Below are positions 1 to 39,178 of a stretch of DNA of 39,178 nt, one piece after another (positions within the stretch are counted from its first letter, which is position 1; every line of letters starts with the position of its first letter). The DNA is from an uncultured Candidatus Poseidoniales archaeon (GTDB lineage: Archaea > Thermoplasmatota > Poseidoniia > Poseidoniales > Thalassarchaeaceae), in assembly GCA_902573115.1 (NCBI GenBank), contig CACGIM010000007.1:1-39178 (forward strand). The letters run 5' to 3'. Made by a program: the position numbers and the translations under genes. The notes under the pieces were generated by a model. The model was not told the DNA's origin, did not search any database, and saw only the letters and a program-made list of their open reading frames with translations.

Positions 1-1
1 C

Positions 2-403
2 GCGTCTTTCAAAGCTCTGACTTTCCAAGGCATAATGGCCTTCCTGATGTTTTTCGGCCTAGGGGGACTTTATGTTTTGAGAACCGACTCTGACGCCACG
101 AGCCTCGCCGTTTTTGCTGGGTCCGTTTGCGGTGGGATTTCGATGTACGGTACTGGCAAGCTGTTCGAGCTATTCGTAGACTTACAGCAAGATGGCACAA
201 TAGAAATGGAAGACTCCATCGGTGGTACCGGCCAAGTTTACCTTAGAATTCCTGCAGGTGGCGTGGGCCAAGTCACAGTCGAGGTATCAGGGGCTTTGAG
301 AACCTACAACGCCAAGTCGGAGGAAGGAGTGGAAATAGCCACGGATGATTTCGTGGAGGTTGTTGGAGTTTTGGGGGAAGTTCTGGTAGTAAAAAAGGTC
401 TAG
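2..403 (+). CDS. NfeD-like membrane protein, C-terminal part (5' end outside window)
   Basis: The reading frame is open to the left edge, so the gene starts outside the window; the ATG at 35 is probably internal. The visible part has two hydrophobic stretches (around FLMFFGLGGLYVL and LAVFAGSVCGGISMYGTGKLF). A soluble beta-rich tail of about 70 residues follows, with a GGTGQVYLRIPAGGVGQV segment and a short VEVVGVLGEVLVV end. This layout, membrane helices then a small OB-fold, is that of the NfeD family. The flotillin gene starts about 100 bp downstream on the same strand, and NfeD-like proteins are commonly encoded beside flotillin-like SPFH proteins with which they are thought to act at the membrane. 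The family call rests on shape and context as much as on motif; the N-terminal part cannot be judged. Confidence 0.7.
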   Translation, partial: ASFKALTFQGIMAFLMFFGLGGLYVLRTDSDATSLAVFAGSVCGGISMYGTGKLFELFVDLQQDGTIEMEDSIGGTGQVYLRIPAGGVGQVTVEVSGALRTYNAKSEEGVEIATDDFVEVVGVLGEVLVVKKV

Positions 404-500
404 ATATTCATAACTCAAACCGATATTGAATAGTCAATTATTGATCTATCCGGGTAAGGATTCTTACGTGACCGGCTCTTGCTAGTTATGAGTGGAGACT

Positions 501-2023
501 ATGTCGTACAACAAAATAAAGAGCATGAGATTAGCAAGTATTGCGGGAGCGCTGATCGCCACGTCATTTGCAGCTGGCGCAGTGGTGGCCCAGGAAGATG
601 ATGGAGGGGGAGCAGGTTTCATCGCTTCAATTATGATTTTTGCAATCGTACTCGTGCTTGTAGCGGCAGTCATGTTCTTTGCTCAGAGGTACAAAAGGTG
701 CCCTCCAGACCAAATCATGGTCATATATGGTAGGACACAGAAGACTGCAGATGGCAAGGCAAAACCTTCCAAGGTCCTACACGGTGGAGCAGCACTAGTC
801 TGGCCACTTATCCAGGACTTCGCATATATCTCACTCAAGCCAATGACCATCAACATCGATCTAAGGGGGGCACTTTCGCTCCAGAATATTAGGATCAATG
901 TTCCCAGTACCTTCACAATTGGAGTATCTACCGAGGAGGCAGTTAGGAACAATGCTGCAGAGCGTCTACTAGGGTTCAAGGTAGCGGATATTGAGGAAAT
1001 GGCTAAAGAAATTATCTTCGGGCAGCTTCGTCTAACTGTGGCCACACTCACCATTGAACAAATTAACCAGGATCGTGACTCCTTCCTAGAGCTGATACAG
1101 AAGAACGTGGGCGCTGAGATGAGAAAGGTGGGACTCTACCTAATCAACGTAAACATCGCAGACATAACAGACGAGTCCGATTACATCGAGAGCATCGGAA
1201 AGAAAGCCGCTGCAACCGCAGTGGAACAAGCCAGAATAGACGTAGCAAATGCCGAGAGGGATGGGGCCATAGGAAAGGCCGAGGCGGACCGAGTAAAGGA
1301 AATCCAAGTTGCCCAGAATACCGCAGAGGCTGAGAAGGGTCGCAAGGCTGCGCAAGCAGATCAGCGTGTCTATGTTGAGCAACAAGAGGCTATGGCAGTG
1401 GGGGGGGAGAAAACTCTGCACAAGCTGAGATTGCTAGGGCTAATGCCGACCTCGCCGAGGCAGAGGCCTCGGCAAAACAAAGAGCCGATGTAGCAACCGC
1501 TCAGGCCGAGGCAGAGATTCAAAAAGCAGTCTACCAGGAAGAAGAGGGCAGGCTTAGGGCGAGTGAAATCGCAAGAGAGACCGTGGCCAAACAACAGGTC
1601 GAGATAGCGGCTGATGCAGAGGCGGAAAGACAGAGGAGGATAGCCCGTGGAGAGGCAGATGCAATTCTGGCTCGATATGAGGCTGAAGCGGAGGGAATCC
1701 AGAAGGTTTTGGATGCAAAGGCAACAGGGTACAAAAGCCTAGTTGGAAGCGCCTCTGGAGATCCAAAAGCTGCTGCTACCCTGCTGATGGTGGAGAAAAT
1801 AGAGTCTATGGTGCAAGCGCAGACCGAGGCAATTCGAAATCTGAAGATAGACAAGATTACTGTCTGGGACAGTGGAAACTCTCCGGATGGCAATTCTGCT
1901 ACCAGCAATTTTGTTAGTAGCCTAGTCCAGAGCCTCCCCCCTATTCATGACGTGGCAAAGATGTCAGGAGTCGAACTCCCTGATTACCTAGGTTCGATGA
2001 CCGATGAAGATTCCGAGTCCTGA
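501..2023 (+). CDS. Flotillin-like SPFH-domain membrane protein, frameshifted near 1400-1407
   Basis: Two consecutive frames together encode one flotillin-like scaffold protein of about 507 residues. The first part (501-1406) has a signal-like hydrophobic N-terminus, an acidic-Gly stretch, a membrane helix (IASIMIFAIVLVLVAAVMFF), then the SPFH/PHB region (PDQIMVIYGR, INVPSTFTIGVS, EEMAKEIIFGQLRLTVA, VGLYLINVNIADITD). The Ala/Glu-rich coiled coil typical of flotillins begins before the break and continues in the second frame up to about 1700, followed by a conserved-looking tail (AATLLMVEKIESMVQAQTEA). The frame is lost at a run of eight G; nine G would restore it. The start is taken as ATG 501; GTG 492 is in frame. 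The preceding NfeD-like gene supports the call. The N-terminal signal-plus-helix arrangement differs from the membrane hairpin of bacterial flotillins. Confidence 0.85.
1400..1407 (+). other. G8 homopolymer where the flotillin reading frame breaks
   Basis: Eight consecutive G follow GCAGT. Upstream coding is in the frame of 501. Downstream, the coiled-coil coding sequence resumes in the frame one base earlier (GGA GAA AAC TCT GCA CAA). One more G would join both frames as Val-Gly-Gly-Gly-Glu. A sequencing or assembly miscall is the simplest reading; a true mutation or -1 slippage is possible. Confidence 0.85.
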
Positions 2024-2074
2024 TCCAGAATACCCCACAGACAGACTCTTGAGCACTAGTCACTTGGGTTGAAT

Positions 2075-3307
2075 ATGACAGAAACTGCAGTGGTAGTCGG
2101 AGGGGCTAGGACCCCTTTCTGCGAATGGCAAGGAGGCAAAAGAGGAGATGGTGGGCCGGGGGGTAGACTAGCATCGGTGACCGCCGAGGAGCTAGGCTCG
2201 ATAGCAATAAGAGGAGCAATGGAAAAGACTGGTACGAACCCCTCAAGTATAGATCATGTGGTAATGGGGCACGCCCTACAGACATCTAACCAGGCCATCT
2301 ATGGTGCTAGACACGCTGGTCTCAGATCTGGGATTCCAAAGGAGGTCCCAATGTTGACCCTAAACAGGTTATGCGGTAGTGGGGCTCAATCGATAGTTAG
2401 CGCCTCACAGATGATAATGCTCGGAGAAGCGGAAACTGTTGTAGCTGGGGGGATGGAGAATCTTAGTCAAGCCCCACACGTACTCAGGGGTGCTCGAGAC
2501 AAGTACCGATTAGGAAGCCCACCCCAAGCGGGAGAGGAGATATCCAAAGACATGGAAGACTACCTATTCACCAATCTAATGGATGGGATAAGTGGGTTTT
2601 TCATGGCCCAGACCAGTGATGAATTGTGTAGGCGGAAGGGCGTCTTAAGAGAAGAAGTCGATGAATACGCTGCGATGAGCCACCAAAGGACAGAAGAAAG
2701 CATTGTCACAGGAGTCTGGAAAAAAGAGATAGCTACAGTTGAGACCAATGAAGGAATCATTGATCACACACACGAGGATCACGTAGTTCTAGGAACAACC
2801 GCGGAAATCCTCTCAGGGTTGAGGACCCACTTCGGCCCCGACTCCTTGGTCACCGCAGGAAACGCATCAGGTGTGGTTGACGGAGCGGCAGCCGTAGTAG
2901 TCAAATCGGCTTCAAGGGCCGAAGCCGATGGCGATGAACCCCTCGCGAGGGTGGTCTCGTGGGGGATAGTTGGCCTAGAACCAAAGATAATGGCCTATGG
3001 CCCTGTACCTTCTAGTAGGAAGGCCATAGAGAAAGCCGGTCTCTCAATAGAGGACATAGACCTATGGGAAATAAACGAGGCATTTGCTGGTCAAGCAGTA
3101 GCTTGCATCAAGGATCTTGGAATAGGGTTTGAAAGAGTTAATGTCAATGGGGGCGCAGTAGGGCTGGGGCATCCTCTAGCAGCAACAGGAACCAGATTAG
3201 TTCTAACTCTGGCACACGGCCTAAGGGAAACGGGTGGCAGATTTGGAGTGGCTACAGCGTGCATAGGTGGTGGTCAAGGAATCGCTATGGTAATAGAATC
3301 AATCTAA
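2075..3307 (+). CDS. Thiolase (acetyl-CoA C-acyltransferase)
   Basis: This 410-residue protein is a full-length thiolase, which condenses two acyl-CoA molecules or cleaves a 3-ketoacyl-CoA. The nucleophilic cysteine lies in LNRLCGSGAQSI (about residue 100), the catalytic histidine in NGGAVGLGHPLAATG, the second cysteine in ATACIGGGQG, and the NEAFAGQA motif is present. The N-terminus (VVVGGARTPF) is standard. ATG 2075 fits the family; an in-frame TTG lies 6 nt earlier. The gene follows the flotillin by about 50 bp with no partner such as a DUF35 protein or HMG-CoA synthase, so whether it serves fatty acid breakdown or acetoacetyl-CoA formation for isoprenoids cannot be decided here. Confidence 0.95.
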   Translation: MTETAVVVGGARTPFCEWQGGKRGDGGPGGRLASVTAEELGSIAIRGAMEKTGTNPSSIDHVVMGHALQTSNQAIYGARHAGLRSGIPKEVPMLTLNRLCGSGAQSIVSASQMIMLGEAETVVAGGMENLSQAPHVLRGARDKYRLGSPPQAGEEISKDMEDYLFTNLMDGISGFFMAQTSDELCRRKGVLREEVDEYAAMSHQRTEESIVTGVWKKEIATVETNEGIIDHTHEDHVVLGTTAEILSGLRTHFGPDSLVTAGNASGVVDGAAAVVVKSASRAEADGDEPLARVVSWGIVGLEPKIMAYGPVPSSRKAIEKAGLSIEDIDLWEINEAFAGQAVACIKDLGIGFERVNVNGGAVGLGHPLAATGTRLVLTLAHGLRETGGRFGVATACIGGGQGIAMVIESI

Positions 3308-3362
3308 TAATTAGAAACTCTAGGATAGGAGGAGTTATCCCCACTCTGTCCCGCCCTCATTT

Positions 3363-3626
3363 ATGGCAGAACATATACCTGGAACGGGCCATGCAAATAA
3401 TACCAGAAGCCTAGTGAAAACTCTGACTTGGAGAACTATCGCGACAACTGACACGATTCTGATCGCATTTCTTCTAACTCGATCATGGGAGGTCGGACTT
3501 GGCATAGCAAGCATCGAAGTAGTGACCAAAATGGTTCTCTATTACCTACATGAGAGGGGTTGGAGCAGAGTTGATTGGGGCCTGGAGGACGTTGATCCAG
3601 AAACTGGAAAACCCGATCCCGTTTAA
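3363..3626 (+). CDS. DUF2061 small membrane protein (first copy)
   Basis: This 87-residue protein carries the DUF2061 pattern: a basic SLVKTLTWR segment, a first hydrophobic stretch (TTDTILIAFLLT), a second (GLGIASIEVVTKMVLYYL), and the ending LHERGWSRVDWG. The N-terminus is hydrophilic and rich in Gly, Asn and Thr. Members are short membrane proteins of unknown biochemical role; in some bacteria the domain is fused to or encoded near sulfate-assimilation genes, which are not seen here. A second copy lies about 75 bp downstream. The protein has a charged tail of about 20 residues absent from that copy. Confidence 0.85.
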   Translation: MAEHIPGTGHANNTRSLVKTLTWRTIATTDTILIAFLLTRSWEVGLGIASIEVVTKMVLYYLHERGWSRVDWGLEDVDPETGKPDPV

Positions 3627-3702
3627 CCCTCCAATAAACCACATTTACGTCGTTTTCTGACCGTTTATGTTATTTGCTATTGGCCGGGCGATTTTATAAT
3701 TG

Positions 3703-3912
3703 ATGGGACAGACTAGGTCGCGCAGCATTATCAAGGCGGCTACTTGGAGGGCCATTGCAACTCTCACTGGAGTGGGCATAGTTTTGCTACTTACCGGTGA
3801 ACTGGAGCATGGAGTCACCTTCGCTTTAGCCGATGTTTCTTTGAAAATGATGTTTTATTATATGCATGAGAGAGGATGGGAAATGGTTGGATGGGGAATA
3901 TTTTCAGACTAA
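3703..3912 (+). CDS. DUF2061 small membrane protein (second copy)
   Basis: A 69-residue paralogue of the preceding gene with the same order of elements: IIKAATWRAIATLTG, a hydrophobic stretch, FALADVSLKMMFYYMHERGW, and a WG tail. The two proteins align end to end but differ at many positions, so the duplication is not recent. ATG 3703 is chosen; an in-frame TTG lies immediately before it. An AT-rich stretch at 3662-3679 could carry its own promoter. The stop overlaps the stop of the convergent molybdopterin oxidoreductase gene by a few bases. Confidence 0.8.
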   Translation: MGQTRSRSIIKAATWRAIATLTGVGIVLLLTGELEHGVTFALADVSLKMMFYYMHERGWEMVGWGIFSD

Positions 3913-6638
3913 CCTCTTTCAACAAACCAATGCTTTTTCTTAGGTGGAAGAGGCCTGTTCATCCATAGTGGGCGCCTCTCCCCACGAGGGTGGGTCTCCC
4001 TCTCCTTGGCCATTTCGTTCCATTTCTTGTAGTACTCGAAAGATTTGTTTGTGTCTACCTCGACATCTCCGTACCTCTCTCCTTCTTTTGGCTTGGTAAT
4101 CCTGACTTTCTGCAACCAGCAGTGAGCCCCGCTAACTGGATCGGGTTGGACTGCATGTGTAATGTTTTGATGGACCCCCCCATCTCTCCACCAAACTCTA
4201 TTTGTGTCCGGGTCATTAGATTTCCATGGTCTTACACCACTAATAGTCCTCATTCTCATCTTCCCATCTCCCAGGTTCTCTATCTCTACCTCGTTGGTCA
4301 TATATCGGTTCCCAGCATCCTGCTTCCTCCTCCACCTTCCAATATGATGGGAGCAACCGATTATTCCGGGCTTGATCCCCTCAGTGACCCAGACCTTGTC
4401 AATGAACCAACCAATTTCAGTCTCAACCTTCAGAAGATCTCCCTCTCCAACTCCGAGTTTCTTTGCATCGGATGGATGTACCCATAGTGGGTTCCTATGG
4501 CCGATCTCTGCAAGCCACTTGGCATTTGCAGACCTAGAGTGAATATGCTGGGGAAGTCGGAAGTTAGGCAGCAGACAGTACTCATCTTCGCCTTGCAGGT
4601 TATCCGGATGTACATGGCTTCTGACTTTGTAGTGTGGGATCGAGTGCTCAGGATAGCCGAATTCAATCATTGTCTCAGAGAACAACTCTTGTTTGCCGCT
4701 GGGGGTTGGCCAACCCTCTTCCTCATGTTTGTTGTAGGTTGCCTCCTCGATAAGAAAGGCACCGTGCTTCCTCATGTAACCTAATGGATCGGTTCCTTCT
4801 GCCTTTGCTGCCTCTGGCAATCCCGGGATTCTCTCGAACATGTATTGATAATACTCGTCAATGGTTATCCTTTCCCCCTTTCTGTAGGGGCTCATGAAAT
4901 GCTGCCTGATCCCCATTGTTCCATCATCAATCCTCCAGGAAAGCTCATTCCAGAATTCATCCTCTTCCCATACCTCGCCGGGGTTTACCTCGTGTGTGAA
5001 TTCAACCTCCTTGCCTTCCCTTCTCGCAAACTCCCTTAGAACCGGCTGTCTGAAAGCCACCCATTTGCCTGAGCTGGTAGCGTATGAGTTGACGTCATGC
5101 CTCTCCGAGGCATGCCCCATAGGAAGAACATAGTCTGCGAAAAAAGCAGTCTCGTTCCACGTTGGCGTAAGAGCCACGTGACACCCTATCGACTCCTCGT
5201 TTTGGAGCATCTCTATCCATGAAAATCCATCTGGGTATGTCCAAACAGGATTGAATACTCTAGTGAAATAAACATCCATAGAACCTCTTCCATCCTTTAC
5301 TAAGTGGGGCAGTATGTGACTCATCTCGTAGTGGGATAGGGTGTACTCTGGGGGGAAGTGTAGCTCGTTCCATCCATCCGGGTCCGGGGGGACATCAAAT
5401 AAGTCCGGTTTATACTTCGACCAAGAGTTGGGAGAAGTACCTCCTTCCGCTCCAACGCTTCCAGTTAATACGTTAAGTAAATGCAGTGATCTACTTACTT
5501 GCCACCCACCAAGGTTGCCTATGGCAGCAGCCCTCCAGACGTGAGTTGAGAGCCTGCTTCCTGCGGAAGCTATCAACTCGCCAACTTCAATCACCTGTTC
5601 TACGGGTATCCTACACTCCTCTGCAGCAAACTCTGGGGTATATTCGGAGTACTCTTCTATCAAGAGCTGTATGAATCGGTCAAATTCCCTCGGTTCTGTA
5701 GGGTGATCCGCTTCCATCCACATCTTCCAGTTGACCCATTTCTCTAGGAAATCCCGATCATACCCTCCACTCTCCAAAATCATGCGAGACCATGCTAGGA
5801 ATAGTGCAGTCTCGGATCCCGGCCAAGTAGGTACCCAGTGGTCCGCCATTGCCGCTGTGTTTGATAGTCGGGGATCGATCACTACCAGCTTAGCCCCATC
5901 CATCATGCCCTCTAGGATTCTCTGTGCATGCGGGTTGAAGTAGTGGCCAGTCTCAAGGTGTGAGGATGTTAGTAGGATCACCTTAGCATTAGAGTGGTCA
6001 GGAGACGGCCTGTCATGTCGATGCCATAGTGCGTATCCTGTTCTTGCTCCCGCAGAACAAATGTTGGTGTGGCTATTATGGCCGTCTACGCCCCAAGCCT
6101 TCAAAATTCGATTAGTATATCCCTCATGACCCGGTCTACCTACATGATAGACCACTCTGTCCTTAGCGCCTGTATTTAGTGAGTCCCTTATCTTGGAGGA
6201 GATTTCATCAATTGCTTTATCCCATGAAATCCTCTCCCAGCCACCTTCCCCTCTAGCCCCGACTCTCTTCATCGGGTGCAGGATTCTTTCAGTATCGTTA
6301 ATCTGATTTATTGTCGCCGGACCTTTGGCGCAATTCCTACCTCTGCTACCAGGATGGTGTGGGTTGCCTTCGAACTTGGAAACCTGCCCCGACTCCTTGT
6401 CGACATAAGCAAGAAGGCCACATGCAGATTCGCAGTTGAAACAGGTAGTTGGGACTAGGGAGTATCTTTTCTCAACCATCTTAGGCCACTCATTAGCATC
6501 CAGTTCCACATGATCATGCCAGTCTTCAGGATCCGGAAATGTCCTCAGGGGCCCAATCGAACCTTCGGATTTCTTTCTGTCCAGGTTAGGGATTATTCTC
6601 AATCTTTGAGCTATGTTTTCGATAAACGTTCTAGGCAT
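3909..6638 (-). CDS. Molybdopterin (DMSO-reductase family) oxidoreductase catalytic subunit
   Basis: A 909-residue catalytic subunit of a complex iron-sulfur molybdoenzyme. An N-terminal [4Fe-4S] site is visible: C66, C69, C73 and C103 (CFNCESAC followed by NCAKGP). The bis-MGD-binding body follows (RISWDKAIDEIS, LVVIDPRLSNTA, DYVLPMGHASERHD), and the C-terminal molybdopterin-binding domain contains LPNFRLPQHIHSRS and NPLWVHPSDAKKLGV. C194 in HTNICSAGARTGY sits where family members carry the Mo ligand, so a Cys-ligated metal is expected. There is no twin-arginine signal, so the protein probably acts on the cytoplasmic side. The gene is last in an operon after the fused ferredoxin/NrfD-like gene 10 bp upstream. 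The substrate is not identifiable; polysulfide, thiosulfate, sulfite, formate and oxyanion enzymes share this plan. Confidence 0.9.
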   Translation of the reverse strand: MPRTFIENIAQRLRIIPNLDRKKSEGSIGPLRTFPDPEDWHDHVELDANEWPKMVEKRYSLVPTTCFNCESACGLLAYVDKESGQVSKFEGNPHHPGSRGRNCAKGPATINQINDTERILHPMKRVGARGEGGWERISWDKAIDEISSKIRDSLNTGAKDRVVYHVGRPGHEGYTNRILKAWGVDGHNSHTNICSAGARTGYALWHRHDRPSPDHSNAKVILLTSSHLETGHYFNPHAQRILEGMMDGAKLVVIDPRLSNTAAMADHWVPTWPGSETALFLAWSRMILESGGYDRDFLEKWVNWKMWMEADHPTEPREFDRFIQLLIEEYSEYTPEFAAEECRIPVEQVIEVGELIASAGSRLSTHVWRAAAIGNLGGWQVSRSLHLLNVLTGSVGAEGGTSPNSWSKYKPDLFDVPPDPDGWNELHFPPEYTLSHYEMSHILPHLVKDGRGSMDVYFTRVFNPVWTYPDGFSWIEMLQNEESIGCHVALTPTWNETAFFADYVLPMGHASERHDVNSYATSSGKWVAFRQPVLREFARREGKEVEFTHEVNPGEVWEEDEFWNELSWRIDDGTMGIRQHFMSPYRKGERITIDEYYQYMFERIPGLPEAAKAEGTDPLGYMRKHGAFLIEEATYNKHEEEGWPTPSGKQELFSETMIEFGYPEHSIPHYKVRSHVHPDNLQGEDEYCLLPNFRLPQHIHSRSANAKWLAEIGHRNPLWVHPSDAKKLGVGEGDLLKVETEIGWFIDKVWVTEGIKPGIIGCSHHIGRWRRKQDAGNRYMTNEVEIENLGDGKMRMRTISGVRPWKSNDPDTNRVWWRDGGVHQNITHAVQPDPVSGAHCWLQKVRITKPKEGERYGDVEVDTNKSFEYYKKWNEMAKERETHPRGERRPLWMNRPLPPKKKHWFVERG

Positions 6639-6647
6639 TCTATTACC

Positions 6648-8060
6648 TCACAAAAGTGGCTCCATCTGGGGTTTTTTCACTAGGTTATTATCATGCATCA
6701 GCACTGCAGTCAGTGTTATCACCCCAAGTCCAATTGCCACTGGATCATTGGTTGCAATGGGAATGAATACTGCAGTACCAATTACCAGAGTCTCAAGGAG
6801 AAACTTTGCTGGCAGTAGGGAATCTTCGGACCATGATCTCCCCTTTGCTTGCATCAGAAGCCAAGCGGTGTAAACCCCGGTAAGAGTTGCAAGTGGAAAT
6901 CCGGGTATAGCCAGATAAGTAAGTAAAGACCTATCCATATCTAGGATTAAAACAACGGCGCTTGCTGCTAGTATGGCGCCATATCCCGAGAGTATGAACG
7001 CCCCCTTAACCAACCAAGAATCCCAATTCGGACGCAATAGGACATACAGGAATCTCTCTGGCCTATCCAAGTCCATGACTAACAGAAGCCCGGTTATTGC
7101 AAGGAAGAGAATCCCGATGCCAATTGTCGCCGCCCAAAGCGAATCAGTCATTTCAACTAATCCAAGCAGCATGGAAATTACTGCGATGGCGTAAGTTCCA
7201 GAACTAATTCCCTTAGTCCAAATGTAAGTTGTGACCTCCCATCCCCAAAGAATTCCCTTGCTGGGTTGGTCATAACTTCTCTTAGCATCGCTAGGATCTT
7301 CAGCAAGTCTCTCCATAACATCTCTGATGATTGCTTGGTCCCTTGGTGCAGATTGCTTGGCCTTTTTCTCTAGTGCTAGCTGTACTATCATGGATGTCGT
7401 GTCTGCTTCCTCAAGGCGCGTCTCAGCATATTTAGCGAAATGGCCAACCCCAAAAGACTGCTCTGTCCACATTCCCGAACCGGTCACTTCTGTGGCCGAT
7501 GGATCTAGCATTTCTTCGCTAGCCTCGATATAGAATACGTTAGGCTTAGCCCCAGAATCAGGCTTCCTTACTGTCGTGTTCTGCGTCGAAACAATTTGGG
7601 CAATCTTGGATTCTGGGTCATCAAGATCTCCAGAGACAATTGACTCTGTAGGGCAGACAATTACGCACGCAGGCTCATAGGAGTGCTCTATTCTATGGGC
7701 GCAGTAGTTGCACTTTGCCGCCGTACCGTTATCAGGATCGATGTACAGGGCGTCATATGGACAGGCCTGCATGCATGACTTGCACCCTATGCAACGATCA
7801 TTATCGAAATCCACAATTCCATCTGATCTGTTGAATAAGGCGGTTGTCGGGCAGATTGTTGTACACGGTGAATCCTCACAATGATTACATCTGTGGACAC
7901 TGAATTCACGGGTCGAATCAGGGTAAGTCCCCTTTTCGATGTACTTTACGTGGGTCCTATTGACCCCAATTGGTACATCATGCTCAGATTTGCATGCTAC
8001 AGTGCATGCATGGCATCCTATGCATGTCCGGTTATCTATAACGAATCCGAAGTTTGTCAT
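6648..8060 (-). CDS. Four-cluster ferredoxin fused to NrfD-like membrane anchor
   Basis: One 470-residue polypeptide joins what are usually two subunits of a molybdoenzyme. Residues 1-180 form an electron-transfer domain with four Cys clusters (CIGCHACTVACKSEHDVP, CNHCEDSPCTTICP, CIGCKSCMQACPYDAL, CNYCAHRIEHSYEPAC), consistent with four [4Fe-4S] centres. After a hydrophilic linker of about 80 residues come about six membrane helices with the NrfD-type segment DLDRPERFLYVLLRPNWDSW, expected to exchange electrons with quinone. Typical NrfD proteins have eight or more helices, so the anchor is short. ATG 8060 is chosen because MTNFGFVIDNRTCIGC is a normal family start; the frame stays open to 8147 but would overlap the TraB gene. 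The Mo subunit follows 10 bp downstream. Confidence 0.9.
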   Translation of the reverse strand: MTNFGFVIDNRTCIGCHACTVACKSEHDVPIGVNRTHVKYIEKGTYPDSTREFSVHRCNHCEDSPCTTICPTTALFNRSDGIVDFDNDRCIGCKSCMQACPYDALYIDPDNGTAAKCNYCAHRIEHSYEPACVIVCPTESIVSGDLDDPESKIAQIVSTQNTTVRKPDSGAKPNVFYIEASEEMLDPSATEVTGSGMWTEQSFGVGHFAKYAETRLEEADTTSMIVQLALEKKAKQSAPRDQAIIRDVMERLAEDPSDAKRSYDQPSKGILWGWEVTTYIWTKGISSGTYAIAVISMLLGLVEMTDSLWAATIGIGILFLAITGLLLVMDLDRPERFLYVLLRPNWDSWLVKGAFILSGYGAILAASAVVLILDMDRSLLTYLAIPGFPLATLTGVYTAWLLMQAKGRSWSEDSLLPAKFLLETLVIGTAVFIPIATNDPVAIGLGVITLTAVLMHDNNLVKKPQMEPLL

Positions 8061-8101
8061 CTGCGACCCTTCCATGCGACGGTAGTGGTAAATGGTTCGT
8101 G

Positions 8102-9265
8102 TCACCCAATTAGTAATTCGTACAAGATGGTTGACCCCGCAAGCCATGCTCCAACCATGGAACCAATATTTCCCATTGCTGTGACCATGAGAACTCTCCC
8201 GACTCTATTTTTCCAGAAAAGAGACACTTCGTCTAATGCTAGGAAGTCCTGAGCGTCTTTGCCGGTCGGAGATGCAACTTTTAGCTGCGTATATCCAGCA
8301 AACCATCCTGCAGCTAGAGTGGGGTTGAGGGAGGTTATTGGCGAAGCGATTGCTCCAATTACGATTGCGAGGGGATGACCTCTCGCTAATAGGACACCCA
8401 AACCAGCCAATATTGCGTTTAGGACAACCCAGGTCTTTGCAGTCTCCATTATAGTTTCAAACTCTCCATTGTAAGCCATCCATCCAACTGCGCCAAATAG
8501 GAAGAGGGGAATTGCCGCCATCAGGATCTTCGGCCACACGGATTTACTCGGTTGCTCGGACAGTTCTGCCAATCTAGAGGTAATTTCCAGAGAAGGCTGC
8601 TTTAGGTTATTTGCCACACCGGGAAGATGGCCGGCCCCAACGACAGCAAGAATCTTGCCTTTACCCCTTATCTGCTGAATTCTCCCCGCTAGAAATGCAT
8701 CCCTTTCGTCAATCAATACCTCGCCGGCTCGAGGGGCTACTTCTCTGGCTTCTTCCATCATCTTGCTTAGCAAATCGGAGTCACCAAGAACATCATCTAT
8801 GGAAAAATCATCTTCCTCTTCTTCCCAAAGTAGCGTGTTAATTACTCTCCATTTCTCTCGAAAACCCATCCTGTGCCATGCCCTCCTAAGTGTGATCACC
8901 ACGTCTCTGTCAATCATTTCAACTGGGATATCTGACTCCTCAGCTGCCTTCACCGCCGCGAGCAACTCGGCTCCGGGCTTCTCGCCCGTCGAAATGCCCA
9001 TTCTCCTCTGCTGACTCGCCAAGGCAGATTGAAGTAAGATCATCAAGGATCTTCCTTCATTAATTATTTTCAACAAATCCTCCGAGTCCAAAGACTCAGG
9101 CTCAGTTAGGGCCTTCAATCTTGATTGGCAAAGCTCGACAGCTACTACTTCGGGCCCCCAATTCTCGATCTGAGATTTCACTAAATCAACCGATTCGCTA
9201 CTTATGTGGGCAGTCCCCAAAATCCTTAATTTCTCATCAATGTCTATTATGTTCTTGCTTTCCAT
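8102..9265 (-). CDS. TraB/PrgY-family membrane protein
   Basis: A 387-residue protein with the TraB (pheromone shutdown, PrgY) layout. The soluble N-terminal half carries a first conserved histidine motif (LGTAHISSES), an acidic VVAVELCQSR segment, an EMIDRDV motif, and a second histidine motif (VVGAGHLPG). About four hydrophobic segments follow from residue 240. The fold relates to the Tiki/GumN group of putative metal-dependent peptidases, but the archaeal role is unknown. A clear ribosome binding site (GAGGTGA, 6 nt before ATG) supports the start. It sits 6 bp after folP and about 40 bp before the ferredoxin-NrfD gene, so it is probably co-transcribed with them; no functional link is evident. 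Confidence 0.88.
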   Translation of the reverse strand: MESKNIIDIDEKLRILGTAHISSESVDLVKSQIENWGPEVVAVELCQSRLKALTEPESLDSEDLLKIINEGRSLMILLQSALASQQRRMGISTGEKPGAELLAAVKAAEESDIPVEMIDRDVVITLRRAWHRMGFREKWRVINTLLWEEEEDDFSIDDVLGDSDLLSKMMEEAREVAPRAGEVLIDERDAFLAGRIQQIRGKGKILAVVGAGHLPGVANNLKQPSLEITSRLAELSEQPSKSVWPKILMAAIPLFLFGAVGWMAYNGEFETIMETAKTWVVLNAILAGLGVLLARGHPLAIVIGAIASPITSLNPTLAAGWFAGYTQLKVASPTGKDAQDFLALDEVSLFWKNRVGRVLMVTAMGNIGSMVGAWLAGSTILYELLIG

Positions 9266-9271
9266 AATTCT

Positions 9272-10105
9272 TCACCTCAGAGATTCCATTGCAGAAAACA
9301 AGTCTTTGTGTTCGACCACATCATGGACTCTTACGATATCAACACCCTTTTCTGGTGATCTTGCCGCAATACCTAGGGTACCAGAAAGCCTCTCATCGCT
9401 CTCTTTTCTACCAAGAAGATCGCCAAACATGCTTTTCCTACTTACCCCCCACATCAGACTCATTTCCTGATTTGGCATAATATTCCTTCCCGACGACAAT
9501 AATTCTAGGTTATGCTCTAATTTCTTCCCGAATCCAATTCCCGGATCAACAACCAATCGAGAAGGCTCAATTCCTAAATTAGTTAATTTCGAAGTTGTGT
9601 GGTAAAGAAAATCCCTCACTTCAGAAACGACATCATCGTATTGAGGATCATACTGCATGTTCTCCGGAAGCCCCTTCATATGCATCAAACAAATTGGGCA
9701 ATCATAATCCGAAATTACCCGAATCATTCCCGGGTCACTCAATGAGGAGACATCATTGACCATATCGGCACCAACAGCGAGAGACTCTCTTGCAACCAAT
9801 GACCGCCTCGTGTCTACCGATATGCAGATGTCCGGAAGCTCATCTCTGATGCATTCTATTGCCGGAACCACTCTTGCTAACTCCTCTTCTTGACTCACTG
9901 ATTTGGACCCCGGGCGAGTGGACTCTCCCCCTACATCAATCCAATCAGCCCCTTCCTTAGACATCCTGAGGGCTCTGGATCGCACATCTTGAAGATTAGG
10001 GGCCCTAGACCCCTCGTGAAATGAGTCCGGAGTGACATTAATCACTCCCATGATAAGTGGAAATCCACTGTCTCGGCGTTTTAGCATAGGTCGCCAGTCG
10101 GCCAT
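9272..10105 (-). CDS. folP: Dihydropteroate synthase
   Basis: A 277-residue TIM-barrel enzyme that joins the pterin diphosphate to p-aminobenzoate in folate synthesis. Diagnostic segments are MGVINVTPDSFHEGSR, DVGGESTRPGS, ISVDTRRSLVARES, NDVSSLSDPGM, LMHMKGLPENMQ, VVDPGIGFGKKLEHN and the C-terminal VRVHDVVEHK. All the usual substrate loops appear intact. A second ATG lies six codons in. The gene heads a leftward operon and shares its upstream region with a divergent gene; an AT-rich TCATAAAG box about 25 nt before the ATG suggests a leaderless transcript. Canonical FolP is unevenly distributed among archaea, so its presence suggests bacterial-type folate synthesis in this lineage. Confidence 0.95.
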   Translation of the reverse strand: MADWRPMLKRRDSGFPLIMGVINVTPDSFHEGSRAPNLQDVRSRALRMSKEGADWIDVGGESTRPGSKSVSQEEELARVVPAIECIRDELPDICISVDTRRSLVARESLAVGADMVNDVSSLSDPGMIRVISDYDCPICLMHMKGLPENMQYDPQYDDVVSEVRDFLYHTTSKLTNLGIEPSRLVVDPGIGFGKKLEHNLELLSSGRNIMPNQEMSLMWGVSRKSMFGDLLGRKESDERLSGTLGIAARSPEKGVDIVRVHDVVEHKDLFSAMESLR

Positions 10106-10159
10106 CTAACCTTGGCAAACGACGATTGCTTTATGATGTGACCGAGGGGCAATAGGGCG
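10106..10159. promoter_or_regulatory. Divergent promoter region, folP and 10160 membrane protein gene
   Basis: Only 54 bp separate two divergent genes. The AT-rich core CTTTATGATG (10129-10138) lies about 26 nt before the rightward ATG, the right place for a TATA box on a leaderless mRNA. Read on the other strand, the same core (TCATAAAG) lies about 25 nt before the folP start. One shared box could therefore serve both directions. This is inference from spacing and base composition. Confidence 0.45.
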
Positions 10160-10810
10160 ATGGTTCAGGGTCAGGATGATTCCCAGGATGTCACTGATGC
10201 CAATATGCCGGGGGATTCCAAAGCAGAAAACGACCCTGAGACTTTATTTATTTTGGACTCAATTGTTCAGAGGTTAAAGCCCCGTGATGCCCATCATGTA
10301 AGGGACATGATTACCCAGAGGGCACGAACATCTGGGGCTTTGTTCATCTCTAGTGCTCTATGGTGGTGGATAGCAGTAAGCAAAGGTTCCGAAACCATCC
10401 AGGAATCCGAAAATATCCCCTCATCTATCTTGGGCTCATTCGACTTCTCAACAATCAGTCTTATTGTGCCCCTACTGGTTGTAGTCGCTACCCTTTTCGC
10501 AGGTATTGGAAGGGAGAGGGGCAACGCGACAATGTCTCAAATTGGGGGTGGATTGGCAGTTTTGGCAATATTTTACATCTTTGAGCCAGTATTGATGCAC
10601 TTCGGCGATCTTGGTGGTGATGCCTTATTCGCCACCGGCAGGGTGCTGGTTCTAGCGGTTATGGTCGGATTCGCCTCCCACATGATGTTTGACGCTCTAC
10701 TATTACAATGGGTCAGAGCCAGCATGCTGAATATGGGTTTGGAGGGCTTTCCTTCCATGGAACCAGACTCCTTTGAGGGTCAGGCTGATGAGGCCCCCCC
10801 TTACGCATGA
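10160..10810 (+). CDS. Four-helix membrane protein of unknown function
   Basis: I do not recognise this 216-residue protein. It has an acidic, hydrophilic N-terminus of about 50 residues, then four hydrophobic segments: ALFISSALWWWIAV, ISLIVPLLVVVATLFAGI, IGGGLAVLAIFYIFEPVLM and VLVLAVMVGFASHMMFDALL. The C-terminal tail is short, acidic and Pro-rich. A charged stretch (VQRLKPRDAHHVRDMITQRAR) just before the first helix is probably cytoplasmic. It is the first gene of a rightward group; trm56 begins 3 bp after its stop, so they are likely co-transcribed, but that gives no clue to its role. Confidence 0.75.
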   Translation: MVQGQDDSQDVTDANMPGDSKAENDPETLFILDSIVQRLKPRDAHHVRDMITQRARTSGALFISSALWWWIAVSKGSETIQESENIPSSILGSFDFSTISLIVPLLVVVATLFAGIGRERGNATMSQIGGGLAVLAIFYIFEPVLMHFGDLGGDALFATGRVLVLAVMVGFASHMMFDALLLQWVRASMLNMGLEGFPSMEPDSFEGQADEAPPYA

Positions 10811-10813
10811 ACC

Positions 10814-11368
10814 ATGAGTGGAGACAGTACTGCGAAGGTATCAGTCCTCAGACTAGGTCACAGAAGGGATAGGGATAAGAGAATAACATCCCATTTGGGG
10901 CTCACGGCTAGAGCATTTGGGGCAGATGAGGTTATTCTCTCCGGAGACGAAGACAGCTCGGCACTGGAAACTTGGGATTCAGTTACTCAGAGATTCGGAG
11001 GGAGATTCACTAGCAGGTACGAGTCGAAACCAATCAGGTTTCTGAAGAATCTATCAGAATCACAAGAAGTCACAATTGTGCACCTGACGATGTACGGAGA
11101 ACCTTGGAGGGAGGCAATAATGTCGATTCCCGAAGATAAACCGGTAATGGTGGTTGTTGGCGGGACTAAAGTTCCATCAGAAATATTTCAGTTATCTGAC
11201 CTCAACATTTCCGTTGGAAACCAACCTCACTCTGAAGTCTCAGCACTTGCCGTATTTTTGGACTCCTGGATAGGGCCGATCGATGAATCTTCAAAGTTTT
11301 CTGGTGCTCAGATCAAAGTCCAACCCTCAGCTAGAAATAAGCAGGTCATCAACGAGCAAGAAGAGTGA
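10814..11368 (+). CDS. trm56: tRNA (cytidine(56)-2'-O)-methyltransferase, Trm56 family
   Basis: A 184-residue SPOUT methyltransferase that methylates the ribose of C56 in the T-loop of archaeal tRNAs. The N-terminal signature VLRLGHRRDRDKRITSHLGL followed by TARAFGADEVILSGDED is characteristic, as are VMVVVGGTKVPSEIFQLSD and the knot segment ISVGNQPHSEVSALAVFLDSW, which binds S-adenosylmethionine. Trm56 is essentially archaeal, which supports the lineage assignment. The tail after about residue 165 is unconserved and polar. The gene lies 3 bp after the membrane protein gene and 33 bp before carA. Confidence 0.93.
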   Translation: MSGDSTAKVSVLRLGHRRDRDKRITSHLGLTARAFGADEVILSGDEDSSALETWDSVTQRFGGRFTSRYESKPIRFLKNLSESQEVTIVHLTMYGEPWREAIMSIPEDKPVMVVVGGTKVPSEIFQLSDLNISVGNQPHSEVSALAVFLDSWIGPIDESSKFSGAQIKVQPSARNKQVINEQEE

Positions 11369-11401
11369 TATTACTAGAAATAAGAATCCCCATCTCACTG
11401 A

Positions 11402-12766
11402 ATGATTAAGAGTCGCACTTGGGCAGCGTTGCTGATGTCAAGGAGTTCAGCAGCCGGGGGCTTCTGCCCCGGCGCTGGCGTAAGGGGAGTCAAAGCCCCT
11501 CCATCTTTTCCTGATGCAGCCGACCCTCTCCTAGATTCTAGGGGTTCTGAGCAACCCAGTGGGTCCAAAGGAATCCTCCTGCTTGCTGACGGCACTAGGT
11601 TCGAAGGTCAGCTATTCGGCGCTGAGGAGATTGCTGAGGGTGAGTTGGTTTTCACTACTGGAATGTGCGGCTATCAAGAGAGTCTCACAGACCCTTCATT
11701 CGCAGGACAGGTTCTCACTTTCACTTATCCCCTTTTAGGGAATTATGGGATTATTCCTGGAATTTCTGAGTCATCGTCAGTTCATCCCAGAGGTGTAGTT
11801 TGCAAACAACACATGGCTTTCCCCGATCACCGACACTCCGTAGGGAGCATCCACGATCTTCTAGTTGCCCACAATATACCAGGAATAGAGGGTATCGACA
11901 CTAGAGCCCTGACCAGGAGGGTCAGAGAGCACGGGACCCTTCTCTGTGTTTTTGGGCCGCTTGAAAGGCTGGAAGAGATGAAAGTTATTCTCTCCGAACT
12001 TACCCCTCCAGATAGGGAGGACTTGGTCGCCGAAGTGACTTGTGAGAGTCCAGTACTCCTCAACCGCGGGGCTAAAGATGAGAAAGGAGCCCCACTGCCA
12101 AGATTGGCGGCAATAGATTGTGGGATAAAGCACAATATATTGAGAGAATTATGCTCTAGATTTGAGGTTGTTTGGTGTCCGGCTACTATGCCCATGGAAG
12201 AGATAACGAGAGATTGGTCTCCAGACGCCATCTTCGCATCTAATGGACCAGGTGATCCTGCACATTCCGGAGCAGCCACAGATGCAAGGAAGACCTTGGC
12301 TTCTGCTGTTAGGCTAGGAATGCCTGTGATGGGCATCTGCTTAGGGCACCAATTGATGGGTTTGGCTGCTGGTCTCAGGACTTACAAGCTAAGATATGGG
12401 CATAGAGGTTCTAACCAACCAGTAATGGATCTAGAAACCGGGAGGGTCCACATCACTAGTCAAAACCATGGTTTCGCAGTGGAGGACCCGGTCAAAGGTA
12501 TGCTGGCCCCACACCCAAGTGGAACTTGTTCTGAAGAGTCTGAAAACGTACTCGGGGCCGACTTCAAAGTTAGGCATGTAAACTCAAATGATGGAACTGT
12601 GGAAGGGCTAGATCTTCTCGACAAACCCGCATTTACAATCCAGTTCCACCCCGAGGCTTGCCCCGGCCCACATGACGCTTCACCACTCTTTGATAGATTC
12701 CAAGATATTGTAGATCAATACCTTAGCTCTTCCAAAGCAGAAATCGCAACAAGAGGTGACTCCTGA
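11402..12766 (+). CDS. carA: Carbamoyl-phosphate synthase small (glutaminase) subunit with N-terminal extension
   Basis: CarA releases ammonia from glutamine and channels it to CarB to make carbamoyl phosphate for pyrimidines and arginine. The normal protein begins at about residue 56 (KGILLLADGTRFEGQLFGAE). The CarA-type N-terminal domain follows (TTGMCGYQESLTDPSF, IEGIDTRALTRRVREHGTL), then a class I glutaminase domain with the nucleophile in MGICLGHQLMGLA and the His-Glu pair in IQFHPEACPGP. The first 55 residues are unlike the family and are encoded by GC-rich palindromic DNA. No ATG, GTG or TTG lies in frame between 11435 and the conserved start. An AT-rich AGAAATAAG about 25 nt before ATG 11402 fits a leaderless start. 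The stop overlaps the carB ATG by one base (TGATG). Confidence 0.93.
   Translation: MIKSRTWAALLMSRSSAAGGFCPGAGVRGVKAPPSFPDAADPLLDSRGSEQPSGSKGILLLADGTRFEGQLFGAEEIAEGELVFTTGMCGYQESLTDPSFAGQVLTFTYPLLGNYGIIPGISESSSVHPRGVVCKQHMAFPDHRHSVGSIHDLLVAHNIPGIEGIDTRALTRRVREHGTLLCVFGPLERLEEMKVILSELTPPDREDLVAEVTCESPVLLNRGAKDEKGAPLPRLAAIDCGIKHNILRELCSRFEVVWCPATMPMEEITRDWSPDAIFASNGPGDPAHSGAATDARKTLASAVRLGMPVMGICLGHQLMGLAAGLRTYKLRYGHRGSNQPVMDLETGRVHITSQNHGFAVEDPVKGMLAPHPSGTCSEESENVLGADFKVRHVNSNDGTVEGLDLLDKPAFTIQFHPEACPGPHDASPLFDRFQDIVDQYLSSSKAEIATRGDS
11451..11500 (+). repeat. Paired GC-rich palindromes inside the 5' end of carA
   Basis: Two hairpins stand close together. The first has a 7-bp stem GCCGGGG (11453-11459) / CCCCGGC (11467-11473) around a short CTTCT-containing loop, flanked by CAGC / GCTG that can also pair. 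The second has AGGGG (11483-11487) / CCCCT (11496-11500) with an 8-nt loop. This double-hairpin form resembles interspersed palindromic repeats found between genes in many prokaryotes. Here it lies within the open frame that becomes the CarA N-terminal extension. I saw no second copy in the window. Confidence 0.6.
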
Positions 12767-15700
12767 TGCCTCGAAGAGACGATATAGCCCGAATAATGAT
12801 CCTGGGAAGCGGTCCAATTCGAATAGGCCAGGCAGCTGAGTTTGACTTCTCAGGATCTCAAGCTTGCAGGGCATTGAGATCAGATGGATACGAAGTAATT
12901 CTTGTAAACTCTAACCCAGCTACAATTCAGAATGATCCTGAGATGGCTGACAAGATATACATCGAACCCCTTCTACCCGAGGTGGTCAAGAAAATAATGG
13001 AATCGGAAAAACCCGATGCACTTCTTGCCGGTATGGGTGGTCAAACTGCGCTAAATATTGCTTCAGCCTTAGCCAAAGACGGTACTCTTGATGAGTTAGG
13101 GGTGGAGCTGATTGGCTGCAATTTAGCGGCGATAGACGAAGCTGAAGATCGCGACCTATTCAAGCGAGTATGTGAAGAGATAGATTTGCCAGTCTGTAAG
13201 GCATTGGCTTGTGATTCAATAGAGGAGGTAATTTCAGCTGCAGAAAAACTCGGGTCTTTCCCCCTATTGATAAGGCCAGCTTTCACATTGGGCGGGCTTG
13301 GTGGTGGAACTGCATTTAACATGGGCGAGCTAGTTGAGATTGCCAGTCAAGGAATATTGCATTCTGCGATTGGCCAAGTCCTAATTGAAGAAAGCATACT
13401 TGGTTGGCAAGAACACGAATATGAGGTGATGAGGGATAGTTCTGACAATGCAATTATTGTTTGCACTATGGAAAACATCGACCCGATGGGTGTGCACACC
13501 GGAGAATCGATCGTTGTTGCTCCTCAGCAGACTCTCTCTGATATAGATCATCAGATGCTGAGAGACGCTGCGCTTAAGCTGATCAGAAGATTGAACATAA
13601 GAGGAGGTTGCAATGTTCAGTTTGCCATAGACCAATCTAATGGTGAATTTAGAGTAATAGAGGTTAATCCCAGAGTTTCTCGATCCTCGGCATTAGCCTC
13701 CAAGGCGACCGGTTATCCAATAGCCAGAATGGCAGCGCTAATTGCCGTTGGCTACACTTTGGACGAGCTCCCAAATCCAATTACGGGAGAAGGTACAACA
13801 GCCGCATTCGAGCCAACACTAGATTACTGCGTAGTTAAGATTCCCCGTTGGCCCTTCGATAAGTTTCGAACAGCAGATCGCAGAATCGGCACATCGATGA
13901 AGTCCACAGGAGAGGTTATGGCAATCGGGCGTTCTTTCGAGGAGGCGTGTCTGAAGGCATGGGCAAGTTTAGAGTACGGCAAACCCCATCCCCGTCCCCT
14001 GACAATGTCAGACGCATCAGATGGCGAGACCATGGATGAGAGGGCTTCCGAGAAACTTCCGACAGCTCTGCTTGAAGATTGGCTGAGAATTCCCACTGAT
14101 AGGAGACTAGGGGCAGTAATTGAGGCCTTCAGGAGGGGTTATTCTATCGAGGACGTTAGGGATTTAACTGGTGGAATGACTCGGTGGTTCCTTAGAAGAT
14201 TTGAGAGTCTTGCTGCCATCGAAACAGAAATCAGAGCAGCAGGAGAAATAGGTATGAAGCCATCTGGCATCCCACAATCGGAGATGCGGTCTTGGAAAGG
14301 GTCCGGTTTTACAGACCTACATATTGCCGACGCGCTTGCTGGATTTCCTGAGGCAGGCTTCAAATCGCTACCAACTGGTCAAAATGAAACCGCAGTCAGA
14401 CTTAGGAGGCATGAACTGCGCATACACCCGAGGTACAGGATGGTTGACTCATGCGCCGCTGAATTCGCTGCTGTGACCCCTTACTACTACTCTACCTACG
14501 AAGGGGGAAGAGCAGAATCAGGGGTGGATTATGTTCCAGGCCTAGCTTCTTCAGTGAAACAACGCATAGCAGTCGTAGGCTCGGGCCCAATAAGGATAGG
14601 CCAGGGTATTGAGTTCGATTACGGCTGTGTTCATGCTGCAGGAGCAATTCAAGACTTAGGACACGAGGCAATCATTATCAACAATAATCCCGAAACTGTC
14701 TCTACAGATTTCGATACAAGCGATAGGCTATACTTCGACCCTCTGACACTAGAGTCCGTTTCAGAAGTCTTGCTCAGAGAAGATGCTAACGGGATCTTGC
14801 TTCAATTTGGGGGTCAAACTGCAATCAATTTAGCCCTTCCACTATCTAACGAAATGCCTCATCTTTCCAGCATGGGTTTAGATTTGGTAATGGAGGGAAC
14901 TTCCCCGGAGTCCGTTGATGAAGCCAGTGATAGGGAGAGGTTTGAAGAATTCGCACTCCGTTGTGGCCTTAGGATGCCGGATGGAGCCACAGCGACGTCT
15001 CCGGAGGGAGTCAGGCAAGCGGCCAATGAAATAGGATATCCAGTACTTATCAGACCTTCATATGTCCTCGGCGGCAGGGGGATGGAGATCCTGTCAAACT
15101 ACAAACAACTAGAGTCGTACATGAGGGATGCGTACCTTACTTCTGATAGGCCCCTATTGATAGACAAATATCTTGGCAATGCTATGGAGCTTGACGTGGA
15201 TGCAGTTTGTGATGGGGAGGATGTCTTGGTCGGGGCGATTATGGAGCATTTAGAGGAGGCAGGAATACACTCGGGGGATTCTACTTGTTTTATCCCACCT
15301 CAGAACGTTCCAGACAAGATTCTGGAACAGGTTGAGGAATGGACCCGGGTCATCGGTCTAGAGTTGGGAATTAGGGGCTGCTTCAATATCCAATATGCAA
15401 TTCATGATGATCTACTATATGTCCTCGAAGTCAACCCAAGGGGTTCGAGGACTTTCCCATTCGTAGCAAAATCCACAGGAATACCACTCGCGAGAATTGC
15501 AGCAAGGGTGGCTCTCGGAGAAAGGCTTTCAGAGTTGGATATTCCAGAAGCTCAGACAGAAGCTGTATGTGTCAAGGCACCCGTATTCCCCTTCATCAAA
15601 CTGAGGGGCTTGGATCCAGCCCCGGGTCCAGAGATGAAGTCAACGGGAGAGGTAATGGGATCACATGTGAGGGCCTCCGCTGCCTATCTCAAAGCCCGTC

Positions 15701-16131
15701 TTGCAACCGAGCTACCAGTTCCTACCGAGGGAGGCGTGTACATCACTGTAAAGGACGAAGACAAGCATCCAATAATACCGCTCGCAGAGAAATTGCAGGA
15801 AATGGGCTTCGTGATTTACGCCACCAGAGGTACATCAAGGGTTCTAAGAGGGGTCGGCGGACTGGAAGTGAAGACCTGCTATAGGATAGCAGAGGGTAGA
15901 TCTCCAGACGCGCTGGATCTTATGCGTCAAGGAAAGATACAGCTAATCATCAATACGCCCAGATCCAGCGGTGGAGCGGTTCTAGACGGAAACATGATGC
16001 GAAGATTAGCTGTCGAACTAAATATTCCGTTCGTGACTACCCTAGCCGGGGCAAGAATGGAGGTCGAGGCCGTAAAGGAGGCGACGAATGGAACTCCGGA
16101 ACCTAGACTGTTGAATATCAAATCTCTATGA
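12766..16131 (+). CDS. carB: Carbamoyl-phosphate synthase large subunit
   Basis: This 1121-residue protein makes carbamoyl phosphate from bicarbonate, ATP and the ammonia supplied by CarA. Two homologous halves are visible, each with a pre-ATP-grasp and ATP-grasp unit: the first from MILGSGPIRIGQAAEFDFSG through VIEVNPRVSRSSALASKATG, the second from AVVGSGPIRIGQGIEFDYG through VLEVNPRGSRTFPFVAKSTG. The C-terminal MGS-like regulatory domain (from VYITVKDEDKHPIIPL) contains YATRGTSRVL and ends with INTPRSSGG, as in enzymes that bind nucleotide effectors. It is somewhat longer than the usual ~1070 residues, mainly around the central oligomerisation region. The start overlaps the carA stop by one base, implying coupled translation. 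The end overlaps the convergent SnoaL-like gene by 6 bp. Confidence 0.97.
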   Translation: MPRRDDIARIMILGSGPIRIGQAAEFDFSGSQACRALRSDGYEVILVNSNPATIQNDPEMADKIYIEPLLPEVVKKIMESEKPDALLAGMGGQTALNIASALAKDGTLDELGVELIGCNLAAIDEAEDRDLFKRVCEEIDLPVCKALACDSIEEVISAAEKLGSFPLLIRPAFTLGGLGGGTAFNMGELVEIASQGILHSAIGQVLIEESILGWQEHEYEVMRDSSDNAIIVCTMENIDPMGVHTGESIVVAPQQTLSDIDHQMLRDAALKLIRRLNIRGGCNVQFAIDQSNGEFRVIEVNPRVSRSSALASKATGYPIARMAALIAVGYTLDELPNPITGEGTTAAFEPTLDYCVVKIPRWPFDKFRTADRRIGTSMKSTGEVMAIGRSFEEACLKAWASLEYGKPHPRPLTMSDASDGETMDERASEKLPTALLEDWLRIPTDRRLGAVIEAFRRGYSIEDVRDLTGGMTRWFLRRFESLAAIETEIRAAGEIGMKPSGIPQSEMRSWKGSGFTDLHIADALAGFPEAGFKSLPTGQNETAVRLRRHELRIHPRYRMVDSCAAEFAAVTPYYYSTYEGGRAESGVDYVPGLASSVKQRIAVVGSGPIRIGQGIEFDYGCVHAAGAIQDLGHEAIIINNNPETVSTDFDTSDRLYFDPLTLESVSEVLLREDANGILLQFGGQTAINLALPLSNEMPHLSSMGLDLVMEGTSPESVDEASDRERFEEFALRCGLRMPDGATATSPEGVRQAANEIGYPVLIRPSYVLGGRGMEILSNYKQLESYMRDAYLTSDRPLLIDKYLGNAMELDVDAVCDGEDVLVGAIMEHLEEAGIHSGDSTCFIPPQNVPDKILEQVEEWTRVIGLELGIRGCFNIQYAIHDDLLYVLEVNPRGSRTFPFVAKSTGIPLARIAARVALGERLSELDIPEAQTEAVCVKAPVFPFIKLRGLDPAPGPEMKSTGEVMGSHVRASAAYLKARLATELPVPTEGGVYITVKDEDKHPIIPLAEKLQEMGFVIYATRGTSRVLRGVGGLEVKTCYRIAEGRSPDALDLMRQGKIQLIINTPRSSGGAVLDGNMMRRLAVELNIPFVTTLAGARMEVEAVKEATNGTPEPRLLNIKSL

Positions 16132-16458
16132 TGAGAGAAGGGTTGCCCCTGTTTCAGTTCTGATAATCTTCCCATCGCTAATGGTGTGCACGGCCATTAC
16201 AGCCTCTGTTGATCCGTCTGGAAAATCCATCACAGAGTGCTCCACTAAGATATCCTCGTTCTCATAGATGCACCTCGAATTTCTGATCACCACGTTTTCG
16301 TTAGCCATCATTTGGGTCATCATATCACTAGTTTGTCCCTTATCCATACTCGTGCCAGATTGGTGTCGGATGAATTCATAATCCTCATGGAGGGCATCTA
16401 TGTAGTGCTTAGCGTTCTTCTCTTCCATTGCTTTTTCCAGTTGTTCGTAAACTCCCAT
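16126..16458 (-). CDS. SnoaL-like / NTF2-fold protein
   Basis: A 110-residue protein with the pattern of the NTF2-like superfamily (SnoaL or DUF4440 type). There is an N-terminal helix (YEQLEKAMEEKNAKHYIDAL), a HEDYEFIRHQSG strand-turn, then a C-terminal sheet including ILVEHSVMDFPDGS and EAVMAVHTISDGKIIRTETGA. Members range from small-molecule isomerases and hydrolases to non-catalytic binding proteins, so no reaction can be named. It is encoded leftward and convergent with carB, overlapping its last 6 bp, about 80 bp after the lysS stop, and may be the last gene of the lysS operon or have its own promoter. Confidence 0.7.
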   Translation of the reverse strand: MGVYEQLEKAMEEKNAKHYIDALHEDYEFIRHQSGTSMDKGQTSDMMTQMMANENVVIRNSRCIYENEDILVEHSVMDFPDGSTEAVMAVHTISDGKIIRTETGATLLSS

Positions 16459-16538
16459 GGTTTTGCGTACGATAATCCTGTCTTGATAGTTTTCTTCAAA
16501 AAGGTCCGCTAAGTTGTTTACGAGTTAATACGGAAACT

Positions 16539-18107
16539 TCATTTTAGGAGTCTCAAAAGTTTAGTTCTACCTATTTCGTAAATTAAGGAGGATGCCTTAG
16601 GTCCGTCGTTCTTACCAATCAGAACCCAATATAACAATTTGAAACCATCTCTAGTAGGTATTTCTGATGATTCGCATGAATCTTTAATCGATTTTACTAT
16701 GGAATCTTCGTCCCAATCACATTTTGAAAGTCTTGCAGAAAGCTCTGAAAGGAAGTTGACCGATTTCGCATCAAGATCCTTCTTTTCGTCAATTGGCAGC
16801 TCAACTCTAATTTCTACCTTCGATTCATCTGGGAAATGTGGGCCATCTATCCAAGACCTCATTCTAGCTAGTCTTTCCCTTAATTGGATGCTTGGTTCCC
16901 CTTCCATGTGCCCAGATCTTTCTAAAGATAACCAGACATCTTTGTCTGATGATTTTATTTGTGCGAGCATAGAAAGGTGTCTGAAAGATACGCCAGCAAA
17001 GGAATCCATGGGTTTTGATCCTCGACTCACTTGACTTAGCCTAAGTGCGCCACTTTGTGTCGCCAATGAAACGGCCTGTCGTTTTGACATCCCTTCTTTC
17101 TCTTCAAGGGGGCTGGAAACCAACCTTTCATACTCGTCAGCTATTTGGAAGAGCGATGGTCCTGTATCAAACTCAATGTGGCGATTTATCTTGCTTCTGG
17201 CTATGACATAACGGAGGATTTCGGGAGGGACTAGAGATAGGGCATCCATCGGGCCCACTGTTAGTCCGGTGGAGCTAGACATAGGCCCCATTCCCTTCAT
17301 TTGGATCCATTCGTAAACAATCTTATCCGGCGGATTCCCGCCTAGGAGCTTGCAAATTGGAATCCCAGTATCGAAGCTGCCACCTGCAGAACCGTGGTCC
17401 TTTCCAGCTGGCTCACAGGTGATTCCATGAATAATCCACCTAGCAGCCCAATCTATTCTCCAAGGCAACTTTCCCTCTGCCTTTCTTATGTCCGATCTTC
17501 CTTCCAAACCATTGGAATCGGCCCAGTGGACAAATGGCTTTTCGTACCCAGTAACCCTGACCCCATCCAAGCTACCATCCGCTCCAATTGGATTGTATGG
17601 GAACCAGTTCTCTTCAAGTTCCCGCCCGGATATTTCCTCAATCAGGCCTCTTATGTTTTCTCTATTCATTATCGCCATGTCGATGCCTTTGGCAAATGCT
17701 CCGGACTCGTATGTTTCGTGATTCATCACTACCTTGGGTTTGACGCCTATTTTTTCCAATGCTTGCAAAAAGGGATTTAGGAAATGCTCGGCATAACTCG
17801 ACCCTCCCATCACCGGATCCCCATTGTTATCGGGGGCTGGAATATATGCAAGGGGGTGGCCAATGAATTGCTCGTATGAGGGAGATAGGAAGTCGTAAAC
17901 CCTCCGAAGTGGGTCCATCGAGTCAACAATGAAAACATATTCAGACTCGATCCCTGCATCTAAACAGGCTCTGTGTATCATTTCGGCTGACAGGATTTCT
18001 CTGAGATGTCCTATGTGAAATTCTCCAGATGGTGTGATTCCACTGGCAGAAACCTGCGGCCCCCCTCTTTCTCTGAGAATTTTTGCGGTATAATCCGCCC
18101 AGTGCAT
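16539..18107 (-). CDS. lysS: Lysyl-tRNA synthetase, class I
   Basis: This 522-residue enzyme charges tRNA-Lys with lysine using the class I Rossmann fold, the form typical of archaea. The HIGH motif is at residues 31-34 (GEFHIGHLREI), preceded by SASGITPSG, and the second ATP motif is the MSSS variant at about 276-279 (KGMGPMSSSTG). Other family segments are IVDSMDPLRRVYDF and CEPAGKDHGSAGGSFDTG. The C-terminal third is helical and corresponds to the anticodon-binding part. The gfcR-like gene ends 8 bp upstream, so the two are probably co-transcribed. Length and motifs are complete. Confidence 0.95.
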   Translation of the reverse strand: MHWADYTAKILRERGGPQVSASGITPSGEFHIGHLREILSAEMIHRACLDAGIESEYVFIVDSMDPLRRVYDFLSPSYEQFIGHPLAYIPAPDNNGDPVMGGSSYAEHFLNPFLQALEKIGVKPKVVMNHETYESGAFAKGIDMAIMNRENIRGLIEEISGRELEENWFPYNPIGADGSLDGVRVTGYEKPFVHWADSNGLEGRSDIRKAEGKLPWRIDWAARWIIHGITCEPAGKDHGSAGGSFDTGIPICKLLGGNPPDKIVYEWIQMKGMGPMSSSTGLTVGPMDALSLVPPEILRYVIARSKINRHIEFDTGPSLFQIADEYERLVSSPLEEKEGMSKRQAVSLATQSGALRLSQVSRGSKPMDSFAGVSFRHLSMLAQIKSSDKDVWLSLERSGHMEGEPSIQLRERLARMRSWIDGPHFPDESKVEIRVELPIDEKKDLDAKSVNFLSELSARLSKCDWDEDSIVKSIKDSCESSEIPTRDGFKLLYWVLIGKNDGPKASSLIYEIGRTKLLRLLK

Positions 18108-18115
18108 GAGACACC

Positions 18116-18697
18116 TCAGACCGTCGCAGCTCTAACTAGAGCCCTCAGGGGGATGCCATCGACATCGTCATCCCATGATTTATTCACCAAAACCATGCAC
18201 AGTTTGACTTCAGCTCCTGCGGCGGTTAGATCCGAAGCAGTCATTCTCATCGTGGTCCCAGTTGAGTATACATCATCAATAATTACGACCCCTTTTCCTT
18301 CTACGTTTGCATATACTTGTGATAGGTGGCCGCTTACTTCTTCGCTAATGCTTCTAACGATGGACAATTCTAATCCCATCATAGAAGAAACAGACTGTGC
18401 AAATGCAATTCCATTGATACTCAAACCAACTACGGTTTCCACTTCGTCTCCCGTCATTTCTTCAATTATATCTGACATGATATAGGAAATCGCTTCTATT
18501 CTATCCCCCTTAACAGCAATTGACCTCCAGCCAACTTTCACGTCAAGTGGCTTCTCATCAACCTCATAATCGCTGGCCGACAACCATTGCACTGTTGTTT
18601 GGGACAGGGACAACTCGTCAGCTATTTGCTGAGTGGTTAGGCCGCTTTCTCTAAACTCCTCCACCTTTTCCCTTAGCTCGTCAACACTCAGATGCAT
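18116..18697 (-). CDS. gfcR: GfcR-type HTH-phosphoribosyltransferase regulator (PyrE-like)
   Basis: A 193-residue fusion of an N-terminal helix-turn-helix (about residues 5-40, with LTTQQIADELSLSQTTVQWL) and a type I phosphoribosyltransferase domain. The PRPP-binding loop is GVVIIDDVYSTGTTMRM; a VETVVGLSINGIAFAQSVS segment precedes it. Archaeal proteins of this form are often annotated as orotate phosphoribosyltransferase-like, but haloarchaeal GfcR acts as a transcription regulator of sugar catabolism. The domain order supports a DNA-binding regulator that senses a phosphoribosyl metabolite; that it keeps enzyme activity is less likely. It is 8 bp before lysS and 72 bp after dut on the same strand. 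Confidence 0.85.
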   Translation of the reverse strand: MHLSVDELREKVEEFRESGLTTQQIADELSLSQTTVQWLSASDYEVDEKPLDVKVGWRSIAVKGDRIEAISYIMSDIIEEMTGDEVETVVGLSINGIAFAQSVSSMMGLELSIVRSISEEVSGHLSQVYANVEGKGVVIIDDVYSTGTTMRMTASDLTAAGAEVKLCMVLVNKSWDDDVDGIPLRALVRAATV

Positions 18698-18769
18698 CGT
18701 ACAACCCCAACTATTCCGTGCTATGAATCCACCGGGGGTATGCTACATAGAATATTGAATTCCGTACTC

Positions 18770-19243
18770 TCAGAATCTTCCCGTACTCCCAAATCCACCA
18801 TCGCCCCTCTCGGTCTCTCCAAGCTCATGTGGCCCTACCTCGCAGATTGTTACCTCTGGGATTGGTGCGATAACCAGCTGGGCAATCCTTTCTCCTGCCT
18901 TTACCTCGTAAAAATCTCCCTCTCCGATCCATGTCATCAAAACAAATAGCTCACCCCTGTAGTCGGAGTCTATCGTCCCAATACTATGGGGCAGAATCAA
19001 TCCCTTCGACCCTAGGGAAGATCTCGCCCTAACTTGACCTTCAAAACCAATTGGAATAGCCACTCTAATTCCAGTCCTCAGTTTGGTGCTAGACCGGAAG
19101 TGCACAGTCGTGTTCTCAAGTGCGTATAGGTCCCAACCAGCTGCGTGTTGACTTCCCTTCGTCGGCATCCTGGCACCATCATCCATCCTCGCCAACTTAA
19201 CTTCCAAGGAAGGAGGCCCAAGCTCTTTACTGGTGCCACTCAT
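18770..19243 (-). CDS. dut: dUTP diphosphatase (trimeric dUTPase)
   Basis: This 157-residue protein hydrolyses dUTP to dUMP and diphosphate, keeping uracil out of DNA and feeding dTMP synthesis. All five trimeric dUTPase motifs are visible in order: AAGWDLYA, RARSSLGSKGL, GTIDSDYRGELFV, AGERIAQLVI and the C-terminal GDGGFGSTGRF, whose Gly-rich arm closes the active site. It therefore looks like a true dUTPase and not a dCTP deaminase. The first 20 or so residues are a nonconserved polar extension. A GAAATAAATT box about 45-50 nt upstream of the ATG, in the 94-bp gap after aIF2-beta, could be its promoter. Confidence 0.95.
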   Translation of the reverse strand: MSGTSKELGPPSLEVKLARMDDGARMPTKGSQHAAGWDLYALENTTVHFRSSTKLRTGIRVAIPIGFEGQVRARSSLGSKGLILPHSIGTIDSDYRGELFVLMTWIGEGDFYEVKAGERIAQLVIAPIPEVTICEVGPHELGETERGDGGFGSTGRF

Positions 19244-19337
19244 TTTCGATGGTCATGCAACACCGTCAATAATCGTTGGTCCCCAATTTATTTCGCCCAA
19301 GATGATGCTGAAAATAATATGAATGGCACCTTCTAAC

Positions 19338-19748
19338 CTAGAGTCTGACAGGACGAGTCGCTCCGCAGGCTTGGCACTTCAATAGTGTAGTCCTATCTTC
19401 CCTGACAAATCTGGTATCGGGAGCCTTGCATTCCCCACAGAGAATGTAAGTCTTAACATAAGAGACAATCTTCTCCTTTATTCTCTTTGGAGGTACCTTT
19501 CCCTTCAGCATTATCCTGACGTTTTCTCTACTTCCAGAAGTACCTAGTTCATTTAGCAGGTATTGGAATACGTGATTTGCATCCCTGTCCATAGCATCTA
19601 CTATCTCCGCGAAATTTCTTAGAATAGTCTGACTCCCTTCAATCATTATATCCGGCTGAGGCATAGTCCACCTAGACCTCTCGCTGATGTCTTTAGGAAT
19701 CCTGTCCCTTGCTCTATCAAGAAGATCTTCATATTTCGTGTTGCCCAC
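19338..19748 (-). CDS. eif2b: Translation initiation factor aIF2, beta subunit
   Basis: A 136-residue archaeal aIF2-beta, part of the heterotrimer that brings initiator Met-tRNA to the small ribosomal subunit. It has the short N-terminal helix (YEDLLDRARDRIPKDI), the central alpha/beta domain (TILRNFAEIVDAMDRDANHV, LNELGTSGSRENVRIMLKG), and the C-terminal zinc ribbon with CGEC and CQAC separated by about 18 residues, the second in LLKCQACGATRPV. Length and all elements match the archaeal family. It lies between the quinone oxidoreductase gene (61 bp upstream) and dut (94 bp downstream), all leftward. Confidence 0.96.
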   Translation of the reverse strand: MGNTKYEDLLDRARDRIPKDISERSRWTMPQPDIMIEGSQTILRNFAEIVDAMDRDANHVFQYLLNELGTSGSRENVRIMLKGKVPPKRIKEKIVSYVKTYILCGECKAPDTRFVREDRTTLLKCQACGATRPVRL

Positions 19749-19809
19749 GTTTGTTCGAATACTGCAGTGCTTTTGACATCACCGGGTGCAAAAACAACAC
19801 GTCATTGGT

Positions 19810-20826
19810 TTAGGAGAAATCCAGAAGTATCTTTCCTTTATTCTTCCTATCGTGCATGTGCATCTGAGCTTCGGAAACCTGTTCAAATCTCCATATGCTG
19901 TCTATAACCGGATTTATCTTCCCTTCCTCCAGCATAGTGCTCAGCGCGTCCAGATGGCCCCTGAAAATCGATGGATCTTCCAGAAGTCCCATGTGGACTC
20001 CAAAAACGGCTTTGTTGGAGGTCATCAATTTTATCGGATCGAATCTAGGCATACCCCACCACATCCTGAGTTCAGATGTTCGTGATCTTTTTTGCCCTTT
20101 GACGGCACCAGAGGCCCCAAAATAGTACAGTTTCCCACCTCTTCTAGTTGCCTTGAGTGACCTCATCAAATGCCTCCCCCCTACTGGGTCTATTGCGTGA
20201 TGGACTCCCTTACCATCCGTCATATCCTTGCAAACTTCTACAAAATCTTCGGCGTCACGATCCACAAATCTCATGCCCATTGATTCAACGAAATCTTTCT
20301 TTGGAGAAGAGGCAGTTCCGACCACCAAAGAGGCCCCATAAGAATCGCATATCTGAGAAACTGCAGTCCCTACCCCTCCTGCAGCATGATGAATTAGCAC
20401 CGTATCTTCTTTAGCAAGATTCCCCAAATGAACGAGCATATGAAAGGCGGTTCCATAGGTGACTGGAATAGCTGCTGCCTGCTCGAATGATACACCATCC
20501 GGAAGGAGAAAGACTCTACCCTCATCCAGAACTACCTCCTCAGCCCAGCCTCCAAAACCAGTCATTGCCAGAACTCTGTCGCCTTCCTTGAAAGAGTCTA
20601 CACCCTCTCCAATGCTGATTATCTCTCCAGACGCCTCATATCCGGGCGTAAAGGGAAATTTTGGACTAGATCCGTAAAGTCCCTGCCTCATCATAAGCTC
20701 TGCGAAATTCACTCCTGCCTTGTTTACCCTCACGCAGACCTCTCCTGGGCCTGGAATAGGATTTAGTGAATCCACTATCTGAATGGTTTCAACACCCCCA
20801 GCACGTGGATAAACGATCTTTCTCAT
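19810..20826 (-). CDS. Zinc-independent quinone oxidoreductase (MDR family)
   Basis: A 338-residue medium-chain dehydrogenase/reductase of the NADPH:quinone oxidoreductase / VAT-1-like group. The N-terminal GroES-like part has GPGEVCVRVNKAGVNFAEL and FPFTPGYEASGEIISIG. The Rossmann part has the LIHHAAGGVGTAVSQ dinucleotide loop, HAIDPVGGRHLMRSL and GGKLYYFGASGAVKG. The Cys and His ligands of zinc alcohol dehydrogenases are missing, consistent with the zinc-free quinone oxidoreductase branch. Its start overlaps the end of the [2Fe-2S] protein gene by 4 bp, so the two are translationally coupled and may share an electron-transfer role. The real substrate (quinone or enone) is unknown. Confidence 0.9.
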   Translation of the reverse strand: MRKIVYPRAGGVETIQIVDSLNPIPGPGEVCVRVNKAGVNFAELMMRQGLYGSSPKFPFTPGYEASGEIISIGEGVDSFKEGDRVLAMTGFGGWAEEVVLDEGRVFLLPDGVSFEQAAAIPVTYGTAFHMLVHLGNLAKEDTVLIHHAAGGVGTAVSQICDSYGASLVVGTASSPKKDFVESMGMRFVDRDAEDFVEVCKDMTDGKGVHHAIDPVGGRHLMRSLKATRRGGKLYYFGASGAVKGQKRSRTSELRMWWGMPRFDPIKLMTSNKAVFGVHMGLLEDPSIFRGHLDALSTMLEEGKINPVIDSIWRFEQVSEAQMHMHDRKNKGKILLDFS

Positions 20827-21122
20827 TCGCCCACCAATACATGTTCCTCGGACACATTTCCTCCGGCCAAGTGTTTCAAAATAGAGCTCAGACCATCTTC
20901 ATCGTGTGGCAGCGAATACCATGTCCCCTCGGGATACACTACACAAGCCGGCCCCGACTCACACTTGTTCAGACACCCTGATTTATTGACTCGCACGTCA
21001 ATTAATCCGGCCTTTCTTGACTTCCTTTTCAATTTGCCAAGTATGTCAAGAGATTCTTTTCTGGCACAGCTCCCTCGATGATGGCCATTTTCCCTCTCAT
21101 TGGTGCATACGAAAACGTGCAT
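20823..21122 (-). CDS. Thioredoxin-fold [2Fe-2S] ferredoxin
   Basis: A 99-residue protein of the thioredoxin-like [2Fe-2S] ferredoxin family, related to NuoE C-terminal domains and Azotobacter-type Fd2. The four expected cysteines are visible: one in FVCTNERE, one in HHRGSCARK, and two in the loop SGCLNKCESGPACVVYPEG, which has a further Cys. It ends with a helical HDEDGLSSILKHLAGG segment. ATG 21122 is chosen because MHVFVCTNER is the usual family start; the frame extends to a TTG at 21161, which would overlap the previous gene. It sits between pterin dehydratase and the quinone oxidoreductase, the latter with a 4-bp overlap, and may pass electrons to or from it. Confidence 0.85.
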   Translation of the reverse strand: MHVFVCTNERENGHHRGSCARKESLDILGKLKRKSRKAGLIDVRVNKSGCLNKCESGPACVVYPEGTWYSLPHDEDGLSSILKHLAGGNVSEEHVLVGE

Positions 21123-21144
21123 TCGCAATGCATTAGACACGCTA

Positions 21145-21474
21145 TCACCTAACTTCGTCAAACTTTGCAGCTAATACGAAATCCGACTCAGTTAGGCCGT
21201 CTATCTTGTGCGTATAGATCACGGCAACCACCCTCCCCCATCCCAATTCGAAGTCTGCGTGATGCCCCTGTTCCTCACATATCCCTCCCAATGAATTCGT
21301 GAAATGCATAGCATTTGCGAAATCGGGGAATGCCCATGTGCGTGTTAGGTGATGATTTTCAACCAATTTCCAGTCCTCATTTATTTGAGAAAGAAACGCG
21401 CCTGATTCTTCTTCACTAAGGGGAGGAACGCCGCCTTTACAGGGTACGCAATCTTTTGCAGATAAGGTGCCCAT
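21145..21474 (-). CDS. Pterin-4a-carbinolamine dehydratase
   Basis: A 109-residue PCD/DCoH-family protein, which dehydrates 4a-hydroxytetrahydropterin. The N-terminus (KDCVPCKGGVPPLSEEE) and the active-site segments (GGICEEQGHHADFELGWGRV and YTHKIDGLTESDF) match the family, including the His-His pair and following Trp. No aromatic amino acid hydroxylase is in the window, so the protein may act on another pterin pathway or be one of the PCD-like proteins linked to molybdopterin or folate metabolism. It lies 4 bp after an unknown gene and just before the [2Fe-2S] protein gene in a leftward operon. Confidence 0.92.
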   Translation of the reverse strand: MGTLSAKDCVPCKGGVPPLSEEESGAFLSQINEDWKLVENHHLTRTWAFPDFANAMHFTNSLGGICEEQGHHADFELGWGRVVAVIYTHKIDGLTESDFVLAAKFDEVR

Positions 21475-21478
21475 TCAT

Positions 21479-21916
21479 TTACCCCCAAAGGTGACTTCCG
21501 TGGTCATCCATCTTTTTCTCTGTCATTTCGTGAACTTCGGATCTTCTCTTCATGTCGTCCTTTTCGAACTTTAATAGCTCCTCATCCTCGATATATGTCT
21601 TTCTCAAGTGGGTGACCAATCTAACCTCGACAATGGCATCTCTAGATATGGATCTAAATTCTCCATTTTCGTCCAAGATATCTATCGAAGTGCTTCTGCC
21701 CCCCATCATCATTCCCCTAATTAGCGGGTCCCTATTCTCGGGAATCATCCTCCGATCCAGCAGCATTTCTACCAAGTCATCCTTTCTAAGGCCGTATTTT
21801 CTCTCCATTAAAGGGCCGTGAAAAACATCGCCTAGCTCCTCTAGGCTAGGGGATCCATATTCTTCATGAAGCCTAATGGCCCAATCTGGTAAGCCCCCAT
21901 CGCTGGCGTCAGACAT
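21479..21916 (-). CDS. Conserved-looking charged protein of unknown function
   Basis: I do not recognise this 145-residue soluble, highly charged protein. The first half contains short helical stretches (DWAIRLHEEYGSPSLEELG and KYGLRKDDLVEMLLDRRM). The middle has a likely beta segment (SIDILDENGEFRSISRD, IVEVRLVTHLRK), and the C-terminus is a Glu/Lys-rich probable coil. The beta segment loosely recalls Sm-like folds, but this is not firm. ATG 21916 is chosen because a T-rich TTTTTTTATG box lies about 25 nt before it; the frame stays open to a TTG at 21958. It is the first gene of the operon leading into pterin dehydratase and is divergent from nog1. Confidence 0.65.
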   Translation of the reverse strand: MSDASDGGLPDWAIRLHEEYGSPSLEELGDVFHGPLMERKYGLRKDDLVEMLLDRRMIPENRDPLIRGMMMGGRSTSIDILDENGEFRSISRDAIVEVRLVTHLRKTYIEDEELLKFEKDDMKRRSEVHEMTEKKMDDHGSHLWG

Positions 21917-22031
21917 GGCCTCAACGATAGGGTGGTCATAAAAAAACAAACGGGTCAATAATACAGTAGTGTCGACAAGCTAAACTAATGCTTGAAGTGC
22001 AATGCAGTGGCGGCGGGGATTAGGTAATGCC
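21917..22031. promoter_or_regulatory. Divergent promoter region between the 21479 gene and nog1
   Basis: These 115 bp hold the starts of two outward transcripts. Leftward, a T-rich TTTATG box about 25 nt before ATG 21916 fits an archaeal TATA box on a leaderless mRNA. Rightward, CTAAACTAATG (21980-21990) is a weak candidate 40-50 nt before ATG 22032. The leftward assignment is the better of the two. Confidence 0.35.
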
Positions 22032-23066
22032 ATGGCTTCTGTCGAATGGAGATCGATTCCCACCGTACTTTATCCCCAGGAAATACTGGACAAGGCGTTT
22101 AGCAGAGCTAGTGGCCAGGCAGATTTGGTTGAGGATCCCGACAAATATCATCGTGTAAGAAAGCAAATGAATCGTATGGTTCAATCCGCCTGTGACGTAG
22201 CAACGAAGACACTGAATTCTTACGTAAATAGATGGCCTAGTCTGAATGCTCTGACCGAATTCGATAGAGCATTGGTAGACGCAGCGGTGGGGTGTGACGA
22301 TTACAAAAAGAATCTAAGTGCCTTGCAATGGGCTGCTGAGAGGTCCCAGAGAATTTCAGGAGAGGCTCAAGCTAAAATTCTTAGATTGAGGGACATAGAC
22401 GGATTTCACAAAGCTAGGAGGCATGCTTATGGGAGGCTTTCTTCAGTAATTGACCAGATTTCCCCACAGATTATGTGGCTTGGCGAGTCAAGAGATATAC
22501 TCAGGAAGCTACCCTCTCTTGACCCCCTAGAGCCTTGCATAGTTGTGGCAGGATCCCCTAATGTGGGAAAATCTGCTCTAATTGGGGCATTATCTAGCGG
22601 AGAACCCCAAGTTGCCTCATACCCATTTACGACCAAGCAGCTACATTTGGGTCACTTTACACATCGGAGACGAGTCTATCAGATGGTGGATACTCCCGGT
22701 CTTCTGGACCGTCCAATGGCAGAAAGAAACCAAATCGAGATGCAAGCCATTGCAGCTTTAGAAAACACAGGAGACATCGTTCTATTCTTGATAGATAGGT
22801 CGGGAGAGTCAACGACCCCAATTAATGAACAGGAGAGTCTTTTGTCAGAGGTAAGAGGATTAATTCCCGGTAGAGAAGTGTTAGTTGTAGGTTCCAAATC
22901 AGACATATTGGATGGTATTCCGGAGACGGATGAATACAGGATAAGCTCTGTGACAGGAGACGGTCTTGAAGAAATTAGATCGAAACTGATCGAGATAATT
23001 GCTGCTGACGAAATATCCGATCCTCTGACTCTTCCTGATCACTGGCCGAGAGAGGACTCAGGGTAG
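22032..23066 (+). CDS. Nog1-type GTPase
   Basis: A 344-residue Obg-related GTPase of the archaeal/eukaryotic Nog1 group, involved in large ribosomal subunit assembly in eukaryotes. The N-terminal helical domain (about 1-160) is typical of Nog1. The G domain shows G1 VAGSPNVGKSALIGAL, a switch segment ASYPFTTKQLHLG, G3 VDTPGLLDRP, a G4-like SKSD, and a late RISSVTGDGL segment. The G4 position reads SKSD where NKxD is usual, so guanine specificity may be looser or the motif has simply diverged. ATG 22032 gives the family-like start; ATG 22002 is also in frame. It is divergent from the 21479 operon and convergent with the small zinc-ribbon gene just downstream. Confidence 0.9.
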   Translation: MASVEWRSIPTVLYPQEILDKAFSRASGQADLVEDPDKYHRVRKQMNRMVQSACDVATKTLNSYVNRWPSLNALTEFDRALVDAAVGCDDYKKNLSALQWAAERSQRISGEAQAKILRLRDIDGFHKARRHAYGRLSSVIDQISPQIMWLGESRDILRKLPSLDPLEPCIVVAGSPNVGKSALIGALSSGEPQVASYPFTTKQLHLGHFTHRRRVYQMVDTPGLLDRPMAERNQIEMQAIAALENTGDIVLFLIDRSGESTTPINEQESLLSEVRGLIPGREVLVVGSKSDILDGIPETDEYRISSVTGDGLEEIRSKLIEIIAADEISDPLTLPDHWPREDSG

Positions 23067-23067
23067 T

Positions 23068-23184
23068 TTAGACATGCCAAGTGTTTCCACAAACAACACA
23101 GTAGAAATCATATCCTCCGAAGGATGGCAGAAGTCCGGATACATCTATTTCTGACCCGCAATTAGGGCATTTGACAACTTGCAC
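23068..23184 (-). CDS. 38-residue zinc-ribbon microprotein
   Basis: A very short gene fills the gap between nog1 and the 23233 membrane protein gene. Read leftward from GTG 23184 it encodes 38 residues with a complete treble of features: CPNCGSEID near the start, a SGLLPSFGGYDFY spacer, and CVVCGNTWHV at the end. The two CxxC knuckles 21 residues apart form a typical zinc ribbon, probably for RNA, DNA or protein contact. A GGGAG element lies 4-5 nt before the GTG, a plausible ribosome binding site. The frame is closed by a stop at 23206, so it cannot be much longer. Its 3' end abuts the convergent nog1 stop. Confidence 0.7.
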   Translation of the reverse strand: MQVVKCPNCGSEIDVSGLLPSFGGYDFYCVVCGNTWHV

Positions 23185-23232
23185 GAATCTCCCAAGGTGA
23201 GGGGGTTATTCAACGATACTGAGTAGGGTACA

Positions 23233-23817
23233 CTATTTCTCCCTGAACCTATTGACCAGATTCCTCAACGGGAAGGCCATTTCTCCTGCACCTAGCAGAA
23301 GTAGGCCAGAAGCAAGGGCTAGCACTAACTCTACGTAATTATTTAGATGAATGCTTGTGGACATTTTCACTAATTGAGAGTCTAGGCCCGCACCATCGTA
23401 GCCCCCCGAGACAAATCTATACGATCCGGGATCAATTTGAAACTCCAATGAGCCATCGGAATCTGGCCCTCCTGTTATTAGGAAATTATTGATGTCCTCA
23501 GATTCACATTGAGTAAGGCCATTAGAGTCCGGGGGGCATGTTTCTGCAGCCTCAGATTCTACAACTCCTATCCATCCCCTGTTCGGCTCCGACCATTCTA
23601 CTTCCAACTTTATGTCTAGGAGCATGAATGCTAGTGGGACTTCCATATCCGACCCAGTCATCCCAATATTGCAAACAATTTCTCCTTCCGAACAGGGAAC
23701 AATCGGTACCTCTGAACCAGATTCAGCAGACTGGTATCCAATTAGGCTAATCCCCACTATTATGAGGCAAAGTGCACCTACAAAACCCGGCAATATCGAT
23801 AAGATCCTCACCATCAT
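23233..23817 (-). CDS. Membrane-anchored protein with extracellular domain, unknown function
   Basis: I do not recognise this 194-residue protein. An N-terminal hydrophobic segment (ILPGFVGALCLIIVGISLIG) and a C-terminal one (YVELVLALASGLLLLGAGEM) flank an acidic, Gly/Ser-rich domain of about 130 residues. That domain has four Cys (in VPCSEGEIVC, ETCPP and TQCES), which could form disulfides outside the cell. Predicted beta strands such as SLEFQIDPGSYRFVSGG suggest a small beta-sandwich. The C-terminal tail is short and basic (NLVNRFREK), likely cytoplasmic. It lies 47 bp after the DUF2116-like gene, itself coupled to pyrH, so it may be in that operon. Confidence 0.7.
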   Translation of the reverse strand: MMVRILSILPGFVGALCLIIVGISLIGYQSAESGSEVPIVPCSEGEIVCNIGMTGSDMEVPLAFMLLDIKLEVEWSEPNRGWIGVVESEAAETCPPDSNGLTQCESEDINNFLITGGPDSDGSLEFQIDPGSYRFVSGGYDGAGLDSQLVKMSTSIHLNNYVELVLALASGLLLLGAGEMAFPLRNLVNRFREK

Positions 23818-23864
23818 ACTCTAGCTCTCCGTTTGAAACACTAATCGAACTTTTGCCCCTGGTG

Positions 23865-24161
23865 TCAAACAACCACCTGCACAATTATCATACCAACAAA
23901 TATTGCGACTCCAGAGTACATCAAGAATGCCCACCGCTTCCTAGAACGTTCTCTCCGTTCATTTACTGTTTCGCAATTCAAATCATTGCAAATAGCCGGT
24001 TCACTTTCCAATGAGATCGGCTTCCAACAAACTACGCAATGCCTGTGTGGCTCTGCCTCAATTCTTCCCCTGGTCTTGGGTGTTCTTCTAGAGGCTGCAA
24101 CCTGGGCTTGCTTCGCAGTCCTTCTCGCCGCTTTCATAATGGTGTCCTTTCGACTAACCAT
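23865..24161 (-). CDS. DUF2116-like zinc-ribbon protein with C-terminal membrane helix
   Basis: A 98-residue protein. The N-terminal 40 residues are strongly basic, then a zinc knuckle follows (HCVVCWKPI, then ICNDLNCETVNERRERSRKR), and a C-terminal membrane helix (WAFLMYSGVAIFVGMIIVQVVV) ends the protein. The Cys spacing plus basic helix and tail anchor match the archaeal DUF2116 family, whose function is unknown. The ATG overlaps the pyrH stop by one base (TGATG), so it is translationally coupled to UMP kinase; an in-frame ATG eight codons later is an alternative start. The basic N-terminus could bind RNA or the ribosome at the membrane, which is only a guess. Confidence 0.75.
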   Translation of the reverse strand: MVSRKDTIMKAARRTAKQAQVAASRRTPKTRGRIEAEPHRHCVVCWKPISLESEPAICNDLNCETVNERRERSRKRWAFLMYSGVAIFVGMIIVQVVV

Positions 24162-24862
24162 CAGCCTCTCACCTTGGTTCCATCAAATTCCAGACCTTCA
24201 AGTGAGCCTCTGATCCTCTCCGTCTTTCTGCCATCAAGTATGTCTAGCGCCAGCCCATTAGCTACCGCATTTCCTACTCCGACGGGATCGACGACTTGTG
24301 AACCACCTGCACCCCCATGCTTCGGAGGGCCTACAATCTCTTGCAATTGATTTAGAGTTAGATCGTCGAATGCCTTTGCCCCGGGATTAGACTTGGGGTC
24401 TTCAGAATAAACATTGGATACATTTGTCGCAATGATACACTTCATCGCACCCACCTCTATTGCCAGACTAATCGCAACAGCATCAGTTGTATGTCCTGGG
24501 ACCGTACCCCCCATTACAACTACATCGAAATACCCCAATTCAGATGCCGCTTCTTCCACGCTTTCGGGTATATTTCCCGATACCTCAATCCCTTCATCAG
24601 ATAGGGCCTCTCTCACAATGGTGGCATTCAGCCTGGTCGCTGCTATCCCAATTCTATCCAGATGGGAGATGTCTCCAATAATAGGCCTAGCTAGCTCAAT
24701 CCCTTCTCTCGCCGGGGCTCCACCTCCAACGACTAGGGCAATGCGATCCCCTGAACTAACCCTATCTCTCAATATTGAAACTAACTCCAGTAGCCAATTG
24801 TGACGATCTTTCACTTCGGGCCGCAAAAGGCTCCCTCCGAGCGCCACCACTACTTTCGCCAT
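24161..24862 (-). CDS. pyrH: UMP kinase (archaeal type)
   Basis: A 233-residue amino acid kinase family enzyme that phosphorylates UMP to UDP. Family segments are VVVALGGSLL at the start, ALVVGGGAPAREGIELARP, the nucleotide loop VMGGTVPGHTTDAVAISLA, IIATNVSNVYSEDPKSNPGAKAF, and the conserved ending VDPVGVGNAVANGLALDILDG. ATG 24862 matches the usual MAKVVV start; an upstream in-frame ATG at 24883 would add seven residues. The DUF2116-like gene follows with a one-base overlap. Together with carA/carB and dut this supplies part of pyrimidine nucleotide synthesis. It is divergent from aRF1. Confidence 0.93.
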   Translation of the reverse strand: MAKVVVALGGSLLRPEVKDRHNWLLELVSILRDRVSSGDRIALVVGGGAPAREGIELARPIIGDISHLDRIGIAATRLNATIVREALSDEGIEVSGNIPESVEEAASELGYFDVVVMGGTVPGHTTDAVAISLAIEVGAMKCIIATNVSNVYSEDPKSNPGAKAFDDLTLNQLQEIVGPPKHGGAGGSQVVDPVGVGNAVANGLALDILDGRKTERIRGSLEGLEFDGTKVRG

Positions 24863-24957
24863 GTCTCTAGGTCGGCACCCCACCTTTCAATTCGTATGCT
24901 CTATCAACGCTGAAGGGTTGAAATGCCGCCCGTGATGGCAAATAACGGAGGGAGCTC
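24863..24957. promoter_or_regulatory. Divergent intergenic region, pyrH and aRF1
   Basis: The 95-bp gap holds both starts. For the rightward gene a strong ribosome binding site (CGGAGGGAG, 24946-24954) lies just before ATG 24958, so that mRNA has a leader. I see no convincing TATA box in either direction; TTTCAATTCGTATGC (24886-24900) is the most AT-rich part. Confidence 0.35.
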
Positions 24958-26206
24958 ATGTCCGACGATCTGGAGCAGCAACAGCGGAGACTTCGTCTTA
25001 AGAAGGCGATCAAGGATCTATCTGCAATGAAGGGGATGGGGACCGAGCTGGTCACAGTGATTGTTCCTCCTGACAGGATGATTCATGACGTAAGGCAACA
25101 CCTCGGTCAAGAGGCCGGACAGGCAGCTAACATAAAGTCAAAATCGACAAAAAAGCATGTTACGGATGCAATTGAATCCGCTATTTCTACATTAAATCGT
25201 TACAAAACACCAGGGACCGGTGGGATAGCAATATTTGTCGGACATGTGATCGTTGGCAACAATAAGACTAGACTCACTTCTACTGTCGTGGACGACCCTC
25301 CCGAACCTTTTCCTTCATTCAGATACAGGTGCGATTCGACCTTCGAAATAAGTCAGCTAGAAGAAATGCTAATCGACAGAACATCATATGGGTTATTTGT
25401 AATTGATAGATCTGAAGCAGCATATGGTTTGGCATCAGGAAAAAGATTACACTGCCAAGAACATATTACTTCATTGGTCCCATCCAAACACGGTAGGGGG
25501 GGGGCAATCGGCCCAGAGGTTTGAGAGGCTAATAGAAGAAGCAGCTCATAAATTCTTCAAGAAGGCCACAGAAAGGGCCTCAAACTATTGGCTGCCTATG
25601 GTTCAAGACCTAAGGGGAATAATCATCGGAGGGCCAGGCGCGACCAAAGATTTTGTAGTCAAGCAAGATTATTTCCACCATGAAATAAAGAAGCTGATAG
25701 CTGAACCATTTTTTGACGTCGGCTACTCCAATGAAAGCGGCCTTAGGGAACTAATCCAAAGGGCAGGATCCACAATGGATCAGATCGAGCTTGACTTGGA
25801 ACGAACTCTGGTGGATGAATTCCTCAGAGAGGTTATGCAAACGAATCCAAAGGCTACATATGGGGAAGTAATGATTAGATCCGCATTAGATCAGGGCGCT
25901 GTTCAGACTCTACTTCTATCAGAGGCAATAACAAAGAAGCGAGTATTCTGGTCCTGCAAAGAGTGTAAAAAAGAATGGGCATCAACCGTTGATAATGCCA
26001 CGACATCTAGAAATTGCCCTGATTGCAACTCAAGCAACCTAACCCAAGACGAAAGTAGAACAGTGGACTTGATAGATGAGCTTTCCGTTTTAGCAGGGCA
26101 TACATCAGCAAACGTTAGGCTAATTTCTCTGGATACCGAGGAAGGAGCTACCATGCATTCGGCTTTTGGAGGCATTGCTGCTCTGCTGAGGTATCCGATA
26201 TCTTGA
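24958..26206 (+). CDS. prf1: Peptide chain release factor aRF1, frameshifted at the GGQ motif
   Basis: Two consecutive frames together encode one archaeal class 1 release factor of about 415 residues, the family length. Domain 1 has the stop-codon reading motifs NIKS (58-61) and YRCDSTF (123-129). Domain 2 carries the GGQ peptidyl-tRNA hydrolysis motif at about 181-183, in KHGRGGQSAQRF. Domain 3 contains a Cys-pair region (CKECKKEW, CPDCNSS) and ends with GGIAALLRYPIS. The break is at nine consecutive G (25496-25504) encoding Arg-Gly-Gly; eight G would restore the frame. As written, the first frame reads Ala for the GGQ Gln and stops at a UGA at 25522-25524. The start has a clear ribosome binding site. 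argS follows 6 bp after the stop. Confidence 0.93.
25496..25504 (+). other. G9 homopolymer at the aRF1 GGQ codons
   Basis: Nine G follow GGTA. In the upstream frame they read AGG GGG GGG GCA, giving Arg-Gly-Gly-Ala and a stop seven codons later. With one G fewer the sequence reads AGG GGG GGG CAA, giving the universal Gly-Gly-Gln and the rest of the protein. A miscalled homopolymer is the simplest cause; +1 slippage is the alternative. Confidence 0.85.
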
Positions 26207-26212
26207 GGTGAT

Positions 26213-27955
26213 ATGATCAGAGATCTAATTCAAGAGTCAGTACCCTTTTTTTCTGAAGCAATGAGCTCACTTGGTGTTTCCGATTCTGATTGGTTGGGGC
26301 TATTCGGAAGGGCTACTGTGGAAGACCACGCCGATGTTGCCCTGCCCTGCCATTCCCTAGCTAAGATACTGCGTAGGTCGCCTGAAGATATCGCAGAAGA
26401 AATACGTACCCTAGTCTCAACTGGATTAGAGGAAATTGCTGAAGTTTCAAATATCAGTGGATTTGTGAATTTGAAGGCCAAGCCATCTTGGCTTTCTAGA
26501 CGTCTTATGGAAATTCACCCCGATGATCGAATTGGAGTCAGAACAGACGTGAGTTTGACATATGTGGTAGATTATTCTGCCCCCAATGTAGCAAAAGAGA
26601 TGCATGTTGGCCATCTCAGGTCAACGGTTATCGGAGATACAATAGTCAGAATGCTAGAGTTCATGGGGCACAAAGTAATCAGAGAGAATCACATAGGAGA
26701 TTGGGGAACCCCATTTGGAATGCTGATCGAACATCTTCTTGATCTTGGGGAGGACGAAGCAGCTAATGAATTGGGTGTAGGTGACTTAGACTCGTTCTAC
26801 AAGCAAGCGAGAGAGAAATTTGTGTCCGATGACGAATTCGCTGAGAGGTCGAGAGAGAGGGTGGTAAAACTCCAGGGAGGGGACCATGAGACGCTTAGAC
26901 TTTGGAGGGTCTTAGTGGCAGAATCGATGAGGTATTTCAACGAAGTTTACTCTTTGCTAGGCGTACTTCTGGAGGATGAAGACATCAGGGGAGAATCAAG
27001 CTATCAGGATCTATTGCCAATAGTGGTTGAGAGACTTTCGAAAGAAGGTATTCTGGAAAATAGCGATGGTGCCGATGTTGTATTCCCGGGGGGTTGGTAC
27101 AATCGTGAGGGGGAACCCCTTCCAATGATAATTAGGAAAGGGGACGGTGGATACAACTACAGTACATCAGATCTTGCCTGCATAATTGATAGGATTGAGA
27201 GGCTTAATTGTGATAGACTTTTGTACGTAGTCGGAACTCCTCAGAAACAACACTTTGAGATGGTTTTCCAGGTTGCAACAATGGCAGGTTTCATGCCAGA
27301 TTCGAACAATGCAACTCATGTTAATTTTGGATCTGTCCTGGACACCAGTGGAAAAGTTCTGAAGAGTAGGGAGGGAGAGGTAATCAAGCTCCATGATCTG
27401 CTTAGAGAATCCATTAATCGCGCAAATGAAGCAGTCAGCAAAAAGAACCCGGACTTAGATGAAAAACAGAGGGAAGAAGTAGCTAAATTAGTTGGCATCG
27501 GTGCCGTAAAGTTTGCTGACCTATCCACCGAGAGGACCAAGGACTACGTCTTTGATTGGGAAAGAATGCTTTCTTTTGATGGGAACTCGGCTCCTTATCT
27601 GCAATATGCATATGCCAGAATCTGCAGTATTTTCAGGAGATGGACAGGTGAGAGAGAAGAAATAACCGGATCAAAATTTCTACTACATCACCCAGACGAA
27701 ATATATCTTTCAAGGAAGCTTGTTGATTTTCCGTCAATACTTGAAGAATCAATAAGATCATTTAATCCACACAAGCTTTGCTTCCACCTCCTATCAATCG
27801 CATCTTCATTCGCTACCTTTTACGAGAATTGTAAAGTTTTGAACCCCGACGATGAAAACTCTAAACTTAGCCGGCTATCGTTATGTGATCTGACTGCAAG
27901 ACAATTACAACTAGGTCTTGGGCTCCTTGGAATAGGGTTGCCAGAGAGAATGTGA
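26213..27955 (+). CDS. argS: Arginyl-tRNA synthetase
   Basis: A 580-residue class I synthetase that charges tRNA-Arg. The N-terminal additional domain (about 1-110) is present. The catalytic core starts with VVDYSAPNVAKEMHVGHLRS (HVGH at 131-134) and contains ENHIGDWGTPFGMLIEHL and the GDGGYNYSTSDLACI segment. The KMSKS loop is replaced by LKSREGEVIKL, as is normal for this enzyme. The C-terminal DALR anticodon domain includes YLQYAYARICSIFRR. It begins 6 bp after the aRF1 stop; a GAGGTGAT element ends one base before the ATG, close for a binding site, so reinitiation from aRF1 translation is likely. Confidence 0.95.
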   Translation: MIRDLIQESVPFFSEAMSSLGVSDSDWLGLFGRATVEDHADVALPCHSLAKILRRSPEDIAEEIRTLVSTGLEEIAEVSNISGFVNLKAKPSWLSRRLMEIHPDDRIGVRTDVSLTYVVDYSAPNVAKEMHVGHLRSTVIGDTIVRMLEFMGHKVIRENHIGDWGTPFGMLIEHLLDLGEDEAANELGVGDLDSFYKQAREKFVSDDEFAERSRERVVKLQGGDHETLRLWRVLVAESMRYFNEVYSLLGVLLEDEDIRGESSYQDLLPIVVERLSKEGILENSDGADVVFPGGWYNREGEPLPMIIRKGDGGYNYSTSDLACIIDRIERLNCDRLLYVVGTPQKQHFEMVFQVATMAGFMPDSNNATHVNFGSVLDTSGKVLKSREGEVIKLHDLLRESINRANEAVSKKNPDLDEKQREEVAKLVGIGAVKFADLSTERTKDYVFDWERMLSFDGNSAPYLQYAYARICSIFRRWTGEREEITGSKFLLHHPDEIYLSRKLVDFPSILEESIRSFNPHKLCFHLLSIASSFATFYENCKVLNPDDENSKLSRLSLCDLTARQLQLGLGLLGIGLPERM

Positions 27956-27994
27956 AACAGGGCACCTTGAAAATATGAAGCCTCTCGGAGATAC

Positions 27995-28459
27995 ATGGTT
28001 GGAGTAGGCGAAAAAGCCCCTAATTTTACATTGAAGAACACATCAAAAGAAGAAGTATCACTCTCTGATTATCAAGGAGAGGCAGTGATTCTAGCCTTCT
28101 ACCCTGGAGCTTTTACAGGCGTATGTGACCAAGAGATGTGCTCATTACAGGACAATCTCTCTGAACTGAATACTGTGGGCGCCAAAGTAATTGGAATAAG
28201 CGTAGATTCTCCTTGGGCCAATGGAGAGTTTGCCAGAAAATACGAGATAGAATTTGAATTGCTATCAGATTTAGATAGAGAGGTTATAGACTTGTACGAC
28301 GCTAAATTTGTTGGCCTTGGAGGACTTGAAGGATATGTCAGTGCGAACAGAGCCATAGTGATAGTCGACCCAAAGGGGTTCGTAAAATATCGATGGGTCG
28401 CGGAAAATCCAGGTATAGAACCAGATTATCAACAGATTGTTTCGATATGCGGGCCTTAA
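27995..28459 (+). CDS. Peroxiredoxin (AhpC/TSA, Bcp-like)
   Basis: A 154-residue thiol peroxidase that reduces hydrogen peroxide and organic hydroperoxides. The peroxidatic cysteine is C44 in YPGAFTGVCDQEMC, and the likely resolving cysteine is C49, five positions on, as in Bcp-type enzymes. The thioredoxin-fold order (VGEKAPNFTLKN at the start, VIGISVDSPW, FELLSDLDREVIDLYDA) is complete. A GGAG element 5-8 nt before the ATG supports the start. It follows argS by 39 bp; its stop overlaps the stop of the convergent M28 peptidase gene by 4 bp. Likely cytoplasmic, no signal peptide. Confidence 0.93.
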   Translation: MVGVGEKAPNFTLKNTSKEEVSLSDYQGEAVILAFYPGAFTGVCDQEMCSLQDNLSELNTVGAKVIGISVDSPWANGEFARKYEIEFELLSDLDREVIDLYDAKFVGLGGLEGYVSANRAIVIVDPKGFVKYRWVAENPGIEPDYQQIVSICGP

Positions 28460-30213
28460 CTCCATGCTAGATGACGTACCAAGGAACCGTAGATTATTCC
28501 TGAGACGGAGAGACTTTCCTCGTTGAACCTATCCATGTTGTCAAGATACGTGTGATATTCTGAAGATCCAGAGCCGTAACAGAGCATCGCCATCCCATAC
28601 TCCGTGTCCGCCCCCTCGTCCCCATAGACGTCGTAAACGAACGGTGCATGATCGGAATTGTAGGGCATCTCTTCAGACGCTAGATACCTGATATTTATTG
28701 GATATTTGTTTGCCAATTCTGGATGCTTAGAGCTGAATTTGGCAACGATCCCTTCAATGTGGCTAACATCTGATTTGCTATTCCCCTGGAAAGTAAGGCC
28801 GGAGTTTCTTTCTAAGTCCACGTGGTTCATATCTAGATTGATGTAAAGTCTTAGATTATCTTGGAGATCAGATTGATACTTCTTCACCCATTCCTTTGAG
28901 CCCCAAAGCCCCTCTTCTTCCCCTCCCCATGTGCAAAAATAAATCGTCATTTTCGGCTCACCTAGTTCAGTTTCAACAAGCGCCATCTGTCTAGCCATTT
29001 CCATCACAGTAGCCGTTCCCGCGGTATTGTCTATTGCCCCCTGCCCGTTGTATACCGTATCGTGATGGGCCCCGATGATGATCAGATCTTCAGAGCTCCC
29101 TTCAATAATTCCGCAGGGAACATGGATGTACCCTTCTTGTTGATTGTCTACGTCAACTTGGAATTGCAGCATTCCATCGCCATTGACTACTTGCTCTACG
29201 ATTGTTTCACCAACGCTTCTAGATACCATGATGAATCCTATATTGTATGGCTTCTCGCTAAACTGAGTGATGTCCAAAGACTTCGAGTAAGGGACACAGT
29301 CGCCTTGCACCAAATCATCGCAGTTTTGTCTGGAATTAATTGTGATCAGGCCTCTAAGACTATTCAATTGGGCCCTCTGCATTAGGACAGTATTACTTTC
29401 CGTACCCGGTTCCCCATCTTGACCATCCATCAACCAAACAACACCAATGCCATTTCCGGCCGACGCCCAGTCTTCCGATTCGTTCCCCATCCCTAAATCA
29501 AAGACCTCGACGTCGCTGCTCGCGGGAATGTTGAGGCTGCCGCTATAACCCTGAACAACGTAGTCTTGAGTATGTATGAATTCAGTCTCATCCCTGTCAA
29601 TATCTGCTAAGGAACATGGGGTGGGGCCACCAAATATTCCACCCAAGTTACCCGGCTGGCAAATCATAAGATCGAATTGGTTCCCCATGTAGTACAATGG
29701 AACTTCGAACTCGTCGAGAATTGATGGTAAACCACTGTTGGAAAAATTAGTTTTGATCGATTGCGCTGCATTTTCCTCTTCAACTGTCCCGGACAACCTT
29801 CCCCCCCATTGTGGATCTCCTAATGCTACCAATCCTTGTGCATAAGCTCTCGATTGATTGGAGTCAAAATCAATAATTACATACTCTTGACTACCTTTAG
29901 CCCACTTTGCTATATCCTCTCCGAAAATAAGTCCACCTCCGACCGTGCCCATAATCATGATGGAGGCAAGAAAAATAGCTTTGGCGGGTACCTGATTGAA
30001 TTTTCTGTTGTACAAATTTGCCAACCCACTACCGAAGGTACTCTTGCTCGGATTTCCCTCATCACTAGGAATTTCGGCCTCTAAAACTTCTGATTTCTTC
30101 TCGGAAATGGAAAGCCTCTCAACCAAAATGGACTTGTTCCCAGAAACTCCTAACCCCCTGGATCGTAGCTCAATCTTCAGTTGCTCTACGGTTTTCGAAG
30201 ACCAATCGGTCAT
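28456..30213 (-). CDS. Membrane-anchored M28 metallopeptidase with N-terminal SAP domain
   Basis: A 585-residue protein with an unusual order. Residues 4-35 form a SAP-like helix-extended loop-helix (TVEQLKIELRSRGLGVSGNK). A polar linker is followed by one membrane helix (AIFLASIMIMGTVGGGLIFG, about 79-98), then a large domain predicted to be outside the cell. That domain has a PA-like insert (about 210-330) and an M28 zinc aminopeptidase core. Metal ligands appear complete: H383 (GAHHDTVYNG), D395, E432/E433 (GGEEEGLWGS), D461 (NLDMNHVD) and H554 (SEYHTYLDN). It probably trims extracellular peptides. SAP motifs usually bind DNA, so a cytoplasmic SAP on a surface peptidase is odd. It follows ubiX by 64 bp. 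Confidence 0.88.
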   Translation of the reverse strand: MTDWSSKTVEQLKIELRSRGLGVSGNKSILVERLSISEKKSEVLEAEIPSDEGNPSKSTFGSGLANLYNRKFNQVPAKAIFLASIMIMGTVGGGLIFGEDIAKWAKGSQEYVIIDFDSNQSRAYAQGLVALGDPQWGGRLSGTVEEENAAQSIKTNFSNSGLPSILDEFEVPLYYMGNQFDLMICQPGNLGGIFGGPTPCSLADIDRDETEFIHTQDYVVQGYSGSLNIPASSDVEVFDLGMGNESEDWASAGNGIGVVWLMDGQDGEPGTESNTVLMQRAQLNSLRGLITINSRQNCDDLVQGDCVPYSKSLDITQFSEKPYNIGFIMVSRSVGETIVEQVVNGDGMLQFQVDVDNQQEGYIHVPCGIIEGSSEDLIIIGAHHDTVYNGQGAIDNTAGTATVMEMARQMALVETELGEPKMTIYFCTWGGEEEGLWGSKEWVKKYQSDLQDNLRLYINLDMNHVDLERNSGLTFQGNSKSDVSHIEGIVAKFSSKHPELANKYPINIRYLASEEMPYNSDHAPFVYDVYGDEGADTEYGMAMLCYGSGSSEYHTYLDNMDRFNEESLSVSGIIYGSLVRHLAWS

Positions 30214-30277
30214 ATTGTTCCAACTCTTTCCACCTTTATTGAACCCATTCCAGAAAGGAGTAAGCTACGCATCGTTA

Positions 30278-30853
30278 TCACGACTCGACTTCTTCGCCGG
30301 TCCACCTCTTCCCTAAAGTGTGATCAATGCCTAATTGGTCGAGTATTCTGGCAACTACGAAGTCGACTAAATCCTCTATTGTCTGGGGCATGTGGTAGAA
30401 ACCCGGGCTTGCGGGAAGAATGACGACGCCCCATTCTGATAGGTTTGCCATTGCCCTAAGATGGGGTGTGGAGTAAGGTGCCTCTCTTGGAATTATTATC
30501 AATTTCCTTCTCTCCTTCATAGCTACCAAAGCACTCCTAGTTGCAAGGTTGTCACTTATTCCTGAGGCAATCTTGCCAATGGTAGTTCCACTTGCTGGAC
30601 ATACGATGTACGCATCGAACCTTGCAGACCCTGAGGCCGATCTGGCCGCTAGATTTCGATTATCTTCAAGATTTACAAGATCGTGATCGGCTAAGTCTTC
30701 AGGAGTCATCTGGCACTCAAGGTCAAGATTTATCGCACCGGTGCCGGTAACTATCAGATTCACGGTCCATCCATGCTCTACCAACGACTGGACCAGTTTC
30801 ACGCAATATCTTGCTCCAGAAGCTCCGGTGAGTGCTACAACCGCTTCAGGCAT
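30278..30853 (-). CDS. ubiX: Flavin prenyltransferase UbiX/Pad1
   Basis: A 191-residue flavoprotein-fold enzyme that attaches a dimethylallyl group to FMN, making the prenylated flavin used by UbiD-type decarboxylases. Family segments are VVALTGASGARYCVKLV at the start, IVCPASGTTIGKIASGISDNL, LIIIPREAPYSTPHLRAM, and GFYHMPQTIEDLVDFVVARIL near the end. ATG 30853 gives the standard start; an upstream in-frame ATG would add seven residues. No ubiD-like gene is in the window. It is the last clear member of the leftward lipoate/2-oxoacid dehydrogenase run, 41 bp after the class V aminotransferase gene. Confidence 0.94.
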   Translation of the reverse strand: MPEAVVALTGASGARYCVKLVQSLVEHGWTVNLIVTGTGAINLDLECQMTPEDLADHDLVNLEDNRNLAARSASGSARFDAYIVCPASGTTIGKIASGISDNLATRSALVAMKERRKLIIIPREAPYSTPHLRAMANLSEWGVVILPASPGFYHMPQTIEDLVDFVVARILDQLGIDHTLGKRWTGEEVES

Positions 30854-30894
30854 ACGCTCTCGGCGGCGCACCAACTCCTTGAAAGGTTGCTTTT

Positions 30895-32082
30895 TTAGAG
30901 GTTATTTTTCAGTGCCTCAGCGAGAAAATAATACTCGTCGATGTGGTTATACATTTGTGCTGAGATCCTAATATACCGGGTTTTGTGGTGTACCCAAGGG
31001 AAAACCGGGACTTGGATTCTGTATTGATCATATAGTAGATTGTGAAACGGGTCCCCTTCGAATTCCATCGGCCCAATATCCCCATCGCTGGGAATCTCTA
31101 TCGAGGCTATGGATGACACCATCGAGTCTGGAACCGGAGGGCTAGTTCCTAAGGCCTCGCAGATTACCCCTCTCCCTTCTAGAGCCAACTTCCTATTCCT
31201 CTGCATGATTATTGGCCACCCACCTTCCACTAAACCACCAAGGAATTCTATGGCTTTGGGGATACAAAGCCAAGGTGTTGGGTCTTGAGTACCAGGCCAT
31301 CCGAATTCATAGTCAAACTTCTCCTGATCGGATCCTTGGAAGCTAGAACCATGGCCGATACTAAGAGGCCGAATCATGTCTTTTTTGTCATCTCTTATGT
31401 GTAGAAATGCTGAACCTTTAGGGGTGCAAATCCATTTGTGGCAGTTTCCGGTACAGTATGCTGCGCCTAGGTTTTCGAGGTCTAACGGAACTATTCCAGG
31501 TCCGTGAGCGGCATCCAATAGGACATCAACTCCCGATGATTGAAGTCTTTCAACTAATTCTTCGAAGGGCATTCTTAGGCCCGTTGGACTTGTCACAGTA
31601 TCAATCAGTGCCAAGACCGTTCTCTCCGTAACCGAATCCATGATCAGATCCAGAATCTGACTCTTGTTCCGGACTCTAAATGGGATATCGACGACAACAG
31701 TCTTCGCCCCTGATCTTTCAGCTACGAAGTCAACTGCGTTCCAGCAAGCTTGGTATGAGTGGTTAGGAACAATGATTTCATCACCCTCTTTGAGATTTAG
31801 ACTCCTCAGGATCGTGTTTACCCCCTCGGTAGCATTCCTCACGAATGTCATTCCATTTGGGTCGGCGTTAAGGAAAAAAGAGAGGGATTTTCTAGCTTCA
31901 TACATTAGTTCTTGAAACTCCCTTTCGTAGAATCTTACGGGATCCATTTCAATTTGTGAGCGAAGAAAACTTTGCTCTTTCAAGACTACGTTGGGTACAG
32001 CCCCAAATGACCCATGGTTCAGGAATGTAGTTTCTGGGTCCAAAGCCCAATGTGCTGCCAATATGCCCCTTTTGGGTCTCAT
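30895..32082 (-). CDS. PLP-dependent class V aminotransferase (isopenicillin N epimerase-like)
   Basis: A 395-residue fold-type I PLP enzyme. It opens with FLNHGSFGAVP, a start typical of the isopenicillin N epimerase-like (CefD) branch, and has FVRNATEGVNTIL for PLP phosphate contact, LLDAAHGPG with the conserved Asp-His, and the Schiff-base lysine in CTGNCHKWICTPKG. The C-terminal small domain ends with RYIRISAQMYNHIDE. Reactions in this branch include epimerisation, desulfuration and C-C or C-N cleavage, so no substrate can be named. Its ATG overlaps the lipB stop by 4 bp (ATGA), which makes co-translation with lipB likely. A sulfur-donor role for lipoate is an attractive guess without direct support. 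Confidence 0.88.
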   Translation of the reverse strand: MRPKRGILAAHWALDPETTFLNHGSFGAVPNVVLKEQSFLRSQIEMDPVRFYEREFQELMYEARKSLSFFLNADPNGMTFVRNATEGVNTILRSLNLKEGDEIIVPNHSYQACWNAVDFVAERSGAKTVVVDIPFRVRNKSQILDLIMDSVTERTVLALIDTVTSPTGLRMPFEELVERLQSSGVDVLLDAAHGPGIVPLDLENLGAAYCTGNCHKWICTPKGSAFLHIRDDKKDMIRPLSIGHGSSFQGSDQEKFDYEFGWPGTQDPTPWLCIPKAIEFLGGLVEGGWPIIMQRNRKLALEGRGVICEALGTSPPVPDSMVSSIASIEIPSDGDIGPMEFEGDPFHNLLYDQYRIQVPVFPWVHHKTRYIRISAQMYNHIDEYYFLAEALKNNL

Positions 32083-32753
32083 ACCACGACCTCCACCAAT
32101 GAAACATCCGATTCCTCTGGTATTCGCCCAAGGTGCCTCTCACACACGGACAGAAGCTCAGTTTGCAATCTCTCTGAATTAATTTTTCTGCCCTCTGAAT
32201 CCTTTGTGTACCCTAATTTTGCCAAACTAGTGTGCATTCCTGCCTCGATTCCACAACCTTCTAAGTCCTCAACTCTAGTATCTGGCGTGTCGATGTTTAT
32301 CGACATCCCATGTCTGCTAACCCAATGCAGAAAAGATAGCCCAATCGAGCAAATCTTGTGGCCATCTACCCAAACTCCCTGCATGGCAGGGTCCTTGTAG
32401 GCCCTGACTCCACATCTCGATAAGGCTTCGATGCCCCAATCTTCTAATCTGCCGATTATACTTCTGATGCTCTGCTCCTCAATGCCCCACTTTACAATTG
32501 GGTATGCCACAAGCTGCCCAGGGCCATGCCAGGTCGCCCCTCCTCCTCTGTCAGTTACTATTGTCGGATATCCATCAACAACTACCTCATCCCTCAATGC
32601 CTTCGGTCCAATGGTCACAATCTCAGGATGCTGAACAAAGATGAGGATATCTGGCAAACTGCCTTCAAATCTCAGTCTTTGTAGCTTCTTCATCTGTTCT
32701 GCCATCACGGAATATTCCACAATTCCCAATCTAGCTACACTTATTTTTTCCAT
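32079..32753 (-). CDS. lipB: Octanoyl-[carrier protein] transferase LipB
   Basis: A 224-residue enzyme that moves octanoyl from a carrier protein to the lysine of lipoyl domains, the step before LipA. Diagnostic segments are the DRGGGATWHGPGQLVAYPI motif, the catalytic lysine in DGHKICSIGLS, and the acyl-thioester cysteine in LEGCGIEAGMHTSL. It lies 8 bp after the E3 gene and overlaps the aminotransferase gene by 4 bp. LipB beside its E2 substrate and LipA indicates endogenous lipoate synthesis. Dependence on an acyl carrier protein in archaea is a puzzle, since most lack bacterial fatty acid synthesis. Confidence 0.95.
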   Translation of the reverse strand: MEKISVARLGIVEYSVMAEQMKKLQRLRFEGSLPDILIFVQHPEIVTIGPKALRDEVVVDGYPTIVTDRGGGATWHGPGQLVAYPIVKWGIEEQSIRSIIGRLEDWGIEALSRCGVRAYKDPAMQGVWVDGHKICSIGLSFLHWVSRHGMSINIDTPDTRVEDLEGCGIEAGMHTSLAKLGYTKDSEGRKINSERLQTELLSVCERHLGRIPEESDVSLVEVVV

Positions 32754-32761
32754 CCCAAACC

Positions 32762-34198
32762 TCAGCTAATATGGATGGCATGCCCCAATGTCTTGAGAAC
32801 GCCTTCATGGAACGCCTCCGACATAGTCGGATGCGCGTGAATCGTTCCGGCAATGTCCTCCAGCAATGAGCCCATCTCAAGCGCCAAAACGAATTCACCA
32901 TGCAACTCAGCAATGTGGCTCCCTACTGCCTGAATTCCTAAGATCACATGATCAGATTCACGTGCAGTCACCCGGATAAAACCACCAGTTTTCTCAGCTT
33001 CCAAACTTAAAGCTCTGCCATTTGCCGCAAGTGGGAACTTCCCTACAATTACCTCTTCTCCTCTCTCTTTTGCTTCATTTGGCGTGAGGCCTACAGACAC
33101 GATTTCTGGTTCGGTAAATACTATTGCAGGGATGGCCACATTGTCGAACTCTCTTTTGTGCCCTGCAATGATCTCAGCAACCATCTCCCCCTCCGCACTA
33201 GCTTTGTGAGCCAGCATAGGCTCTCCAGACACGTCACCTATGGCGTAAACTCCAGGGATGGAGGTCCTGCATTTCCTATCGATTCTGATAAACCGGCCAG
33301 AGGAATCCATTCTGAGTCCCATGTTTTCAAGTCCCCAACCCTTAGTGTTAGGTTTCCTCCCGACGGTGACAAGAATCTTGTCTACCTTCACTTTGTGATC
33401 TTCTCCGTCCCTTTCAAAATACAACTCCACCTTTCTGGAAGCCCCTTTACCTTTCATCTCTGCACCCCTAGCAAGAGAGTCAGTATGTACGGCAACTCCA
33501 TGTTTCTTCAGCCATAACTCCAAAGGCCTGCGTATCTCTTTGTCCATTATTTCTAGAATGCTACCCATTCCTTCAATTATGGTCACATCTGTTCCTAGTT
33601 TGGCTAGGGCACATCCTATCTCCAGTCCTATGTAGCCACCACCAACTATGGCTATGCTTTTTGGCAGCTTGTCCAAATCAAGAGCTCCGGTCGATGAAAG
33701 AATAAACTCCTCATCACATGGCATAAATGGCAAATCTATGTGGCTGGATCCCGTTGCTAGAATAACATTTTCCGCCTCGATTCTTATTTCTGCATCCGAA
33801 GTCCTAACGTTGCAACTCTTAGGACCGTCGAACTTAGCCCAACCCTTGATCAGGTCCGCACCAGCTGCTTTCAGTAATCCTTCCACACCTTTGTTAAGTC
33901 GTTCAACGATGGAATCTTTCCACGATACAAGCGCGGACATGTTGACCTCAGGTTCCCCCGAAACCGAGAGTCCCATGTGCCCCTCTTCAGTGGAATGCTT
34001 CCTAAGAGAATCAAATCGGTCAGCTGCGTGTATAATTGCCTTGCTCGGAATACAGCCTCTTATGAGGCATGTTCCCCCGGCTTTATCACTCTCAACAACT
34101 ATTGTTTTGAGTCCAAGTTGAGCTGCCCTAATTCCAGCAACATAACCCCCGGGGCCGGCACCCACTACAAGGACCTGGCACTTTAGTGACTCGTTCAT
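32762..34198 (-). CDS. lpdA: Dihydrolipoamide dehydrogenase (E3)
   Basis: A 478-residue flavoprotein that reoxidises dihydrolipoamide with NAD. The N-terminal FAD motif is VLVVGAGPGGYVAG. The redox disulfide is C44/C49 in GGTCLIRGCIPSKA, the NAD-binding motif is IAIVGGGYIGLEIGCALA, the second FAD motif is VYAIGDVSGEPMLAHKA, and the C-terminal active-site His-Glu pair is in HAHPTMSEAFHE. ATG 34198 is chosen because a TGAGGT element lies 6 nt upstream; the frame also has a GTG at 34210. It lies between the E2 gene and lipB. All catalytic elements are intact. Confidence 0.96.
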   Translation of the reverse strand: MNESLKCQVLVVGAGPGGYVAGIRAAQLGLKTIVVESDKAGGTCLIRGCIPSKAIIHAADRFDSLRKHSTEEGHMGLSVSGEPEVNMSALVSWKDSIVERLNKGVEGLLKAAGADLIKGWAKFDGPKSCNVRTSDAEIRIEAENVILATGSSHIDLPFMPCDEEFILSSTGALDLDKLPKSIAIVGGGYIGLEIGCALAKLGTDVTIIEGMGSILEIMDKEIRRPLELWLKKHGVAVHTDSLARGAEMKGKGASRKVELYFERDGEDHKVKVDKILVTVGRKPNTKGWGLENMGLRMDSSGRFIRIDRKCRTSIPGVYAIGDVSGEPMLAHKASAEGEMVAEIIAGHKREFDNVAIPAIVFTEPEIVSVGLTPNEAKERGEEVIVGKFPLAANGRALSLEAEKTGGFIRVTARESDHVILGIQAVGSHIAELHGEFVLALEMGSLLEDIAGTIHAHPTMSEAFHEGVLKTLGHAIHIS

Positions 34199-34206
34199 AT
34201 CAAACC

Positions 34207-35529
34207 TCACATGAAAATAAGCGCTGGATTCTCAAGCATTCTCTTAAGATGTTGAATTAGGGATGCCCCATCAGCCCCATCCACAACTCTGTGATCGAAT
34301 GCACTTGACAGATTCATGATTCTCCTGACCAAAATCTGCCCATCGACTACCACGGGCATCTCACGTGCCTTATGAATCCCAAGAATCGAAACTTCAGGGT
34401 GATTAATTATTGGAGTAGCCCCCAAACCACCCTCTCGACCCAAACTTGTGATCGTGAAAGTCGATCCAGTCAACTCATCAAGGCTTGCACTACCACTCCT
34501 TGCAGATCCCGAAACTCGTTGCATTTCCGAGGCAGCCTTCCAAATGTCCATCGACTCAACGTGTTTTACGACAGGAACATACAGGCCTCTATCAGTCTGT
34601 GTTGCGATTCCCAGGTTAACTGCAGAGTGCCGATTAACCACTCCATTATCATCATCAAAGAGAGCGTTGCATTCTGGATGATCGGGCATTATCTTGGACA
34701 ATGCGAGCATGATGAAAGGGAGGTAGGTTAGCTTGGGTTGGTTATCATCCTTTGTCGCATTGAGTATCTTCCTGAGCGACTCCAGTTCAGTGATATCTAC
34801 CTCTTCAAAGTAAGAGAAGTGAGGTATCCTACTTTTGCTAATTGTCATTTGTTCCGATATCTTCCGCCTAAGGCCAACTACCTTCACCGGTGTTACTTCT
34901 GTTCTCTTTTCATGGTAAGATGTCGGTGCCGCCCCAGAAATAGCCCCGCCAGCTGCAATGAAAGCGTCTAAATCAGCATGTCTAACTCTTCCTGCTGGTC
35001 CTGAACCCCTAACCGATCCTAGGTCTACTTCTGCCTCTCTGGCTCTCTTTCTCACAGCCGGGCTAGCCAATACGCTTCGAGATGAAGGCGATTGAACTTT
35101 AGAAGGGACTTCTAAATCTTGTTTTTCAGGCTCATTTACTGGTTCCCGATCGATGCTAGACTTGGGTTCAGGGATTGGCTCGGGTTCAGGGATTGGCTCG
35201 GGTTCCAATATTTCTTCCGCTTTACTTCCAGGCTCCGCTTTTTCAGATTCTGTAGTTTCCTTTTCCGATTCGCTTTTTGCGCCACTCCCTTCGACGTCTA
35301 TCTCCAATAGTGTTGAACCAACGGCAATCATATCCCCTACGTCCCCACTCAGCGAGCTCACGACTCCGGCGACAGGCGAGGGTATGGTCACGGTCGCTTT
35401 GTCTGTCATAACGTCAACTATCGAGTCATCTTCTGCTACCTTATCACCAAGGGAAACATGCCATTGCACCACCTCTCCTTCTACAACTCCTTCTCCAATA
35501 TCTGGTAGTTTGAATACAAAATTACCCAT
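34207..35529 (-). CDS. bkdB: 2-oxoacid dehydrogenase E2 (dihydrolipoamide acyltransferase)
   Basis: A 440-residue E2 core subunit. It has one N-terminal lipoyl domain (KLPDIGEGVVEGEVVQW, modified lysine in VDVMTDKATVTIPSP). A long acidic Pro-rich linker follows, with a repeated EPIPEP, then the E1/E3-binding domain (ASPAVRKRAREAEVDLGSV) and the acyltransferase domain. The catalytic motif there is FDHRVVDGADGASL near the C-terminus. ATG 35529 is chosen: it has an AGGAGG site 6 nt upstream and gives a standard start (MGNFVFKLP), and it begins 1 bp after the E1-beta stop. The domain set and the E1 partners favour a branched-chain 2-oxoacid substrate, though pyruvate cannot be excluded. Confidence 0.95.
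   Translation of the reverse strand: MGNFVFKLPDIGEGVVEGEVVQWHVSLGDKVAEDDSIVDVMTDKATVTIPSPVAGVVSSLSGDVGDMIAVGSTLLEIDVEGSGAKSESEKETTESEKAEPGSKAEEILEPEPIPEPEPIPEPKSSIDREPVNEPEKQDLEVPSKVQSPSSRSVLASPAVRKRAREAEVDLGSVRGSGPAGRVRHADLDAFIAAGGAISGAAPTSYHEKRTEVTPVKVVGLRRKISEQMTISKSRIPHFSYFEEVDITELESLRKILNATKDDNQPKLTYLPFIMLALSKIMPDHPECNALFDDDNGVVNRHSAVNLGIATQTDRGLYVPVVKHVESMDIWKAASEMQRVSGSARSGSASLDELTGSTFTITSLGREGGLGATPIINHPEVSILGIHKAREMPVVVDGQILVRRIMNLSSAFDHRVVDGADGASLIQHLKRMLENPALIFM
35164..35205 (-). repeat. 18-bp tandem repeat in the E2 linker
   Basis: Two identical 18-bp units (GGGTTCAGGGATTGGCTC on the + strand, 35164-35181 and 35182-35199) and a partial third encode the Glu-Pro-Ile-Pro-Glu-Pro repeat of the E2 interdomain linker. 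Copy number should vary among strains without harming the flexible linker. Confidence 0.85.
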
Positions 35530-35530
35530 C

Positions 35531-36541
35531 TCAATCCTCCTGTGTTCTATGTATCGCCGCTGCAATTCTAGTAGGTCCGGGCATGTAATCCCATTCAGTA
35601 GTATGGGGGAATGGTGTGTCCCAACCGGTCACCCTTTCAATCGGGCTCTCCAACATGTAGAAACACCTTTCTTGCACTGACGCTGCCATTTCTGCTCCAA
35701 ATCCACTAGTTTTGGGGGCTTCGTGGACAATAACGCAACGTCCAGTCTTCTCGACAGATTTTGTTATCGCATCCTTGTCCCATGGTACCAAACTCTGAAG
35801 ATCTATTAGATCACAAGAGACGCCGCTTTCCTCTATTGCCTTCTCGCATACATGGACCATCGCCCCCCAGGCAATGACAGTACAACTATCCCCTTCCGTG
35901 GCTAACCTTGCCTTTCCCAATTGGATACTGTAGTGTTCCTCTGGAACTTCTGCTTCGGGGTGATCGGCCCATGTTGGGACCTTGTGAGGGTCGCCATAGA
36001 ATGGGCCTCTGTAGCATCTCTTAGGCTCAAAAAATATCACTGGGTCATTGCATTCGATTGAGCTGATCAGCAGACCCTTGGCGTTGTATGGTGTCGAACA
36101 ATATACTACCTTCAAACCTGGAGTGTGGGTAAACTGTGACTCGGGCGACTGTGAGTGATGATGGCCTCCCCTAATTCCTCCCCCAGCTGGTGTCCTGAGG
36201 GTTACTGGGGACCAAAACTCTCCTCCTGATCGGTGCCTTATCTTTGCCATCTCATTAACTATCTGATCATAGGCGGGAAAGATATAGTCAGCAAATTGAA
36301 TTTCCACTACGGGCCTCAGTCCATTCAAGCCCATTCCAAATGCCGTAGCAGCAATTCCACCCTCCGATAGTGGAGTGTCGAAGACTCGATGGTCACCGTG
36401 TCGTTCTTGCAGACCATCAGTAGTTCTGAAAACTCCACCGAAGTATCCTACGTCTTCGCCAAAAATAATCACATCCCTGTCACGATCGAGCATTATATCG
36501 AGAGCACTATTGAGCGCTTGAATCATATTCATATTCGGCAC
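35531..36541 (-). CDS. bkdA2: 2-oxoacid dehydrogenase E1 component, beta subunit (branched-chain type)
   Basis: A 336-residue beta subunit of the thiamine diphosphate-dependent E1 enzyme. It has the cofactor-facing glutamate in DTPLSEGGIAATAFGMG, FADYIFPAYDQIVNEMAK, and the active-site His region GGIRGGHHHSQSPESQF. The HHSQSPE segment is characteristic of the branched-chain 2-oxoacid dehydrogenase branch; pyruvate enzymes differ there. The C-terminal domain has LIDLQSLVPWD and VIVHEAPKTSGFGAE. It lies 2 bp after the E1-alpha gene and 1 bp before the E2 start, so the three are produced together. Confidence 0.95.
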   Translation of the reverse strand: MPNMNMIQALNSALDIMLDRDRDVIIFGEDVGYFGGVFRTTDGLQERHGDHRVFDTPLSEGGIAATAFGMGLNGLRPVVEIQFADYIFPAYDQIVNEMAKIRHRSGGEFWSPVTLRTPAGGGIRGGHHHSQSPESQFTHTPGLKVVYCSTPYNAKGLLISSIECNDPVIFFEPKRCYRGPFYGDPHKVPTWADHPEAEVPEEHYSIQLGKARLATEGDSCTVIAWGAMVHVCEKAIEESGVSCDLIDLQSLVPWDKDAITKSVEKTGRCVIVHEAPKTSGFGAEMAASVQERCFYMLESPIERVTGWDTPFPHTTEWDYMPGPTRIAAAIHRTQED

Positions 36542-36543
36542 AT

Positions 36544-37779
36544 TTACTCCTCCATCATTTGATCATGTTGTTCCTTAAGGTGCCAGGGTATTTCCTCGTA
36601 CACCTCTGTAAATATGGTGTCTGATGATGGGTATGGGCCGTTGGCCAAATCCCCGTACTTGACCGCCTCCTTGTAGGCATCAACTACCTCGCTATCCATC
36701 CTCGATTCAAGGTCATCTTGCCTTTTATCACTCCACTCTCCAATCTTAATCAAGTGGTCTTTAAGCCTCAAAACTGGGTCCCCACCTGGCCATTTGGTAT
36801 GTTCATCACCAGGGCGATACCTACTAGGATCGTCACTGCTGCTATGAGCTCCTGCTCTGTATGTCAATACCTCGATGTGCGTAGCACCCAATCCCGCCGA
36901 AGCCCTCTCCCTTGCCCATTTGGTAACTGAATAGAGGGCTAGGAAATCATTTCCGTCTACTCTAATTGATGCTAGTCCGTAAGGGAGTCCCCTTGTAGCG
37001 AAATTGCCTTTTCCCGTGGCAAAATTTGCATGAGTTGAAATTGCCCATTGGTTGTTTACCAAGTTTAAGATCACAGGAGCATTGTAAACACTGGCAAAAT
37101 TTAGCGCATAATGGTAGTCCCCTTCTGCACTCGCACCATCTCCTATCCATGTGATGGTCACTTCATCTAGTCCCTTGTGCTTGGAGGCCAGAGCAACTCC
37201 TACCGCCTGACTGAATTGAGTTCCCACGGGGCTTGAAATCGAGATGAACCTCCCATCGCGATAAGAGTAATGAACAGGCATCTGCCTCCCTTTGATGTTG
37301 TCTTCTTCGTTTCCGATGCAGTGACAAATCATGCTAACCATATCCCTACCTCGGACAAATTGGGCACCGGGTTGCCTATACGTTGGGAATATCCAGTCAT
37401 CTTGATTTAACGCCATGGTCTGAGCTATAGCAACTGCTTCTTCTCCTAAAGACCTCATGTAGAAAGATAACAAACCTGTCCTTTGCATCTTCATCATCCT
37501 ATCATCAAAAATACGAAGCCTGACCATATGCTCAAGACCCAGTCGGAGAACTTCTGGGTCCAAGTCGGGGTCCCATTCTCCAGAGGCTTCTCCCTTGTCA
37601 TCAAGGACTCTTACCAAGCCATTGGCCAGATGTGCAGTTTCATCATATGTACAAGTTGTAGCTTCGGGCTTGCTTAGATCCCCTGGCTCCCATGTCCAAG
37701 ACTCGAAACTCGATACTTCCCCTGGTCTAAAAGGAGCATCGGGGACCTCAATTTTCGATTCTTTCATATCGGAGCCCAT
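36544..37779 (-). CDS. bkdA1: 2-oxoacid dehydrogenase E1 component, alpha subunit (branched-chain type)
   Basis: A 411-residue alpha subunit that binds thiamine diphosphate and decarboxylates the 2-oxoacid. The cofactor motif is GDGASAEGDYHYALNFASVY ending at NN (residues 242-243), with GDG at 213-215. The loop YRAGAHSSSDDPSRYRPGDE and the segment LSFYMRSLGEEAVAIAQ match branched-chain E1-alpha. An N-terminal extension of about 75 residues precedes the core, also usual for bacterial BkdA1. It is followed by E1-beta after 2 bp and preceded by lipA, which ends 22 bp upstream. Confidence 0.95.
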   Translation of the reverse strand: MGSDMKESKIEVPDAPFRPGEVSSFESWTWEPGDLSKPEATTCTYDETAHLANGLVRVLDDKGEASGEWDPDLDPEVLRLGLEHMVRLRIFDDRMMKMQRTGLLSFYMRSLGEEAVAIAQTMALNQDDWIFPTYRQPGAQFVRGRDMVSMICHCIGNEEDNIKGRQMPVHYSYRDGRFISISSPVGTQFSQAVGVALASKHKGLDEVTITWIGDGASAEGDYHYALNFASVYNAPVILNLVNNQWAISTHANFATGKGNFATRGLPYGLASIRVDGNDFLALYSVTKWARERASAGLGATHIEVLTYRAGAHSSSDDPSRYRPGDEHTKWPGGDPVLRLKDHLIKIGEWSDKRQDDLESRMDSEVVDAYKEAVKYGDLANGPYPSSDTIFTEVYEEIPWHLKEQHDQMMEE

Positions 37780-37801
37780 ACAGATTACACCCTACTTACA
37801 C

Positions 37802-38773
37802 TCATGACGTTTGGCCTTTGACGACTACCGTTTCTTCATTAAGAAACAGATGACTTACTGCGGATCCTGTGGAATCTCTAGTAACTACTGGCTCTCCACC
37901 GATGGCCTCTTCCCATAACAAACCAGCCCGGTAGCTAGATCTAACCAACGGACCACTGGCAACTGCACTAAATCCTAACGATCTGGCAATTTGGTCCCAG
38001 TCTGCAAACTTCTCAGGCTCCGGGAACCTATCAATTGGGATATGTTTGTAGCTAGGTTGGAGGTATTGGCCCAATGTCACCATATCCACTCCCGATTCTC
38101 TGATCTTCTGCAAAGCCTGCTCTACCTCCGTATCAGACTCTCCGAGACCCACCATGAGGCTAGTTTTGGTTAGGAGGTCAGGCCGTAGAATTTTAGCATA
38201 TTCTAGTATCTCCAATGATTGATCAAACGATGCCCTCGGGTCTCTAACTATTGAATCCAACCTCGGCACGCACTCAACATTGTGGGCGAACACCTTCAAT
38301 GGAAGATTTTTCAGAAGCAACTCAAGAGCTTCCTTGTTTCCATCCAAGTCAGAGCAAAGCAGCTCTATTCCAACCTCTGGATTTCTATTCCGTATCTCGA
38401 GAATACAATTGCGATAATGCCGGGCCCCACCGTCAGATAGGTCATCCCTATTTACGACAGTAATTACTGCATAACTTAACCCCATCTTAGAAATCGCATC
38501 AGCAAGCTCCAAAGGCTCATTTCGATCTAACTTTGGCGGACTCTTCACTGTTCCGACTGCGCAGAATCTGCACCCCCTTGTGCAAACATCTCCAGCAATC
38601 ATGAATGTGGCAGTTCCCCTGCCCCAGCAATCATGGACATTTGGACACCGGGCCTCTTCGCATACGGTATTCAACCCATGTTGGTTTACATTATTTTTAG
38701 TTCCGTTGAATCTATCTTGAGAATCGCCAGTCGGGAGGGAGGTCTTGAACCATGCAGGAAGCCTTTTTCTCAT
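37802..38773 (-). CDS. lipA: Lipoyl synthase
   Basis: A 323-residue radical SAM enzyme that inserts two sulfurs into the octanoyl group of lipoyl domains. Both iron-sulfur sites are visible: the auxiliary cluster in NTVCEEARCPNVHDCWG and the radical SAM motif in CTRGCRFCAVG. Later segments are NRDDLSDGGARHY, HNVECVPRLDSIV, TKTSLMVGLGES, TLGQYLQPSYKHIP and the closing RSSYRAG, whose serine ligates the auxiliary cluster. ATG 38773 is chosen because GAGG precedes it by 6 nt, an AAATATA box (38800-38806) lies about 30 nt upstream, and the length equals typical LipA. The frame remains open to ATG 38896, which would add 41 residues. Confidence 0.95.
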   Translation of the reverse strand: MRKRLPAWFKTSLPTGDSQDRFNGTKNNVNQHGLNTVCEEARCPNVHDCWGRGTATFMIAGDVCTRGCRFCAVGTVKSPPKLDRNEPLELADAISKMGLSYAVITVVNRDDLSDGGARHYRNCILEIRNRNPEVGIELLCSDLDGNKEALELLLKNLPLKVFAHNVECVPRLDSIVRDPRASFDQSLEILEYAKILRPDLLTKTSLMVGLGESDTEVEQALQKIRESGVDMVTLGQYLQPSYKHIPIDRFPEPEKFADWDQIARSLGFSAVASGPLVRSSYRAGLLWEEAIGGEPVVTRDSTGSAVSHLFLNEETVVVKGQTS

Positions 38774-38967
38774 CGATTTCCTCTTTTGCACAGGGCTAGA
38801 AATATAGCCATCAGAACACGCATTTCTATCGCTGTTCGAGGAGTCAATAGTCGGTAACCGCCTCTCCATTACAACCACCGGGCGAAGGTACGACATTAAC
38901 CGTTTTCTAGATATGTCCTTGCTGGAATATTACCAATTGTAAAATGTGTCACTCTCTCCGGGCTGCC
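38774..38967. promoter_or_regulatory. Divergent promoter region, lipA operon and SDR gene
   Basis: For the rightward gene, TTGTAAAA (38938-38944) lies 24-30 nt before ATG 38968, fitting a TATA box on a leaderless mRNA. For lipA, the AT box at 38800-38806, within the short palindrome GCTAGAAATATAGC (38795-38808), lies about 30 nt before ATG 38773. Part of this region would instead be coding if lipA starts at 38896. Confidence 0.4.
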
Positions 38968-39178
38968 ATGGCAGAGACAGTTCTCGTTACCGGAGGGGCA
39001 AAAAGGATAGGGAGGCAGATATGCCTAGGACTGGCAGAAGCAGGCTTCTCCGTCGTAGTACATCATAGAAATTCGGAAGTAGAATCCTCGGAATTGGTCT
39101 ATCAAATCAGATCATTGGGTTGCAAAGCGGAATCTGTTAGGTGCGATCTTTCCGAACCCGGTGACACCTCGGAGCTAA
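38968..39178 (+). CDS. Short-chain dehydrogenase, pteridine-reductase-like (3' end outside window)
   Basis: The first 70 codons of an SDR gene are present, and the frame runs off the right edge. The Rossmann start VLVTGGAKRIGRQICLGLAE has the TGxxxxxG cofactor motif, and the following AGFSVVVHHRNSEVES resembles pteridine reductase and FolM-type enzymes, in which the His-Arg after the second strand favours NADPH. A fatty acid ketoreductase is possible but fits less well. ATG 38968 is preferred; an in-frame ATG lies 24 nt upstream. Pterin reduction would fit with folP and pterin dehydratase elsewhere in the window. Confidence 0.8.
   Translation, partial: MAETVLVTGGAKRIGRQICLGLAEAGFSVVVHHRNSEVESSELVYQIRSLGCKAESVRCDLSEPGDTSEL

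Follow-up and report, generated by a model that had tools for sequence, protein, structure and literature searches.

Among the described systems closest to the locus discussed here, PsrABC has separate B and C genes and an exported catalytic side. In the SoeA lineage, the catalytic subunit is described as cytoplasmic, with a Cys ligand (PMC10100899). PSRLC3 is described as having two genes (PMC5473276) and has been called a sulfite-oxidizing system of green sulfur bacteria (PMC6338057). For NrfD proteins, a quinone site is placed in TMH1–4, and each four-helix bundle is said to hold one proton half-channel; the proposed gate is an Arg conserved in TMH8, which is reported for SoeC (PMC8076601). 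In Candidatus Poseidoniales (marine group II), an order for which two families and 21 genera have been described (PMC6461757), a molybdopterin oxidoreductase, a 4Fe-4S ferredoxin, and TraB/PrgY were noted together, and DMSO respiration was suggested (PMC6741140, citing Martin-Cuadrado 2008). Here, we describe a locus of this order with the same trio of genes. We argue that its molybdoenzyme module, consisting of a catalytic subunit (A) and a fused ferredoxin/anchor chain (BC), is quite likely a SoeABC/PSRLC3-type sulfite:quinone oxidoreductase that faces the cytoplasm.

The window, i.e., the whole stretch of 39,178 nucleotides that was analyzed, comes from an assembly of 979,519 bases that is 63% complete. 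The host order, as sampled here, comprises two families, 22 genera, and 318 genomes. The locus has the following features:

3363..3626, plus strand: DUF2061 membrane protein, convergent with A (domain); a conserved neighbor in most loci of the genus.
3703..3912, plus strand: second DUF2061 protein, 69 aa (domain).
3909..6638, minus strand: A, Mo-bisPGD catalytic subunit, 909 aa, without a twin-arginine signal (Pfam, PDB matches, sequence).
6057..6059, minus strand: Cys194 of A, probable Mo ligand (motif HTNICSAG at a conserved position, from which the ligand role is predicted).
6330..6443, minus strand: ligands of the FS0 [4Fe-4S] cluster of A, C66-x2-C69-x3-C73 ... C103 (sequence; Pfam Molybdop_Fe4S4, residues 61–114).
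6648..8060, minus strand: BC, fused four-cluster ferredoxin and NrfD-like membrane anchor, 470 aa (ORF, Pfam, AlphaFold2 model).
6663..7244, minus strand: C part of BC, residues 273–466, six membrane helices, a shortened NrfD (alignment, model).
7461..8060, minus strand: B part of BC, residues 1–200, 16 Cys in four [4Fe-4S]-type motifs (sequence, Pfam).
8102..9265, minus strand: TraB/PrgY family gene, upstream of BC on the same strand (domain, gene order).
9272..10105, minus strand: dihydropteroate synthase (DHPS), upstream on the same strand (domain, gene order).

The BC stop and the A start are separated by 9 bases. The BC frame opens at 8147; homologues begin at 8060, and a start there yields the 470-residue chain. 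In most loci of the genus, the tandem DUF2061 pair ends against A; it may have a link to sulfur metabolism. Elsewhere in the window, a flotillin/Band-7 gene is split in two (492–1493 and 1583–2023, both on the plus strand), while relatives have one ORF of ~470 aa (e.g., L028 3487–4902); the split is a frameshift or an assembly error.

A first-pass annotation of this DNA had proposed that the ferredoxin and the NrfD-like anchor are fused in one 470-residue chain. Indeed, BC is a single open frame that matches both Fer4_11 (E 6.7e-22) and NrfD (E 1e-15) in Pfam, and the 16 Cys residues fall in four cluster motifs. Among the 25 of 53 NCBIfam matches listed, no model was above its cut-off. The B part of the window is 59–65% identical to B of the fused chains of Chlorobium, Rhodococcus, and Natrinema. 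Within the host order, BC was matched at E <= 1e-60 in 78 of 318 genomes (its own included), representing 15 of 22 genera. Since so many genomes of the order match BC, and since the fusion recurs across many phyla, it is not an assembly artifact.

The extent of that recurrence was examined by scanning genome contigs with a mixed A alignment, which gave at least 580 tblastn-confirmed stretches when any superfamily relative at E <= 1e-3 was counted. The best 80 were kept for reading the B/C architecture. Both B and C were recognized in 67 of these 80 loci, spread over many phyla, and they are fused in all 67; four of the remaining loci have only the C half, at a contig edge, and nine have neither half in the stretch. 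The taxa with fused BC include Chlorobium, Chloroflexota, and Bacteroidota, among others, and the same architecture is carried by Rhodococcus, Thermomicrobium, and haloarchaeal plasmids, with five plasmid loci and Halomarina read as fused. In the plasmid records of haloarchaea, Rhodococcus jostii RHA1, and Thermomicrobium roseum, A is 50–54% identical over 96–99% of its length. With Chlorobium A as the query, 148 genomes yielded three further family members (60–63% identity) and remote relatives. Separate B and C genes occur in a more remote relative, Sulfurovum.

In a tree of A (a quick tree of 47 rows, with long-branch warnings), the 39 family rows form one group with a support of 100, inside which 17 rows from the archaeal order form one clade, also with a support of 100. 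A thus groups, with the same support, with those A proteins of Chlorobium, Bacteroidota, Chloroflexota, and haloarchaea whose partner is a fused BC. The B–C fusion is not new: it is normal in this enzyme family, where all 67 assessable loci have it, and its description as unusual was overstated. This clustering with a fused-BC subfamily largely refutes the novelty first seen in the module, by the criterion of the first-pass annotation itself; the subfamily may count as characterized insofar as PSRLC3 is called a sulfite-oxidizing system in the cited papers. The clade to which A and BC belong is a broad one of two-gene, fused systems; the Chlorobium complex is part of it, and so probably is PSRLC3. 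Because the family is much broader than three-gene SoeABC, surveys for three separate soe genes may miss members.

The catalytic subunit matches the Pfam families Molybdopterin (E 1.8e-16), Molybdop_Fe4S4 (3.5e-12), and Molydop_binding (2e-14), with no NCBIfam model above its cut-off among the 24 listed. Residues 1–45 contain no RR, i.e., no twin-arginine signal, as had been noted at first pass. Judged by this missing signal, the catalytic side is predicted to face the cytoplasm, and we consider the SoeABC-like orientation proposed earlier to be right. Two of 78 family A proteins have RRxF[LIM] within the first 60 residues; both instances lie just before the Fe-S motif rather than at the N-terminus. 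The suggestion of a Cys metal ligand also held: C194 (NICSAGAR) occupies the metal-ligand position and, from that position, is the probable Mo ligand. A motif scan found Cys at this position in 76 of 78 family A proteins, the other two being very long ORFs in which the scan fell short of the site.

Other genes of related type were seen in the order. Apart from A, a single PF00384 protein was found in the assembly to which the window belongs, an 846-aa frame (G000:C5:18349-19464(-), L001) that looks FdhF/YdeP-like. Two relatives (L024 5828–7663 and L025 7734–9371) have an extra four-cluster ferredoxin gene, with about 35–40% identity to B, which in L025 adjoins a large molybdoenzyme-like frame. 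These extra genes are probably nitrate reductase, an enzyme reported in two genera of marine group II (PMC6461757).

The neighboring genes point to sulfite as the substrate. We read 42 loci of the order that have BC and A, a non-random set in which 22 come from the first 60 relatives and 20 were picked to spread over genera. In 13 of the 42 loci, a persulfide-dioxygenase-like gene that combines metallo-beta-lactamase (MBL) and rhodanese domains lies 16–63 bases upstream of BC on the same strand; TusA and DsrE-like genes are present in 11 loci each. TauE lies 2–107 bases downstream on the same strand in 15 loci, and is convergent at a distance of 700–800 bases in two more. The MBL+rhodanese gene is present in 9 of 15 genera, and the best PDB matches of its protein are 3tp9, 3r2u, and 4ysb, which we take to be persulfide dioxygenase-type proteins. 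A dioxygenase search of 60 relatives gave a match at E <= 1e-10 in 23 of them, and the two strongest matches (4e-29 and 1.5e-24) are both directly upstream of BC. TauE-family transporters and MoaA are found in 57 and 56 of the 60 relatives, respectively, in a phylogenetic profile, so their presence alone is uninformative.

The order of genes is TusA, DsrE-like, MBL+rhodanese, BC, A, TauE in one locus (L043), and DHPS-TraB-TusA-DsrE-dioxygenase-BC-A-TauE-DUF2061-DUF2061-thiolase in another (L245). The window reads DHPS-TraB-BC-A-DUF2061-DUF2061-thiolase, and is the same place as L245 with the helper genes missing. In other genera, the sulfur genes sit between the TraB/PrgY gene and BC. For the window's genus, none of 28 genomes has a dioxygenase-like match at E <= 1e-10. 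Among 16 loci of the genus, some of them cut by contig ends, none has the dioxygenase (MBL), TusA, or DsrE, and one keeps TauE. With the helper genes gone from the locus, any sulfite would have to come from elsewhere in this genus.

Of 86 family loci outside the order, 41 have a gene for a dioxygenase-like (MBL+rhodanese), SulP, TauE, or DsrE protein nearby, vs none of 26 control loci, the controls being loci on hand rather than a random sample. Within the fetched stretches of the 86 loci, MBL+rhodanese was found in 27, SulP in 18, DsrE in 9, and TauE in 8; the other 45 have none of the four families nearby. Among 17 loci found by clustering, 11 have SulP <=150 bases from A. In Rhodococcus, genes for TauE, rhodanese, DsrE, TusA, and MBL surround BC-A, and rhodanese and TauE are just upstream in two of three annotated haloarchaeal plasmids (Natrinema caseinilyticum and Halomicrococcus). 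The Thermomicrobium and Natrinema halophilum loci have no sulfur neighbors. The plasmid of Halomarina sp. PSR21 has xsc and pta ~6 kb ahead of BC-A, all oriented alike. The xsc-pta pathway yields sulfite. In Ruegeria, SoeABC is annotated close to pta and tauR (PMC4334477). In 13 genomes read out of the 148 with Xsc above the cut-off, the surroundings of Xsc contain no SoeABC and one DsrMKJOP-like set (L165), and no SoeABC was found near xsc on plasmids from Ruegeria, Cereibacter, Marinovum, and a Rhodobacteraceae strain. A Mrp/NBP35-family ATPase gene is directly 3′ of A in four haloarchaeal and Rhodococcus loci (L049, L050, L047, and L207), perhaps for Fe-S or cofactor assembly. Because the neighboring genes point to sulfite, the new substrate once considered is not needed.

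The anchor had been described as having about six helices. An AlphaFold2 model of the window BC has six membrane helices (residues 273–298, 306–331, 349–372, 378–405, 416–431, and 440–466); its mean pLDDT is 66.5, with the helices mostly at 70–98 and the ferredoxin part poorly modeled. A model of the Chlorobium BC has eight. The best structural match of the six-helix model is PsrC (Z 14.8, 196 residues aligned, rmsd 3.7), on which the eight-helix model aligns 248 of 250 residues (Z 23.3, rmsd 3.0). BC is 443–492 residues long in the archaeal order (n = 39) vs 500–599 residues in 57 family members. Hydropathy counts, which are noisy, gave six helices in 24 and five in 15 of the archaeal chains, and eight in 23, nine in 16, seven in 15, and six in 3 of the 57 family members. 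MAFFT was inconsistent, with the last archaeal helix placed on TMH6 in one alignment and on TMH8 in another. Because the last residue of the window model, 470, superposes on PsrC residue 251, and because the C-terminal PQ motif is kept, TMH6–7 are tentatively favored as the lost helices.

The gate position was defined by alignment with TtrC R280 and two other NrfD proteins. It is Glu in 51 of 52 counted members of the fused family outside the order (5 more were unmatched by the pattern). In the archaeal order, the 38 counted chains have 14 Asp, 9 Gly, 6 Ile, 4 Ala, and 5 others; Sulfurovum, with separate subunits, has Lys. Given six helices and an altered gate, the enzyme can probably still pass electrons to quinone, and we infer that it has probably lost proton translocation. 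We consider the "minimal quinone-linked form" of the first-pass annotation to be right. Tentatively, and as a possible rather than a probable course of events, the archaeal anchor was cut to six helices and its second bundle, with one half-channel, was dismantled, leaving a natural minimal sulfite:quinone reductase without proton translocation; the family-wide Arg-to-Glu change would mean that coupling was altered before the helices were lost. As a naturally occurring deletion mutant, the six-helix anchor would bear on the open question whether subunits of the NrfD type are proton pumps.

In the proposed mechanism, the Mo-bisPGD site of A would oxidize sulfite to sulfate. Electrons would move from FS0 of A along the four B clusters to quinone, putatively bound by the first four-helix bundle (TMH1–4) of the C half, and would then enter the aerobic respiratory chain. 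The adjacent dioxygenase of many relatives would make sulfite from sulfane sulfur delivered by TusA/DsrE; TauE would be the exporter of sulfite or of an anion related to it. In the window's genus, where BC-A alone remain at the locus, sulfite would be supplied from elsewhere. If this is true, part of the very abundant marine group II of the surface ocean would be aerobic sulfite oxidizers with a persulfide-to-sulfite-to-sulfate operon, rather than DMSO respirers. Several observations count against the proposal: the helper genes are missing from the loci of the window's genus (apart from one TauE), 45 of the 86 family loci outside the order have none of the four sulfur families nearby, Thermomicrobium and Natrinema halophilum show no sulfur neighbors either, and in Beggiatoa leptomitoformis SoeABC proteins are reported to be undetected under conditions where the dioxygenase works (PMC11507549).

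Several other functions could be considered. The TusA and DsrE carriers, which adjoin in 11 of the 42 order loci each and also in Rhodococcus, would suit an enzyme that oxidizes another sulfur species instead of free sulfite (for example, thiosulfate, a persulfide, or a sulfonate that is carrier-bound or of low molecular weight). However, the dioxygenase-like neighbor, the Halomarina xsc, and TauE all indicate free sulfite, and A is present where the locus has no carriers, so we regard this as improbable. It is less probable still that A-BC runs in the opposite direction and, like PsrABC or PhsABC, uses quinol to reduce polysulfide, thiosulfate, or sulfur. The closest solved relatives of A and B, by PDB sequence search, are the Thermus PsrA and PsrB chains (2vpw), PsrC best matches the C model (Z 14.8), and the top NCBIfam model for A is PhsA, albeit at 191.2 bits, far under the cut-off of 694. 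A reductase of this type is nevertheless hard to reconcile with a cytoplasmic A that has no twin-arginine signal and with an oxygen-using type of enzyme next door, and the reference PhsA falls outside the family in the quick tree, with its long-branch warnings.

DMSO respiration, the published suggestion, draws on membership of the DMSO-reductase superfamily and on a match of A to the NCBIfam model dmsA_ynfE. That match, at 186.2 bits, is far below the cut-off of 777.7, the DMSO-reductase-family reference lies outside the clade in the tree, A has no twin-arginine signal, and the neighbors are those of sulfur oxidation; we give this function very little chance. The published reading of such genes is probably wrong, because the context points to sulfite and because PF00174 (the sulfite-oxidase family, the other molybdo sulfite oxidase fold) is found in 0 of 60 relatives vs 9 of 14 control genomes. 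The least likely alternative is that the donor is formate, arsenite, or some other compound. Superfamily resemblance would allow it, and an ArxA-like reference, so labeled from its ars-gene neighbors, is the nearest outgroup in the tree; yet ArxA-like proteins stay outside the family with a support of 100, and the fused-family loci read have no fdhD, fdhE, or ars neighbors.

Sulfurovum mangrovi (L052) is related in sequence, with A about 37% and B about 47% identical and the C end motif PQxxPLS common to both, but B and NrfD are two genes, the gate residue is Lys, and A is broken in that record. PsrABC of Thermus thermophilus (2vpw) offers the best structural match of the anchor and the best PDB sequence match of A and B; PsrC, however, aligns 248 residues with the eight-helix Chlorobium model and just 196 with the six-helix model of the window. 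SoeABC, as described for Allochromatium vinosum, Aquifex aeolicus, and Ruegeria pomeroyi, is alike in its MopB subunit with a Cys ligand position, cytoplasmic side, four-cluster ferredoxin, NrfD-like anchor, and link to sulfur and sulfonate genes. It has three subunits vs two genes here (B and C being fused), an eight-helix anchor vs six helices in the window-type anchor, and a gate Arg reported for SoeC (PMC8076601) vs Glu at the aligned position in the fused family. A-BC would work like SoeABC, but for these three reasons, we do not classify it as such. PSRLC3 is alike in having two genes. The Chlorobium loci L114, L118, and L124, which may be the PSRLC3 genes given the two-gene description, consist of exactly A and a fused BC, and the Chlorobium A lies in one clade with that of the window; a Chlorobium BC is modeled with eight membrane helices vs six in the window BC. 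What is new here, as judged from the models, is the order-wide six-helix anchor, in which two of the usual eight helices are lost.
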